Source: Actinomycetota bacterium (lineage in GTDB: Bacteria > Actinomycetota > CADDZG01 > JAHWKV01 > JAOPZY01). From it: a stretch of DNA of 64,000 nucleotides. Position numbers and translations under genes: made by a program. The stretch covers positions 1 to 64,000 of the forward strand of contig DASTWV010000042.1 in assembly GCA_035765775.1 (NCBI GenBank). The letters are read 5' to 3'. Below the pieces are notes generated by a model. That model worked only from the letters and a program-made list of their open reading frames with translations, searched no databases and was not told the origin of the DNA. This document shows positions 1 through 64,000 of this stretch, one piece after another (within the stretch, counting starts at the first letter, position 1; each line of letters opens with the position of its first letter).

Positions 1-140
1 CCCGGGAGGGGACCTCAAGGTGGATTTCGGACGGACCTCAGACGGTTGGGCAGATCTGCTGGCCACCGCTGGGCAGTTTTCGTGGCCGCCAGCGGGCAGG
101 TTCGTGGCCGTCTACGGGCAGTTTTTCATGGCCGCTAACA
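1..140. mobile_element. End of a second IS21-like element (partial)
   Basis: The left edge holds about four copies of a roughly 23-bp unit of the form GGGCAG(N)TGGCC, at about 48, 70, 95 and 117. It closes with GCCGCTAACA at 131-140, which read on the other strand is an outward TGTTAGCGGCCATG. Multiple short terminal repeats ending in TG/CA are typical of IS21-family ends, and the full IS21-type element at 4869-7022 has a similar TTTTCGGCCGTC unit inside its right end. The transposase genes of this copy would lie left of the window. Only 13 bp separate this end from the first CRISPR repeat, so it sits either in a spacer or at the array edge. Family assignment is an inference from the end structure. 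Confidence 0.55.
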
Positions 141-153
141 AGTGGCGAAGAGG

Positions 154-3100
154 GGATCGCCGGGGCGACAACCCCGGCCTTCGTTGAGCGGTTCCCGTGC
201 TGGCGTCCCAGAGGTAGCCGACGAGGGATCGCCGGGGCGACAACCCCGGCCTTCGTTGAGCGGCCACAACCAGAAGCAAGGTTTGGAACACTAAGGGGAT
301 CGCCGGGGCGACAACCCCGGCCTTCGTTGAGCGGCAATCCTCTGCACTCCCGTTCTGACGCCTCCTTTCGGATCGCCGGGGCGACAACCCCGGCCTTCGT
401 TGAGCGCATCCAGATCCCGTGAGCGGGTAGCGTATGGAACCGTAGGGGATCGCCGGGGCGACAACCCCGGCCTTCGTTGAGCGGGTTCAACGCTCCTACC
501 CTCAGATGCCCCCAAGGGGGATCGCCGGGGCGACAACCCCGGCCTTCGTTGAGCGCACATAGCGTGCAGTAGGACTCAACGACCTTCGGGGGGATCGCCG
601 GGGCGACAACCCCGGCCTTCGTTGAGCGGTCCGCAAGTTCCCCCGGGACAACGAGCAGCTCGGGATCGCCGGGGCGACGACCCCGGCCTTCGTTGAGCGT
701 GGCCCCAGTGATGCTGTCACCCAGAGAACCTATGGGATCGCCGGGGCGACAACCCCGGCCTTCGTTGAGCGTTCAGCACCATCTCAACGATCTTGGTCTC
801 GGTCGGGGAGGGATGGCCGGGGCGACAACCCCGGCCTTCGTTGAGCGAACGGTGTTGGGTCCTTTTCACTTCCGGTTTCACGGGATCGCCGGGGCGACAA
901 CCCCGGCCTTCGTTGAGCGCCTGGTGACCCGATGTGGAATTCCATCAGCGGATGCGGATCGCCGGGGCGACAACCCCGGCCTTCGTTGAGCGCTAGAGGA
1001 ACCAACGATTCTTGACGACGTGCGTGGGGATCGCCGGGGCGACAACCCCGGCCTTCGTTGAGCGGGGGAAGCGCGGCCACGCGCACAGTGTGGGAGCCCG
1101 GGATCGCCGGGGCGACAACCCCGGCCTTCGTTGAGCGTCCTCCGCCTCGGCGATCGAGAACCGCCAGGTATCGTGGGATCGCCGGGGCGACAACCCCGGC
1201 CTTCGTTGAGCGAGTCAGGCCTTGACAATCCTTTCTCTTTTGGAGGTGGACGGATCGCCGGGGCGACAACCCCGGCCTTCGTTGAGCGGCCCGCCTGGCC
1301 CGGTGGCGGTGCGATACGCCGAGGGATCGCCGGGGCGACAACCCCGGCCTTCGTTGAGCGCTTTGCCTCGCTGGATGCGTGCCGAACGTGCTTAGCGCAA
1401 GGATCGCCGGGGCGACAACCCCGGCCTTCGTTGAGCGCGCATCGGCCCCCACACGATCATGGTCTCCCTGGAGGATCGCCGGGGCGACAACCCCGGCCTT
1501 CGTTGAGCGGGCCCAAAGACGGCCGGCGCCTGGGGTTCCGGGACGTCGCGGATCGCCGGGGCGACAACCCCGGCCTTCGTTGAGCGCTGCTCACCGATGA
1601 CCCCTCCTTCGCCAGCTGATCGAGGGATCGCCGGGGCGACAACCCCGGCCTTCGTTGAGCGTTCGCCCGCAACGCCACGGACTGCATGCACCTGATCGGG
1701 GATCGCCGGGGCGACAACCCCGGCCTTCGTTGAGCGCCTCGTCCGCCTGTGCCTCAGCACGAGGATTGTGGGATCGCCGGGGCGACAACCCCGGCCTTCG
1801 TTGAGCGGGGATCAGGGAGACCGACACGCTCCAGTTCGCCCAGGGATCGCCGGGGCGACAACCCCGGCCTTCGTTGAGCGAACGGCCTTGCCTCGTGGGA
1901 GGGCGTGCGGCCCCGGAGGATCGCCGGGGCGACAACCCCGGCCTTCGTTGAGCGCTCCCGGCTGCGCATCTTCCCGGCCAAGCTGCGGGGGGATCGCCGG
2001 GGCGACAACCCCGGCCTTCGTTGAGCGCCGGTCGGCCGGTCCGAAGGCGACCCACTCGCCCTGCTGGATCGCCGGGGCGACAACCCCGGCCTTCGTTGAG
2101 CGTAACTAATCAACTTCATGTGAATACCTACTACCCTGGGGATCGCCGGGGCGACAACCCCGGCCTTCGTTGAGCGGTCTCAGTCCCAAGCCGACGCTGC
2201 AGCGAAAACGGGATCGCCGGGGCGACAACCCCGGCCTTCGTTGAGCGTTCGTCCCGACAGGCTGCCCCCGTCAGGCATGTGCAGGGGATCGCCGGGGCGA
2301 CAACCCCGGCCTTCGTTGAGCGGTTTACGGATACCACATTTGCCCTTCCCCGCCACCGGATCGCCGGGGCGACAACCCCGGCCTTCGTTGAGCGCTCCTA
2401 TTCAGCGACAGGAATTCCCTCCGCGCTTGGGATCGCCGGGGCGACAACCCCGGCCTTCGTTGAGCGCCGCACCCCGAACGTGAATTCGACGGCATGCCCC
2501 CGCGGATCGCCGGGGCGACAACCCCGGCCTTCGTTGAGCGCGGGCCGGATGGGTCCTCTTCGTGGAGCTGAAAGCGGCGGATCGCCGGGGCGACAACCCC
2601 GGCCTTCGTTGAGCGCGGGGCAAGGGGACCGCCAGCACGAGCGCTGACCCTGGATCGCCGGGGCGACAACCCCGGCCTTCGTTGAGCGGACTCCGCCCAG
2701 GTCAGGGCCTACGGCTCCGCCCAGGGGATCGCCGGGGCGACAACCCCGGCCTAGGTTGAGCGTTCCGGACCTGCCGCCGATCTTCGACTCCAGGAATGTG
2801 GATCGCCGGGGCGACAACCCCGGCCTTCGTTGAGCGTCTGCTGCCGCAAGCGGGGGATGCGGCCTCAGTACCCGTGGATCGCCGGGGCGACAACCCCGGC
2901 CTTCGTTGAGCGTCGTGAAGGTAACTCCCCTATCTGAGCTAACGCTAAAGGATCGCCGGGGCGACAACCCCGGCCTTCGTTGAGCGATCGCTTGCAAGTT
3001 GAGGAGAAGAAGTGGAGTAGGGATCGCCGGGGCGACAACCCCGGCCTTCGTTGAGCGGCTCGTGCCTGCAAAACAAAGAACCCGCCTTGCAGGGATCGCC

Positions 3101-4836
3101 GGGGCGACAACCCCGGCCTTCGTTGAGCGGAGTGGGCGGGGCTCGGACCAGTCCGCATCCTGGCGGATCGCCGGGGCGACAACCCCGGCCTTCGTTGAGC
3201 GGCCGCCCGGCCCACGGCCGGAACGTCCACGACAGCCGGGATCGCCGGGGCGACAACCCCGGCCTTCGTTGAGCGACTTGGTGACGGCACTTCTTGAGAA
3301 GCCCTGCGGGTCCTGGATCGCCGGGGCGACAACCCCGGCCTTCGTTGAGCGCGAAGCACTCGGCCAGCGTCACCGGGGCCGAGGTCTGGGATCGCCGGGG
3401 CGACAACCCCGGCCTTCGTTGAGCGGGATTCGCGTATCCGAATTCGATCGCTCCGTCCGGGGGATCGCCGGGGCGACAACCCCGGCCTTCGTTGAGCGCT
3501 CGTGTGCCTCGGCGTCCGCCAGGCCGCCGGCTGGGCGCGGATCGCCGGGGCGACAACCCCGGCCTTCGTTGAGCGGACCACGCCCTCGAGCGCAAACTGG
3601 GCGCATCGCGGATCGCCGGGGCGACAACCCCGGCCTTCGTTGAGCGAGCTCTGCCGAGTTCGCCACTGTAATCTCCTGGCCGTGGATCGCCGGGGCGACA
3701 ACCCTGGCCTTCGTTGAGCGCGGCTGCCCGAGAAGTCGATACCGCCGGCCCGCCTGGGGATCGCCGGGGCGACAACCCCGGCCTTCGTTGAGCGAGCTAC
3801 CGGGCGGCGGCGGCTCCCAGGCGCGCAGGGGATCGCCGGGGCGACAACCCCGGCCTTCGTTGAGCGGCCACAAGCGTGATGGCGAAGATGGGGCAGCCCA
3901 TGGATCGCCGGGGCGACAACCCCGGCCTTCGTTGAGCGGGCGATGGCGCCGTGCTCCTCGTGCCGCAGCGTCGCTCCGGGGATCGCCGGGGCGACAACCC
4001 CGGCCTTCGTTGAGCGCTAAAACGCGGCGGAGGGATCGCCAAGCTTCGAGGGATCGCCGGGGCGACAACCCCGGCCTTCGTTGAGCGTGGTACAAGGCGA
4101 CCGGGACCGAGACCCCCAGCGGCACGCTGGATCGCCGGGGCGACAACCCCGGCCTTCGTTGAGCGGCCATCCTCACGGGCGCCATCCTCACGGGCGCTCA
4201 GGATCGCCGGGGCGACAACCCCGGCCTTCGTTGAGCGCTGGCAGTCAACAGGAGTAACCCAGTCTCGTATTCCGGATCGCCGGGGCGACAACCCCGGCCT
4301 TCGTTGAGCGTTCATGGCGACAGAGAAGACCGCTGGAGGATCACCTCGGATCGCCGGGGCGACAACCCCGGCCTTCGTTGAGCGGGTGTTTCCCCGGAAG
4401 GATCCCCGCCACCGGGGATCGCCGGGGCGACAACCCCGGCCTTCGTTGAGCGGGTGTTTCCCCGATATCGGTTCCGATACTCTTCGTCGATCGCCGGGGC
4501 GACAACCCCGGCCTTCGTTGAGCGAAGGGCCTGGTCGACGCCCGCGTGATGCTGAACTAGGACTAGGCGGATCGCCGGGGCGACAACCCCCGGCCTCGTT
4601 GAGCGGTCCACCGGTCCTGTAGCCTTGCGCCTAAGTAAGGGGCCAGGATCGCCGGGGCGACAACCCCGGCCTTCGTTGAGCGGGTGTGCTGCGCCCGTGG
4701 ATTCCCGGTCTGCCCAATGTCGGGGATCGCCGGGGCGACAACCCCGGCCTCGTTGAGCGCTTGGCTCGTACTACCGCCGCCTCACGCCGCCCCGTCCGGG
4801 GATCGCCGGGGCGACAACCCCGGCCTTCGTTGAGCG
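154..4836 (+). CRISPR. CRISPR array, main block (64 repeats)
   Basis: I count 64 copies of a 37-bp repeat beginning GGATCGCCGGGG and ending CTTCGTTGAGCG, the first at 154-190 and the last at 4800-4836. Each is followed by a unique spacer of 31-41 nt, mostly 34-36. The repeat has a perfect 7-bp hairpin, GCCGGGG / CCCCGGC, with a CGACAA loop. Direction is read as left to right: the 3' end TTGAGCG resembles the ATTGAAAC-type 3' end of many repeats, and degenerate copies gather at the right (4489, 4569, 4724 and the block after 7029), as expected at the leader-distal end. Scattered variants occur at 663, 811, 2726 and 3684. No cas gene lies in the window, so the subtype cannot be assigned. Long open frames across this region are artefacts of the repeat. 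Confidence 0.97.
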
Positions 4837-4965
4837 CCGTTCTCCCGGTGTCGACGCCGGTTGAAAACTGAGCACTTCTCGCCGGTCGAAATCTGCGCGG
4901 ATCCGAGGTGATCCCCAGGTTTCGACAGACCCTCGCGTCGGTGACGCCGACGGAGGGAGGGAGGA

Positions 4966-6183
4966 GTGTACGGAGTGCACGACTGGGCAGAGGTCCACCG
5001 CCTCGCAGTGGCGGGCAAGACCACCACCGACATCGCCGAAGCCCTGGGCATGAGTCGCAACACGGTGACTCGGCTCAGGGCCCTGAGCAGCCCCCCGGCC
5101 TACGAGCGACCGTCGCCGGGGTCCCTGTTGGATCCCCACAAGGACACGATCGCGGCGCTGCTCGACGACGATGCGGAGGCACCCGCCACCGCGATCATCG
5201 AGCATCTCCGCCGCGACGGCTACCGCGGCGGCATCACGATCCTGAAGGGCTACCTCGCCACGGTGCGCCCGCAGTTCCTGGCGGCCAAGCACTACCAGCG
5301 CACGACCTACCTGCCGGGGGAGATCGGACAGTTCGACTGGTGGCACACCGGCCTGGCGGTGCCGGTGGGCAAAGGTCGGTGCCGGGAGGCCATGGGGCTG
5401 GTGGGCTCCCTGCCGCACTCGGCGGGTCACGCCGTGGTCTACACGTTCTCCCGCACCACGGCCGACTTCTGCACCGGCTTCGCCGGGTGTCTGTCCAGGC
5501 TGGGCGGGACACCGGACAAGGCGGTGTTCGACAACGACACCTCGATCGTGGCCTCCCGCACCGGGGGGAAGGTGCGGCTGCACTCTGAGGTGGATGCCCT
5601 CCTCGGCCACTTCGGCATCCAGGCAGTGGTGCTCCGGCCCCGCACCCCGGAATCCAAGGGTCAGGTGGAGCGGCTCATCTCCTACCTGCAGACCTCGTTC
5701 ATCCCCTTGCGCAGCTTCGATGACCTGACCGACCTCCAGGCACAGTCCGATGCCTGGAACCTCGAGGTCGCCCAGCGCCGCCATCTGCGACGCCTGGGGG
5801 CAACCGTGGGGGAGGCCCTGGCCGTCGAGCGGAGCTTCCTGCACGCCCTCCCAGCCGAAGCCCCCGACCTCTACGCCCGCCTGGAGGTGCGGGTCTCCAA
5901 GGACAGCTTCGTGCGGGTGGCCGGGGCCGACTACTCGGTTCCTCCGGGCTACGCCGGGCGGCGGGTCTCGGTGCGGCTGTCGCTCTGGGAGGTGGTGGTG
6001 TTCTGCGACCACCAGCGCATCGCCGCCCACCGCCGCAGCTACGTGCCGGCCGACGTGGTGATCGATCCCGCCCATGCCCGAGCGCTCCGCTTGGCCAGGG
6101 AAGCCAAGGCCCGCCTGGAGAGAAGCGACGTCGAGATGCCCACGGTGGACCTCAGCGTCTACGACACCGTGGTGACGCCGTGA
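4966..6183 (+). CDS. istA: IS21-family transposase IstA
   Basis: A 405-aa DDE transposase that cuts and joins the ends of the insertion element. An N-terminal helix-turn-helix (about residues 20-45, with MSRNTVTRLRAL) precedes the retroviral-integrase-type core. The acidic triad is visible: D in GQFDWWHTG (about 124), D in VFDNDTS (about 188) and E in PESKGQVERL (about 230). The GTG start at 4966 follows a purine-rich GGAGGGAGGGAGGA. The stop overlaps the istB start in GTGA, the usual IS21 coupling. It appears intact, so the element may still be mobile or only recently inserted. Confidence 0.93.
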   Translation: MYGVHDWAEVHRLAVAGKTTTDIAEALGMSRNTVTRLRALSSPPAYERPSPGSLLDPHKDTIAALLDDDAEAPATAIIEHLRRDGYRGGITILKGYLATVRPQFLAAKHYQRTTYLPGEIGQFDWWHTGLAVPVGKGRCREAMGLVGSLPHSAGHAVVYTFSRTTADFCTGFAGCLSRLGGTPDKAVFDNDTSIVASRTGGKVRLHSEVDALLGHFGIQAVVLRPRTPESKGQVERLISYLQTSFIPLRSFDDLTDLQAQSDAWNLEVAQRRHLRRLGATVGEALAVERSFLHALPAEAPDLYARLEVRVSKDSFVRVAGADYSVPPGYAGRRVSVRLSLWEVVVFCDHQRIAAHRRSYVPADVVIDPAHARALRLAREAKARLERSDVEMPTVDLSVYDTVVTP

Positions 6184-6944
6184 CTGCGGCCTCCGAGGTG
6201 GCCTACCTGGCCCGGGCCATGAAGGCGCCCCGGATCCCCGACGCCGCCGCCAGCCTGGCCCGCCGAGCCCGGGAGGAGTCCTGGGACTACGAGGCCTACC
6301 TGGCAGCGGTGCTCTCCGAGGAGGTCGCCTCCCGGGACACCCACGGCGGCCAGAACCGAGTGAAGGCCGCCCGGTTCCCTCAGGTGAAGACCGTCGACGA
6401 CTTCGACTTCTCCTTCCAGCGCTCGGTCAAGAAGGCCACCATCGCCCACCTGGCCCAGCTGGACTTCATCGCCGAGCGCAGCAACGTCGTGTTCCTGGGC
6501 CCACCCGGCACGGGCAAAACCCATCTGTCGATTGCTCTCGGGGTCCAGGCTGCCCGGCGGGGCTACCGGGTGGCCTTCGCCACCGCCCATGAGTGGGTGA
6601 ACCGCCTCGGGGCCGCCAAGCGGGCGGGCCGGCTGGACGAGGAGCTCGAGCGGCTGCGCCGGGTGCCCCTTGTGATCTGCGACGAGGTGGGCTACATCCC
6701 CTTCGACCCCGAGGCGGCCTCGTTGTTCTTCGCTTTGATCAGCTCCCGCTACGAGCGGGCCTCCATGATCGTGAGCTCCAACAAGAACTTCTCGGCCTGG
6801 GCGGAGATCTTCGGGGATCCCGTCGCCGTCGCCGCCATGGCCGACCGACTCGTCCACCACGCCGAGGTGATCGTCCTACGAGGCGACAGCTACCGGCTCA
6901 AGGGCAAGGGAGAGGAGGTGACGGGGCCGCCCAAGGCCCACTGA
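6180..6944 (+). CDS. istB: IS21-family helper ATPase IstB
   Basis: A 254-aa AAA+ ATPase of the DnaA/DnaC-related IstB family, which loads on target DNA and activates IstA. Walker A is GPPGTGKTH (about residue 107) and Walker B is LVICDEVGYIPFD (about 165). The GTG start overlaps the istA stop by four bases. Length fits the family. No frameshift is seen. It ends 2 bp before the inner inverted repeat of the element. Confidence 0.94.
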   Translation: MTAASEVAYLARAMKAPRIPDAAASLARRAREESWDYEAYLAAVLSEEVASRDTHGGQNRVKAARFPQVKTVDDFDFSFQRSVKKATIAHLAQLDFIAERSNVVFLGPPGTGKTHLSIALGVQAARRGYRVAFATAHEWVNRLGAAKRAGRLDEELERLRRVPLVICDEVGYIPFDPEAASLFFALISSRYERASMIVSSNKNFSAWAEIFGDPVAVAAMADRLVHHAEVIVLRGDSYRLKGKGEEVTGPPKAH

Positions 6945-7028
6945 CGCGCGCAGATTTCGACCGGCGCCTGGCGCGCAGTTTTCGGCCGTCGTTGACATCC
7001 CGGCTGCGCCGGGAAGTGGACATGCCGG

Positions 7029-7293
7029 GGATCGCCGGGGCGACAACCCCGGCCTCCTTGAGCGGACGTTGCGTGCGAGTCCCTCGACGCCCTCTGGGCC
7101 GGCGGATGGCCGGGGCGACAACCCCGGCCTTCGTTGAGCGATCGACAACTGGACCGCCGACTACGCCGACAAGCTGGCCGGGATCGCCGGGGCGACAACC
7201 CCGGCCTTCGTTGAGCGGTGATGGTCAGCGTCTCGGTGATGGTCACCGAGACCGGAGGATCGCCGGGGCGACAACCCCGGCCTTCGTTGAGCA
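7029..7293 (+). CRISPR. CRISPR array, block right of the IS (4 repeats)
   Basis: This is the continuation of the same array beyond the IS, with repeats at 7029, 7104, 7181 and 7257. Three of the four are imperfect: CCTCCTTGAGCG at 7029, GGATGGCC at 7104 (a variant also seen at 811), and a final GAGCAA at 7257-7293. The three spacers are longer than average (39, 40 and 39 nt). Decay of repeats here marks the old, leader-distal end. The spacer at 7141-7180 reads as uninterrupted coding sequence in frame 1 and looks like a fragment of a foreign gene. Confidence 0.93.
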
Positions 7294-7529
7294 ACCGACG
7301 TCGCCGTGGTGGCAGCGAGCTGGGATGCGGTGGCTCGCCGCCCCCCGCTCCACCAACCCGGTAGCCGGCTCCACCGCCCCGTCAAGGCCCTAGCCGGCGG
7401 GGATCGCCCGGGTGGGCTGGAGGGGCACGGCCCCGGCCCGCCGCAACTCCCGCCAGACGGCGACCGGGTGCCGTGAGAGCTGCATGGGGAGGCGGGAGAT
7501 GATCAGTCGCCAGGCAGGAGAGGCTATGG

Positions 7530-8126
7530 TCAGCTCCTTCCCGAGTACACCAACACCCCAGCGGGAGTCCGGGCGATCCAGCGCACCGCTGGCACCAGGA
7601 ACCAGCGGGCCGGGATCCACCCGATGGCCGCCACCGCCCCGCCCACCACGAGCCCGGCCAGGACATCGCCGGGATAGTGGACCCCGACGTACACCCTGGC
7701 CACCGCCATCGCCAGGGCGGCGACTCCGGCGGCGATCCCCAGGCGCCGGTCCACCAGCCAGAGGCCGGCGGCCACCGCTCCCATGACGCAGGCGTGGTCG
7801 CTGGGGAACGAGAAGTCGTGGGTGCGGGCGATGAGCACGTGGGCAGCCGGCATCGCCGTGTACGGGCGGGCCCGGCCGACCAGCTTGCCGATCACCTGGT
7901 TCAGGCCCAGCGCCACGACCGCCGAGAGTCCGGCCCACGCCACGCCCGCCATGCGGGCGAAGCCCTGCTCCTCGGTCTCCTCCCGGCGGACGATCAGCCA
8001 GGCGCCCAGGAGGAGGAGGAGGACCAGCAGCCCGACGCCGAACTTGGCGTAGGCCACGCCCATCGGATGCAGCCACTGCGTCCGGTCGGCGAGCGAGTTG
8101 AACCAGCGGTAGAGGGAGGCGTCCAT
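7530..8126 (-). CDS. PAP2-family membrane phosphatase (undecaprenyl-diphosphatase-like)
   Basis: A 198-aa integral membrane phosphatase that probably hydrolyses a lipid pyrophosphate such as undecaprenyl diphosphate. All three PAP2 motifs are visible: KLVGRARPY, the PSDH form of PSGH (in DFSFPSDHA), and ARVYVGVHYPGD with the catalytic histidine. About five hydrophobic helices are present. I chose the ATG at 8126, which opens with MDASLYRWFN, because translation further upstream is not family-like; the ribosome site is weak. It stands alone, with no partner gene downstream apart from the end of the CRISPR array. BcrC-like carrier recycling is the likely role, but substrate cannot be told from sequence. 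Confidence 0.85.
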   Translation of the reverse strand: MDASLYRWFNSLADRTQWLHPMGVAYAKFGVGLLVLLLLLGAWLIVRREETEEQGFARMAGVAWAGLSAVVALGLNQVIGKLVGRARPYTAMPAAHVLIARTHDFSFPSDHACVMGAVAAGLWLVDRRLGIAAGVAALAMAVARVYVGVHYPGDVLAGLVVGGAVAAIGWIPARWFLVPAVRWIARTPAGVLVYSGRS

Positions 8127-8511
8127 AGGTTGCGGGGGACAGAGTAGCGGGCGTTCCATATGGCCCCGCTGAAGCCAGGCCGAGCCCACGGCGAGACGGC
8201 CTGCAACCCGATATCTCCGGGTGTCTGCACTGAACGTACGTCGTTTACCAGGGAATGACAAAGAACGAACGTATCGCATAGGTTGGGAAGAGGCGACTGC
8301 CGTGGTTGGGAACAGAGGATGGGGCAAGGAGTCGAGGTCGACATCTGTGCGACCTCCAACAGATCGATGAGAGCGGCCACCCGTGGGCTCCCACTGGGCA
8401 GACTCCTTGAGTGAAATGCCATGATCCGCCCGTGAGGTAGGCCGGAGGCCGGGCGAAAGCGGAGCCGGCGGCGGAGCGGCCAGCAGCGGAGCGGCTACAA
8501 AGGAGGAGCCC
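8127..8511. other. Intergenic region between divergent genes (385 bp)
   Basis: No gene is seen. It should hold the promoters of the PAP2 gene (leftward) and the deacetylase-like gene (rightward). Visible details are a pair of related stretches, GAACGTACGTCGTTT (8232-8246) and AACGAACGTATCG (8264-8276), and a duplicated GCAGCGGAGCGGC-like tract just before the start at 8512. None can be assigned a function. Confidence 0.5.
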
Positions 8512-9549
8512 TTGACCCAGCCCCTGATCTATGCCGACCCCACCAGCCAGGCCCACGACGGCGGCGCCGACCACCCCGAGCGGCCTGAGCGGCTGCGGGC
8601 CTGCCTGGACGCCTGCGCCTCGGCGGGCTTCGCCGTCGAGGAATCCCTGCCCGCCGCCACCGACGAGCAGCTCGCCCGGGTCCACGACCCCATGTACGTC
8701 GCCCGGCTGCAGCGCTTCTGCGAGCGGGGCGGGGGGCGGATGGACCCCGACACCTATGTCACCGAGGCCTCGTTCGCCATCGCCCGGCGGGCGTCTGGGG
8801 CGGCCTGTGCCGCCGTGGACCGGGCGCTCAACGACGAGGGGGCAACGTTCTGCCTCGTGCGCCCGCCGGGCCACCACGCCACGCAGGCCCGGGGGATGGG
8901 GTTCTGCCTCCTGAACCACGTCGCCGTCGGCGCCGCGCACGCCATCGCGAGCGGGGCCCGACGGGTGGCGATCGTGGACTTCGACGTCCACCACGGCAAC
9001 GGCACCCAGGACATCTTCTGGGACCGCTCCGACGTCGCCTACCTCTCCCTGCACCAGTTCCCCTGGTATCCCGGCACCGGGCTGCTGGAGGAGATCGGGG
9101 GCGGGGCGGGGGCGGGGGCGACGCTCAACATCCCGCTGCCGGCGGGCACGCCCGACGCCGTCTACCTCGCGGCCTTCCGGCGCATCGTGCTGCCCGCCCT
9201 GGACCGCTGGAAACCCGATCTCATCGCCGTGAGCGCGGGCTATGACGCCCACCACCGGGACCCGCTGGCGTCGATGCGCATGACCTCGGCGGGCTTCGGC
9301 ACAATGACCTCGCTGCTGATGGCCGCCGCCGACCGGCTGTGCGCCGGGCGCATCCTGATGACCCTGGAGGGGGGGTACGATCTGAAGGCGCTGGGCTCGT
9401 CGTTGGTGGCGACGCTGCAGGCGATGGGCGACCCCACAGGCCACGCCGGCCACGCCGGCGAGGACGACGGTCCCCTCGACGGCCCACCGGAGTCGGTGGC
9501 GGCGCTGGAGCGGGCCGAGGCATTTCACCGGGCTCCCGCTGCGACATAG
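8512..9549 (+). CDS. Histone deacetylase-family amidohydrolase
   Basis: A 345-aa member of the arginase/deacetylase fold (class II HDAC-like, as in acetoin-utilisation and acetylpolyamine hydrolases). It removes acyl groups from lysine or polyamine-type amides with a Zn ion. Family signatures are clear: RPPGHHATQ (tandem active-site histidines, about residue 120), DFDVHHGNGTQDIF (metal ligands D and H, about 160) and SAGYDAHHRDPL (metal-ligand Asp, about 245). The start is a TTG at 8512, chosen because AGGAGGAG lies at the right distance and the protein opens normally with LIYADPTSQAHD. Bacterial substrates vary and are not predictable here. cca follows 49 bp downstream. Confidence 0.9.
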   Translation: MTQPLIYADPTSQAHDGGADHPERPERLRACLDACASAGFAVEESLPAATDEQLARVHDPMYVARLQRFCERGGGRMDPDTYVTEASFAIARRASGAACAAVDRALNDEGATFCLVRPPGHHATQARGMGFCLLNHVAVGAAHAIASGARRVAIVDFDVHHGNGTQDIFWDRSDVAYLSLHQFPWYPGTGLLEEIGGGAGAGATLNIPLPAGTPDAVYLAAFRRIVLPALDRWKPDLIAVSAGYDAHHRDPLASMRMTSAGFGTMTSLLMAAADRLCAGRILMTLEGGYDLKALGSSLVATLQAMGDPTGHAGHAGEDDGPLDGPPESVAALERAEAFHRAPAAT

Positions 9550-9598
9550 CCGAAATAGCCAAGCAATCGACGAGGAGCCGAAGGGGGACCGGAGCACC

Positions 9599-11014
9599 AT
9601 GGTGAGTGGCGTGTCCCAGATCGCCCGCGGCGCGGTGCCCGCCCCCGCGCTCGACCTCGCCGCGGCTTTCGCCGCCCGGGGCATCCCCCTGTACCTGGTG
9701 GGGGGATGGGTGCGCGACTCGCTGCTGGGCAAGGCGTCGCCCGACCTCGACTTCGCCACGCCCGCCCCGCCCGAGGTCACCCGGGAGATCTTGGGCTCCT
9801 GGACGAAGGGCACGGTGTGGACCACGGGCATCGAGTTCGGCACGGTGGCCGCCCAGAAGCGGGGCGACCGGGTGGAGGTCACCACCTTCCGCACCGAGCG
9901 CTACGAGCCTGGCTCCCGGAACCCCACGGTGGCCTTCGCCACCGAGCTGGAGACCGACCTCTCCCGGCGCGACTTCACCATCAACGCCATGGCGATCGCG
10001 CTCCCCGGCATCGAGCTGGTGGACCCCTTCCGGGGCCTCGACGACCTCGCCCAGCGCCGGATCCGCACCCCGCTGTCGCCCGAGGTGGCCTTCGGGGACG
10101 ACCCCCTGCGCATGCTGCGCGCGCTCCGATTCGCCTCCAGCCTCGACTTCGAGGTCGACGCCGACGTGCTGGCCGCCATCGGGACGATGCGGGGGCGGCT
10201 GGCGATCGTCTCCCGGGAACGGGTGCGGGACGAGTTCTCCAAGCTGATGCTGGGCCACAGCCCGTCGGCGGCGCTGCGCCTCGCCACCGAGGTGGGCCTG
10301 GCCGACGAGTTCATGCCCGAGCTCTCCCGCCTGCGCCTGGAGCAGGACCCGATCCACCGCCACAAGGACGTGTTCGCCCACACGCTGGCCGTCCTGGACA
10401 ACGCCATCGCCCTGGAGTCCGAGGGCCCCGACCTGGTGCTGCGCCTGGCCGCCCTGTTTCACGACGTCGGCAAGCCCAAGACCCGGGCGATCACCGAGGA
10501 GGGGGTCACCTTCCACCACCACGAGGTGGTGGGGGCGGAGATGACCGAAGTCCGCATGCGCGAGCTGCGCTTCCCCGGCTCGGTCATCGCAGAGGTGCGC
10601 CAGCTGGTCTACCTGCACCTGCGCCTGCACACCTACCGCCTGGGCTGGACGGACAAGGCGGTGCGCCGCTACGTGCGCGACGCCGGGGCGCTGCTGGGCA
10701 AGCTCAACACCCTGGTGCGCTCGGACTGCACGACCCGCAATGAGCGCAAGGCCGCCCAGCTCTCCGCCCGGATGGACCAGCTGGAGGAGCGCATCCGGGA
10801 GCTGGCCGCCCGGGAGGAGCTCATGGCACTCCGGCCGGCGCTCGACGGAGTGCAGGTGATGGAGCATCTCGGCATCCGGCCTGGTCCGCGGGTGGGCCAG
10901 GCACTGGCCTTCCTGATGGAGATCCGGCTGGACGAGGGTGAGATTGGCGAGGAGGAGGCCTACCAGCGCCTCGACGGCTGGTGGGCGGAACAGGACCGGA
11001 AGGAGACCGCATGA
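9599..11014 (+). CDS. cca: CCA tRNA nucleotidyltransferase
   Basis: A 471-aa enzyme that adds or repairs the 3' CCA of tRNAs. The class II polymerase head shows YLVGGWVRDSLLG and the catalytic DLDFAT (about residues 30-52), then RRDFTINAMAI. An HD domain follows (LFHDVGKPKT, about 285), as in many actinobacterial enzymes. ATG at 9599 follows a GGGGGACC purine tract. None of the tRNA 3' ends seen in this window encodes CCA, consistent with need for the enzyme. The stop overlaps the next start in ATGA, so the methyltransferase is probably co-translated. Confidence 0.93.
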   Translation: MVSGVSQIARGAVPAPALDLAAAFAARGIPLYLVGGWVRDSLLGKASPDLDFATPAPPEVTREILGSWTKGTVWTTGIEFGTVAAQKRGDRVEVTTFRTERYEPGSRNPTVAFATELETDLSRRDFTINAMAIALPGIELVDPFRGLDDLAQRRIRTPLSPEVAFGDDPLRMLRALRFASSLDFEVDADVLAAIGTMRGRLAIVSRERVRDEFSKLMLGHSPSAALRLATEVGLADEFMPELSRLRLEQDPIHRHKDVFAHTLAVLDNAIALESEGPDLVLRLAALFHDVGKPKTRAITEEGVTFHHHEVVGAEMTEVRMRELRFPGSVIAEVRQLVYLHLRLHTYRLGWTDKAVRRYVRDAGALLGKLNTLVRSDCTTRNERKAAQLSARMDQLEERIRELAAREELMALRPALDGVQVMEHLGIRPGPRVGQALAFLMEIRLDEGEIGEEEAYQRLDGWWAEQDRKETA

Positions 11015-11787
11015 CCACGGTTCCGTCGCCCCCGGGCGACTGGTACGTGGCGCTCGCCCGCCACTTGGGCGACGCCTACCTCGGCTACGAGTTCACCAAC
11101 GGCACCGCCCAGGAGGTGTCCTTCCTGGCCCAGACCCTCGACACGAAGCCGGGCGAGCGCCTGCTCGACGTCGGGTGCGGGCCGGGCCGGCATGCCATCG
11201 AGTTCGAGAAGCGGGGGCTGAAGGTGGTCGGCGTGGATATCGCCCCCACCTTCATCGCCATGGCCCATAAGCAGGCGGCGGCCTCCGGCGTGGCGCCGTC
11301 CTTCTTCGAGATGGACGCCCGTGAGATGCCCTTCGACAGCGAGTTCGACGTGGCGATCTCGTTGTGCCAAGGGGCATTCGGCCTCGGCCTGGCGGACCTG
11401 CAGATCCTCCGGGGCATGCGCAAAGCGCTGAAGCCGGGCGGCCGGATGGCCCTGGGAGCGGCCAACGTCTTCTACGTGCTGACCCACACGCCGCTGCTCG
11501 GGGCGCCGCTGTCCCCGCCTCCGGTGGGGACCGAGCCGGCAGCGGGCGATTTCGACGCGGTGAAGATGCTGTACCGGGCGCGGGTGGAGGGCATCGTGGG
11601 CGAAGGCGGGGCGCAGGGCACCTTCGACATCTGGAACTCGTGCTACACGCCGCGGGAGCTGGAGTGGATCGCCAATGGCGCCGGGCTGGACCCCGAGGCG
11701 GTGTTCGGCGTCTCGCCGGGCAACTACCACCGGGACCCACCCACCTTCGACGATCCCGAGTTGCTGCTGATCGCCCGCCGGCCATAA
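11011..11787 (+). CDS. SAM-dependent class I methyltransferase
   Basis: A 258-aa methyltransferase with the Rossmann motif I LLDVGCGPGRHAIEF (about residue 46) and acidic motif II VVGVDIAP. ATG at 11011 overlaps the cca stop (ATGA), suggesting translational coupling; a longer GTG-type start upstream would lie inside cca and is unlikely. The substrate is unknown. The genetic link to cca does not prove a tRNA substrate, and I see no RNA-binding domain. Similar stand-alone proteins are annotated only as methyltransferase domain proteins. Confidence 0.83.
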   Translation: MTTVPSPPGDWYVALARHLGDAYLGYEFTNGTAQEVSFLAQTLDTKPGERLLDVGCGPGRHAIEFEKRGLKVVGVDIAPTFIAMAHKQAAASGVAPSFFEMDAREMPFDSEFDVAISLCQGAFGLGLADLQILRGMRKALKPGGRMALGAANVFYVLTHTPLLGAPLSPPPVGTEPAAGDFDAVKMLYRARVEGIVGEGGAQGTFDIWNSCYTPRELEWIANGAGLDPEAVFGVSPGNYHRDPPTFDDPELLLIARRP

Positions 11788-11816
11788 CAACCGAGACCCA
11801 CCAGCGAGTGTCACCG

Positions 11817-14078
11817 GTGAGGCAGCCGGGTTCACCCCTGGGCACCTCCTATGTGCTGGAGGAGGTGATCGGCCGGGGACCCAACGGGGAGGTCTGGAAG
11901 GCCGCCGGACGGGCCCCGGGCCTCCCGGCGGCCATCAAGGTGCTGTCCGCCGATTTGGCCGGGGATCCCGAGCTGGTCAGCCGCTTCCTTGCCGAGCGCT
12001 CCCTCGTGCTGGGGCTGCGCCACCCCAACCTGGTGCGGGTGCGCGACCTGGTGGCCGAGGGCGGGACCCTGGCGATCGTCATGGACCTCGTCCCGGGGGA
12101 GGACCTCCACGCGCTCCTCCGGCGCACCGGCCCGCTGGACCCACGGGCGGCCTGCGGGCTGCTGAGCGGGGTGGCCCGGGCACTCGCCACCGTCCACGCC
12201 GCCGGCCTGGTCCACGGCGACGTCAAGCCCACCAACGTTCTGGTGAACCTCCAGAGCACGCCCCCGGTGGCCCTGCTCACCGACGTGGGCATGGCCACCA
12301 TCGCCCATGCCGGGCCGGGCACCGGACCGGGCACGTCGGAGTACACAGCGCCCGAGCTGGTGAGTGGCGCCCGGCCGACACCGGCGGCCGATCTGTACGC
12401 CTGCGGGGTGGTCCTGTACGAGGCCGTCACCGGACAGCCGCCCTTTCGGGGCGCGGACCCTGACCAGACCCGCCAGCGCCACGTCGAACAGGCCGCCACC
12501 CGGCCGGAGGGTCTGGCCGACGATATGTGGGAGGCCATTGCCAGCCTCCTCGCCAAGTGGCCGGGCAGCCGCCCGGGAGCCGAGGAGGCCGCACTCCATC
12601 TGACGTCCCTGGCCGGAGGGCTGGCACCCTCCCTGCCCGTGGCGTCGCCTGAAGCTGCCCCGGCCCCCGCGGTCGGCCCGCCGGCCCCGGCCCCCGCGGT
12701 CGGCCCGCCACCCGCTCCCGAGCGCCCCGGGGCCCGGGGGCGCCGCCTCCTCCCGCCGACGCTGGGTGCCGGCGCCATCCTGGCGGCAGTTGTGGCCGCC
12801 GCCGTGCTCCTCGGCCGGGGCGGGTCGGCGAGGCCGGCCACCTACCACTTCCCGGCCGAGACCTCGGGAGGGGTCAGCGTGCAGCGCACGTGGGCCCTGG
12901 CCCCGTCCGGCACGCTGACCGAGCAGCTGCAGATCACGAATGCCGGCACCACCACCACCACCGGGGCCAGCTACGACGAGGTCATCCCCAAATCCCTGGC
13001 CGCCACGGCTCGATCGGTCACCTTCAGCCCGCAGCCCCAGACGGTGGTGCGGGCCGATCCGGTCGTGCGCTACACGTTCGGTGGCCTCGCCCCCGGCGAC
13101 TCCCGGGAGGTTGCCTTCACGGTCCACGTCGCCCGGCCCGGGACTCCCGAGCGGCGCCTCGCCAGCCTCGCCGGCGACCAGCGGGCCGCCGAGTCGGCGT
13201 ACCGGGCATCGGGAGCGCCGCCCGTGGCCACGCTCGCCTCGCTGAGCGTCGTCCCGCCGTCGGTCACCATGCAGGTGGGCAAGTCGGCCACTCTTGCGGT
13301 CTCCGGCACCATGAGCGACGGGTCTCCGGCAGCAGCCGGACTGCTTCAGGGCGTCACCTGGACCGCGTCCGCCGCCGGTATCGGGGACGCGACGGGCACC
13401 GTGGTGCGGGCCACTGGCCCGGGCCGGGCCCACTTCACGGCGACGGTAGGGAGTGTACGCGCCGGTTTCGACCTGATCGTGACGGCCGCCAGCCCCACCC
13501 CGAAACCGGACCCGCCCCCGACCAGGCCCGGCCCAACCCCGAAACCGAGCCCGCCTTCGACGAAACCCAGCCCGCCGCCCTCGCCCGACCAGGCCTTCCC
13601 GGCGTGCGCCAAGCCGCCCAGCCCCCAACCGGGCCTGGTCACGGCCACGGTCAACGCCGTGTACCTGTTCCGGCTGTGCAACCCCAAGACCGGGTTCCGC
13701 CTCTACACCACCAGCGCGACCAAGATCGATCAGTACCTGGCCGCCGGCGACGCGCCCGAGGGGATCCTCGCCGTGCTCGCCAGCGTCGCCACCCCGACCG
13801 CGGTCCCGCTCTACGAACTGCAGGACGCCCAGGGGCGCCAGTACATCGCGACGAGCGCACAGCGCATCTCGCAACTGGCTGCCCAGGTGGGGGCGCAGGT
13901 GGTGGGGACCCTCGGTTACGCAGCGCCCAGCACCGGGGCCCCGGGCAGTTCGACCGTGCCGCTCTACGAGCTGGGCAGCACCATGTACGGGTCGATCTAC
14001 ACCCGGGAACCGGGCGAACGCAGCCAGCTCCTCGCCGCGGGGTGGAAGGACCTCGGCATCGTCTACTACGTCCCGTGA
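11817..14078 (+). CDS. Transmembrane Ser/Thr protein kinase with extracellular DUF5648-like domain
   Basis: A protein of about 753 aa. The kinase domain (residues 12-265) has GRGPNGEV, lysine in AAIK (41), catalytic loop HGDVKPTN (about 133) and DVG in place of DFG. The catalytic Asp, Lys and metal Asp are kept, so it is probably active; HGD replaces HRD. After a Pro/Ala linker comes one helix (about 313-335), then an outer part: a conserved YHFPAE...DEVIPKS segment, an Ig-like/Big-type domain (SGTMSDGSPA), a proline linker, and a C-terminal domain (about 597-753) with repeats such as LFRLCNPKTGFRLYTTS and LAAGWKDLGIVYYVP, typical of DUF5648. GTG 11817 is a weak start; GTG 11808 is possible. 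It is a close paralogue of the kinase at 15905. Confidence 0.85.
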   Translation: MRQPGSPLGTSYVLEEVIGRGPNGEVWKAAGRAPGLPAAIKVLSADLAGDPELVSRFLAERSLVLGLRHPNLVRVRDLVAEGGTLAIVMDLVPGEDLHALLRRTGPLDPRAACGLLSGVARALATVHAAGLVHGDVKPTNVLVNLQSTPPVALLTDVGMATIAHAGPGTGPGTSEYTAPELVSGARPTPAADLYACGVVLYEAVTGQPPFRGADPDQTRQRHVEQAATRPEGLADDMWEAIASLLAKWPGSRPGAEEAALHLTSLAGGLAPSLPVASPEAAPAPAVGPPAPAPAVGPPPAPERPGARGRRLLPPTLGAGAILAAVVAAAVLLGRGGSARPATYHFPAETSGGVSVQRTWALAPSGTLTEQLQITNAGTTTTTGASYDEVIPKSLAATARSVTFSPQPQTVVRADPVVRYTFGGLAPGDSREVAFTVHVARPGTPERRLASLAGDQRAAESAYRASGAPPVATLASLSVVPPSVTMQVGKSATLAVSGTMSDGSPAAAGLLQGVTWTASAAGIGDATGTVVRATGPGRAHFTATVGSVRAGFDLIVTAASPTPKPDPPPTRPGPTPKPSPPSTKPSPPPSPDQAFPACAKPPSPQPGLVTATVNAVYLFRLCNPKTGFRLYTTSATKIDQYLAAGDAPEGILAVLASVATPTAVPLYELQDAQGRQYIATSAQRISQLAAQVGAQVVGTLGYAAPSTGAPGSSTVPLYELGSTMYGSIYTREPGERSQLLAAGWKDLGIVYYVP

Positions 14079-14287
14079 GCGGCTGGGCGGTCAAAGGCCG
14101 TTGAGCACCAACGATGTGCCTGGTGCGCTACCTCCGGGGAGGCTGCCCGTACCGCGCCATCGCCACTCCCCTTCTCGACACCCCCGGGCGGTGCCGGCCG
14201 GCACCGCTCTCCAGCGTGAGTATCGAACTCAGGCGATGGTCGGCCTATAGACCATTCGGGTTATAGCGGGGTTATAGTTTGCTCAGG

Positions 14288-15685
14288 TTAGTGGTGGAAA
14301 CCGGTCCTGGTCTGGTCGTTGGGGGTATCGACCCGCTTGCCCAGCCGGTCGGTCACCCGCTTGAGGTCCGCCAGGAGGGCGCCGCCCAGATCCCGGCTGA
14401 AGTCGTCCCGCACCACGATGCGCAGCACCGCCACCTCCTCCAGGTCGGGCGGCATGTGGTAGGCGGGCACCAGCCAGCCGGCAACCCGGATGAGCTCGGA
14501 AATGTCGAAAACGGAGTAGGGAACCCCCTCCCGCAGGCGGAAGGCGAATGCCGGGATGCCCTCGCCCTGGGACACCAGCTCGAAGGGGCCGGCGGCGGCG
14601 ATCTGCTCGGCCAGCCAGCGGGCGTTCTCCCGGCACGACAGCATCACCCGCCGGTACCCGTCGAACCCCAGATGCAGGAAGTTGTAGTACTGGGCCGCCA
14701 CCTGGGCCCCCGGCCGGGAGAAGTTGAGGGCGAAGGTGGGCATCTCGCCGCCCAGGTAGTCCACCTTGAAGACCAACTCCTCGGGGAGGGCGGCCGCATC
14801 CCGCCACACCACCCACCCGACCCCGGGATACACCAGCCCGTACTTGTGGCCCGAGGTGTTGATCGACGCCACCCGGGGGATGGCGAAGTCCCACCGGAGG
14901 TCGGGATCGGCAAACGGGGCGACGAAGGCCCCCGAGGCCCCGTCCACGTGCACCGGGATGTCCCAGCCGTGTTGGGCCTGCACGGCGTCGAGTGCGGTGG
15001 CGATGTCGAGGACCGGCTCGTAGGCGCCGTCGTAGGTGGAGCCAAGGACGGCGACGACGCCGATGGTGTTCTCGTCGCAGTGGGCCACGGCGGCCTCCGC
15101 GGTCAGGTGGGTGGCGCCCGACGGCCCCCCGACCGGGACCAGACGGGCCTCCACGTCCCAGTAGCGGCAGAACTTCTCCCAGCACACCTGGACATTGGCA
15201 CCCATCACCAGGTTCGGCTGGTCGATGGGCTGGTCCGCCGCCGCCCGGGCCTTCCGCCAGCGCCACTTGAGCGCCAGGCCGCCCAGCATGCAGGCCTCGC
15301 TGGAGCCGGTGGTGGAGCATCCGGTGGCCTCCTCGGCGGACGAGGCGTGCCACAGGTCGGCGAGCATGCTGACGCAGCGCCGTTCCAGCTCAGCCGTCTG
15401 GGGGTACTCGTCCTTGTCGATCATGTTCTTGTCGGCGCACTCCACCATCAGCTCGCCCGCCCGGCGGTCCATCCAGGTGGTGACGAACGTGGCGAGGTTC
15501 AGGCGGGCATTGCCGTCCAGCATCAGCTCGTCGTGGATGACCTGGTAGGCGGTCTCCGGGCCCAGGCCCCGGGGGGGCATCCGGAACCGCGGCACCTCAC
15601 CGATCTCCCCGGGGAGGACGAATTGGGGCCGGACGTCGAGCGGGGCCTGGCCCCGCTGACCCGATACGTGGCGGTGCAGTGGCAT
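14288..15685 (-). CDS. gadB: Glutamate decarboxylase (PLP-dependent)
   Basis: A 465-aa enzyme converting glutamate to GABA and CO2 with consumption of a proton. Length matches bacterial GadA/GadB. The PLP lysine is in INTSGHKYGLVYPG (about residue 275), preceded by the HVDGASGAFVAPF cofactor Asp region. TTGSSEACMLGG is the family phosphate-binding stretch. ATG at 15685 has AGAGGAG 7 bp upstream. It is transcribed away from the second kinase and toward the end of the first. No GABA antiporter is adjacent, so use in acid resistance or metabolism is not shown. Confidence 0.95.
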   Translation of the reverse strand: MPLHRHVSGQRGQAPLDVRPQFVLPGEIGEVPRFRMPPRGLGPETAYQVIHDELMLDGNARLNLATFVTTWMDRRAGELMVECADKNMIDKDEYPQTAELERRCVSMLADLWHASSAEEATGCSTTGSSEACMLGGLALKWRWRKARAAADQPIDQPNLVMGANVQVCWEKFCRYWDVEARLVPVGGPSGATHLTAEAAVAHCDENTIGVVAVLGSTYDGAYEPVLDIATALDAVQAQHGWDIPVHVDGASGAFVAPFADPDLRWDFAIPRVASINTSGHKYGLVYPGVGWVVWRDAAALPEELVFKVDYLGGEMPTFALNFSRPGAQVAAQYYNFLHLGFDGYRRVMLSCRENARWLAEQIAAAGPFELVSQGEGIPAFAFRLREGVPYSVFDISELIRVAGWLVPAYHMPPDLEEVAVLRIVVRDDFSRDLGGALLADLKRVTDRLGKRVDTPNDQTRTGFHH

Positions 15686-15904
15686 CGCTCTGCTCCTCTC
15701 TGTGGATCCCCTATCCGCCGGGCCCCTGAGCACGCAGTGCTAGCCCGGGACTTGAGAATCCGGTCTCTCGTGCCGATATCACACAACGATGAAGACTGCA
15801 AGGTTGCCCGCCCTCTCCTGCTCCGCTACGCTCAGGCGGTCTGATGTTCGGACACGCAGCTGCAACCATCGCGCAGGGGGGTCGCCGACCGCCGAGGGTC
15901 TGGC

Positions 15905-18900
15905 GTGATCGCCCGCCCGGCCCCTGCCCCCACGCGCAAAGCTTCCCCCCCCATGGGAGGTCCGGTGCCGGACGAGGGTAAGCCACTCGGCAGCGCCTAC
16001 ATCCTGCACGAGCCCCTGGGCAGCGGTGCCTGGGGCGAGGTGTGGCGGGGCTCCGAGCGCGCCTCCGGGGGGGCCGTCGCCATCAAGATCCTGCGGCCCG
16101 AGTTGGCCCGCGACCCCCAGCTGGTCTCCCGCTTCCTCATGGAGCGCTCGATGCTCGTGGACGTCCGCCACCCCAACCTGGTCAGCGTCCGGGACCTGGT
16201 AGCCGAGGGCGGGAACCTGGCCATCGTGATGGACCTGGTGGAAGGTGGCGACCTGCACTACCTGATCCAGCGGCGCGGCATCCTGGACCCGCGGGAGGCG
16301 TGCGGCCTCCTCGCCGGCGTCGCCAGCGCCCTGGCCACGGTGCACGCCGCCGGCATCGTCCACAGCGACGTCAAGCCCGCCAACATCCTGGTGGACGAGC
16401 GCTTCTCGCCCCCCCGGGCCCGGGTCACCGACTTCGGGCTTGCCGCCCTGGCCGGGACAACCGGGCGCGGGCCCACCGGTACCCCGGAGTACATGGCCCC
16501 CGAGCTGGCCAGCGGCGGCGGGGCCATCGCCGCCACCGACCTGTACGCCTGCGGGGTCGTCATGTACGAGGCGGTCACCGGCGTCCTGCCCTTCGACACG
16601 GGTGGCGACATCAGCGAGATGTTGCGCAGCCACGTCGAGGAGCCTGTTCCCCGGCCGCCCCACCTGCACAACGACGTGTGGGAGGTCATCCGGAGTCTTC
16701 TGGCGAAGTGGCCCGGCTCCCGGCCGACGGCCGCCCAGCTGGCCGAGCGGCTGACCGCCCTCGCCACCGGAGCCACCCCTGCCATGGTCCGCCCGGCGCC
16801 GAGCCCACCACCTGCCCCCAGCCCGGTCGCCGACCCGCGGCCGCCTGCCCGGGGACCGCTCCCGCTGCCGGTGCCGCTGGAGGAGCTCCTGGCCCGCGCC
16901 CAGCAGGCCGCCGAGATGCGGGCTGTGCAGCCGGCCGTGGCACCCGAACCCGTGGCACCCGAGCCCGCTGCCGTAGCCGTTCCGCCGCCGGTAGCCGTTT
17001 CCCTGCCCGCCCCAGTCCAGGCCCCCGTTCAGGCCCCGGTCCAGGCCCCCGTTCAGCCGCCCGTGCAGGCGTTCCCGGCCCCTGTGCCGGTGGCGCCCCC
17101 AGCCCCATCCGCCCCTGCCCCGGCGCCCCTGGCCTCCCCTGCGGTACCCGACGCCATCGTTCCTCAGCCCCTGCCCGCCTACCCGGCCACGCCCGGTGCC
17201 CCCGTCGGAGCTGCCCCAGCTGCCCAAGCGGCGGCGATCCCGCTGGCTGGCAGCGAGGCTCCGGCCGCACCCCCCGCACAGCAACCGGCCGACGAGGCCA
17301 TCACGCCGGACGCAGAGCGCGCTGGGCGGGAGGGCGACCGCATCGAACGGGTGACAAGGGCGGGCGACCGCCGCGACCGCCGCCTGGCGCCCCTCACGCC
17401 GCTCCCGGGGCAGGGTCCCGCAGCGCTCTCGCCGCCTCCGGCGCAGAGAGCCGCCGCCCCCCTCACGCCGCTCCCGGGGCAGCTCCCGGCGGTGCCGGGC
17501 TCGGCTGCGCTGCCTGGCGGCCCGCCATCGCCCGAGCCAGCTGGGCCGCGGGCAGCCATGAACCCGCTGCCCTCGCACCGCGCCCCCATGGCCCGCCCAC
17601 CGAAGGCTCCGATCCCCCGGCAGGCACCGCCGACGCCCCTGCCCCTGCCCGGACCCAAGGCGGAGAAGGCCCCCCCGGCCCCCGCCGGCGAGGCGCCTGG
17701 TGGTCCGGGGTACGCCGATCTCTTCCCGGGGCTGGGCGACAAGCCTGCTGCTCCGAAGAAGCCGGCGGCCCCCCAGCCAGAACCGGAGGCAGCATTCCCC
17801 GACATCGAAGCGGTGATTGCCGCCGCCCCGCCCCTGGTCGCCCCGGTCAAGCGCCCGGCGAAGGCTGCGACCTCGCCGCCCTTCCAGGCGCCCGCCGAGC
17901 GCAGCTCCCGGACCAAGCCTGAACGGACCGGCGGCCCAGCCGGGCTGCGGAGCCGCCTTCCGGTGCTGGCACTGGTCGCCGGCGTGATCATCGCCGTCGT
18001 GATCGCTGCCATCGTGGCCAACCACCGCTCCACCACCCTGTCCACCAACGCCGGTGGATCGACATACCACTTCCCGGCGGCCTCCTACCCCGGACCGGTT
18101 TCCGTCCAGCGCACCTGGTCGCTTTCCGCTTCGGGCGTGCTCTCCGGCCAGGTGGTGATCACCAACGCGTCCAGCGCGGCCGGGGTGACCTACGACGAGG
18201 TCATCCCGAAGTCCGTCGCCGCCAGCGCCGGTGCCGTCACCTTCCAGCCTGCCCCGGCCACCGTGGTGCAGCAGGACCCGGTCGTGGAGTACGCCTTCCC
18301 CAGCCTGGCGCCGGGGGGCTCGGTCACCGTGAGCTACACCGCCCAGGTGACCGCCGCCGGTTCGGCCGCCAGCCAGCTCGCCGCCCTCGCCGCCGACCAG
18401 CGCGCCGCCGAGACCGGCTTCCAAAGGCCCTCGGCCACGTCGGCCAGCCCCAAGCTGGCCAGCCTGTACGCCTCGGCATCGCCCACCGCCATCAAAGTCG
18501 GTGGAACCGCCCACCTGACCGTCACGGGCACGATGAGCGACGGCTCACCGGCCTCCGCCACCATCCTGCAGGGCGTGATCTGGTCCGAGGCACCGACCGG
18601 GATCGTCGTGGTCAGCGGCTCGACCGCCCAGGGCGCAGCCCCCGGCATCACCAAGTTGACCGCAACCGACGCCGGCGTGTCGTCCAGCTTCGGCATGGCG
18701 GTCACCCCGGACACCTCGCCGACGGTGCCCGCCCCCACCCGCGCCCCCGTGATCACGCCCACGCACGCCACCAGCCCGTCCCCCAGCCCCACCGGTCCGG
18801 CACAGGCGGCCTGCATCCAGGCGCAGGCTCCGCCCGAGCCCAGCCCGGTGTCCGGCACGGTGACCAGCGAACCGGTCTACCGCCTGTGCGATCCCCGGAC

Positions 18901-19279
18901 CGGGTTCCGCCTGTACACCAGCAGTCCCGTGGAGTGGAGCACGCTGGCGGGCATGGGCGACGTCAACGAGCCCGCCGACGGCTACGTGGCGATGCAGCAG
19001 GACAGCGGCCTGGTGCCCCTGTACCGGTTGACCGACAGTGAAGGCCGCCAGTTCCTCGCCACCACCAGCCAGGCCGTGAGCAGCCTGGAGGCCCAGGGCG
19101 CCGGCGTCCCGCAGGTCCTCGGGTACGTGCCCCCGACCGGCGGCCTGCCGATCTACGGCGCATCCACCCCGCAGTACGGCGCGGTCTACACCACCGATGC
19201 CGGCGAGCACAGCCGCCTCGTGGGCGCTGGCTGGCACGACCTGGGCGTTGTGGGCACGGTCTTCAGCACCCCGCAGTAG
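15905..19279 (+). CDS. Large transmembrane Ser/Thr protein kinase with extracellular DUF5648-like domain
   Basis: A 1124-aa protein with the same plan as the kinase at 11817. Kinase domain about residues 35-295: GSGAWGEVW, lysine in VAIK (about 60), HSDVKPAN (about 152) and an intact DFG (about 176). A very long Pro/Ala-rich cytoplasmic linker follows (about 300-680), including VQAPVQAPVQ repeats and duplicated APLTPLPGQ segments. One helix (about 685-706) leads to an outer region with YHFPAA, DEVIPKSVAA, SGTMSDGSPA and a C-terminal DUF5648-like domain (about 968-1124). GTG 15905 has GAGGG at fair distance; ATG 15953 is the alternative. It is read divergently from gadB. The ligand of the outer domain is unknown. 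Confidence 0.86.
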   Translation: MIARPAPAPTRKASPPMGGPVPDEGKPLGSAYILHEPLGSGAWGEVWRGSERASGGAVAIKILRPELARDPQLVSRFLMERSMLVDVRHPNLVSVRDLVAEGGNLAIVMDLVEGGDLHYLIQRRGILDPREACGLLAGVASALATVHAAGIVHSDVKPANILVDERFSPPRARVTDFGLAALAGTTGRGPTGTPEYMAPELASGGGAIAATDLYACGVVMYEAVTGVLPFDTGGDISEMLRSHVEEPVPRPPHLHNDVWEVIRSLLAKWPGSRPTAAQLAERLTALATGATPAMVRPAPSPPPAPSPVADPRPPARGPLPLPVPLEELLARAQQAAEMRAVQPAVAPEPVAPEPAAVAVPPPVAVSLPAPVQAPVQAPVQAPVQPPVQAFPAPVPVAPPAPSAPAPAPLASPAVPDAIVPQPLPAYPATPGAPVGAAPAAQAAAIPLAGSEAPAAPPAQQPADEAITPDAERAGREGDRIERVTRAGDRRDRRLAPLTPLPGQGPAALSPPPAQRAAAPLTPLPGQLPAVPGSAALPGGPPSPEPAGPRAAMNPLPSHRAPMARPPKAPIPRQAPPTPLPLPGPKAEKAPPAPAGEAPGGPGYADLFPGLGDKPAAPKKPAAPQPEPEAAFPDIEAVIAAAPPLVAPVKRPAKAATSPPFQAPAERSSRTKPERTGGPAGLRSRLPVLALVAGVIIAVVIAAIVANHRSTTLSTNAGGSTYHFPAASYPGPVSVQRTWSLSASGVLSGQVVITNASSAAGVTYDEVIPKSVAASAGAVTFQPAPATVVQQDPVVEYAFPSLAPGGSVTVSYTAQVTAAGSAASQLAALAADQRAAETGFQRPSATSASPKLASLYASASPTAIKVGGTAHLTVTGTMSDGSPASATILQGVIWSEAPTGIVVVSGSTAQGAAPGITKLTATDAGVSSSFGMAVTPDTSPTVPAPTRAPVITPTHATSPSPSPTGPAQAACIQAQAPPEPSPVSGTVTSEPVYRLCDPRTGFRLYTSSPVEWSTLAGMGDVNEPADGYVAMQQDSGLVPLYRLTDSEGRQFLATTSQAVSSLEAQGAGVPQVLGYVPPTGGLPIYGASTPQYGAVYTTDAGEHSRLVGAGWHDLGVVGTVFSTPQ

Positions 19280-19337
19280 CGTCGCTCGCATCCCGCGCAA
19301 CGGCCCGGCCGGAACCGGTTGACGGGCCGCTGAGGTC

Positions 19338-19374
19338 GGGGACATTTGTCGCGTGCAGTGGGACAAATGTCCCC
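19338..19374. terminator. 13-bp perfect inverted repeat between convergent genes
   Basis: GGGGACATTTGTC (19338-19350) and GACAAATGTCCCC (19362-19374) form a perfect 13-bp stem with an 11-nt loop. It lies between the kinase ending at 19279 and the leftward gene ending at 19499. There is no T tract, so it may be a bidirectional hairpin terminator or a binding site. A third partial copy, GCAAATGTCC, follows at about 19416. Confidence 0.5.
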
Positions 19375-19498
19375 GCGATGATGTCTGCGGCGGCCCCGGG
19401 TTGGCGTCTGACCCGCAAATGTCCTGGCCTGTGCCCTGTTTGAGATCTGTCGACATCAGTCCGGGCCGCCGCTGCGGCTTGACTATCTTAGGAGCATC

Positions 19499-19675
19499 TC
19501 AATCCCGGGGTAGCCGCCCCCGCCGGCGCCGTCGCACCAGGCCCGCCGCCGCGGTGCACACGGCCCCCACGAGGAACACGCCCGCCAGCCCCCAGAACGC
19601 CCCCGCCGCGGCCATGGCTGCCAGGACCAGCGCGGTGACCAACGCCAGCAGGATCCAGGCCCGGCGGTCGATCAC
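19499..19675 (-). CDS. Small two-helix membrane protein
   Basis: A 58-aa protein starting from the GTG at 19675, which overlaps the stop of the MpaB-like gene in GTGA. It consists of two hydrophobic helices (WILLALVTALVLAAMAAAG and WGLAGVFLVGAVCTAAAG) and a basic C-terminal tail, RRRRRGR. The overlap and the shared strand make it a likely co-translated partner of the upstream oxygenase. I do not recognise a family and no function is assigned. Confidence 0.6.
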   Translation of the reverse strand: MIDRRAWILLALVTALVLAAMAAAGAFWGLAGVFLVGAVCTAAAGLVRRRRRGRLPRD

Positions 19676-20451
19676 GCTGGCTCCTGGACCGCGGCCAGGA
19701 CCCGGCGACCGGCGTTCCAGGCGTTGAACGCCCGGGTGGCGGCGAAGATCGCCGCCCGCAGCGGCGGGTCCGCTGGCGGGAACCAGCGCAGCCGGTAGAG
19801 GGCGCGGATCTCGGGGGGCAGGATCGACACGATGCCCGCCGACAGCCCCATCCATCCGGGCAGCAGCCAGTCCGGGATGGGCGGGTCGAACAGGATCATC
19901 TGCATACCCTCCCGGGCGCCCGGGGTGAGGCGCAGCCCCGTGACGCCGGCGAGGTAGTCCCGCAGGTCACCCAGGGACGTCGGGGCCGCCCCGGGCGCGA
20001 TGCCCACCAGTTCGGCAGCAACCACCTGCTCGGTGACGTACCGGTCCGCCTCCCGGTCGGGCAGCAGGCCGCCGTAGCGGCGGAAGGCGGACAGGAAGGC
20101 ATCGACCGCGGTGGCGTGCACCCAGAGCAGGAGGTCGGGATCGTCTGCCCGGTAGACCCGCCCACCATCCGCCACCCCCGCCAGCCGGGCGTGCAGGGCC
20201 CGCACCCGGCGGCCCGCCCGTTCGGCGGTGGCGGTGTCGCCGTAGACCACATCCCGGAAGTAGTCACCGGTGCGGCGCAGGCGCCCCCAGGGGTCGTCCC
20301 GGTAGTCCGAGTTCGCCATGAACACGTCCATGACGTGGGGATCGAGCGCCTGGGTGAGCAGCGCCCGCCCCGCTCCCAGGATCGCCGCGGCGTCCCGGTG
20401 GATCCGCCAGCTGACGCTGGCCGGGCCGAAGTACCCCACATCTCGGGCCAT
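19672..20451 (-). CDS. Oxygenase MpaB-like (DUF2236) protein
   Basis: A 259-aa protein of the DUF2236 family, related to the fungal oxygenase MpaB and to the rubber-degrading latex-clearing enzymes. It shows the family pattern of an early RDDPWGRLRRT stretch, LLWVHATAVDAFL with the conserved His (about residue 110), and a hydrophobic C-terminal part. ATG 20451 is chosen because the protein then opens MARDVGYFGP, typical for the family; no strong ribosome site is visible. It overlaps the small membrane gene downstream and lies 67 bp after ino1 on the same strand. Substrate is unknown. Confidence 0.8.
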   Translation of the reverse strand: MARDVGYFGPASVSWRIHRDAAAILGAGRALLTQALDPHVMDVFMANSDYRDDPWGRLRRTGDYFRDVVYGDTATAERAGRRVRALHARLAGVADGGRVYRADDPDLLLWVHATAVDAFLSAFRRYGGLLPDREADRYVTEQVVAAELVGIAPGAAPTSLGDLRDYLAGVTGLRLTPGAREGMQMILFDPPIPDWLLPGWMGLSAGIVSILPPEIRALYRLRWFPPADPPLRAAIFAATRAFNAWNAGRRVLAAVQEPA

Positions 20452-20518
20452 TGGGCCAGTGTCACACGCGGACGGGCCGACCCCGCAGGGTCGGCCCGCC
20501 ACCAGTTCCTGTGGGAGG

Positions 20519-21649
20519 CTAGAGCTCGTCGAGCGCCAGAGTGAGGCCCTCGGTGGACTCGGAGAGATCGCCCAGGCCCACGGAACGGATGTACTCCTCC
20601 ACCATCTGGCGGGCGACGTCGTCCGAGTACTGCACCGGCGGGGACTTCATGAAGTAGGACGACGGCCCCAGCAGGGCCCCGCCCACGCCCGAATCCATGG
20701 CCAGGCGGATGCAGCGGATGGCGTCGATGACCACGCCGGCGGAGTTCGGCGAGTCCCACACCTCCAGCTTCAGGTCCACGGTGATCGGCACGTTGCCGAA
20801 CTCGCGGCCCTCCATCCGGATGTGCGCCCACTTGCGGTCCTCCAGCCAGGGCACGTGGTCCGAGGGCCCGATGTGGATGTTCTCGGCGCCGATGCCCCGG
20901 CGCAGCTGCGAGGTGACCGACTGGGTTTTGGAGATCTTCTTCGAGACCAGGCGCTCCCGCTCCAGCATGTTCATGAAGTCCATGTTCCCGCCGAAGTTGA
21001 GCTGGTAGGTGTGGTCCAGGTGCACGCCCCGGTCCTCGAAGAGCTTGGCCAGCACCCGGTGGATGATCGTCGAGCCCACCTGGCTCTTGATGTCGTCGCC
21101 GATGATCGGCACGCCCCGCTCGGCAAACCGGGCCGCCCACGCCGGGTGGGAGGCGATGAACACCGGCATGCAGTTGACGAAGCCGACCCCCGCCTCGAGC
21201 GCCTGCTCGGCGTAGAACTTGGCGGCCCGCTCCGAACCCACCGGCAGGTAGTTGACCAGCACCTGGGTCCGGGTGTCACGCAGGACCTTGGCGACGTCCA
21301 CCGGCGGGGCGGGCGACTCCAGGATCTCCTGGCGGTAGTAGTGGCCGAGCCCGTCGAGGGTGGGGCCCCGGGACACCGTCACCCCGGTCTCGGGGACGTC
21401 GGCGAACTGGATCGTGTTGTTGTGCCCGGATACCAGGGCCTTGGACAGATCGACGCCCACCTTGTCGGCATCGACGTCAAACGCGCAGGAGACCTCGAGG
21501 TCGGCGACGTGGTACCCGCCCAGCCGCACATGCATCAGCCCTGGCACGTCGGAGCCGTCGGTGGCGTCCCGGTAGTACTCGACGCCCTGGACCAGTGCTG
21601 AGGCACAGTTCCCCGCGCCGACGATGCCTACGCGGATCCTTTCCGTCAT
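20519..21649 (-). CDS. ino1: Inositol-1-phosphate synthase
   Basis: A 376-aa NAD-dependent enzyme turning glucose 6-phosphate into inositol 1-phosphate, the first step to phosphatidylinositol and mycothiol-type compounds in actinobacteria. The NAD motif is [16 protein letters not shown] (residues 6-21). Active-site stretches [22 protein letters not shown] and LNFGGNMDF are intact. ATG 21649 follows GGAG at good distance. It lies 37 bp after padR on the same strand, an order also known in mycobacteria (ino1 beside a PadR regulator). Control by that PadR protein is therefore likely. Confidence 0.96.
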
Positions 21650-21686
21650 GACCTGCTCTCCTTCTCTGCGTTGGTGCGCTGGTGCG

Positions 21687-22226
21687 CTACGGCGTGGTAG
21701 GGGCCGGTCCGGCACCGGCCGCCTTTTCTTCTGCGATGAGCCGGTCGACCCACTCGATGTCCCGAGAGGTGTTGTCGTAGCCGTGCTCCATCAACCGGTA
21801 GGTGTAGGCATCGATGCGCTCCCGGTAGGCCCGGAGCTGGCTCCGGAGCTCGGCCAGCTTCTCGGTGAGGTAGGCCCGCCGGCGCTCCAGGACCTCCACC
21901 CGGGCATCCGGGCCCAGGTAGCGGAAGAAGGCCAGCTTGAACCCGAACCGGGCATCGTCCGACACTGCGGTCTGCTCCCGGAGCGCCTCGGAGAAGGTCT
22001 CCTCGCCCAAGGCGGTGATCCGGTAGATGTTCTTGCGGCGCTGGATGTCGCCCTTCGGGAAGATCCGCTCCACGGCACCCTCGGCCTCCAGGCGGCTGAT
22101 GGTGGGGTAGAGGCTCCCGTAGGAGACATGCCAGAACTGGCCCAATGTGGCGGTGAGCTCCTTCTTCAGTTCGTAGCCGTGCATGCTCCGGTCCTTGAGC
22201 AGGCCCAGCACAGCCATTTCCAACAC
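21687..22226 (-). CDS. PadR-family transcriptional regulator
   Basis: A 179-aa regulator with an N-terminal winged helix ([18 protein letters not shown], then [16 protein letters not shown] and a wing) and a C-terminal coiled part (about 95-160) used for dimerisation. The GTG at 22226 is chosen because AGGAG lies 9 bp before it; the frame stays open further upstream but would run through the palindrome at 22242-22262. It is the first gene of a padR-ino1 operon. Autoregulation is inferred from that palindrome. Confidence 0.9.
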
Positions 22227-22241
22227 CTGATCTATCTCCTC

Positions 22242-22262
22242 GATATATCGACCCGATATATC
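22242..22262. promoter_or_regulatory. Probable PadR operator
   Basis: A perfect inverted repeat, GATATATCG-ACC-CGATATATC, lies 16 bp upstream of the padR start and directly before its ribosome site. Its AT-rich core stands out from high-GC surroundings. A dimeric regulator bound here would block padR-ino1 expression. That PadR is the binder is an inference. Confidence 0.6.
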
Positions 22263-22413
22263 TAACCGCGAGTATGGCCGCCTCGTCAAGCTTTTCCCCA
22301 GCTCGCCCCAATGTCCGCCAGGTGACCCGAGAGATGACCCGGGAGAAGGGCCGGGAGATGGCCGGGAGCCGGGCTGGGAGGCGCTGGCCGGGCGGCACTA
22401 CAATGACCGGGCT

Positions 22414-22779
22414 GTGCGAGGGATCACTGACTACACGCTCGCCAAGCGGGCGGTCATCGCCGAGTTCCGCCGGGGGGGTCTCACCCGCCTCGACATCTGC
22501 GACGCCCACCCCGAGTTGCTGCGCGCCGCCAAGAACATCGGGCGCCCCCTCAAAGGGACGTGCCCCGTCTGTGCTGGGACGACGCTGCGGGAAGTACGCT
22601 ACGTCTTCGGCGACCAGTTGAAGGACCTGTCGGGCAGGGTGGTGTACCCGGACAACTGGGTCAAGGAGTTGGTCGACGCCTACGACGAGTTCCGCTGCTA
22701 CGTGGTGGAGGTGTGCATCGAATGCTCCTGGAACCACCTCGCCGCGTGCTACCTGCTGGGGCGGAGCTTCGCCGGATAA
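22414..22779 (+). CDS. DUF5318 family protein
   Basis: A 121-aa protein matching the actinobacterial DUF5318 family, which precedes ponA1 in mycobacteria. It opens with ITDYTLAKRAVIAEFRRG and holds two cysteine pairs, CPVCAG (about residue 50) and CIEC (about 107), suggesting a Zn-binding fold. GTG 22414 gives the usual family N-terminus. ponA follows 71 bp downstream on the same strand. Its function is unknown. Confidence 0.87.
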   Translation: MRGITDYTLAKRAVIAEFRRGGLTRLDICDAHPELLRAAKNIGRPLKGTCPVCAGTTLREVRYVFGDQLKDLSGRVVYPDNWVKELVDAYDEFRCYVVEVCIECSWNHLAACYLLGRSFAG

Positions 22780-22850
22780 GTCGCTGAACCGGAACTGGCC
22801 CGGCGCCGTGCCCCAGGTCCGGCACCCGACCCGGGGAGCACGTACCCGCG

Positions 22851-25160
22851 ATGCCGGCACCGCGCCCTGACGCCCGCGGGGGCGCGCCCGGCCGGTCGAA
22901 CCCGCCCGCCCGGCCTGGTGGCGCCCGCCCGCCCGGGGGTGGCGGGGCCCGGCGCCCACCGAGCCGGGGCCGTACGGGGCCACCGGCGGCACTCCTCGTG
23001 GGCCGGACGATCCTGCGCCGCTGGTGGCTGATCGCCGCGGCACTCCTGGCCGGGCTGGTGGTCTGGGTGGCGGCCCAGTTCATCGGCAACGTCCCGCTCC
23101 CCGCCGCCATCCCCACCGCGGCCCAGTCCTCCACGGTCTACGCCGACGACGGGAGCACCCTCGCGCTCTTCCACGGCACCGAGGACCGCATCATCGTGCC
23201 CCTGAACCAGATCTCGACCAACCTCCAGCAGTCCGTGGTGGCCGCCGAGGACCGCACCTTCTTCACTGACTCCGGGTTCAGCCTGCGGGGCACCCTGCGG
23301 GCTCTCTGGGTGGACATCCGGGGAGGGTCGATCACCCAGGGCGGCTCGACCATCACCCAGGAGTACGTCCGGGGGGTCTACGCCCAGATCGGCAACAAGC
23401 GGACCGTCGCCCGCAAGATCAAAGAAGCCATCCTGGCCATCAAGTTCGCCCGCAAGTACACCAAGCAGGAGATCCTGAGCGACTACCTGAACACCGTGTA
23501 CTTCGGCCGGGGCGCCTACGGGGCGCAGGCGGCGGCCGAGGCCTACTTCAACACCTCGGCAGCCAACCTCACGGTCTCGGAGGCCGCCTACCTCGCCGGC
23601 ATCCTGCGCAGCCCCGAGTACTACCAGCCGGACTCGAACCCGTCCGGGGCCACCCGCATCCGGGACACCGTGCTGGCCAACATGGTGGACATCAAGTACC
23701 TCACCCAGGCCCAGGCCACCGCGGCCAAGGCACAGGGGCTCCCCTTCGTGGGCGCCGGGGCCAGCAACGCAGCCCGGGGGGCCTACTTCGTCGAGTACGT
23801 GCGCCGGCTGCTGGAGAGCCAGTACAAGTTGAGCGACAGCCAGGTGCTCACCGGTGGCCTCAAGATCTACACCACGCTGGACCCGAAGATGCAGGCGGCG
23901 GCGGAGAACTCCGTCTCTTCGACCCTGACGGCGGCGGACGACCCGCAGGCCGCCATGGTGGCGATGAGCACCGACGGGAGCATCCGGGCGCTGGTCGGTA
24001 GCCGGGATGTCACCAACGTCCAGGCCGCCCAGGGCTTCAACTACGCCGTCCAGCAGGCCAGCGGGGCCGGCCGTCAGGCGGGTTCCTCCTTCAAACCGTT
24101 CACGCTGGCCACGTTCATCGGGGCGGGGTACTCCATCCAGTCGGTCTTCCAGGCCCCGACCAGCATCGAGGTGACCTCGAAGCAGTGCCAGAACCTGGAC
24201 GGGTCGAACTGGAGCGTCACCAACTACAACAACGAGAACTTTCCCGACGTGAACGTCACCCAGGCGACGTCGAACTCGGTGAACACGGTCTACGCCCAGA
24301 TGGTCAACCTGCTGGGGCCGAAGACGGTCACGGCGATGGCGCGGCAGATCGGTGGGTTCACCGACCTCGCCCCGGTGTGCTCGATCACCCTGGGGACCTC
24401 GCCGGCAACCCCCTTGCAGATGGCGGACGCCTACGTCCCCTTCGCCACCCAGGGGCAGCGCCCGGACCCCCTCGCCGTCCTCAAGGTGGTGACCCCCACG
24501 GGCCAGGTGCTGGTGAACAACGCCGCCCACTCGACCCAGGTGCTGGATCCCAACGTGGCCAACACCGTCACCCAGGTGCTCACCCAAACCCTCATCAACG
24601 GGACCGCCTCCGGGAAGGGCATCGGCCGGCCGGCGGCGGGCAAGACCGGGACCACCGAGAACCTGGTGGACGCCTGGTTCGTGGGCTACACCCCCAGCCT
24701 CTCCACCGCCGTGTGGATGGGCTATCCCACCAACCCCACCACGCATCAGACTCCGGCCATGACCAACGTGCACGGCATCCAGGTGACCGGCGGGACGCTG
24801 CCGGCAACGATCTGGCAGCGGTTCATGAAGGCTGCCCTGGCCGGCACGCCCTCGGCCAACTTCGTGGCCCCCACCATCACGGGCAAGATCATCGGCCCCA
24901 CTGGCGCCCCGTGCCCGGCCGGCCAGGGCCCCACGGCGGACTGGCAGTGCCTGGCGCCTGGCGCCCCGTGCCCGGTGGCCTCGCCCACCAGCACCGCCGC
25001 ACCGGCGGCGCCCTCGGGGACCGCCACCCCCTGCCCCACGCCCTCCGAGGTCCTGCCGCCGAACATCATCATCCCGTCGCCCACCACCACCGTGACGCCC
25101 GCGCCCAAGGCGCTGGCCCCGGCGGGCACGGCCCGGGGGAGCCCTGCCGATGTCCGCTGA
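22851..25160 (+). CDS. ponA: Class A penicillin-binding protein (transglycosylase/transpeptidase)
   Basis: A 769-aa peptidoglycan synthase. It has a basic Pro/Gly-rich cytoplasmic tail, one helix (about 58-78, LIAAALLAGLVVWVAA), then a GT51 domain with VVAAEDRTFF (catalytic Glu) and GGSTITQEYVRG. The transpeptidase domain shows SSFK (SxxK, about 412), SVN (SxN) and KTGT (about 600). The C-terminus is a Pro/Thr/Ala tail. ATG 22851 has GGGGAG somewhat far upstream. It overlaps the next gene by 11 bp. Position matches ponA1 of mycobacteria. Confidence 0.95.
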   Translation: MPAPRPDARGGAPGRSNPPARPGGARPPGGGGARRPPSRGRTGPPAALLVGRTILRRWWLIAAALLAGLVVWVAAQFIGNVPLPAAIPTAAQSSTVYADDGSTLALFHGTEDRIIVPLNQISTNLQQSVVAAEDRTFFTDSGFSLRGTLRALWVDIRGGSITQGGSTITQEYVRGVYAQIGNKRTVARKIKEAILAIKFARKYTKQEILSDYLNTVYFGRGAYGAQAAAEAYFNTSAANLTVSEAAYLAGILRSPEYYQPDSNPSGATRIRDTVLANMVDIKYLTQAQATAAKAQGLPFVGAGASNAARGAYFVEYVRRLLESQYKLSDSQVLTGGLKIYTTLDPKMQAAAENSVSSTLTAADDPQAAMVAMSTDGSIRALVGSRDVTNVQAAQGFNYAVQQASGAGRQAGSSFKPFTLATFIGAGYSIQSVFQAPTSIEVTSKQCQNLDGSNWSVTNYNNENFPDVNVTQATSNSVNTVYAQMVNLLGPKTVTAMARQIGGFTDLAPVCSITLGTSPATPLQMADAYVPFATQGQRPDPLAVLKVVTPTGQVLVNNAAHSTQVLDPNVANTVTQVLTQTLINGTASGKGIGRPAAGKTGTTENLVDAWFVGYTPSLSTAVWMGYPTNPTTHQTPAMTNVHGIQVTGGTLPATIWQRFMKAALAGTPSANFVAPTITGKIIGPTGAPCPAGQGPTADWQCLAPGAPCPVASPTSTAAPAAPSGTATPCPTPSEVLPPNIIIPSPTTTVTPAPKALAPAGTARGSPADVR

Positions 25161-26595
25161 GGTGCCGGTGCGGGGAGGGCCGGGTGGGCGCCGCGTTGGG
25201 GGCAGGGTGGGGGGCGGGGCGAGGGGCCGGGTGGCGCCGGCCGCTTCGGTGGGGTTCGCGCTCCTGGCGGCGGCGGTCGGGCTCTTCATCGCCTATGCCA
25301 TGAAGCAGCCCTGCCTGAGCCATGGCTGGGCGAACTTCTTCCAGTACCGCCACCTCTGCTACAACGACATCCAGCCGCTGTTCTACGGTCGCAAGGTCAG
25401 CACGGGGGCGGTCCCCTACAAAGACGTGACCGTCGAGTACCCGGTGCTGATCGGGTCCTTCATGTACGGGGTCGGGCGGCTGCTCGCCCTGCTGGTGAAG
25501 CTCAACGTCGCCGGCACCTACAGCGACCCGCAGTACTTCCAGCTGACCGCCGTCCTCCTGGCGCCCTGCTCGGTGGCCATCACGATGCTGCTCCGCCCCC
25601 GGGTCACCCGGGCCCGCCTGCTGTTGTGGGCCATCGGCACGCCGACCATCCTGTACTCCTTCCTGAACTGGGACCTCCTGGCGGTGGTGTGCCTGATCTG
25701 GGGCCTGGTGGAGGTGGAGCGCAAACGGTGGGGATGGGCCGGCATCGCGCTCGGCCTGGGAGCCAGCGCCAAGCTCTTCCCCGGCTTTGCTCTCCCAGCG
25801 GTCTTCCTGGCGGTGATCGCCGTCGGCGACCGCCGGGGGGCACGCAGGCTCGTGGCCGGGTTCGTGGGCACCGTGGCGGCGGCCAACCTCCCGTGGATGG
25901 TAGCCACCTTCTCCGGCTGGATGGGCATCTGGAAGTTCCAGGCCGGCCGCTACCCGGACTTCGGCACCATCTGGTACTGGGTGGCCCGGGTGGCCGCGCA
26001 ATACTCCAGCTCCCCGTTCTGGGAGTCCCCCGGGGGCTGGGGGGGCTTCATCGGGGAGGCGGGAATGGTCGGCTTCGGGCTCGGGAGCCTCATGCTGCTG
26101 TGGATCGGGTGGCGGCGGCGCCAGGAGCCCGGCGGCTACCCGGTGGCCGCGGTGACACTCGGCATCCTGGCCCTGTTCCTGGTGCTGTCCAAGGTGAACT
26201 CGCCCCAGTACGCCCTGTGGATCGCGCCCCTGCTGGTGCTGCTCGACGTCCCGTGGTGGCAGATCGGCTTCTACCTGGCCACCGACCTGCTGCTGTTCGT
26301 CTCGGGCTTTTACTGGTTCACGGTCCCGGACTTCCCCGGCCCTTCGGGGTGGCAGCACCTGTTCACCCTGGCGGTATTTGCCCGGGCGCTGGCCCTGCTG
26401 TTCTTCGTCCTCAGGGCCGCCGGGCGGGCGACCCGGCTCCGGCCCGGCCTGCCGGCCCCCGCGCCGCCGGAGGAGCCGGTCGGTGATCCTGCGGTGGATG
26501 TGGCCGGTCCGGTCGGGGAGCTGGCGGCGGACCTCCCGGATCGGGGCGAGCCGGTCGTGCCGCCGGTGCAAGAGGGCGAGCCTGCGCTCCCCTAA
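25150..26595 (+). CDS. Polytopic membrane glycosyltransferase (GT87/DUF2029-like)
   Basis: A 481-aa membrane protein with about ten hydrophobic helices. The first outer loop has PYKDVTVEYPV, the kind of acidic loop motif found in polyprenol-phosphate-mannose-dependent mannosyltransferases (GT87). It starts inside the ponA 3' end (ATG 25150, overlap 11 bp) and has the same position as the predicted mannosyltransferase gene between ponA1 and rpsF in mycobacteria. A role in lipoglycan or cell-wall glycan mannosylation is inferred. The C-terminus is a Pro/Glu-rich cytoplasmic tail. Confidence 0.8.
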   Translation: MSAEVPVRGGPGGRRVGGRVGGGARGRVAPAASVGFALLAAAVGLFIAYAMKQPCLSHGWANFFQYRHLCYNDIQPLFYGRKVSTGAVPYKDVTVEYPVLIGSFMYGVGRLLALLVKLNVAGTYSDPQYFQLTAVLLAPCSVAITMLLRPRVTRARLLLWAIGTPTILYSFLNWDLLAVVCLIWGLVEVERKRWGWAGIALGLGASAKLFPGFALPAVFLAVIAVGDRRGARRLVAGFVGTVAAANLPWMVATFSGWMGIWKFQAGRYPDFGTIWYWVARVAAQYSSSPFWESPGGWGGFIGEAGMVGFGLGSLMLLWIGWRRRQEPGGYPVAAVTLGILALFLVLSKVNSPQYALWIAPLLVLLDVPWWQIGFYLATDLLLFVSGFYWFTVPDFPGPSGWQHLFTLAVFARALALLFFVLRAAGRATRLRPGLPAPAPPEEPVGDPAVDVAGPVGELAADLPDRGEPVVPPVQEGEPALP

Positions 26596-26656
26596 ACTCT
26601 TCAAAATTTCTTCCCGAACTTCGAGAAACCGGGCCGCCACTGTCATACCCCCTCCC

Positions 26657-26769
26657 TATAGTGACTCGTGGATGGACGCACAAGCACAAGCGAGGGTAAG
26701 ATGCACGGCTGCTCCACTTGCTCATTCACGAGTGGTCCTCCGTGCCCGGACCTTCCGGCGACCCGGAAG
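26657..26769 (+). promoter_or_regulatory. rpsF promoter -10 and structured leader
   Basis: TATAGT at 26657-26662 is a good -10 element. About 135 nt then separate it from rpsF. This leader holds two hairpins: CCACT/AGTGG around 26714-26735, and CTTCCGG-CGAC-CCGGAAG at 26752-26769. Long rpsF leaders bind the S6:S18 complex for feedback control in many bacteria. Whether the consensus CCG bulge is present here needs modelling. Confidence 0.5.
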
Positions 26770-26800
26770 CTCTCGGCAGGTTCCAGGGAGGCAAACGCAC

Positions 26801-27082
26801 ATGCGTGACTACGAAGCCGTCATCGTTCTCGACCCGCGCTTGGAGGAGTCGGCCTCCAAAGAGGCTCTCGAGCGCTTCAGCAAGCTCGTGGCTACCAAGG
26901 GCGAGATGACCAAGATCGACTCGTGGGGCAGGCGCCGCCTCGCATACGAGATCCGGCATCTCAACGAAGGTATGTACCACGTGGCGAAGTTCAAGGCCGA
27001 CCCGACCTTGGTCGAAGAGCTCGACCGCCTCTTCAAGATCGGAGAGGAGTATGTCCGGGCGAAAATCGTCCGGATATCCTAG
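26801..27082 (+). CDS. rpsF: 30S ribosomal protein S6
   Basis: A 93-aa protein opening MRDYEAVIVLDPRLEE, the normal S6 N-terminus, with the WGRRRLAYEI strand that contacts S18. ATG 26801 has AGGGAGG 8 bp upstream. It is the first gene of rpsF-ssb-rpsR-rplI. It binds 16S rRNA beside S18 in the platform of the small subunit. Confidence 0.97.
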   Translation: MRDYEAVIVLDPRLEESASKEALERFSKLVATKGEMTKIDSWGRRRLAYEIRHLNEGMYHVAKFKADPTLVEELDRLFKIGEEYVRAKIVRIS

Positions 27083-27118
27083 GAGCCGGGGGCAACCTCG
27101 GCGAAGGAGGGGTCGGAG

Positions 27119-27571
27119 ATGTCGAATCAAGTCACCATCGTGGGCAACCTCACACGGGACCCGGAGTTGCGCTACACGCCCAACGGCGCGGCAGTCGTGA
27201 AGTTCGGGGTCGCGGTCAACCGTTCCTACACCAACCGTAACGGCGAAAAGGTCGAGCAGACGGACTTCTTCACCGTCAATGCCTGGCGCCAGCTCGCCGA
27301 GAACGTCGCCGAGTCGCTCAAGGTCGGCTCCCGGGTCATCGTCAGCGGGCGCCTGCAGGCCCGCACCTGGGAGACCGAGGGCGGCGACAAGCGCAGCACC
27401 GTCGAGATCGAGGCGGACGAGATCGGCCCCTCACTGCGCTGGGCCTCCGCCACCATCGTCAAGCCCGACCGCGGGGGTCCCGGCGAGTGGCACACCGAGC
27501 CCCAGGCGTCGGATTCGTCAGCCGGATCGATGTCCGGGTCCTATCCCCAGGAGGTGCACGCTGCCCCGTAA
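27119..27571 (+). CDS. ssb: Single-stranded DNA-binding protein
   Basis: A 150-aa protein with one OB fold (residues 1-110): [35 protein letters not shown] and [11 protein letters not shown]. The tail is short and lacks the acidic DDDIPF end typical of SSB, closing instead with PQEVHAAP. This could weaken contact with partner proteins. ATG 27119 has GAAGGAGG. The stop overlaps the rpsR start region. A second ssb elsewhere in the genome is possible. Confidence 0.93.
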
Positions 27572-27839
27572 AGACACGCGCAAGGATTCGCGGGGGGCCG
27601 GCTCTGCAAAGTCGCAGAAGTCGGCCCGCCCGCAGCGCAAGAAGGTTTGTCATTTCTGCCGAGACAAGGTGACCTACGTTGACTTCAAGGACGTGGTCAT
27701 GCTGCGCCGGTTCGTCTCCGACCGCGGCAAGATCCGCGCCCGGAGGGTCACCGGCACGTGCTCGCAACACCAGCGGGAAGTCGCCCGGGCGGTCAAGAGC
27801 GCCCGCGAGGTGTCGCTGCTGCCGTACATGATCCGATGA
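27561..27839 (+). CDS. rpsR: 30S ribosomal protein S18 (CTG start)
   Basis: A 92-aa S18 with [31 protein letters not shown] and the LLPY end. No ATG, GTG or TTG is available at the right place. CTG at 27561 follows a perfect AGGAGG with a 6-nt gap, and translation from it opens PRKDTRKD, a normal basic S18 tail. The start lies inside the last codons of ssb, so translation is probably coupled. The cysteines CxxC and C near TGTC suggest the Zn-type S18. The stop overlaps rplI in ATGA. Confidence 0.92.
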
Positions 27840-28285
27840 AGGTCGTCCTCAACGCCGACATCGGCCGCCTGGGCCACAAGGGCGACATCGTCGAGGTGGC
27901 CCCCGGCTACGCGCGCAACTACCTGCTGCCCCAGAACCTCGCCCTCACCGCCAGCAAGGGCGTCGTGCGCCAGGCCCAGGACATGCGCCGGGCGCGGGTG
28001 GAGCGGGAGCGTCGGGAGCGGGCCACTGCCGAAGCCCTGGCCGCATCCATCGGCGGCTTGGTGCTCAAGATCCCGGCGAGGGCCGGCGAGGACGGGCAGC
28101 TGTTCGGCTCGGTCACCACGTCGGACATCTCCGAGGCCCTCGGCGCCGCGCTCAGCGAGCCCATCGACCGCCGGAAGATCACCGTGCCCACCCCCATCCG
28201 GAGCCTGGGGGTGCACGAGTACGCCGTGCACCTGCGGCCGGACCTGACGGTGGCCGGCTCGGTGGAGGTCGTGGCGATCAGCTGA
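27836..28285 (+). CDS. rplI: 50S ribosomal protein L9
   Basis: A 149-aa protein with the L9 N-domain [21 protein letters not shown] and [13 protein letters not shown], a charged connecting helix rich in R and E (about 45-75), and the C-domain ending [14 protein letters not shown] 27836 overlaps the rpsR stop. It is the last gene before the hairpin at 28309. Confidence 0.97.
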
Positions 28286-28308
28286 CGGCCGTCCGGGTTT
28301 CGCCGTCG

Positions 28309-28340
28309 CCGCCGCCCTCCTCGGGCGGCGGTTCCGTTTA
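28309..28340 (+). terminator. Rho-independent-type terminator after rplI
   Basis: CCGCCGCCC (28309-28317) pairs with GGGCGGCGG (28323-28331) around a TCCTC loop. The T-rich TTCCGTTTA follows. It closes the rpsF-ssb-rpsR-rplI operon. The T run is broken by CCG, so strength is uncertain. Confidence 0.7.
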
Positions 28341-28410
28341 TCGACCGCGCGGGAACCGTCTGCCGCCCCCCGGTCCCAGAGCCGCTCGGCATGCGCCAAC
28401 ACTTCCCGGC

Positions 28411-28495
28411 TTGACTGGCCACGCATCCCCTGCCCTATAGTCGGGGCCATATGTTGTGGCTTTCGGCAAAAACTCCACAACATATTGTGGACAAA
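28411..28495 (+). promoter_or_regulatory. dnaB promoter with inverted repeat and a DnaA-box-like site
   Basis: TTGACT (28411-28416) and TATAGT (28436-28441) form a promoter with a long 19-bp spacer. Just past the expected start point, ATATGTTGTGG (28449-28459) and CCACAACATAT (28475-28485) are a perfect 11-bp inverted repeat. TGTGGACAA at 28487-28495 is the exact complement of TTGTCCACA, the DnaA box of high-GC actinobacteria. The rest of the 28286-28635 gap is leader without a gene. Confidence 0.5.
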
Positions 28496-28635
28496 ATGGG
28501 GGGAAACATGTTGGCGGCCTGTGTACAGACCTCTGGAACCTGTGGATGCACAGCGGGATCCAGACACCTTTTGTCACACCGAGCTGGTACAGTTGCGAAC
28601 ACATGTTCCAGCCACGTCCAACGGGGAGGCTCGGC

Positions 28636-31038
28636 ATGGCCACCCGCCTGAGGGTGACGGAGTCGGGTCCGCCCAACCGGGTCCCGCCGCACAACCTCGA
28701 GGCCGAGGAATCGGTTCTCGGGGCCTGCCTGCTGTCCCGGCAGGCCATTGCCACCGCCATCGAGACCCTGAGCCCCGAGGACTTCTACAAGCCGGCGCAC
28801 GTCGAGATGTTCCGCCTCATGATGGACCTTTACGCCCGGGGCGAACCCCTGGACGCCGTGACCCTGGGCGAGGAGCTGAAGCGCCAGGGCAATCTCGACG
28901 AGTTCGGCGGCAGGCCCTACCTCTTCACCCTCGTCTCGTCGGTGCCCACGCCGGGATCCGTGGCCCACTACGCCCGCATCGTGCAGGAGAACGCCACCCT
29001 CCGGCGGCTGATCGACGCCTCGCAGCAGATCAACGACCTCGCCTTTGCCCTGCCCGAGGACGTCGAGGAGGCGGTGGACCAGGCCGAGGATCTCGTCTAC
29101 CAGGTCTCCAACCGGCGGGTCTCCGAGGACCTCGCCGCCCTGAAGGACCTGCTGACGGAGAACATGGAGCTGGTCGAGAAGCTGTACGAGCGGGGCTCGG
29201 CCATCACCGGGGTGGCCACCGGCTTCAACGACCTGGACGAACTTACGGCCGGCTTCCAGCCCTCCAACCTCATCATCGTCGCCGCCCGCCCCTCCATGGG
29301 CAAAGCTCTCGCCCTCACCACCCCCATCCCCACCCCCAGCGGATGGACGCCGATGGGGACGCTGGCGGCCGGGGACACGGTCTTCGACGAGGCCGGGCGT
29401 CCCTGCCGCGTCGACCACGTCTCCGAGGTCTACACCGACCACGCGTGCTACGAGGTGTCTTTCGACGACGGGGACACCCTCGTCGCCGACGCCGGCCACC
29501 AGTGGCTCGTCTGGGACCGTGCAGCCTGGGAGGGCGGCAGGGGGCCGCGGGTGGCCAGCACGGAGCACCTGGCAGCCGAGGGAGTCCGGGTGGACGCCGC
29601 AGGACAGCCGGCCAGCCGTTGGATCGTCCCCCTCGCCGAGCCCCTCGATCTCCCCGAGGCCACCCTCGCGGTGGACCCCTACGTCCTCGGGTGCTGGCTG
29701 GGGGACCGGCACGCCGCCGGCGACGCCGGTTCGCCCGCCGACCGGGCGCACTTCGTCGGCGAGTTCGAGGCCGCCGGCTACTGCCTGGACTCGCCGCTGC
29801 ATGGCTGCTTCGTGCTCGGGACCAGCCCGATGCGCGCCTCGGGGATCCTGGTGGCCCAGGGGGGCGAGTGCCGGCTCCTGGCGGCCGAGCTGGCGTCACT
29901 GGGCCTGAGCGGGCCGGGCCCGCACCGGATCCCGGCGGCCTACCTCCGCAGCTCCTTCAAGCAGCGCCTGGCGCTGCTGCAGGGCCTCATGGACACCGCC
30001 GGGGACACCGCCGGGGACACCGCCGGGCCCGACGGGGTCGAGGGCGTCGAATTGCGCCTCAGGGCTGGCGGGCTGCTCAGCGATGCCCGGGAGCTCGCCT
30101 GCTCGCTGGGGCACCGGCCGGGGCCGGTCCAGGCAGGCGGCATGCGCTGGGAGCCGCTCGACCCGGTGTTCCGCCTGCCCCGCAAGGCCGACGCCCTGGC
30201 CGCCTTCCCGGCCGCCCACGCTGGCGGCCGCCCGGGTCACCGCTGCATCGTCGCCATCCAGCCCGTGCCAGCCGTCCCTGTGCGCTGCATCCAGGTGGAC
30301 TCGCCGAACCACCTCTACCTGGCGGGGCGTTCGATGATCCCTACGCACAACAGCGCGCTGGCCCTGTCGATCGCCCAGCACGTGGCCACCAACGACCAGG
30401 TCCCAGTGGTCATCTTCTCGCTCGAGATGTCGAAAATGGAGCTGGTCCAGCGCCTCATGTGCTCCGAGGCCCGGGTGGACTCCAACCGGCTGCGCAAGGG
30501 GGCGCTGCAGGACTCGGACTGGCCGAAGTTGTCGCTCGCCCTCGGCCGCCTGGCCGAGGCCCCGATCTTCATCGACGACACGCCCAACGTCACCATCATG
30601 GAGATGCGGGCCAAGTGCCGGCGGGTGGCGTCGAAGACCGGGCTGGGCCTGGTGATCATCGACTACCTCCAGCTGATGGCACCCCTGAAACGGACCGACA
30701 ACCGGGTGCAGGAGGTCTCCGAGATCTCCCGGTCCCTCAAGATCCTGGCCCGGGAGCTGAACGTCCCGGTGGTAGCCCTGTCGCAGCTCTCCCGGAACGT
30801 GGAGTACAGAGCGGACAAGCGGCCCCTACTTGCCGATCTACGGGAGTCGGGCTCGATAGAACAGGATGCCGATTTGGTTATGTTCATCTACCGGGACGAA
30901 GTCTACCATCCCGACTCGCCGCAGCGGGGCATCGCGGAGCTCCACATCTCCAAGCACCGCAGCGGCCCGATCGGCAAGGTCGAGCTCACCTTCCTGGAGC
31001 ACTACACCAAGTTCGCCAACCTGGCCCGGGGGATGTAG
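28636..31038 (+). CDS. dnaB: Replicative DNA helicase DnaB (intein-containing precursor)
   Basis: An 800-aa precursor, about 451 aa after splicing. The N-domain (VPPHNLEAEESVLGACLLS) binds primase; the RecA-type motor follows. Walker A, ARPSMGK-SALAL, is split by the intein between K and S. Further motor motifs are VIFSLEMSKMELVQRL, LVIIDYLQLM (Walker B), LSQLSRNVE and ADLRESGSIEQDADLVMFIYR. ATG 28636 has GGGGAGG 6 bp upstream; the open frame upstream is not family-like. Mycobacterial dnaB genes in the same locus also carry inteins. Without splicing the ATP site would be destroyed, so helicase activity depends on the intein. Confidence 0.96.
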   Translation: MATRLRVTESGPPNRVPPHNLEAEESVLGACLLSRQAIATAIETLSPEDFYKPAHVEMFRLMMDLYARGEPLDAVTLGEELKRQGNLDEFGGRPYLFTLVSSVPTPGSVAHYARIVQENATLRRLIDASQQINDLAFALPEDVEEAVDQAEDLVYQVSNRRVSEDLAALKDLLTENMELVEKLYERGSAITGVATGFNDLDELTAGFQPSNLIIVAARPSMGKALALTTPIPTPSGWTPMGTLAAGDTVFDEAGRPCRVDHVSEVYTDHACYEVSFDDGDTLVADAGHQWLVWDRAAWEGGRGPRVASTEHLAAEGVRVDAAGQPASRWIVPLAEPLDLPEATLAVDPYVLGCWLGDRHAAGDAGSPADRAHFVGEFEAAGYCLDSPLHGCFVLGTSPMRASGILVAQGGECRLLAAELASLGLSGPGPHRIPAAYLRSSFKQRLALLQGLMDTAGDTAGDTAGPDGVEGVELRLRAGGLLSDARELACSLGHRPGPVQAGGMRWEPLDPVFRLPRKADALAAFPAAHAGGRPGHRCIVAIQPVPAVPVRCIQVDSPNHLYLAGRSMIPTHNSALALSIAQHVATNDQVPVVIFSLEMSKMELVQRLMCSEARVDSNRLRKGALQDSDWPKLSLALGRLAEAPIFIDDTPNVTIMEMRAKCRRVASKTGLGLVIIDYLQLMAPLKRTDNRVQEVSEISRSLKILARELNVPVVALSQLSRNVEYRADKRPLLADLRESGSIEQDADLVMFIYRDEVYHPDSPQRGIAELHISKHRSGPIGKVELTFLEHYTKFANLARGM
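29305..30351 (+). other. Class 3 intein in DnaB with a decayed homing-endonuclease region
   Basis: A 349-aa intein sits exactly at GK|S in Walker A. It begins with Ala (ALALTTPIPTPSGW), not Cys or Ser, and ends PTHN before Ser+1. The class 3 signature is complete: Trp in GHQW (residue 67), Cys in VRCIQV (328, the block F nucleophile) and Thr in PTHN (347). This class is known from DnaB of mycobacteriophage Bethlehem. The middle keeps traces of a LAGLIDADG endonuclease: YVLGCWLGD (block C) and LLQGLMDTAG (block E). The usual acidic residue before G in block E is Ala, and GDTA is tandemly repeated (12-bp units near 29992-30028). Splicing is probably active, the nuclease probably not. Confidence 0.88.
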
Positions 31039-31112
31039 CGGCATTTAAGTCTTTAGCCCGAGCACCGCCTGAAGTACCGCCCTGCCTCGCCGGGCGAACG
31101 GCAGGCCGGGCG

Positions 31113-31167
31113 GCGGAAACTTGTGGATTGAGCCGCCATATTGACGGCCGTTTCCACAAGTTTCCGC
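31113..31167. terminator. 15-bp inverted repeat after dnaB
   Basis: GCGGAAACTTGTGGA (31113-31127) and TCCACAAGTTTCCGC (31153-31167) are a perfect 15-bp inverted repeat with a 25-nt loop. It lies between dnaB and the leftward gene ending at 31204. It could be a bidirectional terminator hairpin or a protein site; no T tract is present. Confidence 0.5.
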
Positions 31168-31203
31168 TGCGCCCGAGCCAGGGCCTGCGGCCCTGCCGAA
31201 CCG

Positions 31204-32244
31204 CTACGACCCCTCGTGCCCCGAGCCGTGCTCGGCCGTCGGCGTCGACGTCACCGTGGGGGTCACGCCGTGGTCGTCCTTGTCGCCCTTCTGGTTCTCG
31301 CCCTGGTCCCCAGCGTTCTCACCCTGGTCATCGCCCTTGGCAGGCGTCACAGTCCCGGTCACGCCGTCATCGTGGTGCTTGCCGTTGGCCGTGGCGCCCA
31401 CCGCCGCCTTCGCCGCCACCAGAGCCACCTGGCAGGCCGCATCCGGCGTCCCGCCCTCAGCCACCTTCGCCGAGACCGCGCTGGCGTCCTGGGCCACGAA
31501 GGACACGAACTGCCCCTTCTGGCTGCCCTTCAGGCCGAGGGTAGAAGCGGCGTGGGCAGCGAACGACACGCAGTTGCCGTGGTTGACGGCCGCCGTGGCG
31601 GTACCCGAGACATCGTCACCGTTGACGGTGCCGGAGACCTCATGGTCGTCGTCGCCCTTCATGGTGCCGCTGACGCCGACGGTCCCGGAGACGCCCTGGC
31701 CGTCCTGGTCGCCCTCCGCCGTCACGGTCACGGCGTCGTGATGCGGGGTCGGCAGCGTGATGCCGATGGTCGATGCTGCGTCGGCCACCGCCTGCTGGGC
31801 CGGGCCGGGCAGGCTTCCCGCGGCTGCCAGGCCGCCGGTGGCCGCCGCCGCAGCCAGGGCCACGGTCAGGATCTTTGCGGTCAGGGATGCAAACAGGGAA
31901 CTGAACACGGTTCTCCTCCTCCACTTCGGTTGCCCGGAGGCCCCCGGCGCTCTCCGCCACCAGGGACCCGCAGCCGGCACCACTGCCGGCTCCCGAGCTG
32001 GATCGGTCGTGAGGCGAGAAGCCGCCACAGCCGCGGCGATGTGCTGGCGCTCGACCTCAGGGTCGGGCGCTTCGCAGAACGCCGCCCGCACGTCGCGGGC
32101 GAAGTTCCCCAGCTCTCGGTCCAGCGGGTCCGCTCCCTCCGGCGTCTTGCCGGCGAGGAGTCGGTCGAGATCCTTGTCGCTGAGGTTGTCGCTGAGGTTG
32201 GGGCGGTCTCTCATCTCGGGGAAGTCAGCGCCGTCCTCGCTCAT
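31204..32244 (-). CDS. Predicted membrane anti-sigma-factor-like protein
   Basis: A 346-aa protein starting at an ATG that overlaps the stop of the ECF sigma gene (ATGA). Residues 1-100 are charged and cytoplasmic (DKDLDRLLAGKTPEGADPLDRELGNFARDVR), as in anti-sigma domains, but the HxxxCxxC zinc motif is absent. A helix at about 118-140 (LTAKILTVALAAAAATGGLAA) leads to an outer part rich in G, D, H, T and K with SGTV and GDQGEN repeats. The role as anti-sigma is inferred from position, overlap and topology. The low-complexity outer region is unusual and could be a metal or surface sensor. Confidence 0.65.
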   Translation of the reverse strand: MSEDGADFPEMRDRPNLSDNLSDKDLDRLLAGKTPEGADPLDRELGNFARDVRAAFCEAPDPEVERQHIAAAVAASRLTTDPAREPAVVPAAGPWWRRAPGASGQPKWRRRTVFSSLFASLTAKILTVALAAAAATGGLAAAGSLPGPAQQAVADAASTIGITLPTPHHDAVTVTAEGDQDGQGVSGTVGVSGTMKGDDDHEVSGTVNGDDVSGTATAAVNHGNCVSFAAHAASTLGLKGSQKGQFVSFVAQDASAVSAKVAEGGTPDAACQVALVAAKAAVGATANGKHHDDGVTGTVTPAKGDDQGENAGDQGENQKGDKDDHGVTPTVTSTPTAEHGSGHEGS

Positions 32245-32831
32245 AGGGTTGCCATCTCCAGCGAGATCGCCCGCTTCACTGCCGCCAGGCCCCGGCGCTG
32301 CAGCGCCTTGACCGTGTTCGGGCGCTTGCCCACCGCCCGGGCGACCTCCTCGACGGTCAAGCCGCCCACGATGCGCAGCATCAGCACCTCCCGCTGGTCG
32401 TCGGTCACCTGCGCCAGCAGGCGCCGGACCCGCAGGACGTCGAGGTTGCGCAACGCCTCATCCTCGACATCGCCGGTATCGCCGTACCCGGCCAGGACCT
32501 CCCCGGGCTGCGGGTCGGCGGGTCGGCGGGCGTAGTAGCGGCGCTCGTCCAGGAGGCGGTGGTGGGCGATCACAACAACCCAGGAGCGGAACTCATCCTC
32601 CCCGCCCGAGAAGCTCGGCAGATCCCGGGCGACCTGCAGGAAGACCTCGCCGGTGAGGTCCTCCGGTTCCCGGGCCCCCCGGCTGCGCAGGTAGCCCAGC
32701 ACCAGGGGTGAGAGATCGCGGTACAGCGCGGTCCAGGCCCATCCGGCGCCGGTGCGCGCCGCAGCCAGGACCGTCGGGAAGCTCTCGCCTACCGCCGTGC
32801 CAGTTCTCGCCACGCTCTTGTCATCGGGCAC
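32241..32831 (-). CDS. ECF-type RNA polymerase sigma factor
   Basis: A 196-aa sigma-70 family protein. Region 2 is ALYRDLSPLVLGYLRSRG and DLTGEVFLQVARDL with FRSWVVVIAHHRLLDERR; region 4 is LAQVTDDQREVLMLRIVGGLTVEEVARAVGKRPNTVKALQRRGLAAVKR. GTG 32831 is taken as start; no strong ribosome site is visible. It is co-translated with the membrane protein downstream. A TATATC-like -10 lies just upstream on the same strand. Confidence 0.9.
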   Translation of the reverse strand: MPDDKSVARTGTAVGESFPTVLAAARTGAGWAWTALYRDLSPLVLGYLRSRGAREPEDLTGEVFLQVARDLPSFSGGEDEFRSWVVVIAHHRLLDERRYYARRPADPQPGEVLAGYGDTGDVEDEALRNLDVLRVRRLLAQVTDDQREVLMLRIVGGLTVEEVARAVGKRPNTVKALQRRGLAAVKRAISLEMATL

Positions 32832-32913
32832 TTGGTCGTCCAGGGATATAGCCCGAAAGGACTAGTTCTTCCCCGGCAGCGGCGCCGGCAACCACGCCCG
32901 CTACAGTGGCTCC

Positions 32914-33276
32914 ATGACCCAGCCCCAGCCCCAACCCAAGGGCCTCGACGACCCGACGATGATCGACATGGTGCGCCTCACCCCGAACGAGGACGCCATC
33001 GAGCTGATCATCGTGCACGACAAGGCCTGGGAGGGCTCCACCCGGCAGATCCTTGCCCTCCAGGAGAAGTGGCAGACCTACGTGGGCTTCGCCATCTACG
33101 GCACCCTCGCCCGGAACTACCCCGACTACGCCCACCTCCCCTGGCGGATCGTCGTCGAGACGACGGGGGAGCCCGACCCCAAGACCAAACAGTTCCTCGG
33201 GCGGGCCAACGAAGAGTCCAAGAAGCAGGGCGGCGAAGTGGTCGTCGCGGTCAAGCGGCCAGCCCCGAAGCGCTAG
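32914..33276 (+). CDS. Small conserved protein (DUF6572-like)
   Basis: A 120-aa soluble protein with TMIDMVRLTPNEDAIELIIVHDKAW followed by an aromatic-rich middle (LQEKWQTYVGFAIYG) and a basic tail. The opening resembles DUF6572-type proteins, which have an I-D-x-V start and a W at a similar place; I am moderately sure of this. It is read divergently from the ECF sigma gene and toward the TSUP transporter. Function unknown. Confidence 0.65.
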   Translation: MTQPQPQPKGLDDPTMIDMVRLTPNEDAIELIIVHDKAWEGSTRQILALQEKWQTYVGFAIYGTLARNYPDYAHLPWRIVVETTGEPDPKTKQFLGRANEESKKQGGEVVVAVKRPAPKR

Positions 33277-33303
33277 CCCCACCCCCCTTTTGATGACCGG
33301 TCG

Positions 33304-34059
33304 ATGACGGGGCTGGAGGAGCTGGCCGTCTTCGGCACCGGCATCGCCGCCGGGACCATCAACACCATCGTGGGCTCGGGCACCCTGATCACCTTCCCCA
33401 CCCTGCTCGCCTTCCACTTCCCGCCGGTGGTGGCCAACGTGTCCAACACCATCGGCCTGGTGCCCGGGTCGGTCTCCGGGGCGGTCGGGTACCGCACGGA
33501 GCTGGTGGGGCAGGGCAGGCGGGCGCGGCGGCTGGGCATCGCCGCCGGGTTGGGCGGGCTGACCGGCGGGCTGCTGCTCCTGGTGCTCCCGGCGGCGGCC
33601 TTCAAGGACATCGTCCCGGCCCTCATCGCCCTCGCCTGCGTGCTGGTGATAGCCCAGCCGGCCATCGCCCGGCGCATGGCCCGGCGGCCGGCCCGGCGGG
33701 CGCCCCACCCCGACGGCAGCCTGGCGCTCATTGCCGGCGTCTACGCCACCGGCGTCTACGGGGGGTACTTCGGTGCCGCCCAGGGGGTGATGCTGATCGG
33801 CATCATGGGCCTCTCCCTGCCCGACAGCCTGCAGCGGATCAACGGCCTCAAGAACATCCTGGCGGCGATCATCAACGGGGTGGCGGCGATCCTGTTCCTC
33901 TTCGCCGCGCACATCGCCTGGCGCCCCGCCCTGCTGCTGGCGGTCGGCTCGACCATCGGTGGCCAGATCGGCGCCAAAGCCGGGCGACGCCTCCCCGCCC
34001 TGGCCCTGCGCATCCTGGTGGTGGCGGTCGGCATCATCGCCGTCGTGCGCCTGGTCTGA
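33304..34059 (+). CDS. TSUP-family (TauE/SafE) membrane transporter
   Basis: A 251-aa protein with about eight hydrophobic helices and the two-repeat pattern of the family: GTINTIVGSGTLITFPTLL in the first half and GVYGGYFGAAQGVMLIGIMGL in the second. Such carriers export sulfite or sulfonates, or move related small anions. ATG 33304 lies 27 bp after the upstream gene. No sulfur gene is adjacent to fix the substrate. Confidence 0.88.
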   Translation: MTGLEELAVFGTGIAAGTINTIVGSGTLITFPTLLAFHFPPVVANVSNTIGLVPGSVSGAVGYRTELVGQGRRARRLGIAAGLGGLTGGLLLLVLPAAAFKDIVPALIALACVLVIAQPAIARRMARRPARRAPHPDGSLALIAGVYATGVYGGYFGAAQGVMLIGIMGLSLPDSLQRINGLKNILAAIINGVAAILFLFAAHIAWRPALLLAVGSTIGGQIGAKAGRRLPALALRILVVAVGIIAVVRLV

Positions 34060-34115
34060 GCCGGCGCCCGGCTCCCGGGGCGCCGCGCCCGCCGGGTCCG
34101 TAGGATTGGTGAGCC

Positions 34116-34901
34116 ATGCCCAGCGAGACCCTGCTTCTGGCCGAGGACGGCGGTGTCGCCACCATCACCCTCAACCGGCCGGCCAAGCGCAACGCCCTCA
34201 ACGCCCGGATGTTCGACGAGCTCGAAGCGGCCTTCGAGTACATCGCCGGCAGCCCCCGGGTGCGCGCCTTCATCCTGACCGGTGCCGGGGGCCATTTCTG
34301 CTCCGGCCTCGATCTCACCGCCTTCGACGAGCTGCCCACCTCCCCGGAGGCAATGGCGGCGCGCATGACCCGCATCGAACGCATGGTGACCGCGGTGGTC
34401 TACTGCCCGAAACCGGGGGTGGCCGCGGTGGCGGGCCACGCCGCAGGGGGCGGGGCGAGCCTGGCCATGGCGTGCGATCTGGTGGTCATGGCCGACGACG
34501 CCCACTTCTCCGAGCTCTTCGTCCGCCGGGGCCTGGTGATGGATATGAGCGGCACCTTCACGCTGCCCCGCTCCGTCGGCCTGCACCGGGCGAAGGAGCT
34601 GGCCCTGCTGGGCGAGGCCATCGGGGCCGCCCGGGCCTACGAGATCGGGATCGCCAACCGGGTGGTGCCCGCCGGGGACCTCCCGAAGGCCGCCCGGGAG
34701 CTGGCGGCCAAGCTCGCCGCCGGACCCCAGGAGGCGATGGCCCGCATGAAACGGGCGTTGAATGACTCGTTCTCGACCCCCTTCGAGGGGGTGCTGCGCC
34801 GGGAGGGCAAGGACCAGACCGAGATGTTCTCCTCCCCCGACGTCGACGAGGCCATCCGGGCCTTCCTGCAGGACCGGCCGCCGAACTTCGGGGGCCAGTA
34901 G
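34116..34901 (+). CDS. Enoyl-CoA hydratase/isomerase family protein
   Basis: A 261-aa crotonase-fold enzyme. VATITLNRPAKRNALNARM and the oxyanion-hole segments GGHFCSGLDL and AVAGHAAGGGASLAMACDLVVMAD are clear. At the usual second catalytic Glu site the sequence reads SELFVRRGLVMD, with Glu kept in the first position; hydratase or isomerase use is likely but not certain. It ends 7 bp from the convergent ABC permease gene. Confidence 0.9.
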   Translation: MPSETLLLAEDGGVATITLNRPAKRNALNARMFDELEAAFEYIAGSPRVRAFILTGAGGHFCSGLDLTAFDELPTSPEAMAARMTRIERMVTAVVYCPKPGVAAVAGHAAGGGASLAMACDLVVMADDAHFSELFVRRGLVMDMSGTFTLPRSVGLHRAKELALLGEAIGAARAYEIGIANRVVPAGDLPKAARELAAKLAAGPQEAMARMKRALNDSFSTPFEGVLRREGKDQTEMFSSPDVDEAIRAFLQDRPPNFGGQ

Positions 34902-34908
34902 GAAGCAG

Positions 34909-37311
34909 CTACTCGCTGCGCAGGATCGAGGCGGGCCGGGCCCGGGCCGACACCGCCGCCGGGCCGGCCGCCAGAAGGTTGGCCCCGACCACCACTGCGG
35001 CGCACAGACCCACCACCGTCACCACGGGCACGACCGGCACCGCGACCACGCCGAGGTTGGTGGCGAATGCCCGCCACACCTCCCGCCCGGCGGCGATCCC
35101 CAGCGGGACCCCCACCACGATGCCCACCGCAGCCACCGTGCACGCCTGCCAGCACACCGCGGCCACCACCTGGTGGCGCAGGAGGCCCAGGGTCTTGAGC
35201 AGCCCCAGCTCCCGCCGGCGCCGGGCGACGCTCACGACCAGGACGTGGATGACGGTGGTGGCGCTGAAGAGAGCCACCACCAGGCCGACGATGAGCGGGA
35301 AGTTCACCGCCTGGCCGAAGTTGACCAGGTTGGTGGGCGGCTGCGGCAGGCTCGCGATCTGGGGGTACTGCTGCACGTAGCGGGCCACCGCCGCCCGGCC
35401 CGCGGCGGTGGGGGCGAACCCGGCCAGGACCACGTAGTCCAGCTGCTGGCGGACCTGGTCGGCGCAGCCCTGGGCGGCGGGCCCGGACCCGCACTCGGCG
35501 GCAACGAGGCCATCGATGTCGAAGATGGCACCCCGGTTCAGCCCCACCACACCGAAGTCGGGTGGGAAGGCGGCGATACCCACCACCCGGAACATCGAGG
35601 TCCGGGACCCGCCGCCCGGGAGCGAGACGGTGACCTTGACCGAGGATCCCAGCTGGGCGTGCGCCTGGTGCAGCGTCTTGCTCCCCAGCGCCACCTCCCC
35701 GGCCTGGCCGGGAACGCGGCCCTGGACCGACGAGATCAGCAGCGGGCCCTGGATGGGCTGCCCGGCGATGGCGTCGGTGGCGACTCCGTTGATCTCCACC
35801 GCCCCCGACACACCGAGCGTGACCCGGCGCACCGTGGGGTCCTGGTGGAGGCCGGCCAGGATCGGGGCGGCCGCGTCCGGTCCGGTCCCGGTGCTGTTGA
35901 ACCACATCGAGAACGCCTGGCCGTACAAGGGCGGCGTCGCCACCAGGTGGCCGAGGCTGGCGCCGAACACCGCTGTACCGCACAGCGCCGCCACCGCCAC
36001 CGCGGTGCCCACCAGGGCGTTGCCCACCGGGACCGCCTGTTCCCCGTGCCCCCGCTCGACCGCCCGGCGGATGCCGATCAGCGCGCTGGCAGGCAGCCGC
36101 CAGGCGGCCAGGACCCCGACGATCCGGGAGGGCCGGGGCTGCTCGGCTGCCACCGCCCGCCACGGCTGCCGGGTGAAGGCCGACGCCAGGAGCGCCACCA
36201 GCGCCACCAACACCACGATCGCGGCCGCCCCGAGGCCGAGCACGGACAGGTTGACGGCGAACCCGGGCGAGGGATCGGCCACCCGGGCCTCCCCCAGCGG
36301 GGCCAGGGGCGATAGGACCGCGGCGAGGATGACCGCTCCCACCGCGCCCGCGACCCCGATCGCCAGCGTGCGGGCCAGGGCGATGCCCCGCAGCTCGCCG
36401 GGCCCCAGGCCCACTGCCCAGAGGGTCCGGTTGGTCACCGATTCGCTGATCGCCTGGCGCCGGAGGGCCTGGCCGGCGGCCGCTGTGCCCGCCAGCCCGA
36501 TGAACACGGCGAGCACCCACCAGCCGACCGCCTGGGGGTGGATGGCCGACGTCACCGATGTCGCGCTCTCCTGGCTCCCGGTGCCCGCGGCCACCGCCCG
36601 GATGTCGCTGTCCAGCCGGGGAAGGTCGGCGGCGCCCCGGCGCAGGTGCACGGCGTAGCCCCGGAACAGGAAGGTCTGGGCATTGAACGCCCGGCCGAAG
36701 GCCGGGGTGAGCAGGAGGGTGTAGTTCGGTGTCCCCACCGAAGGGAAATCCGGCTCCGAGGCCTCGAAGCCCACGATCCGCAGCGACACCGTGGGCCCGG
36801 CCGGGGGCTGGTCGGTGCTGCCGAAGGCCGCCTGACCCTGAGCGGCCGAGAAGAGAGGCACGGAGACGACGCTGCCCAGGTGCAGCCCGAAGTCGTGCTG
36901 CAGCGTATACGAAGCGACCACCTCGTCCGCCGCCACCGGGTTGGCGAAGCGCCCGGACACCAGCTTGGCGAAGTGCGGCAGGGCGGCCGTGGACACCTCC
37001 AGCAACCCGAGCGTGGAGCCGGTCAAGTGGCCAGTGCAGGCACAGCGGGGGTCGCCGCTCGCCGGCCCGTCCAGGGTGACGACGGCACGGACCTCCGGGA
37101 GTGAGGCAAGATCCAGAGGCTGGCCGGCGTAGACGAAGGAGTCGAAGCCGTAGGTGCTCAGGTACCGCGGGAATGCCGAGGCGGTGCGCCAGCCGGCGGC
37201 GGCGGTGGCCAGGACCAGGCCCCCGATACCGGCCACCAGTACGGCGAGCGCCAGCCAGGAGCGCCACCGCCGGCGGAGCTCCGCCTGGGTCACCATCCAC
37301 ACTGCGCTCAC
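34909..37311 (-). CDS. FtsX/MacB-type ABC transporter permease (two-module)
   Basis: An 800-aa protein with one N-terminal helix (LALAVLVAGIGGLVLATAAAGW), a large outer domain, then two blocks of three helices separated by another outer domain (about 420-640). This is the layout of fused FtsX-like permeases that export lipids, peptides or lipoproteins. The GTG at 37311 gives MSAVWMVTQAELRRRWRSW. No ATPase gene is beside it, so the motor must come from elsewhere. Substrate unknown. Confidence 0.85.
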   Translation of the reverse strand: MSAVWMVTQAELRRRWRSWLALAVLVAGIGGLVLATAAAGWRTASAFPRYLSTYGFDSFVYAGQPLDLASLPEVRAVVTLDGPASGDPRCACTGHLTGSTLGLLEVSTAALPHFAKLVSGRFANPVAADEVVASYTLQHDFGLHLGSVVSVPLFSAAQGQAAFGSTDQPPAGPTVSLRIVGFEASEPDFPSVGTPNYTLLLTPAFGRAFNAQTFLFRGYAVHLRRGAADLPRLDSDIRAVAAGTGSQESATSVTSAIHPQAVGWWVLAVFIGLAGTAAAGQALRRQAISESVTNRTLWAVGLGPGELRGIALARTLAIGVAGAVGAVILAAVLSPLAPLGEARVADPSPGFAVNLSVLGLGAAAIVVLVALVALLASAFTRQPWRAVAAEQPRPSRIVGVLAAWRLPASALIGIRRAVERGHGEQAVPVGNALVGTAVAVAALCGTAVFGASLGHLVATPPLYGQAFSMWFNSTGTGPDAAAPILAGLHQDPTVRRVTLGVSGAVEINGVATDAIAGQPIQGPLLISSVQGRVPGQAGEVALGSKTLHQAHAQLGSSVKVTVSLPGGGSRTSMFRVVGIAAFPPDFGVVGLNRGAIFDIDGLVAAECGSGPAAQGCADQVRQQLDYVVLAGFAPTAAGRAAVARYVQQYPQIASLPQPPTNLVNFGQAVNFPLIVGLVVALFSATTVIHVLVVSVARRRRELGLLKTLGLLRHQVVAAVCWQACTVAAVGIVVGVPLGIAAGREVWRAFATNLGVVAVPVVPVVTVVGLCAAVVVGANLLAAGPAAVSARARPASILRSE

Positions 37312-37365
37312 GCCCCGTATTGAGGCACAGGAGAGGCTGCGACGCCAAGGGTGCCAGCCGGGGGT

Positions 37366-37710
37366 CTAGGCGGGTGGTTGCCCCCCCGCCTCAGCTAACC
37401 CGGCGCCGAGCTGGGTGCCGAGGCGCGCCAGGCGTCCGTCCCACTCCGCCCCCACCGAGGCCATCCAGGTGACCGCCTCGGCCATGGGGGCCGGGGTGAG
37501 GCGGAAGCGGTTTTCCCGCCCGACCCGCTCGCCCGCCACCAGGTGCGCCCCGGCCAGCTCGGCCAAATGCTTGGCGATGGCCTGCCGGGAGATCGGCAGC
37601 ACGCCGGCGAGCTCGGTGGCGGTCATCGACGGGCGTTGCGACAGGCAGCGCAGCACCTCCCGCCGGGTGGGATCGGCGAGCGCGCTGAAGACGGCATCGG
37701 GGTCGGTCAC
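37366..37710 (-). CDS. ArsR-family winged-helix regulator
   Basis: A 114-aa regulator opening with VFSALADPTRREVLRCLSQRPSMTATELA, with recognition helix SRQAIAKHLAELAGAHLV. It lacks the CxC metal site, so it is not a metal sensor of the classic type. GTG 37710 starts 3 bp after the SRPBCC gene stop, so both form one operon. ArsR plus SRPBCC pairs are common, though the regulator usually comes first. Confidence 0.9.
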   Translation of the reverse strand: MTDPDAVFSALADPTRREVLRCLSQRPSMTATELAGVLPISRQAIAKHLAELAGAHLVAGERVGRENRFRLTPAPMAEAVTWMASVGAEWDGRLARLGTQLGAGLAEAGGQPPA

Positions 37711-37713
37711 GGA

Positions 37714-38196
37714 CTAGCCCAGCATCGTGATCGTCGGTGGCTCCCAGTGCCGGCGGGGCAGCCCGTAGGGATCCACCATGGCCGGCGGCGGGGCCAGGAC
37801 GATCGGTCCCGGGACGGGCAGCATCTCCCCCGGGGCGGGCAGGGCCACCGCCGGGGTCTCGACCACGGTGAGGGACGTCCCGCCCTCCTCGGGCCGGACC
37901 AGGAACTCCACCCGTGACCCGGGGATGCGCTCGGGTGCCTGGCCCCCGGGCGCCACCGGCGCGGGGAGCCAGCGGAAGGCGAAGCGCTCGGGGGCGTCCA
38001 CCACCTCGATGATCGCCCGCCGGAGGTGCCCGGCGGCGTCCCGGAAGACCAGCCGCCCGCCCGGGCGCAGATCGAGGGTGACGACCTCCTCGCCGAACCA
38101 CTCGGAGAGCTTTTCGGGACGGGTCAGTGCGGCCCACACCTCCCAGGTCCCCGCAGTAAAGACCACCCGGCGCTCGACCTTAGCTCTGGCATCCAT
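37714..38196 (-). CDS. SRPBCC (AHSA1-like) domain protein
   Basis: A 160-aa START-like fold protein: [32 protein letters not shown], then [29 protein letters not shown]. The C-terminus has an extra proline-rich stretch ([18 protein letters not shown]) not usual in the family. ATG 38196 has GGGAGGGTCGGAG upstream. It is the first gene before the ArsR regulator. Ligand unknown. Confidence 0.87.
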
Positions 38197-38221
38197 CTCC
38201 GACCCTCCCTGTGCAATCATT

Positions 38222-38271
38222 CAGTTGCGTCTTCGGCCACGGGCGGGCTACACTCGCAACCAACCAGTTGC
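38222..38271. promoter_or_regulatory. Possible ArsR operator between SRPBCC and clpP
   Basis: CAGTTGC at 38222-38228 and GCAAC-N6-GTTGC at 38256-38271 repeat the same half-site in the short divergent region. The second is an inverted repeat. ArsR regulators paired with SRPBCC genes often bind CAACT/AGTTG-type palindromes, so this may be the site. It is only a pattern match. Confidence 0.35.
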
Positions 38272-38298
38272 AGTATATGCACGAGGAGGCCCGCACGC

Positions 38299-38970
38299 AT
38301 GAGTGAATACCTGGTCCCGATGGTCGTCGAAACTACGCTGCGGGGGGAGCGGGCCTACGACATCTACTCCCGCCTGCTCTCCGAGCGCATCGTGTTCCTG
38401 GGCACCCAGATCGACGACGGGGTGGCCAACATCGTCACGGCCCAGCTCCTGCACCTCGAGTCGGAGGACGCCGACCGGGACATCAACCTGTACGTCAACT
38501 CGCCCGGGGGGTCGGTCTCGGCGATGCTGGCGATCTACGACACCATGCAGATGGTGGCATGCGACGTCTCGACGTGGTGCGTCGGCTTCGCCGCCTCGGC
38601 GGCGGCAGTGGTGCTCGCCGGCGGGGCAGCCGGGAAGCGCTTCGCCCTGCCGCACGCCAGCATCCTGATCCACCAGCCGCACGGCCAGGTGGGCGGGCAG
38701 GCGGTGGACATCGAGATCCACGCCCGGGAGATCCTGCGCCAGCGCCGCCTGGTGGACGAGATCCTGGCCCAGCACACCGGCAAGGCGGTGGAGCAGATCT
38801 CGGCCGACACCGACCGCGACTTCATCATGACCCCGGAGCAGGCGGTCGGCTACGGACTCATCGACCGGGTCGCCGAGGCCCGGGCGGCCAAGCGTGCCCG
38901 CCTGGGGGGTGCCGCGGCGGGCCGGGCGGGCGCAGGCTTGGCGGGCGGGTTCGGTAGCCTCGCCCCATGA
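38299..38970 (+). CDS. clpP: ATP-dependent Clp protease proteolytic subunit
   Basis: A 223-aa ClpP-family serine protease. The catalytic triad is visible: Ser in [11 protein letters not shown] (about residue 98), His in ILIHQPHG (about 123) and Asp in SADTDRDF (about 172). [19 protein letters not shown] is the substrate-binding strand. The usual GQAASMGA is GFAASAAA, a divergent form. The Gly/Ala-rich tail is extra. ATG 38299 has GAGGAGG. It overlaps the YqeB-like gene by ATGA. It is not beside clpX, so it is probably a secondary ClpP. Confidence 0.9.
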
Positions 38971-39782
38971 AGGTGAGGCTGGACGGACCGGGCGCAGTCA
39001 TCGTGCGGGGCAGTGGCGACGTGGGCTCCGCCATCGCCCACCGTCTCTTCAGCTCGGGGTACCGCGTGGTCATCCACGACGGCCCATCCCCCTCGGCGCC
39101 CCGGCGGGGCATGGCGTTCACCGACGCCGTCTTCGACGGATCGGCCACCCTGGAGGGCGTCGAGGCCCGCCGGGTCGACGATCCGGCCGGTCTGGTGGCC
39201 GCCCTGGCCGGCCGCGCCTGGGTGCCCGTCTGCGTTGCGGACCTGGAGGCGGTCCTGGCCGCCGTCCCGGCTGCAGTGCTGGTGGACGCCCGCATGCGCA
39301 AGCGGGCAACCCCGCAGGCCCAGATCGGCCTCGCCCCGCTCACCATCGGTGTGGGGCCCAACTTTGTCGCCGGGCAGACCACCGACCTGGTCATCGAGAC
39401 CAGCTGGGGCGACCAACTCGGCACCGTCATCACCGCCGGGCGCTCGCTGGACCTGGCCGGGGAGCCGCGCACCTACGGCGGGCACGCCCGGGACCGCTTC
39501 GTCTACGCCCCGGCGGGCGGCGTTTTCCGCACCGGGCACAACATCGCCGAGGTCGTGGAGGCCGGGGAGGTCATCGCCACGCTGGACGGCGCCGAGCTCG
39601 TCGCCCCACTGCCCGGGATCCTGCGGGGGCTGGTGCACGACGGGGTGACCATTGCCGCCGGCACCAAGTGCATCGAGGTCGACCCGCGGGGGGATCCGGC
39701 CTTCGTGCGGGGGATCGGCGAGCGCCCGGGGGCGATCGCCCGGGGGGTCCGGGCGGCCATCGAGGGCTGGCCCGACTCGTAG
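38967..39782 (+). CDS. YqeB/EF2563-like molybdenum-hydroxylase accessory protein
   Basis: A 271-aa protein matching the EF2563/YqeB family, named for selenium-dependent molybdenum hydroxylase systems. It opens [28 protein letters not shown], a Rossmann-type nucleotide loop, followed by [13 protein letters not shown] and a later biotin-lipoyl-like part ([21 protein letters not shown]). ATG 38967 overlaps the clpP stop. The family usually sits with XdhC-type genes; here those are 20 kb away in the CO dehydrogenase locus. Confidence 0.82.
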
Positions 39783-40155
39783 CCTGCCGGGCCTGGTCGG
39801 GCCGGACTAGAACTAGGTTGCGGGTTCCGTCTTGCACCCGGGCGCGCTGCCACCCCGGGGGGGTGGGTGGCGAGCGCTCGTTCAGGGCCGCATGGCCGCC
39901 GGGGGGAGACGGCACTGCGGCGAGACGGCCGGTGAGGCGAGCCGGGAAGCGGATCCCGGGGGGGTTCGGGCAGAGTTCCTGACCTTGACCCGGCCCGTGT
40001 CTTCCAACCGACCGTCGAGCTATACATAGTTTCGGCCCAGAACCTCCCCTTGAACATGGCGCGTCATGACCATTTCTTCATAGTCAACTTGGGGGATGCC
40101 GGCTAGTTACCGCGGCAGTCAACTCCACGATTTGACCGGGTTTGGACCAGATGAG
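39783..40155. other. Intergenic region (373 bp)
   Basis: No gene is seen. The left half is very G-rich, with GGGGGGGTGGGTGG at 39859-39872 and GGGGGGTTCGGG near 39958. The right half becomes more AT-rich before the tRNA gene. It follows yqeB and faces the 3' end of tRNA-Gly. I found no convincing terminator or riboswitch. Confidence 0.5.
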
Positions 40156-40226
40156 AGCGGATGAGGGGAATCGAACCCCCGCCTGAAGCTTGGGAAGCTT
40201 CCGTTCTACCATTGAACTACATCCGC
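40156..40226 (-). tRNA. tRNA-Gly (anticodon CCC)
   Basis: A 71-nt cloverleaf on the minus strand. The acceptor stem is GCGGATG/CATCCGC, the anticodon stem GAAGC/GCTTC with loop TTCCCAA (anticodon CCC), the T stem GGGGG/CCCCT with loop TTCGATT, and the discriminator base is T, as is usual for tRNA-Gly. The 3' CCA is not encoded. Confidence 0.93.
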
Positions 40227-40241
40227 ACGTTCGGACTCATT

Positions 40242-42257
40242 CTAGCCTTCGGCCGCCGACACAACCTCCTCGAGGATCTCGGCCAGATCCCTGACCTCCA
40301 CCTGGCCGTCGGCGCCCCGCTCGGTGACTCCGTCGCCCAGCATGATGTGGCAGAACGGGCAGCCGACCCCGATGACGTCGGTGCCCACGGCCAGCGCCTC
40401 GTCCACCCGGTCCAGGTTGACCTTCTTGCCCACCCGCTCCTCCATCCACATCCGGCCCCCGCCCGCCCCGCAGCAGAAGGTGTGCCGGCCGTGGCGGTGG
40501 AGCTCCTTGCAGGGCGCGCCGGCGCTGCCGAGGATGCTGCGGGGGGCCGCCAGGATGTCGTTGTGGCGGGCGGCGTAGCACGGGTCGTGGTAGGCCACGC
40601 TGCGCAGGTAGTCCCGCTCGATGGGCAGCTTCCCCTCCGCCACCAGCTCGGCGAGGAACTCGCTGTGATGGCGCACCTGGTAGTTCCCGCCGAACTGCGG
40701 GTACTCGCGGCTCAAGGTGTTGAAGCAGTGCGGGCAGGCGGTGACGATCCTGGTCACCTGGTTGGCCTCCAGCGTTTCGATGTTGGCCTTGGCCATGGAC
40801 TGGTAGAGGTACTCGTGGCCCAAGCGGCGGGCCGGGTCCCCGTTGCACCCTTCCCCCGGGCCGAGGATGGCGAAGCGCACGCCGGCCCGCTGCATCAGCC
40901 GGGCGAAGGCCCGGACCACCCGCTTGTTGCGGTCGTCGAAGGCCCCGGCGCAGCCCACCCAGTACAGGACATCGAACTCGCCAGGCTGGACGTCCTTGCC
41001 CACCACCGCTACGTCGAGGCCGGCCGTCCAATCCAGGCGCGCCCGGGCCGGGAGCCCCCAGGGGTTGCCCGAGTTCTCGAGGTTCCGGAGCGCCCCCCCC
41101 ATCTCCTTGGGGAACCGGGCCTCCATCATCACCAGGTTGCGCCGCAGATCGATGATGTGGTCGATGTGCTCGATATCGACCGGGCAGTTGTACACGCACG
41201 CCCCGCAGGTCGTGCAGTCCCACACCACCTCGTCGTCGATCACCCCTGGGTTGAGCGGCGTCTTCTCGACCGCCGGCCCGCCGTGCGCTGCGGCCACGAG
41301 GGCCGGCCCGGTCTCCAGCAGGTGGTCGCGGAGCTCCATCACCAGGAGCTTGGGCGACAGCGGCTTGCCGGTGTTCCACGCCGGGCACTCCGCCTGGCAG
41401 CGGCCGCATTCCGTGCAGGTGACGGTGTCGAGCAGCTGCTTCCACGACAAGTCGGTGACCGTCGCCGCCCCGATGACGTCGTCGTCGGCCATGTTCTCGA
41501 AGTCGATGTCCGGGACCTTGAGGGCGCCCCGGGGCCGGCTGGCCCGGGAGGAGAAGAACACGTTGAAGGGGGCCGTGACGATGTGGAGGTGCTTCGAGTA
41601 GCCGAGGTACACCAGGAAGCCGAGCACCAGCAGGGAGTGGACCCACAGCAGGGCGGTGTTCCAATTGTGCAGCGCCGCCGGCGTCAGCCCGCTGAAGACA
41701 TGCCGGGCGACGAGATTGCCGAGGTAGGCGGCCCGGGCCGGGTACGGGAACTGGTGGCGGGCGATGCCAGTGGCCCGCAGGCCGAGGATCGAGACCATGA
41801 TCCCGGTGATCGCCAGCAGGATCCGGTCGGCCTCGCCCAGGTGGGAGCCCCGGAACCGGCCCGGCCGCACGACTTTGCGGATGACCACGGCGGTCACCAC
41901 GCCCAGCAGCACGAGAGCGACGAAGGTGTCCTGCACAGCGGCCAGCGCCCCCCAGTGCCCGATCACCGGCAAGGCGAAGTGGGCCGAATAGGCGGAGCCG
42001 AAGGCCTCGACGATGGTGGTGAACAGCACGAGGAAGCCCCAGAAGATGAAGGCGTGCATGAGGCCGGGGGCAGGCCACTGCAGCAGTTTCTCCTGTCCGA
42101 GGACCACCGCCAGCTCCCGGCGGACGCGGGCCCCCAGGTGGTCGAGGCGGGGCTCCGGACGCCCGAGGCGCAGGTAGGAGACGAGTTGCCACGCCCGGCG
42201 CCCGGCGAGGCCCAGCCCGGCGGCGATGGCCAGCGTCATGAGGACTTTGGTGACCAC
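40242..42257 (-). CDS. Membrane-bound (Fe-S) heterodisulfide-reductase-like oxidoreductase
   Basis: A 671-aa protein fusing a membrane domain to an electron-transfer domain. About six helices (residues 1-245) resemble the cytochrome b-type NarI-like subunit. Next come two 4Fe-4S motifs, CTECGRCQAECP and CTTCGACVYNCP, then a CCG-type domain with VGCAGAFD, CPHCFNT, YHDPCYAARHN and FCCGAGGG. Such proteins pass electrons between a soluble partner (for example an acyl-CoA dehydrogenase/ETF system) and quinone. GTG 42257 is the start. It ends 15 bp from the tRNA gene. Confidence 0.88.
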   Translation of the reverse strand: MVTKVLMTLAIAAGLGLAGRRAWQLVSYLRLGRPEPRLDHLGARVRRELAVVLGQEKLLQWPAPGLMHAFIFWGFLVLFTTIVEAFGSAYSAHFALPVIGHWGALAAVQDTFVALVLLGVVTAVVIRKVVRPGRFRGSHLGEADRILLAITGIMVSILGLRATGIARHQFPYPARAAYLGNLVARHVFSGLTPAALHNWNTALLWVHSLLVLGFLVYLGYSKHLHIVTAPFNVFFSSRASRPRGALKVPDIDFENMADDDVIGAATVTDLSWKQLLDTVTCTECGRCQAECPAWNTGKPLSPKLLVMELRDHLLETGPALVAAAHGGPAVEKTPLNPGVIDDEVVWDCTTCGACVYNCPVDIEHIDHIIDLRRNLVMMEARFPKEMGGALRNLENSGNPWGLPARARLDWTAGLDVAVVGKDVQPGEFDVLYWVGCAGAFDDRNKRVVRAFARLMQRAGVRFAILGPGEGCNGDPARRLGHEYLYQSMAKANIETLEANQVTRIVTACPHCFNTLSREYPQFGGNYQVRHHSEFLAELVAEGKLPIERDYLRSVAYHDPCYAARHNDILAAPRSILGSAGAPCKELHRHGRHTFCCGAGGGRMWMEERVGKKVNLDRVDEALAVGTDVIGVGCPFCHIMLGDGVTERGADGQVEVRDLAEILEEVVSAAEG

Positions 42258-42334
42258 CCCGAGATCCTACGGTTCAGCGGCCGCCGCCGGTTAGCTGCCG
42301 GTCAGCGGGCCGTCAATTTGTCGAAATTTGAAGT

Positions 42335-42377
42335 CTGTGAGTGGTGAGGTCCCTCCAGCACCCCCAAACACTCACAG
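42335..42377. repeat. 9-bp inverted repeat
   Basis: CTGTGAGTG (42335-42343) and CACTCACAG (42369-42377) are perfectly inverted with a 25-nt gap. The repeat lies between the Fe-S gene start and the coiled-coil gene end. Use as operator or hairpin is unknown. Confidence 0.4.
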
Positions 42378-42431
42378 CCGCGTCGCGGGAGGAGATTTTC
42401 CCCGAAGCCGCCTGCGGAAGACGCCGGAGGC

Positions 42432-42791
42432 TCAGCCTCCGCGGCTGATGATCTGCGCCCGCAGGGTCGAGAGCTCCTGCTGGCGCTTGGCCAGGTCCCG
42501 GGCCTCGGCCGACTGGCTCTGCAGTTCCTTCAGGGTGGCGTCCACCGCTGCAGAGCGGGTCTTCATCTCCTGCTTCAGCGACTCGATCTCGGCGGCCGCC
42601 GCCCGGGTGGTCCGGCCAAAGGCATTCTTCGGGGCATCCTGGAGCTGCTTCAGCCGGGCATTCATGTCCCGGACCTGCTGGGCGCCCATGTTCGACTGCC
42701 CGAGCGAGGTGCGCGACGCCTGCTGGAGCGTGTGCAGGCGCTGCTCGACCCGAGCAAGTTCGGTCTCGACGTCGCGAAGGTTGATGCCCAC
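42432..42791 (-). CDS. Small coiled-coil protein of unknown function
   Basis: A 119-aa protein that is almost wholly predicted coiled coil (residues 5-112), with heptads such as VEQRLHTLQQ, MNARLKQLQD and LKQEMKTRSAAVDATLKELQSQ. There is no signal or membrane helix. GTG 42791 follows GGGAGGGG. It is divergent from dnaK. I recognise no family. A GGAGGCT-C-AGCCTCC hairpin at 42426-42440 spans its stop. Confidence 0.72.
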   Translation of the reverse strand: MGINLRDVETELARVEQRLHTLQQASRTSLGQSNMGAQQVRDMNARLKQLQDAPKNAFGRTTRAAAAEIESLKQEMKTRSAAVDATLKELQSQSAEARDLAKRQQELSTLRAQIISRGG

Positions 42792-42838
42792 CCCCTCCCG
42801 GCTCCGGCTACCCGATATCTGCTCGCGTAGCCTACTAA

Positions 42839-44902
<2,064 letters not shown>

Positions 44903-44959
44903 GCCCCCGAGCCGCCCCCAGCGCCCCCGACCCGAGCCAAAGAGGAGGACTGATACGAC

Positions 44960-45592
44960 ATGGATGAGCAGAGGACCCCACCCGAAGGGCCACCCCGGCA
45001 GGTCACCATCCGTGACCGCCGCCGGGTCAACCCCGAAGGCAGCCGCCCGGTCGAGGCGGTGCGCACCGCGCCCGCGCCCAGCGCAGGCGGCGGGGCGCCG
45101 GAGCCGGAGAGCGCGACCCCCGAGCCGGCGGTGCCGGACACCGGCGCGCAGCTGGCCGCCGCCCAGGCGGAGGCGGCGGGCCACCTGGAGGATCTGCAGC
45201 GCCTCAAGGCGGAGTTCGACAACTACCGCAAGCGCATCGTGAAGGAGCAGACCGGGCTGGTCGAGCGGGCGGCGGCGGGGCTGGCGTTCCGGCTCCTGCC
45301 GGTGCTGGACAGCTTCGAGCTGGCGGTCGCCTCGGCCGAGGGAACCCGGGACTTCGAGCGCATGCTGAAGGGCATCGAGATGGTCTTCGGCGAGCTGAAG
45401 GAGGTGCTGGGTTCCGAGGGCCTCGAGCGCATCGATGCCCGGGGCAAGTCCTTCGACCCCAACCTGCACGAGGCCGCCCTCGAGGTGGACGGCGACGGCC
45501 GGGGCGAACCGTATGTCGCCGAGGAGCTGCGCACGGGTTACACGTTCAAGGGCCGGGTGCTGCGCCCGGCGATGGTCAAGGTGGCACGCTAG
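44960..45592 (+). CDS. grpE: Nucleotide exchange factor GrpE
   Basis: A 210-aa protein. The first 85 residues are disordered and Pro/Glu-rich; the coiled part contains EDLQRLKAEFDNYRKRIVKEQ, followed by the beta domain with FDPNLHEAALEV and GYTFKGRVLRPAMVKVAR. It releases ADP from DnaK. ATG 44960 has GAGGAGG upstream. It sits 57 bp after dnaK. Confidence 0.96.
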   Translation: MDEQRTPPEGPPRQVTIRDRRRVNPEGSRPVEAVRTAPAPSAGGGAPEPESATPEPAVPDTGAQLAAAQAEAAGHLEDLQRLKAEFDNYRKRIVKEQTGLVERAAAGLAFRLLPVLDSFELAVASAEGTRDFERMLKGIEMVFGELKEVLGSEGLERIDARGKSFDPNLHEAALEVDGDGRGEPYVAEELRTGYTFKGRVLRPAMVKVAR

Positions 45593-45621
45593 GCCGGCGC
45601 ACGGAGCCGGGGGAGACGGAC

Positions 45622-46623
<1,002 letters not shown>

Positions 46624-46628
46624 GGGCA

Positions 46629-47123
46629 ATGGGTGCCGGCGGCTACGACCCGGACGGCAGGCTGTCCAGCGACTTCGCCGAGCCCTACTCCGAGCCCTAC
46701 TCCGAGCGGGCGGTGTACGTGATCAGCGTGGCGGCCGACCTGGCCGGGGTGCACCCCCAGACCCTGCGCATCTACGAACGCAAGGGCCTCCTGTCCCCGA
46801 AGCGCACCCCAGGCAACAGCCGGCGGTACTCCGAGCGGGACGTCGAGCGGCTGCGCCAGATCCAGCGCCTCACCCAGGAGGGGGTCAACCTCGCCGGGGT
46901 GCGCATCATCATGGAGATGCAGCGCCGCCTCGATGAGATGCAGCGCAACCTCGACGCCCGCCGCCAGGCAGTGGCGGAGGCCGCCGAGGAGCGCCCACCG
47001 GCGGGCCGGCCCACCCGGCCGCACTGGGGCGTCCTCGCCCGGCTCGACGATGTCCGCAACATCTATGAACTGCGCGCCGGACCTCGGTCCGCGCCCCGCG
47101 CGGGCCCCGGAGCCCGGGGCTGA
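46629..47123 (+). CDS. hspR: Heat-shock repressor HspR (MerR family)
   Basis: A 164-aa repressor with YVISVAADLAGVHPQTLRIYERKGLLSPKRT and NSRRYSERDVERLRQIQRLTQEGVNLAGVRIIM, typical of HspR. The coiled C-terminus (MQRRLDEMQRNLDARRQ) follows. ATG 46629 is favoured by AGGTGA 5 bp upstream; GTG 46620 overlapping the dnaJ stop is an alternative. A duplicated SEPY segment (EPYSEPYSE) precedes the DNA-binding part. It likely binds the HAIR-like site at 42937. Confidence 0.95.
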   Translation: MGAGGYDPDGRLSSDFAEPYSEPYSERAVYVISVAADLAGVHPQTLRIYERKGLLSPKRTPGNSRRYSERDVERLRQIQRLTQEGVNLAGVRIIMEMQRRLDEMQRNLDARRQAVAEAAEERPPAGRPTRPHWGVLARLDDVRNIYELRAGPRSAPRAGPGARG

Positions 47124-47142
47124 GAAGCCACGGAAGCGCAAG

Positions 47143-47164
47143 GTATTCAAGGAGTATTCAAGGA
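47143..47164 (+). repeat. Tandem 11-bp repeat before clpB
   Basis: GTATTCAAGGA occurs twice in direct tandem (47143-47153, 47154-47164). The core ATTCAAG differs by one base from the HAIR half-site ACTCAAG, so it may be a weak HspR site for clpB. AAGGAGG at its end serves as ribosome site. Confidence 0.4.
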
Positions 47165-47177
47165 GGCTGATGCCGAG

Positions 47178-49799
47178 ATGGACCTCAACAAACTGACCCG
47201 ACGCTCGCAGGAGGCGCTCGCCGCCGCCCAGGCGCTGGCCACCCAACGCAACCACCAGATCATCGAGCCCGAGCACCTGCTCCACGCCCTGCTCTCCTCG
47301 CCCGAGGGCGTCGTCTTCGGCGTCGTGCAGCGCCTCGGGGCGGTGCCCACCACGCTCCGGGAGCGGGTGGATGCCCTGCTCGCCCGCATCCCCAAGGTGT
47401 ACGGCGGCGGCGGCGAGGCCCGCATCGGCCCGGCGCTGTCCAAGGTGCTGGACCGCGCCTTCACCGAGGCCGAGAAGCTGACCGACGAGTACGTCTCCAC
47501 CGAGCACCTGCTCCTGGGCCTGGTCGAGACCGCCGGGTCCACCCGGCTCGGCCCGGTGTTCGCCGAGTTCGACATCACCCGCGACCGCCTGCTGGCCGCC
47601 CTGGTGGAGATCCGGGGCACCCAGCGCGTGACCTCGCAGGACCCCGAGAGCACCTACCAGGCCCTCGAGCGCTTCGGCCGGGACCTGACCGACCTGGCCC
47701 GCAAGGGCAAGCTGGACCCGGTCATCGGCCGGGACGACGAGATCCGCCGGGTCATGCAGGTGCTGTCCCGGCGCACCAAGAACAACCCGGTGCTCATCGG
47801 CGAGCCGGGGGTGGGCAAGACCGCCATCGTCGAGGGCATCGCCCGGCGGATCGTGGACGGGGACATCCCCGAGTCGTTGCGGGACAAGCGGATCATGGCC
47901 CTGGACATCGGCTCGATGGTGGCCGGCTCCAAGTACCGGGGCGAGTTCGAGGAGCGGATGAAGGCGGTACTGAAGGAGATCGTCGACTCCCACGGCGAGG
48001 TCATCACGTTCGTGGACGAGTTGCACACCATCGTGGGTGCCGGCGGCGCCGAGGGCGCGGTGGACGCCGGCAACATGATCAAGCCCATGCTGGCCCGGGG
48101 CGAGCTGCGCATGATCGGCGCTACCACGCTCGATGAGTACCGCAAGCACATCGAGAAGGACCCCGCCCTGGAGCGCCGCTTCCAGCCCGTGATGGTGAAC
48201 CCGCCGTCGGTGGAGGACACCATCGCCATCCTGCGCGGCCTGAAGGAACGCTACGAGGTCCACCACGGCGTGCGCATCCAGGACGCCGCCCTGGTGGCGG
48301 CCGCCATACTCTCCGACCGCTACGTCACCGGGCGCTTCCTGCCCGACAAGGCCATCGACCTCATCGACGAGGCCGCCAGCCGCCTGCGCATCGAGATCGA
48401 CTCGATGCCGATGGAGATCGACGTGGTGGAGCGTCGGCGCAAGCAGCTCGAGATCGAACGCGCCGCGCTGCGCAAGGAGACCGACGCCCCGTCGAAGGAG
48501 CGGCTCGCCCGGCTGGAGGAGGAGCTGGCCCGCCTGACCGAGGAGTCCTCCGGGCTCAAGGCGCACTGGCAGCTGGAGAAGGATGCCATCGGCCGCATCC
48601 GGACCATCAAGGCGGACATGGACAGCGCCAAGGCGGCCGCCGAGCAGGCCGAGCGGGAGGGCGACCTCGGCAAGGCCGCCGAGTTGCGCTACGGGCGCCT
48701 GGTGGAGCTGGAGAAGGACCTCCAGGAGGCCAACGCCGCCCTGAACCAGCTCCAGGCAGGCAACAAGATGCTGAAGGAGGAGGTGGACGAGGAGGACATC
48801 GCTGAGGTGGTCGCCCGCTGGACCGGCATCCCGGTGTCCCGGCTGCTGGAGGGCGAGCTGCAGAAGCTGGTCCGCATGGAGGACGCCCTGCACACCCGGG
48901 TCATCGGCCAGGACCAGGCGGTGTCCGCGGTGGCGAACGCCATCCGGCGGTCCCGGGCGGGCCTGGCGGACCCCAACCGGCCCATCGGCTCCTTCCTGTT
49001 CCTCGGCCCGACGGGCGTCGGCAAGACCGAGCTCGCCCGGGCGCTGGCGGAGTTCCTCTTTGATGACGAGCGGGCGGTGATCCGCCTGGACATGAGCGAG
49101 TACATGGAGAAGCACACGGTGTCCCGGCTCTACGGCGCCCCGCCGGGCTACGTCGGCTACGACGAGGGCGGCCAGCTCACCGAGGCGGTGCGCCGCCGGC
49201 CCTACGCCGTGGTCCTGCTGGACGAGATCGAGAAGGCCCACCCCGACGTCTTCAACGTGCTCCTCCAGGTCATGGACGACGGCCGCATGACCGACGGCCA
49301 GGGGCGCACGGTGGATTTCCGCAACACCATCCTGATCATGACCTCGAACGTGGGGTCGGGTTGGATCCTGAGCCTGACCAACGAGGGCAGGGACGACGAG
49401 CACATGTCCGAGAAGGTGATGGAAGCCGTGCGGGAGACCTTCAAGCCCGAGTTCCTGAACCGGGTGGACGAGATCGTCGTGTTCCGGCGCCTCTCCGAGG
49501 ACCAGCTCGGGGCCATCGTCGACATCCAGCTCGGCTGGCTGGCCCGGCGCATGGCCCAGCGCCGGATCGGTCTCGAGGTGACGCCCCCGGCCCGGGCGTA
49601 CCTGGCGCACCGGGGGTACGACCCGGCCTTCGGCGCCCGGCCGCTGCGCCGCCTGATCGCCAAGGAGCTGGCCGACCAGATCTCGATGTCGCTGCTGCAG
49701 GGCGGCTACACCGAGGGGGACACCGTGGAGGTCGATCTCGGCCCCGACGGGACCCTGACCTTCCGCAGGCAGGAGGCCCCCGTCGGCGCCGCCCCCTGA
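47178..49799 (+). CDS. clpB: ATP-dependent disaggregase ClpB
   Basis: An 873-aa Hsp100 protein. It has the N-domain, AAA1 ([27 protein letters not shown]), the coiled middle domain (about 400-530) and AAA2 ([27 protein letters not shown]). It lacks the ClpP-binding loop, as expected. With DnaK-GrpE-DnaJ it dissolves aggregates. It follows hspR by 54 bp and may share the heat-shock operon. Confidence 0.97.
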
Positions 49800-50003
49800 G
49801 CGGCGCCGAACCGGGCTCGACCGCAACTGAAGCGATGGTCATGGGGTGCTCATGCGATGTTGGCATAGCCGCGGCAAAGCCATGCCCGCCAATCCGGAAC
49901 CGGCATCGGGGCAGGCCCGACGCCTTGCGGTGCCTCGCCGGGCGATGGGAAACTGGTGGGGCACAAGCTGCACCGAGACCATCGAAGAAAGGAGGTGATC
50001 GAC

Positions 50004-50174
50004 ATGCCGTCGCTCTGTTGAGCGGATGCTGGGGCGACCTGTAAGGTCCCGATTTCGGCTCCGACCAAGGAAGAGTTGATGCGGCGTGTTGTGGACCACC
50101 TGATCAACGTCCACAACGTTCGTCCCCCGACGAAGACCGTACTCAACTACCTGGAGACCAAGATCAAGTACTAA
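50004..50174 (+). CDS. Predicted selenoprotein, DUF1059-like (in-frame UGA = Sec)
   Basis: A 56-codon gene missed by ordinary gene finding. ATG 50004 is preceded by AAAGGAGGTGATC, complementary to the whole 16S 3' end. Codon 6 is TGA (50019-50021); the frame then continues 50 codons to TAA at 50172. Read with Sec (U) the start is MPSLCUADAGATCKV, and the rest includes TKEELMRRVVDHLINVHNV. This fits DUF1059, whose core is C-x-D-x-G-x-x-C followed by an EEL...H...H helix; U takes the place of the first conserved Cys. A hairpin (50032-50050) follows at the distance of bacterial SECIS elements. The family role is unknown; a thiol/selenol redox role is inferred. Confidence 0.8.
50032..50050 (+). 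promoter_or_regulatory. Candidate SECIS hairpin of the DUF1059-like gene
   Basis: GACC (50036-50039) pairs with GGTC (50045-50048) around loop TGTAA; GG/CC pairs outside extend it past a bulged C. The stem starts 10-14 nt after the UGA, the place where SelB binds bacterial SECIS RNA. The fold was made by eye. Confidence 0.5.
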
Positions 50175-50277
50175 GACCTTCAGGTGTGCCGGTCCCCAGG
50201 TCTTGGGGACCACCGGACACCCGTACACCTCCCACCGCCGGGGCCCAGGTCCCGGCGGTGGCGCGCCCGGGGGCGGT

Positions 50278-52071
50278 TCAGGACCGCTGGGGGCCGCCCC
50301 GGGTGAGCAGGACCGCGGCCCCGGCACCCACCGCCAGGGCGAGCACCAGCGCCCCGGCCAGGAACCAGGGCGTGCTGGTGGAGGACGACTTCTTCGCCGG
50401 CCCGGCCGCCTTCGGCGATGCCGGGGGGCGCCTGCCGGGTGTCGACGGGCTCGGGCTGGGCGATGGCGGCGGGGGCGCCTTCAGCGTGACGGTGACGCCC
50501 TCCGACACCACCCGGGACACACCGTCGTCGGCCACCACCGCGGCCTGGTAGGCCCCCGGTGCCAACCCGGCACCCGCCGGGTCCCACGTCACCGACGCCG
50601 CTCCTCCCGTCACGGGCGCCGGAGTGGTGGAGCCGGTCCCGGTCACGCCTGGGCCGGTGTATTCGATGCTGACGTTGGCGGCATGGTTGAGGTTGAAGGA
50701 GAACGTCGCCGGGGTTCCCGTGGCCGCCGTGGCGCTGGCCGAGACCCCCGAGATGGTCACCGTCGGGGGGATGGCGCCGCCCGGCCCGGGCGCCGGGGCG
50801 ATGGTGAGCGAAGACCCGCCCGTGATGGTGACCGCGCCCGAGACCCCCGAGGGGCCCCCGCTCACCTGCACCGACCCCCCGGGCGCCACGGTCACCTGCT
50901 GCACCCCGGTGGCCAGCAGGATGCGGATGCTGCCCGGTTCCGGCACGGTCACCGGCTGCAGGCCGCCGTAGTAGTAGGCGAGGATCTGCTGGTAACTCTG
51001 CCCCTTGGCCGCCTTGCCCTCAGCCCCCCACTGCACCATGCCCACGCCGTGGCCCCAGCCCCGCCCGGTCATGACCACGGCGTCGGCCTGCTGGGTCAGC
51101 GTCATCCAGATGGAAGGAACGGTCTGGGGGAGATGCCCGCCCCCGGTGGCGGCACTGGGGTAGCGCTTGGGCGTGAGGCAGTCGGCCTGATTGTTCAGCG
51201 AGTTGCGGAACGTCGAGACCGGCAGGGTCTTGGACTGTCCCGGCCCCGAGATCGCGATGTTGGTGCCCTGCTGGCTGACGGTGGTGATCGCCCCGGTGCC
51301 CCACTGCCCGGCCAGATTCAGGGCCTGGGCGAGGTCGGTCAGCGGCATGCGGACGGTCCAGTTCGAGGTCGGCGAAGCGCCGTCGTCGTTCTCCACCACC
51401 GGCTGCAGGTAGGGCAGGGGAGGCCCGTTGAACACAGTGGCGTTGGAGTAGGTGTGGCCATTGGAGGTGGAGAAGTACAGGGCGTCGATGGGCTTGCCCT
51501 GGTACTCCAGGATCTGGCCGGCGGTGTCGTTGACCGCCTGCACCCAGCGGTCCCCGTACGGCCCGTTCTGGACCGACTCGCCCCGGTACACCTGGCAGGC
51601 GTCGGTGGAGCACAGGTCGTAGTGCAGGCCATCCACCGTGGACCCGTTGAGGTGCGAGATGGCGTAGGTGCGGGCGGCCACCACCTGCGCCTCGAGCGCG
51701 GCCAGGGGCCAGCTGGTGGGCACCTCGGCGATGCCCTTGAGGTAGTCGGCGAAGCTGAGCTGCGTGATGAGGTAGAGCCTGCCATTGGGCTCCCGGCCCA
51801 CCTCGAGGGTCCCCGGGAACGCCGCCACCACCGGCTGGGGTTGGTTGGGGGGGCAGAGGCCGGGCACCGAGGGGAAGATGGCATCGACCGTATCGGAAGC
51901 CCCCGGGCTGGCCGGGGTGAAGGTGATCGGCCCCACCGGGGCCTGGTCCCCGGCCCGGGGGGCGGCGGCGCTGGCGCCGCTCCGGGCGGCCGCCGGCGTG
52001 CGGAACCCGATCGGGGCGGCGGTGGCGGCGAACACCAGGAGGGCCAGCCCCCACCGGAGGCGGGGCTTCAT
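50278..52071 (-). CDS. SpoIID/LytB-domain exported protein with C-terminal anchor
   Basis: A 597-aa protein with a signal peptide (MKPRLRWGLALLVFAATAAP) and a SpoIID domain (about 80-370): LSFADYLKGIAEVPTSWPLAALEAQVVAARTYA, GEILEYQGKPIDALYFSTSNGHT-like text and GRGWGHGVGMVQWGA. SpoIID enzymes cut denuded peptidoglycan strands. Two Ig-like/Gly-rich parts follow, then a proline linker and one helix (TPWFLAGALVLALAVGAGAAVLL) before RGG. ATG 52071 gives the clean signal. It is divergent from ilvA. Confidence 0.88.
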   Translation of the reverse strand: MKPRLRWGLALLVFAATAAPIGFRTPAAARSGASAAAPRAGDQAPVGPITFTPASPGASDTVDAIFPSVPGLCPPNQPQPVVAAFPGTLEVGREPNGRLYLITQLSFADYLKGIAEVPTSWPLAALEAQVVAARTYAISHLNGSTVDGLHYDLCSTDACQVYRGESVQNGPYGDRWVQAVNDTAGQILEYQGKPIDALYFSTSNGHTYSNATVFNGPPLPYLQPVVENDDGASPTSNWTVRMPLTDLAQALNLAGQWGTGAITTVSQQGTNIAISGPGQSKTLPVSTFRNSLNNQADCLTPKRYPSAATGGGHLPQTVPSIWMTLTQQADAVVMTGRGWGHGVGMVQWGAEGKAAKGQSYQQILAYYYGGLQPVTVPEPGSIRILLATGVQQVTVAPGGSVQVSGGPSGVSGAVTITGGSSLTIAPAPGPGGAIPPTVTISGVSASATAATGTPATFSFNLNHAANVSIEYTGPGVTGTGSTTPAPVTGGAASVTWDPAGAGLAPGAYQAAVVADDGVSRVVSEGVTVTLKAPPPPSPSPSPSTPGRRPPASPKAAGPAKKSSSTSTPWFLAGALVLALAVGAGAAVLLTRGGPQRS

Positions 52072-52140
52072 GCGGGCTTCGCCCCGGTGACGGGCCCGGG
52101 TATCCCTCCGGGCTTGGCGCCGGGATGGGAGAATCCCGGG

Positions 52141-53382
52141 ATGCCATCGCACGCCCGCACCGACGAGTGGACCGGACTCATCTCCCTAGACGCCGTGCAC
52201 GAGGCGGCCGCCCGGCTGGCCGACATCTGCCTACCGACGCCGGTCTGGCCGTCACGGATCCTCTCGAGGATGGCTGGAGGCTCGACCCTGCTCAAATGCG
52301 AGAATCTCCAGCGAACCGGGTCCTTCAAGATACGAGGAGCCTACAACCGGATCGCCCGGCTTTCCGGCGAGCAGCGCGCCCGGGGTGTGGTGGCCGCCAG
52401 CGCCGGGAACCACGCCCAGGGCGTCGCCCTGGCGGCCGCGCTCCTGGGCGTGCGCTCCACGGTGTTCATGCCGGCCGGGGCGCCGCTGCCCAAGGTGGAG
52501 GCCACGAAGAAGTACGGGGCGGACGTGGTGCTGCACGGGGCGGTCTACGACGAATCCCATGAGCAAGCCCTCGCCTTCGCCGAGGAGCACGGCGCGGTCC
52601 TGGTGCATCCCTTCGACCACCCCGACGTGATCGCCGGGCAGGCCACCGTCGCCCTCGAGATCCTGGAGCAGACGCCGGATGTCCGCACGATCGTGGTACC
52701 GATCGGCGGCGGCGGGCTGATCTCCGGCATCGCCGCCGCGGCCAAGGCCCTGCGCCCGGACATCCGGATCGTGGGCGCCGAGCCGGCGGGCGCCGCCACC
52801 CTGCGCCGCTGCCTGGACGAGGGCCGGGTGGTCACCCTGCCCGAGGTCTCCACGATCGCCGACGGGCTGGCCGCCAAGCGGGGGGGGGACCTCACCTTCG
52901 AGTACGTGCGCCGCCTGGTGGACGACGTTGTGCTGGTCACCGAAGAGGAGATCGCCCAGGCCCTCCTGCTCATGACCGAGCGGGCGCGGCTGTTGTTGGA
53001 GCCGGCCGCGGCGGTCGGCGTGGCGGCGGCGATGACCCAGCGCTCGACGCTCACCTTCCCGGCGGTGGTGGTCGCCTCGGGGGGCAACATCGACCCGATG
53101 CTGCTGTTGCGGGTGATCCGCTTCGGCATGACCGCCGCCGGGCGCTACTTCGCCTTCCGCACCAAGCTGCACGACCGGCCGGGCGAGTTGGAGCGCCTGG
53201 CTGCCGCCGTCGCCGGGGTGGGGGTCAACGTGGTGGGCATCGAGCACCGGCGGGAGGGCATCCTGCACTCGGTCCTGGGCGATGTCGAGGTGACCATCCA
53301 GGTCGAGCTGCGCGGGCCCGAGCACGTGGAGCAGCTGACCGCCCGCCTCCACGAAGCCGGCTACGAGGTGGACCCGCTGTAG
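52141..53382 (+). CDS. ilvA: Threonine ammonia-lyase
   Basis: A 413-aa PLP enzyme forming 2-oxobutanoate and ammonia from threonine, for isoleucine synthesis or threonine breakdown. The PLP lysine is in TGSFKIRGAYN (about residue 61); ASAGNHAQGVALAA and VPIGGGGLISGIA bind cofactor phosphate. A C-terminal ACT domain (KLHDRPGELERLAAAVAGVGVNVVGIEH) is of the short, single-ACT form typical of the TdcB/IlvA type found in actinobacteria. ATG 52141. selW follows 31 bp downstream. Confidence 0.93.
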   Translation: MPSHARTDEWTGLISLDAVHEAAARLADICLPTPVWPSRILSRMAGGSTLLKCENLQRTGSFKIRGAYNRIARLSGEQRARGVVAASAGNHAQGVALAAALLGVRSTVFMPAGAPLPKVEATKKYGADVVLHGAVYDESHEQALAFAEEHGAVLVHPFDHPDVIAGQATVALEILEQTPDVRTIVVPIGGGGLISGIAAAAKALRPDIRIVGAEPAGAATLRRCLDEGRVVTLPEVSTIADGLAAKRGGDLTFEYVRRLVDDVVLVTEEEIAQALLLMTERARLLLEPAAAVGVAAAMTQRSTLTFPAVVVASGGNIDPMLLLRVIRFGMTAAGRYFAFRTKLHDRPGELERLAAAVAGVGVNVVGIEHRREGILHSVLGDVEVTIQVELRGPEHVEQLTARLHEAGYEVDPL

Positions 53383-53413
53383 CGAAAGGTACACCCCTGG
53401 GTAGTATGGAGCC

Positions 53414-53653
53414 ATGCAAATCACCATCGAGTTCTGTGTCGTCTGAGACTACACAGACAAGGCCGTCGGTCTGGCGACCCAGCTCCTCAACGACATACCC
53501 CGCGACATCCAGAGCCTCACACTGATCCCGTCCGGAGGGGGCGTGTTCGAGGTGTCGGCCAACGGCGACCTCGTGTACTCCAAGAAAGCCACCAAGCGCC
53601 ACCCCACCTACCAGGAAGTCCGGGCAGCGCTGAAGCCGTACGCCGCCACCTAA
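53414..53653 (+). CDS. selW: SelW-like selenoprotein (Rdx family, CxxU)
   Basis: A 79-codon gene with TGA at codon 11 (53444-53446) in frame between ATG 53414 and TAA 53651. Read with Sec it opens MQITIEFCVVUDYTDKAV, the CxxU redox motif after the first strand of the thioredoxin-like Rdx fold. IPSGGGVFEVSANGDLVYSKKATKRHP is the hallmark second half of SelW proteins. GGAG lies just before the ATG. An RNA hairpin with GGUCUG in the loop follows (53465-53478). These proteins are thought to act in thiol redox protection. It ends 4 bp from the convergent mocA-like gene. Confidence 0.93.
53465..53478 (+). promoter_or_regulatory. Candidate SECIS hairpin of selW
   Basis: GTCG (53465-53468) pairs with CGAC (53475-53478) around GTCTGG, beginning 18 nt after the UGA. 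GGTCTG spans the top of the stem and loop, as in the apical loop of the E. coli fdhF SECIS (GGUCU), at a similar distance. Another fold (GGTC/GACC) competes. Confidence 0.6.
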
Positions 53654-53657
53654 GGCC

Positions 53658-54239
53658 TCACCCCCCGGCCAGGCGCCGGTAGTCCTCCAGGGTGTCGAGG
53701 TCGGGCGGGATCTCGGCATCCACCGGGACCCGGTACACCCAGTCCCGGTGCGCCTTGATGACCTCCCGGGCCCCCTGGTCGCCGGTCACTGCCATCAGGT
53801 CGGGCCACACCGAGCGGGCAAACAGGACCGGGTGGCTGGGCGTTCCCCGGTAGCTGGCCTGCACGATGGGGCCGTGCCCCGCCCGGAAGCCGCCCGCCAC
53901 CGCGGCGATGGTCGATGCCGGCATCCCGGGCTGGTCGCCGAGGAGCACCACCGCGGCGTCCGACTCCGCCGACGCCGCCGCCAGCCCGGTGCGCAGCGAA
54001 CTCGCCTGCCCGGTGGCGTAGTCCGGGTTCACCACCGTGCGGGCGCCCGCCGGCAGTGCCAGCACCGAGCCGACCTCCGGGGCCATGTGGCCCAACACCA
54101 CCACGATCTCGTCCAGCCCGGCCTCCGCCGCGGCATCCAGCGTGTGTTGGAGGAGCGGCTTGCCGCCCAGCACCAGCAACTGCTTGGGCCGGCCGAGGCG
54201 GGATGACGTCCCGCCGGCCAGCACGATCCCCGAGATCAC
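53658..54239 (-). CDS. MocA-like molybdopterin nucleotidyltransferase
   Basis: A 193-aa MobA/MocA-type enzyme: IVLAGGTSSRLGRPKQLLVLGGKPLLQHTL, VVVLGHMAPEVGS, VVLLGDQPGMP and SYRGTPSHPVLFARS. It probably makes the cytosine dinucleotide cofactor of CO dehydrogenase and related hydroxylases. GTG 54239 gives the normal start; an upstream ATG at 54299 would run through the terminator region. It lies at the end of the CODH gene run but after a terminator, so it may have its own promoter. Confidence 0.88.
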   Translation of the reverse strand: MISGIVLAGGTSSRLGRPKQLLVLGGKPLLQHTLDAAAEAGLDEIVVVLGHMAPEVGSVLALPAGARTVVNPDYATGQASSLRTGLAAASAESDAAVVLLGDQPGMPASTIAAVAGGFRAGHGPIVQASYRGTPSHPVLFARSVWPDLMAVTGDQGAREVIKAHRDWVYRVPVDAEIPPDLDTLEDYRRLAGG

Positions 54240-54295
54240 AGCCCCAGCCTCCCACACATCCGGGCGGCCCAATCCGCTGCTGGCCCCGGACATCC

Positions 54296-54331
54296 CCAAA
54301 AACCAAACACCCCCCGGAAACCCGGGGGGTG
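54296..54331 (-). terminator. Rho-independent terminator of the cox/membrane-protein run
   Basis: On the minus strand a 10-bp GC stem, CACCCCCCGG / CCGGGGGGTG (54308-54331), with a 4-nt loop is followed by TTTGGTTTTTGG. It lies 22 bp after the last membrane-protein gene and before the MocA-like gene. Confidence 0.85.
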
Positions 54332-54353
54332 CTGGGAACTGCGGGGCCGAAAG

Positions 54354-54980
54354 CTACGGCTTGATCGGCGTCTGCTGGTAGGCGCAGGGCGGACCCGTTG
54401 CCAGGAGGACGCTGCCGAGCGAGAGGCCAGCTGCGGTGCTGAAACCACCGGTCAGACCACAGAAGTCGCCTTCGATGCCGACCACGTTGTTGACGATCGA
54501 GGTCGTGTCGCTCTTGATCTTCTGCACGTCGGTGAGGATCACGCTGGACTGCGTGCCCCGGATGGTGGCGAGGAGCGAGGCAATCGAACCCGGGCCGGAG
54601 TTGACGACGCCCAGGATCGAGGCGACCTGGCCCCGGATGGTGTGCACCAGCCCGTTGATGCTCTGCACGGGCGGCGTGATGCCGTCCACCTCTTGGTCGA
54701 TGTGTGCGGCCGTGGACTGGATGACGGCGATCTGTCCGGTCAGCGGCTGCGCAGCAGCCAGGATGGACGAGGCCGTCTGCTCGGTCATGTTGAGTTGCGC
54801 AACATAGCCCGTGTCGTGCTTGGAACTCGACAGGTCACCGGTGATGACCGTCACTTTGGAGTTGATCTCCTGAGCAGCAACTAGCGTGCGGGTCAGAACC
54901 AGCACCGCCGAGAGTGCCCAGGCAATGACGATGATCAGGGCGATACCCGCCTGCCCTCGATCACTGCGAATGCCTCTCAT
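54354..54980 (-). CDS. One-helix membrane protein, type A (cysteine-pair tail)
   Basis: A protein of about 208 aa from ATG 54980 (GGAGG 5 bp upstream). One N-terminal helix (AGIALIIVIAWALSAVLVLTRTLVA) anchors a long outer part of alternating small and aliphatic residues with I/V/L at heptad-like spacing (IAVIQSTAAHIDQEVDGITPPV, SINGLVHTIRGQVASIL). Cysteines at CGLTGG and PPCAYQQ close the chain, about 24 residues apart. It resembles the products at 55008 and 55686. It is the last gene before the terminator. No family recognised. Confidence 0.78.
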   Translation of the reverse strand: MRGIRSDRGQAGIALIIVIAWALSAVLVLTRTLVAAQEINSKVTVITGDLSSSKHDTGYVAQLNMTEQTASSILAAAQPLTGQIAVIQSTAAHIDQEVDGITPPVQSINGLVHTIRGQVASILGVVNSGPGSIASLLATIRGTQSSVILTDVQKIKSDTTSIVNNVVGIEGDFCGLTGGFSTAAGLSLGSVLLATGPPCAYQQTPIKP

Positions 54981-55007
54981 GAACACCTCCGTCGAAATCC
55001 TGGTTCG

Positions 55008-55631
55008 TTATGCGCCGCAGCTGCCGCCGGCGAGGGTCTTCACGATGCCGCTGCAGATGTCGTGGGCTCGGATCTGAATACCGGTGGAGTCGTTCAGCAG
55101 GGTGTTGGCCTGGTCGAGGTCTGCCTTGATGGCGGTCAAGCCCACCGTGGAGTTGCCGTCGATCTGGTTCACGTCGCTGATGATGCCCTTGATGCTGGTC
55201 GAGTCGGCTGTTGCCAGCACGCTCTCGATGGTGTTCAGACCGCCCTCCGTGACCACCAGGGTGGCCTCGGTGTCCTTCAGGGACGGGTCAATGACGGTCA
55301 GCTGGTTGTTGATGTCCGTCAGGGACCCGATGATCGCGTCCGCCTGGGCCGGGATCGGCTTCAGGGCGGTGTCGATCGAGGTCAGCGTGCCGTTGATGTT
55401 GGCGACGTGCTGCGGCAGGGGGTTGACATCCCCGTTGATGCCGGTCACGTTGCCGGTGGTGACCGCCAGGGACTTGTTGATGGAGTCCAGGGCGGAAATG
55501 ATGCCGAGCAGGAAGCCGATCACCACGAGGACCACCAGGACCCCGATCGTGACCCACACCTTCAGCCACCGGCTCGCGCTCATCATAGGAGCGGCGATAT
55601 CCGGGGCGTATGCTGCTGGTCGCTGCGCCAT
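55008..55631 (-). CDS. One-helix membrane protein, type A (cysteine-pair tail)
   Basis: A 207-aa protein. An N-terminal cytoplasmic stretch leads to one helix (VWVTIGVLVVLVVIGFLLGIISAL, about 28-50), then an outer rod of heptad-like repeats: NVTGINGDVNPLPQHVANINGTL, SIDTALKPIPAQADAIIGSLTDINNQLTVI. The tail has HDICSG and GGSCGA, two cysteines 11 residues apart, probably a disulfide outside the cell. ATG 55631 has GGAG. Its plan is shared with the neighbours on both sides. Function unknown. Confidence 0.78.
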   Translation of the reverse strand: MAQRPAAYAPDIAAPMMSASRWLKVWVTIGVLVVLVVIGFLLGIISALDSINKSLAVTTGNVTGINGDVNPLPQHVANINGTLTSIDTALKPIPAQADAIIGSLTDINNQLTVIDPSLKDTEATLVVTEGGLNTIESVLATADSTSIKGIISDVNQIDGNSTVGLTAIKADLDQANTLLNDSTGIQIRAHDICSGIVKTLAGGSCGA

Positions 55632-55685
55632 CGGTCAGTTCTCCTTCTTCAGTCTCAACTCGTCTTAGGCCCTGTTCCGACTCTT

Positions 55686-56270
55686 TTAGCCGGAGCAACC
55701 CAGGCCGACAGCCCTGTCGATGGTGCAGGTCGAGATGCGGATGTTGAACGCCTCGACCCGGATGTCACCGGCGTCTCCGAGGATGCCGCCTGCCAGCGAA
55801 ACAGCCGTGTCAAGGCCGCCCTTGATGGTGGCTGCGTCGCCCTGAATGGTCTGAGCAGTGTTGAGAATCGCACCGGCCGTGCCGTTGATGGCGTGAGCGG
55901 TGCCGTTGATGGCGTTCGCCGTGCCGTTGACGGAGACGGCAAAGCCGTCGATCGACTTGGCGGTGGCGATGATCGTGTTCAGCTTGGCGACCAGGGACTG
56001 GCTGCCGTCCGACGCCGTGCCCGCCGCCGTGTGGAGAATCGACGTGGCGATGGCGTTGGTGTGCGTCAGCTGCGAGATAACTGAGGTGTCACCCTTGATG
56101 CTGTTGGCACCCGACTGGATCGTCGAGGCCTTGTTGTTGATCGAGTTGGCAACGTCGACGGTACGCAGCAGCAGGTAGAACGACACCACGACTGCGACGA
56201 CCACAACGACGAGGCCGATCGCCCCTTGCCCTCCCTCGGTCTTGAGAAGCCTTCGCATACGCTCCAACAT
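55686..56270 (-). CDS. One-helix membrane protein, type A (cysteine-pair tail)
   Basis: About 194 aa from ATG 56270 (GGGGG upstream; GTG 56282 and ATG 56258 are possible). The helix is GAIGLVVVVVAVVVSFYLLLRTV. The outer part has the clearest seven-residue repeats: SVNGTAN-AINGTAH-AINGTAG-AILNTAQ-TIQGDAA-TIKGG. The end is STCTIDRAVGLGCSG, with two cysteines 9 residues apart. The repeat suggests an extended helical or coiled-coil rod. Same strand and style as its neighbours. Confidence 0.78.
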   Translation of the reverse strand: MLERMRRLLKTEGGQGAIGLVVVVVAVVVSFYLLLRTVDVANSINNKASTIQSGANSIKGDTSVISQLTHTNAIATSILHTAAGTASDGSQSLVAKLNTIIATAKSIDGFAVSVNGTANAINGTAHAINGTAGAILNTAQTIQGDAATIKGGLDTAVSLAGGILGDAGDIRVEAFNIRISTCTIDRAVGLGCSG

Positions 56271-56434
56271 GACCCCCTTCACCTTCCCGTGTACGGACCC
56301 GTCCGCAGGTTCTGCGTACCTCCACTGCGGTACAACCCCAAGGTGCTGCCCCGATTGATGCTGGTGCTCCCCCCTACCAGGCCGGTTGAGCTCTCGCCGA
56401 CCCCCATAGAGCCAGAAACGAACTCCTCAGCGAA

Positions 56435-56782
56435 TTACTTGATGCCCGAGATGCCGGTGTACAGCCCCGTGCCGCTGGAGGTGCCGGCGGTGTTGGAACC
56501 AACTGCGACGCGGCCACTGACGACGCCTTCGATCCGCTCGGCCAGGCGGTAGAGCAGCGGAAGTGCCCCGGAGATGATCCCGAGGGTCCGGTTGATCTGT
56601 TGCAGCCCGGGGATGATCGGCTCGGCGTGGCCGATGATCTGAACGACGAGGTCGACCGTGGTGGCCAGACCGTTGTCGATCTTGGTCAGCAGGCCGGCGA
56701 CCCAGTTCAGGTAGATCAACAGGACGCCGATCAACAGGATGACGTCGATCAGCGACAGCGCAACGAGAAGTGTCTTGGTCAT
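56435..56782 (-). CDS. Small one-helix membrane protein
   Basis: A 115-aa protein with an immediate N-terminal helix (LLVALSLIDVILLIGVLLIYLNWVAGLL) and an amphipathic second half (TVDLVVQIIGHAEPIIPGLQQINRTLGIISGALPLLYRLAERIEGVV). ATG 56782 overlaps the stop of the upstream gene in TAATG, so the two are translationally coupled. No cysteines and no family recognised. Confidence 0.78.
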   Translation of the reverse strand: MTKTLLVALSLIDVILLIGVLLIYLNWVAGLLTKIDNGLATTVDLVVQIIGHAEPIIPGLQQINRTLGIISGALPLLYRLAERIEGVVSGRVAVGSNTAGTSSGTGLYTGISGIK

Positions 56783-57111
56783 TAGCGTGGCACCGCCTTC
56801 TTGCCGGATCCCGACAGAACCCTGGTGAGGAACAGGTGGTGGTTCAGACCCTCGGCGAGCACCGCGTCCACCTGCGTGGCGGTGTCGGCGATCAGGAAGG
56901 AAGTCCCGGTGTTGCGTGCGGTCTGACCGAGCGTCTCGACAACGCCCTCCACACCCCGGTCAATGTCCTGAACCAGGCGAATGAGCAGGGTCAGCACCCC
57001 GATGACCACCAGGACGACGACGAGACCCAGCCCGACAGCCATCCACCACCAGGTCACCTCTTCGGGGGCATACCCCGCCACGCTTGCTACTACATGGAGA
57101 ACTCCTGGCAT
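56782..57111 (-). CDS. Small one-helix membrane protein
   Basis: A 109-aa protein with a short outer start (MPGVLHVVASVAGYAPEEVTWW), one helix (WMAVGLGLVVVLVVIGVLTLLIRLV) and a helical tail (DIDRGVEGVVETLGQTARNTGTSFLIADTATQVDAVLAEGLNHH). It lies 7 bp after the gene at 57119 and overlaps the next one. Function unknown. Confidence 0.75.
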   Translation of the reverse strand: MPGVLHVVASVAGYAPEEVTWWWMAVGLGLVVVLVVIGVLTLLIRLVQDIDRGVEGVVETLGQTARNTGTSFLIADTATQVDAVLAEGLNHHLFLTRVLSGSGKKAVPR

Positions 57112-57118
57112 GTCCCGA

Positions 57119-57403
57119 TCACCCCCCTAATGACTTACGAACGGTGAGCAGGTCATTGACGATGGTCGATGCATGGTCAATGGTTGTCTGCAGATCCCAC
57201 AGCGGGGCGGTGTTGGTCCAACATGCTTCCAGACCCCGGATTGCCTCCTGCGCCTGCACCCCGATGTTGCGGGCGAGAACCAGGATTGCCTGCACTTCGA
57301 TCACGACGATGACAATCGCAATCGTCGTCACAACGAAACCCACATACCACCCGAAGAGATTGGCATGCGTCGGGCTTGCTAGCACACTTGCCGCCGCACT
57401 CAT
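57119..57403 (-). CDS. Small one-helix membrane protein
   Basis: A 94-aa protein with one helix (WYVGFVVTTIAIVIVVIEVQAILVLA) and an amphipathic tail (IGVQAQEAIRGLEACWTNTAPLWDLQTTIDHASTIVNDLLTV). ATG 57403 has GGGAGG. It belongs to the same run as the genes on either side. Function unknown. Confidence 0.75.
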   Translation of the reverse strand: MSAAASVLASPTHANLFGWYVGFVVTTIAIVIVVIEVQAILVLARNIGVQAQEAIRGLEACWTNTAPLWDLQTTIDHASTIVNDLLTVRKSLGG

Positions 57404-57507
57404 GCGCTCAACCTCCCTCCATCCATACCGACGCCTCCTTGATTACACGGTCCCGCGGAGCGGGAACCTTTTGGGCGCTGCTGCAAGGAACTCCCGAACT
57501 GCACCAC

Positions 57508-57771
57508 CTACATGCGCGGCCGGCCGCCGCCGCCGGAACGCCCGGCGAGGGCGTCGGCCTTGGCCCGGACCGGAGCAAGGTTGGTGTTGACGTTGCTCAC
57601 CGTCGGTGGCACCGTCGAGGTCTGGTTGGCGATCGCCGCCACACCGGCGATGATCGTGCCCAGGGTGAACGTCACATGCTGCAGCTGGCTGATGATCTTG
57701 GCCAGCGAGCTGACCAGGGTGATTACGACCACGGCGATCAGCACCAGGTCGACCCATCCGAAAATACTCAT
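57508..57771 (-). CDS. Small one-helix membrane protein
   Basis: An 87-aa protein: helix at the very start (FGWVDLVLIAVVVITLVSSLAKII), then QLQHVTFTLGTIIAGVAAIANQTSTVPPTVSNVNTNL and a Gly/Arg tail (GRSGGGGRPRM). ATG 57771 has GAGGAGGAAGG. Its N-terminus somewhat resembles actinobacterial DUF948-type helices, which I cannot confirm. Function unknown. Confidence 0.75.
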   Translation of the reverse strand: MSIFGWVDLVLIAVVVITLVSSLAKIISQLQHVTFTLGTIIAGVAAIANQTSTVPPTVSNVNTNLAPVRAKADALAGRSGGGGRPRM

Positions 57772-57834
57772 GCCTTCCTCCTCTCCATCAAGAATGTGAG
57801 ATAGCCACGACTGGCGGGCGCTGCTTGGGGGCCT

Positions 57835-58104
57835 CTAGGCTCCCCGCACCACCCGGTCGAGACCGTTGGCGTACCGGGTTGCCCCGACGGCAACTTCCTT
57901 GACGACGCTGTCGGTGACCTCAAGAAGCTCAGGCACACCGTCCAGCTCGCCCGTGAGCACAACACCGTTGGCCAAGATGCCGTCGATGTGGCCGCGAATG
58001 CTGACGATCACATCCACCACACGCTTGATCGAGACCAGATACGGGATTGCCGCCACCAAGAGGATGATGAGCAGACCAAGTGCAAACAACCCTCCGGGAC
58101 CCAT
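57835..58104 (-). CDS. Small one-helix membrane protein
   Basis: An 89-aa protein with helix LFALGLLIILLVAAIPYLV and an amphipathic tail (IKRVVDVIVSIRGHIDGILANGVVLTGELDGVPELLEVTDSVVKEVAVGATRYANGLDRVV). ATG 58104 has GAGGGAGGG. It is the first of eight such genes after coxG (80 bp gap). Function unknown. Confidence 0.78.
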   Translation of the reverse strand: MGPGGLFALGLLIILLVAAIPYLVSIKRVVDVIVSIRGHIDGILANGVVLTGELDGVPELLEVTDSVVKEVAVGATRYANGLDRVVRGA

Positions 58105-58184
58105 GAACCCTCCCTCTCTCTCTAGAACCGCTGCCCGACGTTATATAAACGCACGGGGTCCCCGTACCCCTACTTAGTCCCCGC

Positions 58185-58748
58185 CTACTTCTTGCCGAAC
58201 TTGAACAGGTTCTTGAAGAACGCCTTGGCGGAGAGCAGCATGAGGGAGAAGCCGCTCATGGCCTTGGGCGCCTTGCCCGCCTTGCCGCCCCCCACGCCGC
58301 CACCTTTGATGTCGGCGGCCGCGCACGCGGCGAACTGCTTCATCAGGGCGCCGATGACGTCAACCATCATGCCGCGGCCGTACTGGGCGATGGCGCCCGT
58401 CATGTTGATGTCCTGGTTCAAGCGCACGGTGGTGCCGCCGCCGGCCGCCACCATGGTGGAGGTCACCTTGGCGGACGCCTGCCCCTTGCCCTTCTCCTCG
58501 GCGCCGGTGGCCACCATGACCACCCGGTGGGCGCCTTCGTTCTTCTCCTGGATGTCGATGACGCCCCCGAAGGCGAGCTTCAGCGGACCCATCGAGACCT
58601 TCACCCGGCCCTTGACCTGACGGTCGGTGGCCGACACGATCTCAGCCCCGGGCATGCACTTGGCCACCCGCGGGAAGTCGTTCATGTACTTCCATACCGT
58701 GTCCACCGGTGCTGGAATGGTGAACTCGTTGTCGATGACTACTCCCAT
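58185..58748 (-). CDS. coxG: CO dehydrogenase subunit G (CoxG, SRPBCC)
   Basis: A 187-aa CoxG protein: VVIDNEFTIPAPVDTVWKYMNDFPRVAKCMPGAEIV, KGRVKVSMGPLKLAFGGVIDIQEKNE and VRLNQDINMTGAIAQYGRGMMVDV are family hallmarks. The C-terminal tail ends in an amphipathic FSLMLLSAKAFFKNLFKFGKK that could touch the membrane. CoxG is thought to bind quinone and bring it to CO dehydrogenase. ATG 58748 has GAGGAGGGGG. It stands between the XdhC gene and the membrane-protein run. Confidence 0.93.
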   Translation of the reverse strand: MGVVIDNEFTIPAPVDTVWKYMNDFPRVAKCMPGAEIVSATDRQVKGRVKVSMGPLKLAFGGVIDIQEKNEGAHRVVMVATGAEEKGKGQASAKVTSTMVAAGGGTTVRLNQDINMTGAIAQYGRGMMVDVIGALMKQFAACAAADIKGGGVGGGKAGKAPKAMSGFSLMLLSAKAFFKNLFKFGKK

Positions 58749-58991
58749 GCCCCCTCCTCTATCGAAGCCCAGTTTTGTGCGGGAACAAACCCTATAGCTT
58801 TCACAATCTCAAAGTCCAAAACGGTGGTGGCCTGCGGCACGCCCGAGGCCGCGGAACAGCACATGGCGACGCACGGCTACGCGCGGGTGCGCGCACCGGT
58901 GGCTGGCCCCGGCAGCGAGGTGCCGCGGTCATGCAGGCAAAGACTGGGGGGTCGTACGAGGCAATACGCGGTGGTTTGAACCCCGCATCGA

Positions 58992-60176
58992 TCAGGAGGC
59001 GCCGACGCGGGCGGCGCTGGGGGTGCCGTCGAGGTCCGTGGTGAGCTCGGAGCTGCGGTCGTGGATGTGGCCCGGCCGGTCCCGGAGGAACCCGGCGGAG
59101 CGGCCCGAGCGCACGGCGATCACCTCCGACATGATTGCCCACGCCACCTCCTCAGGGCCCTCGGCCCCGATGTCGAGGCCGGATGGGGCATAGATCTTGG
59201 CGAGGTCGGCCTCGGAGGGCTGGACGCCTTCCTTGGCGAGGTCGGTCAGCACGCTGTCCAAGCGCTTGCGGGGCCCGAGCGACCCGATGTAGGCGACAGC
59301 GGTGCCCAGGTAGGAGCGGATGTAGTCCTTGTCCCGAAGGTAGTTGTGGCTCATCACCAGGACGAAGGTGCGGTGATCGGCGCCCGTGACCGAGGCGGCC
59401 TCCTCCGGCCGGCTCAGAGGCACGAAGCCTTCCGCCTCGGGGAAGCGGTCCTTGGTGAGGAAGCGGTCGCGGTCGTCCACGACGATGGGCCGCCAGCCGA
59501 GCTGGGCGGCGAAGCGCACCACCGGGATGGCGTCGTGGCCGGCGCCACACACCAGCAGGCGGGGGCTGGGCTCCAACACCTCGACGAAGGCGGTGAACGT
59601 GGCGTCGCCGATGGCGATCGGGCGCTTGATCGAGGCGCCGGTGGCCAGCGCCTCGGCGGCGGCCACCACGGCGGCCTCGTCGGCGGCGGTGCTGCCCAGC
59701 GAGCGCTCGCTCCGCCCGTCGGGGTGGACGAGGATCCGGCCCCCGTGCTCGACCCCTTCGGCGGTGCCGGCATCGATGACGGTGACCACGGCCAGATCCC
59801 GTTCCTCACTGAGCGCCCGGCGCAGGTCGGCGGTCACCTCGACCGCCTTCTCGGCCGGCTCGACAAAGAGCTCGACGGCACCGTTGCAGCCGAGACCCCA
59901 GCCCCAGACCGCCTCGTCGTCGGCGGTGAGATCGAAGTCCACCATGGTGGCCTTGCCATTGCCCATCACCCGGCGGGCCACCTCCTGCACATCGCCTTCC
60001 AGGCAGCCGCCTGAGATGTTGCCCACCATGTCGCCGGACTCCGGCACCAGCAGGCGGGCACCCGGGCGCCGGTAGGTGGATCCCCGGACGGCCACGATGG
60101 TGGCGAGTGCCATCTTCTCCCCCCGACCGGCGAGGGTCTCGATGGCTTCCAGGACGTCGGCGATTTCGCTGCTCAT
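58992..60176 (-). CDS. XdhC/CoxI-family molybdenum-enzyme maturation protein
   Basis: A 394-aa protein with the N-terminal XdhC_CoxI domain (MALATIVAVRGSTYRRPGARLLV, ISGGCLEGDVQEVARRV) and C-terminal Rossmann XdhC_C domain (RLLVCGAGHDAIPVVRFAAQLGWRPIVVDDR, YIGSLGPRKR). Such proteins carry and sulfurate molybdenum cofactor for xanthine or CO dehydrogenase. ATG 60176. It lies 60 bp after the second XdhC gene. Confidence 0.93.
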   Translation of the reverse strand: MSSEIADVLEAIETLAGRGEKMALATIVAVRGSTYRRPGARLLVPESGDMVGNISGGCLEGDVQEVARRVMGNGKATMVDFDLTADDEAVWGWGLGCNGAVELFVEPAEKAVEVTADLRRALSEERDLAVVTVIDAGTAEGVEHGGRILVHPDGRSERSLGSTAADEAAVVAAAEALATGASIKRPIAIGDATFTAFVEVLEPSPRLLVCGAGHDAIPVVRFAAQLGWRPIVVDDRDRFLTKDRFPEAEGFVPLSRPEEAASVTGADHRTFVLVMSHNYLRDKDYIRSYLGTAVAYIGSLGPRKRLDSVLTDLAKEGVQPSEADLAKIYAPSGLDIGAEGPEEVAWAIMSEVIAVRSGRSAGFLRDRPGHIHDRSSELTTDLDGTPSAARVGAS

Positions 60177-60236
60177 GTGTGCGGCTCCCTCGTTACCCGG
60201 CCCTCACCCCGCCATCGGGTGGGCCTTGCCGCGGTC

Positions 60237-61268
60237 CTACGCCGGGACGGCAAGGTAGCTGGCAGGGTCTTTTTCAAACTTCTTCTTGCATGCCGGGCAG
60301 CAGAAGTAGAAGGTCTGCCCGTCGTGCTCCGTCGTGAAGCGGGCGGTGGCGATGTCCACGAGCATCTCGCACACGGGGTCCACCGCCTCGCCCAGCTCGG
60401 CGACCCGCTCTGCGGGCGCCATCTCGGCGTCGGGCGCCATCTCGGCGTCGGGCGGCGCCGTATGGGCAAAGGTGACCAGCGCACGGTTGGCGGCCACGAA
60501 CTGCACCAGCTCGGCCAGCACACCGACCGCGATCTCGTCATGGCGCAGGCTGCCGAGGTCCAGCCCGGCGGGCGCCTTCATCCGGGTGAGCTGCTCTGGG
60601 CTGTAGCCCACGTCGCTCAGCCACTCCATCACCGACTTGCCCCGCTTGCGGGAGGCGATCAGACCGATGTATGCCGCCGGTGACGCCAGGGCCTTGTCGA
60701 CGGCCAGCTCGTCGTACTGGCCTTGTGTGGCCACTACCACCAGCGAGCCTTCGTTGACTCCGGCGAGTTCCAGATCCAGGGTGGTGACCACACGGCCCGC
60801 CTCCGGGTGGGCCTCGGGGTCACCCTTGTCATCCACCACGACGGTGCGCCAACCCAGGGTGTTGGCCATCCGGGTCAGGGTCCCCACCAGGGGCGTGCGG
60901 CCGATGACCACGAGGTGCGGCTTGGGCAGCACCGGCTGCACGAACAGCTCGATGGCCCCCTCGCTCTGGCACTGCATGGGGACGAGGCTGATGCCGTCGC
61001 CCTCCCGGGCCTTCAGCTCCTCGGGAGAGCCGAGGAGTACCACCCGGGCCTCACCGGACTCGATGGCCTTCCGGGACTCCCGGATGACCACTGCCTCGGA
61101 GCACGCCCCGGACAACCAGCCGCGGACCTTGCCGGCGGCGGTGACGATGGCCTGGTTGCCCGGCTGTGCCGAGGAGGGGGCCCGACGCCACACCACGGTG
61201 GCCAGAGCGAAGGGCTCGCCCCGTCGGGACAACTCCTGGCGCAACTCGAGAAGATCCTCAGCCATCAT
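60237..61268 (-). CDS. XdhC/CoxI-family protein fused to a YHS domain
   Basis: About 343 aa. XdhC_CoxI (FALATVVWRRAPSSAQPGNQAIV, GWLSGACSEAVVIRESRKAIE) and XdhC_C (HLVVIGRTPLVGTLTRMANTLGWRTVVVDD, YIGLIASRKRG) are followed by a C-terminal YHS domain: VDPVCEMLVDIATARFTTEHDGQTFYFCCPACKKKFEKDPASYL. YHS domains bind metal such as copper. A tandem PDAEMA-PDAEMA (18-bp repeat) joins the parts. ATG 61268 or 61265 are both possible. A role in bringing Cu to the Mo/Cu site is a guess. Confidence 0.9.
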   Translation of the reverse strand: MMAEDLLELRQELSRRGEPFALATVVWRRAPSSAQPGNQAIVTAAGKVRGWLSGACSEAVVIRESRKAIESGEARVVLLGSPEELKAREGDGISLVPMQCQSEGAIELFVQPVLPKPHLVVIGRTPLVGTLTRMANTLGWRTVVVDDKGDPEAHPEAGRVVTTLDLELAGVNEGSLVVVATQGQYDELAVDKALASPAAYIGLIASRKRGKSVMEWLSDVGYSPEQLTRMKAPAGLDLGSLRHDEIAVGVLAELVQFVAANRALVTFAHTAPPDAEMAPDAEMAPAERVAELGEAVDPVCEMLVDIATARFTTEHDGQTFYFCCPACKKKFEKDPASYLAVPA

Positions 61269-61345
61269 CACCGCCGCCTAACTTGGTCAACTGTTGTAGC
61301 TATTCACAACGATGCTGCGTACTGCGGTATTCCGACGTCGCCGGC

Positions 61346-63721
61346 TTAGGTGCCGGGCAGCGGCGGGGTGCCAGGCACGTCGTGCTTGTAGTGCATGGCT
61401 TCCCACACACGGCTCGACAGGCACGGCATGTCGATGTTGCGGACCCCGAGGTGGGCGATGGCGTCGACCACGGCGTTCACGAAGGCGGCGGGGCCACCCA
61501 CGCAGCCGCACTCCCCGATGCCCTTGCACCCGATCGGGTGGTGAGGCGACGGGGTGACGACCTCGTACAGCTCGAAGTGCGGGGTCTCCCAGGCGGTCGG
61601 GATCATGTAGTCCATGTAGTTGGCCCCGATGCAGTTGCCCTGGGAGTCGAACGTGATCATCTGGTGGTACGCCATGGCGAACGCCTCGGCGAGACCGCCG
61701 TGCAGCTGCGCCTCCACGATCATCGGGTTGATGCGGACGCCGCAGTCGTCAACGCCGATGAACTTGAGGACATCCCACTCCCCGGTGTCGGGGTCGACCT
61801 CGACCGTGGTGATGTACACGTCGAACGGCCAGGTCATGTTGGGCGGGTCGTAGTACGCGTTGTTCTCCAGGCCGGGCTCGAGGCCGTCGGGCATGTTGGT
61901 GTAGGCCGCGAAGGCGCAGTCCTGGATGGTGACGCCGCGGTTGGGGGCGGAGCGCACGTAGAAGCGCCCGAGCTCCCACTCCACGTCTTCCTCGGATACC
62001 TCGAGGAGGTGGGCGGCGAGCTTCTTGGCCTTGGCCCGCACCTTGCGGGAGACCATGGCAGTGGCGGCGCCGGCGGTCGGGGTGGACCGGGAGGCGTAGG
62101 TGCCCATGCCGAACGGCGTGTTGTCGGTGTCGCCGTGCTGGACCAGGATGTCGTCCGCCGGGATCCCCAGCTCGTGGGTCACGATCTGAGCGAAGGTGGT
62201 CTCGTGGCCCTGACCCTGCGTCTTGGAACCGATCTTCAGGACGGCCTTGCCGGAGGGGTGAACCCGCAGCTCGGCGGAGTCGAACATCTTGATGCCGATG
62301 ATGTCGTACTCACGGGAGTTGCCGGCGCCCAGCGGCTCCGACATCGTCGAGATGCCGATGCCCAGGAGGCGGCCCTGGCTGCGAGCCTGCTTCTGGCGCT
62401 CGAGGAAGCCGTAGTAGTCGATCTTCTCCAGGCCCAGGTCCAGGCACTTGTCGTAGTCACCGGAGTCCAGCAGGAACCCGAACGTGGTGCGGTGCGGGAA
62501 CTCCCGGACGAAGTTGACCCGGCGGAACTCGGCCTGGTCCATGCCGATCTCGTAGGCGCAGGTCTGCATGAAGCGCTCCTGGAACAGCATCGACTCGGTG
62601 ATCCGGAACGAGCACCGGTAGGCGACACCCCCGGGAGCCTTGTTGGTGTAGTGGCCCTGGGCGGTCATGTAGCCGTAGGGGATGTCGTAGCAGCCGAAGA
62701 TCGAGTGGAACAGGCCGATCTTGAACTTGGTCGGCTGGGCGTCCGAGAAGAACCCACCGTTGTCGGTGTCGGCGTGGATGCGCACCGCCTGGATCTTGCC
62801 GTCCTTGCGGATGGCGGCGTCGCAGTGGAAGTAGATGTCCCGGGCGAACGACGACGAGATAAGGTTGCCGGTCTTGTCCTCGATCCACTTCACCGGCCTG
62901 GTGAGAAGGATGGAGGCCAGGATGGCGATGACGTAGCTGGGGTACACCGGCACCTTGTTGCCGAAACCGCCGCCGAGGTCGGGGGCGATGACCCGGATCA
63001 TGTGCTCGGGAAGCTCGGCCACCAGGGCGACAGCCGTGCGGATGATGTGCGGCGCCTGGGTGGTCAGGTAGATGGTCAGCTTGCCCGTGGCGGAGTTGTA
63101 GTCGCTGATGATCGCGTTGCACTCGATCGGGCAGGCGTGGGTGCGGGGGTAGTAGATGTCCTGCGAGACGATCTGCAGGTTCGGGTCGGCGAACACCCGC
63201 TCGGTGTTCTCCTTGTCTCCCACTTCCCAGGTGTAGCAGATGTTGTTGGTCTGGCCTGCCTTGTCGTCCCGGATGATCGGGGCGCCGGGGGCGAGGGCCT
63301 GCTGCGGGTTCACGATCGGGGGAAGCGGGTCGTACTCGACCGTGATCGCCTCGCATGCGTCCTTGGCGATGTAGGGGTCGTCGGCCACAACGCAGGCGAT
63401 CTCCTGGCCCTGGAAGCGCACCTTGTCCGTCACCAGGACGGCCTGGGTGTCGTAGCTCAGAGTCGGCATCCACGCCAGGTTGTGCTGGGCAGCCATCTCA
63501 CCGGTGACGACCAGGTGCACACCCGGCGTCATCCATGCCTTTGAGGTGTCCAGTGAGGTAATCCGTGCGTGCGCGATGGGCGCCCGCAGGGTCTCCATGT
63601 GGAGCATGCCGGGGAGCTTGAAGTCGTCGATGTAGTTGCCCTTGCCCCGGATGAAGCGCGCATCCTCGACCCGCTTGCGGCTGGCGCCGAGGCCACCGAT
63701 CTGGATCTCGTCTAATGCCAT
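61346..63721 (-). CDS. coxL: Form I aerobic CO dehydrogenase large subunit
   Basis: A 791-aa Mo/Cu enzyme that oxidises CO to CO2. The form I active-site loop GGVAYRCSFR is present, with the Cu-binding Cys at about residue 370; form II enzymes have AYRGAGR instead. GGGFGNKVPVYP, GQGHETTFAQI and KGIGECGCVGG (catalytic Glu) bind the molybdopterin cytosine dinucleotide site. ATG 63721 has AAGGAG. It directly follows coxS. The partner coxM probably lies beyond the right edge. Confidence 0.97.
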   Translation of the reverse strand: MALDEIQIGGLGASRKRVEDARFIRGKGNYIDDFKLPGMLHMETLRAPIAHARITSLDTSKAWMTPGVHLVVTGEMAAQHNLAWMPTLSYDTQAVLVTDKVRFQGQEIACVVADDPYIAKDACEAITVEYDPLPPIVNPQQALAPGAPIIRDDKAGQTNNICYTWEVGDKENTERVFADPNLQIVSQDIYYPRTHACPIECNAIISDYNSATGKLTIYLTTQAPHIIRTAVALVAELPEHMIRVIAPDLGGGFGNKVPVYPSYVIAILASILLTRPVKWIEDKTGNLISSSFARDIYFHCDAAIRKDGKIQAVRIHADTDNGGFFSDAQPTKFKIGLFHSIFGCYDIPYGYMTAQGHYTNKAPGGVAYRCSFRITESMLFQERFMQTCAYEIGMDQAEFRRVNFVREFPHRTTFGFLLDSGDYDKCLDLGLEKIDYYGFLERQKQARSQGRLLGIGISTMSEPLGAGNSREYDIIGIKMFDSAELRVHPSGKAVLKIGSKTQGQGHETTFAQIVTHELGIPADDILVQHGDTDNTPFGMGTYASRSTPTAGAATAMVSRKVRAKAKKLAAHLLEVSEEDVEWELGRFYVRSAPNRGVTIQDCAFAAYTNMPDGLEPGLENNAYYDPPNMTWPFDVYITTVEVDPDTGEWDVLKFIGVDDCGVRINPMIVEAQLHGGLAEAFAMAYHQMITFDSQGNCIGANYMDYMIPTAWETPHFELYEVVTPSPHHPIGCKGIGECGCVGGPAAFVNAVVDAIAHLGVRNIDMPCLSSRVWEAMHYKHDVPGTPPLPGT

Positions 63722-63745
63722 AGCTTGTCTCCTTCTCCCTCAGTA

Positions 63746-64000
63746 CTAGCGGATCGGCGCCGCGCCCCGGGCGGATACCCCGGACGTTGCCATCTTCTTC
63801 GCAGCCCACTTCACAGCCTTCACGATGTTCACGTAGCCGGTGCACCGGCAGTTGTTGCCGGACAGCGCCCAGCGGATCTCCTCTTCGGTCGGGTTCGGGT
63901 TCTCGTCCAGGAACGCCGTGGCGGTCATCATCATGCCGGGGGTGCAGAACCCGCACTGCAGCCCGTGCTCCTCGTGGAAGCCCTCCTGCACCGGGGACAG
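63746..64000 (-). CDS. coxS: CO dehydrogenase small (2Fe-2S) subunit, 5' part outside window
   Basis: The last 84 codons of the iron-sulfur subunit. [22 protein letters not shown] and, 31 residues later, [13 protein letters not shown] are the C-x2-C / C-x-C ligands of the molybdopterin-proximal 2Fe-2S cluster. The N-terminal plant-type ferredoxin part lies beyond the right edge. The tail ([12 protein letters not shown]) is slightly long. coxL follows after 24 bp. Confidence 0.95.

Follow-up and report, generated by a model that had tools for sequence, protein, structure and literature searches.

The May 2026 inventory of prokaryotic selenoproteins comprises 119 families and subfamilies (Table 1 of PMC13188914). 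It includes selenoproteins predicted by Cys/UGA alignment, as well as the FmdB-type UxxU, NF041115 and MbdU proteins, in which selenocysteine (Sec) is likely a metal ligand, as inferred from their names and motifs. The DUF1059 family (PF06348) is not among these 119 entries, and neither PF06348 nor DUF1059 is named in the consulted passages of the deep-Sep report, which describes nine new families (PMC12013277). To date, our search of the literature, with supplementary files and subscription journals outside its range, has returned no paper joining "DUF1059" and "selenoprotein". Additionally, comparison of 17 Sec forms with NCBIfam gave no family, the best match having an E-value of 0.096 to an unrelated family. 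An earlier note on this DNA knew of no description of DUF1059 as a selenoprotein family, which agrees with its absence from published lists (PMC13188914, Table 1), and the Sec-containing DUF1059 proteins (Sec-DUF1059) are best regarded as constituting a selenoprotein family that is new.

Compared with Cys-containing DUF1059 proteins, the protein that we describe in the window (the whole stretch of 64,000 nucleotides analysed) has the same length, the (C/U)-x-D-x-G-x(2,3)-C motif, the EEL helix and the H-x4-H motif, whereas a predicted UGA-encoded Sec takes the place of the first Cys. With the selenoproteins predicted by Cys/UGA alignment (PMC13188914), it shares a UGA on a Cys column, the existence of Cys homologues, the occurrence of UGA homologues in more than one genome and the presence of sel genes. 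It differs from the selenoproteins of that inventory in that its SECIS is a candidate only and in not being thioredoxin-like by sequence. Unlike the FmdB-type UxxU, NF041115 and MbdU proteins, DUF1059 has a U-x6-C pair and two His residues, not CxxC or CU motifs. The Sec-containing SelD of the same genome (L011) is an unrelated protein with the same use of UGA, which makes it an internal control for the decoding of Sec.

Sec-DUF1059 would add one more family to the known selenoproteome. Standard annotation is expected to miss such genes because they have about 56 codons and their UGA is the sixth or seventh of these. Since they are multi-copy in an actinobacterial lineage, they could represent a major use of selenium there.

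A DUF1059 gene with an in-frame UGA

Direct reading of the window bore out the layout given in the earlier note, i.e., a ribosome site, an ATG, a TGA at codon 6, 50 sense codons between this TGA and a TAA, and the TAA itself (Table 1). Readthrough of this TGA yields MPSLCUADAGATCKVPISAPTKEELMRRVVDHLINVHNVRPPTKTVLNYLETKIKY. When C is substituted for U, residues 3-46 match Pfam PF06348 (DUF1059) with an E-value of 9.8e-10 and 39 bits, the gathering cut-off of this profile being 21.1 bits. The U corresponds to the first Cys of the DUF1059 C-x-D-x-G-x-x-C motif, so both the family membership and the location of U on the first-Cys column were assigned correctly from the outset. The C-x-D-x-G-x(2,3)-C and H-x4-H motifs are present in the window protein, with U for the first C, and their columns are invariant in our alignment A1.

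Table 1. Features at and around the UGA-containing DUF1059 gene of the window.
Feature	Position	Strand	Evidence and remarks
clpB disaggregase gene	47178..49799	+	Just upstream; Pfam ClpB/AAA domains; TGA stop
Shine-Dalgarno AGGAGGTGAT	49990..49999	+	Read from sequence; 3' end 4 bases 5' of ATG 50004
Predicted Sec-containing DUF1059 protein gene	50004..50174	+	56 codons, UGA=Sec at codon 6, TAA 50172-50174; Pfam, orthologue with kept UGA, dN/dS
TGA codon 6, probably read as selenocysteine	50019..50021	+	First conserved Cys column of DUF1059; TGA in 25 genes, Cys in about 20 others
Candidate bacterial SECIS hairpin	50028..50059	+	Apical GUA (or UGUAA) loop, whose G (50041) is 20 nt 3' of the UGA; -12.4 kcal/mol
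Codon of second conserved Cys (C13), predicted partner of Sec	50040..50042	+	Invariant in alignment A1
Codon of conserved His32	50097..50099	+	Invariant in A1 and A2
Codon of conserved His37	50112..50114	+	Invariant in A1 and A2
SpoIID-domain protein gene	50278..52152	-	Convergent neighbour; Pfam

Recurrence of the UGA and the Sec machinery

A DNA scan of public genomes located an orthologue of the window gene in an actinobacterial MAG (JAOPZY010000160.1, isolate RYN_267; L028). This sequence is apparently the same as contig G007:C271, with which it agrees in length and, at the DUF1059 gene, in sequence. In the orthologue, VPSICUADAGATCKVPITAPTKDELMRKLVDHL..., which shows 84% identity (A1), both the TGA and the reading frame are kept. 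Just upstream of it, at about 2884-2931 of L028, lies a partial tandem duplicate, FLNYLESRIRY*, that matches the C-terminus of the orthologue.

The source genome (G000; 3.6 Mb, 62 contigs, 95.8% complete) contains a second DUF1059 gene on contig 50 (L016), VPEFRUVDAGANCNGHFKAATKEELMRTV..., in which this column is again TGA. In a third paralogue, on contig 43 (L019), MANQYACANAGAGACGFK..., the U column holds Cys. A divergent DUF1059 subfamily without Sec and with a CxC motif (MARIIRCECGYVARG...) was also observed at G000:C43:77335-77412 (L018) and at G007:C124:17262 (L047).

We extended the search to 397 genomes of the phylum, using an alignment of 17 Sec forms as query (E <= 1e-6) and PF06348 within the order. 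It returned 46 DUF1059 matches, 24 of them with exactly one in-frame stop, which was TGA in every case and TAA or TAG in none. The class search added one further UGA gene, L059 in genome G012, bringing the set to 25 genes in 13 genomes. When translated, all 25 have U at the first-Cys column, where about 20 homologues have Cys, and the Sec forms aligned in A1 match Pfam DUF1059 in all 17 cases. Homologues with Cys at codon 6 and homologues with a conserved TGA there, either of which the earlier note had looked to for its reading, thus both exist, some of them within the source genome. The Sec forms include the MPSLCU, MPEFRU, MPQFKU, MPPEVGU and MISFRU subfamilies, together with AYEFRU/PEFRU forms in more distant families. 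Viral contigs and plasmids were also searched, and no DUF1059 homologues were found in them. Since the UGA and the frame are both kept in the orthologue, and 25 genes from 13 genomes have the UGA at this column, its presence is not due to chance.

Downstream of the UGA, the dN/dS ratio between the window gene and its G007 orthologue is 0.124, and it ranges from 0.03 to 0.37 across ten pairs of orthologues or paralogues, which indicates that the sequence beyond the UGA is translated and under purifying selection. These values bear on the possibility that the TGA is a true stop or a pseudogene lesion, with codons 1-5 specifying a dead peptide and the remainder being a decaying DUF1059 sequence. 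Such an interpretation would fit with a SECIS that has no statistical support and with the use of TGA as an ordinary stop in the source genome, as at the end of clpB. Nevertheless, the purifying selection on the frame after the TGA, the recurrence of TGA, never of TAA or TAG, in 25 genes of 13 genomes, the intact start and ribosome site, and the Sec machinery of these genomes make it very improbable. Translation could alternatively restart after the TGA, for instance at the TTG and ATG codons at residues 25-26, to give a shorter DUF1059 protein without Sec. We give this alternative next to no credence, since there is no start codon in the interval from the TGA to the conserved Cys, and a restart at residues 25-26 would drop both the hairpin region and the second Cys, which are among the most conserved residues.

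In the source genome, selA (510 bits) and selB adjoin on contig 44, the main selB match scoring 296 bits, or 327.5 bits with its in-frame neighbour. The selD gene (L011, 372 bits) has one in-frame TGA of its own, and two tRNA-Sec genes, each of about 80 bits, carry the anticodon tca (UCA). The selA, selB, selC and selD check proposed in the earlier note thus had a positive outcome, with selA, selB, a Sec-containing selD and tRNA-Sec (UCA) all in the genome. The two tRNA-Sec genes (G000:C55:3940-4029 and G000:C30:363-452; L020 and L021) differ from each other at three bases, all in the long variable arm, and each is located near an ABC-transporter gene pair; the Sec tRNA locus is apparently duplicated within this one genome. 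On a short contig, a 120-codon open frame (G000:C37:8-346; L002, L120) corresponds to the C-terminal quarter of SelA only (55.6 bits) and adjoins two ORFs that, judged by eye, are transposase-like. This frame may be a remnant, or it may belong to a second SelA-like gene that the contig end truncates.

An organism-wide reassignment of TGA to Trp, Gly or Cys would account for the tolerance of in-frame TGA in several genes. However, selA, selB and tRNA-Sec are present, and the in-frame TGAs seen are the Cys-aligned DUF1059 positions and the Sec site of selD. Moreover, TGA is an ordinary stop in the source genome, as in the clpB gene of the window, which it terminates. We therefore reject general reassignment as exceedingly unlikely.

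With regard to the other genomes, selA was found in 12 of the 13 that have UGA-containing DUF1059 genes. The exception, G393, has a UGA gene and no detected selA, and this genome is 78% complete; in G003, the selA match covers about 219 profile positions only, being a fragment located where a contig ends. Because selA is common in the class (20 of 24 genomes; 229 of 397 in the phylum), its co-occurrence with the UGA genes is modest evidence, supportive but not decisive.

On comparative-genomic grounds, the window gene very probably encodes a selenoprotein, codon 6 (UGA) specifying Sec. The organism's own SelA/SelB/SelD/tRNA-Sec system would perform this decoding, and the product would be a small DUF1059 selenoprotein, probably cytosolic. 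The reading of the TGA as Sec put forward in the earlier note is strongly supported by the sel genes, the UGA and Cys homologues, and the purifying selection after the UGA.

A tree of 42 DUF1059 proteins requires approximately six Sec/Cys changes (bootstrap range 4-6), compared with 13.8 for shuffled labels. This number of changes, obtained from 59 columns only, indicates either that the Sec and Cys forms swapped more than once or that they diverged after old duplications.

Candidate SECIS elements

SECIS elements were sought by single-sequence folding, codon-aware RNAalifold and synonymous-codon shuffles. A plausible hairpin is present in the region 50022-50065, where a SECIS fold had been suggested, and to this extent the suggestion holds; this hairpin (50028-50059) is not statistically distinguished from synonymous-codon shuffles, with P-values of 0.07-0.14 when a geometric filter is applied. 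Where its upper stem has a certain G-C pair, the G007 orthologue has A-U, through two synonymous changes. Across 24 Sec genes, the synonymous-shuffle hairpin score had a mean z of 0.10, with no family-wide excess, and codon-aware RNAalifold found no common structure among them. As a control, SelD in the same class had a mean z of -1.12 for the same score, i.e., its SECIS was detected collectively. The SECIS-like hairpin of SelD (loop GUC, +34) is found repeatedly in the class, whereas the DUF1059 hairpin is not. Given its P-values, the absence of a family-wide excess and the lack of a shared RNAalifold structure, the window hairpin is a candidate SECIS that is unproven, and lineage-specific variation is possible. 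With no obvious shared SECIS, this family offers a test case for the rules of SelB recognition in Actinomycetota.

Conserved residues, possible function and gene neighbourhoods

Residues U6, D8, G10, C13, H32 and H37 are kept in 17 of 17 Sec forms (A1), and two Cys homologues from nanoarchaea (A2) likewise conserve C/U6, G10, C13, H32 and H37, giving the family pattern U/C-x6,7-C-x18-H-x4-H. The AlphaFold2 model has a beta-beta-alpha-alpha arrangement at low confidence (pLDDT 68, from an alignment of four sequences). A Foldseek search with this model gave no significant PDB match, the top one being a 55-residue chain of an archaeal large ribosomal subunit (E-value 3.5). Solved structures retrieved by sequence search matched in helices only and were discarded as spurious.

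Cys or Sec, Cys, His and His constitute the ligand set of Cys2His2-type metal sites. Based on this correspondence, we propose that the protein may be a small metal-binding or redox-switch protein, a prediction in which our confidence is about even. The Sec and Cys, seven residues apart at the N-terminus, would lie in a beta-hairpin-like region, and the two His, five apart, in a helix; together they would most likely form a Cys2His2-like metal or redox site in which Sec, standing in for the first Cys, would be the more reactive nucleophile or ligand. Such a protein could be a small metal-binding protein whose site opens upon oxidation, or it could act through a Sec-Cys selenenylsulfide switch. 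More tentatively, DUF1059 may be a zinc-finger-like mini-protein with Sec as a Cys2His2-type ligand, expanded within each genome into several subfamilies of Sec and Cys paralogues, with as many as five or six genes, and acting as a selenium-tuned metal/redox stress switch. DUF1059 offers a small test protein for the gain of Sec over Cys beside a possible metal site, and one genome provides natural paralogues of both kinds to compare.

The gene neighbourhoods touch on the same question. Upstream of the G007 orthologue are clpB and groES, the clpB side being common to G000 and G007, and a long minus-strand ORF occupies the place of the SpoIID gene in L028/G007, as judged by position alone. Upstream of the second DUF1059 copy are msrA in G000 and msrB-msrA in G007. 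The clpB/groES genes and, for the second copy, the msrA/msrB genes point to a possible role under oxidative stress or protein damage; repair functions recur in the neighbourhoods, although not uniformly. The msr genes beside a paralogue in these two genomes would also suit a selenoprotein in which Sec serves redox catalysis (selenenylsulfide or peroxide-reducing) and not a metal site, as would the second Cys, always seven or eight residues from U, and the view that most bacterial selenoproteins are redox proteins (PMC13188914). Nevertheless, the two helix His are as invariant as the Cys, and a plain dithiol switch needs neither; moreover, the model (pLDDT 68) has no thioredoxin-like fold. This alternative, which concerns only the function and is compatible with the Sec reading, is a serious possibility that we rate somewhat below even.

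Other neighbours are specific to particular forms of Sec-DUF1059. An RtcB-like RNA ligase gene (rtcB) is located directly 3' of the MPQFKU subfamily (L042, L050, L055). In several families, Sec-DUF1059 is directly preceded by one or two genes for small proteins (MSLAGILALILILAFVFILCSYLLRVITILVHVSFTLGT...; about 80-105 aa) predicted to be membrane proteins, at loci L033, L034, L059, L075, L079 and L095, which include several MISFRU and more distant forms; a Pfam scan of one of these proteins gave no match. Finally, a conserved TPR-repeat protein (MPERFGSKLDL.../RKGSKIDLGARLVMT...) is encoded 3' of the MPEFRU subfamily in four genomes (e.g., L016:1720-3135 and L044:1780-3132).

Follow-up and report, generated by a model that had tools for sequence, protein, structure and literature searches.

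The question raised by this locus is how a short reading frame with a single in-frame TGA is to be read: as a selenoprotein gene, as a decayed gene, or as a frame in which UGA stands for something other than selenocysteine (Sec). The frame lies in the window, by which we mean the whole 64,000-nucleotide stretch of DNA that was analysed. An earlier note had described here a CVVU motif (Cys-x-x-TGA) followed by an Rdx-family body, and its coordinates proved exact:

53414-53653, plus strand: coding sequence of the putative SelW-like (Rdx) selenoprotein, 79 aa with UGA read as selenocysteine, TAA stop
53435-53446, plus strand: CxxU redox motif, Cys8-Val-Val-Sec11; all 31 sequences have Cys8, and Sec or Cys in column 11
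53444-53446, plus strand: putative UGA selenocysteine codon; TGA in 25 of 30 homologues, TGT or TGC in 5

The frame opens with ATG at 53414, and its translation runs MQITIEFCVVU-DYTDKAVGLATQLL..., with TGT (Cys8) at 53435, the only in-frame TGA at 53444-53446 and TAA at 53651-53653. The first in-frame start past the TGA is a GTG at 53543, which leaves a gene finder 36 residues at most. Gene finders would miss the gene, and the 69-residue fragment offered in the earlier note as the other outcome is wrong. According to a genome scan, this is the only Rdx gene of the window's genome.

Membership in the family was clear from the profile search against Rdx (PF10262), the check that the earlier note had proposed: with U read as C, the protein scored 71.1 bits (E 9.3e-20) against a gathering cut-off of 22.6 bits; scanning the genome with translation through the TGA gave 62.9 bits. 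TIGR02174 was also matched above its cut-off. The NCBIfam equivalog NF041051 (SelTWH_Campy) scored 74.1 bits, below its curated cut-off of 88 bits, which places the gene outside that equivalog and in the wider family only. An AlphaFold2 model of the 79-residue protein, computed from a three-sequence alignment, reached a pLDDT of 92, and its best Foldseek matches were the solved SelW-like proteins 2obk and 2fa8 (TM about 0.9), with 2oka, 2p0g and 3dex also at a TM of about 0.9 and mouse SelW (2npb) at a TM of 0.70. The model has a thioredoxin-like fold with the CxxC/CxxU pair at the first strand-helix turn, and the fold together with this pair points to a thioredoxin-like redox function.

An Rdx gene was found in 30 of the 100 genomes sampled, which comprise the window's own and relatives in the same phylum. 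With the window left out, 30 other loci were available for comparison (29 from this search plus L056; L055 is the same contig as L031), and 25 of them carry TGA at exactly the codon of residue 11, the other five having TGT or TGC. One in-frame stop is also what would be seen in a pseudogene, that is, a Cys-type Rdx gene in which TGC or TGT had mutated to TGA and function was lost, and the window's hairpin, described below, is indeed weaker than those of its relatives. Yet the TGA is kept in homologues down to about 35% identity, synonymous sites past it are conserved and the Sec machinery is present in the genome, all of which makes such decay very improbable. Stops or frameshifts elsewhere in the homologues, named in the earlier note as grounds for abandoning the selenoprotein, did not turn up either: no further stop lies within the matched frame of any of the 25 TGA homologues.

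On contig 44, the window's genome (3.6 Mb, 62 contigs, 95.8% complete) encodes SelA (510 bits) with SelB (296 bits) as its neighbour; SelD (372 bits) is encoded on contig 32 and has its own in-frame TGA at the classical Sec position, HGAG-U-ACK. Two tRNA-Sec genes with the anticodon TCA scored 80 bits each. Absence of this machinery had been the other outcome held to count against the selenoprotein, and SelA, SelB, SelD and tRNA-Sec were all present. Given these genes and the TGA-containing formate-dehydrogenase-like gene described below, the cell is in all likelihood able to decode UGA as Sec. A second SelB-like match, on C2 (396 aa), was set aside as probably EF-Tu judging by its length. The same gene set bears on the idea that UGA stands for another residue, through genome-wide reassignment to Trp or Cys, or is passed by unspecific readthrough. 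The frame would be open under such a code, but a dedicated tRNA-Sec, SelA and SelB are present, no TGA interrupts the genes for SelA, SelB and the other family matches of this genome, and those encountered in frame were at the Sec position of SelD, in the Rdx gene and in one formate-dehydrogenase-like gene; we regard this idea as exceedingly improbable.

Several further observations concern the Sec genes of this genome. The two tRNA-Sec genes, at C55:3940-4029 (+) (L001:1501-1592) and C30:363-452 (-) (L002:361-452), stand in unrelated surroundings and show 3 differences over 92 positions, every one of them within the long variable arm, with the same fold predicted for both; a few genomes have been reported to carry several non-identical tRNA-Sec genes each (PMC5330540). 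A partial second SelA (the C-terminal 112 positions, 56 bits) lies at a contig edge, C37:8-346 (L018:8-346), beside an ORF that is transposase-like by its translation. The formate-dehydrogenase-like gene at C59:198692-199441 (-) (L058) has one in-frame TGA (ENQARI-U-HSSTV) followed 18 nt later by a hairpin, CCCC-AGUUU-GGGG, and is probably another selenoprotein gene of this genome.

Across the relatives, SelA or tRNA-Sec was present in 21 of 24 with a UGA gene and in 50 of 75 others (Fisher p = 0.07), a gene-machinery association that is weak alone, since the machinery occurs in many genomes of this phylum in any case. Neither SelA nor tRNA-Sec was found in three MAGs with a UGA gene (L032, L035 and L040; genomes G013, G018 and G032). 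The hairpin is intact in these three genes, and either contigs are missing from the draft genomes or the machinery has been lost.

Whether an RNA signal accompanies the UGA was judged from the following element and its counterparts:

53461-53479, plus strand: SECIS-like hairpin GG-C-CGUC-GGUCU-GGCG-A-CC, loop GGUCU at 53468-53472, from the alignment and pair counts

Among the 26 UGA genes, the window included, 22 carry a near-invariant CCGUC-GGUCU-GRCGG or a paired variant of it, and the stretch G-CCGUC-GGUCU-GRCGG begins 15 nt past the UGA. Synonymous sites are conserved through GCC GTC GGT CTG RCG: GGT encodes the loop Gly in 21 of 21 cases (it makes up 10% of the Gly codons in the remainder of these genes), CTG the Leu in 21 of 22 (36% elsewhere) and ACG the Thr in 10 of 10 (30% elsewhere), counts that come from related sequences and are not independent draws. 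Columns 23 and 31 pair as U-A in 10 sequences, as U-G in 10 and as C-G in two (L049 and L052), so that in the last two the stem survives a U to C change, the other inner pairs being constant; when the partner is slid by 1-3 columns, at most 51% of the cells remain paired, down from 84%. The 22-sequence alignment thus has what is expected of a bacterial SECIS, namely a conserved hairpin with a G in a small apical loop shortly past the UGA. Viral contigs served as a control: GCCGTCGGTCTGRCGG occurs 75 more times there, never behind a TGA at the right spacing. With the TGA kept in 25 of 30 loci and synonymous conservation downstream, the hairpin motif is more than a chance occurrence.

The peptide AVGL is conserved at the protein level too, and the gene could in principle be a selenoprotein gene in which GGTCTG reflects this peptide only, with no RNA signal. 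The uniform use of GGT, against its rarity elsewhere in the same genes, speaks against this, as do the Cys homologues, which lack the motif: two of them with ALGL use GGC CTG ATC, which shows that the constraint goes with the UGA. We consider a purely peptide-level constraint hardly credible. The comparative set of 26 UGA genes and 5 Cys genes is what allows the SECIS signal to be told apart from constraint on the protein.

The window's own hairpin is less convincing. Its GGTCTG (53468-53473) begins 21 nt past the TGA, but A at 53477 gives a C-A mismatch and leaves the stem one pair poorer than the family's. Folded alone, it reaches -5.0 kcal/mol compared with -12.2 for the nearest relative (L026), its predicted pair probability is about 0.15, and greater stability is predicted for most other synonymous codings of these residues; folding the window's sequence by itself gives the hairpin no support, and an Rfam search of the region returned no match at E up to 5. 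The GGTCTG hairpin proposed in the earlier note is therefore borne out for the family, whereas the window's stem is weak by itself. In a covariance model of the 22 hairpins, the window's site was the sole match in its genome, which makes the model too specific for finding other selenoprotein genes. Four UGA genes are without the GGTCTG motif (L028, L033, L043 and L046; genomes G065, G076, G087 and G052). All four share GCC GTG at the motif's place and form other hairpins. In G065, G052 and G087, the SelA match starts only at model position 59-70, and the form of SelA may covary with the SECIS class in these three genomes.

Overall, the profile match, the fold, the exchange of Sec and Cys at one column, the conserved SECIS-like RNA and the complete machinery agree, and the locus is very probably an ordinary bacterial SelW-like selenoprotein gene, as the earlier note had proposed, with UGA decoded as Sec through SelA, SelB, SelD and the hairpin; sequence evidence shows the parts of the gene, the genes of the machinery and the constraint acting in evolution. 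SelA would make selenocysteyl-tRNA from seryl-tRNA-Sec with selenophosphate supplied by SelD, and SelB would bring it to the ribosome, where the hairpin, with its GGUCU loop about 21 nt downstream, would place SelB at the UGA. Decoding of the UGA as selenocysteine would then yield a thioredoxin-like protein of 79 residues in which CxxU forms the redox pair. Actual Sec insertion and redox activity are inferred here from what is already established for this family and for Sec decoding in bacteria.

The gene upstream is the following:

52159-53382, plus strand: PLP enzyme of the threonine dehydratase type with a C-terminal ACT domain (PALP, 289.7 bits); 52159 is not fixed as the gene start

It ends 31 bp before the SelW-like coding sequence on the same strand, and this arrangement recurs in L026, the nearest relative (78% identity), where a MobA-like gene is likewise retained on the other side, and in a genome from the same taxonomic order (L031); in L034, the PLP enzyme lies on the opposite side of the SelW-like gene. 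A TAGTAT at 53402-53407 would set the transcript start near the ATG, making a leaderless mRNA possible. A bolder proposal, which we think improbable, is that SelW serves in this lineage as redox partner of the adjacent threonine-dehydratase-type enzyme or its pathway, and that branches of the phylum differ in SECIS loop class along with an altered SelA; if true, such a partnership would give bacterial SelW an assigned role. Elsewhere in the window, 58185-63721 (-) is occupied by a cluster of the aerobic CO dehydrogenase/xanthine dehydrogenase type, whose predicted products are CoxG, a molybdopterin hydroxylase large subunit and two proteins of the XdhC/CoxI kind, one of them carrying a YHS domain. 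Between 54354 and 58104 (-), small ORFs follow one another on one strand, and several of their products have a hydrophobic segment at the N-terminus; the only one scanned (54357-54986) had no Pfam match.

Bacterial SelW-like selenoproteins were described in 2005 (PMC1088965), and counts gave 10 genes in 2006 (PMC1794560) and 35 in 2016 (PMC5029168); a 2026 review lists PF10262 with CxxU among the families predicted with high confidence (PMC13188914), and a report on epsilonproteobacteria describes such genes as often overlooked by annotation (PMC4607533). The gene at 53414-53653 is thus the correct identification of a further member of a family already known in bacteria, and it leaves general knowledge of selenoproteins unchanged while adding a well-supported, normally unannotated selenoprotein to the uncultured Actinomycetota. 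It shares its fold with the solved Rdx proteins 2fa8, 2oka, 2obk, 2ojl, 2p0g and 3dex (TM about 0.9), to which it is related in sequence; in 2fa8 and 2oka, the aligned residue is Cys, whereas the window's gene has UGA. The SECIS of Escherichia coli fdhF has the apical loop GGUCU; the loop is the same in the two and the distance from the UGA similar, whereas the stem sequence differs. With the bacterial SelW-like selenoproteins described so far (PMC1088965; PMC1794560; PMC13188914), the gene has in common PF10262, the CxxU position and a bacterial hairpin with a G in the apical loop directly past the UGA; it differs in coming from another lineage, an uncultured actinomycetotal one, and in the particular near-invariant GGUCU loop, with its CCGUC/GRCGG stem, of the set to which it belongs.
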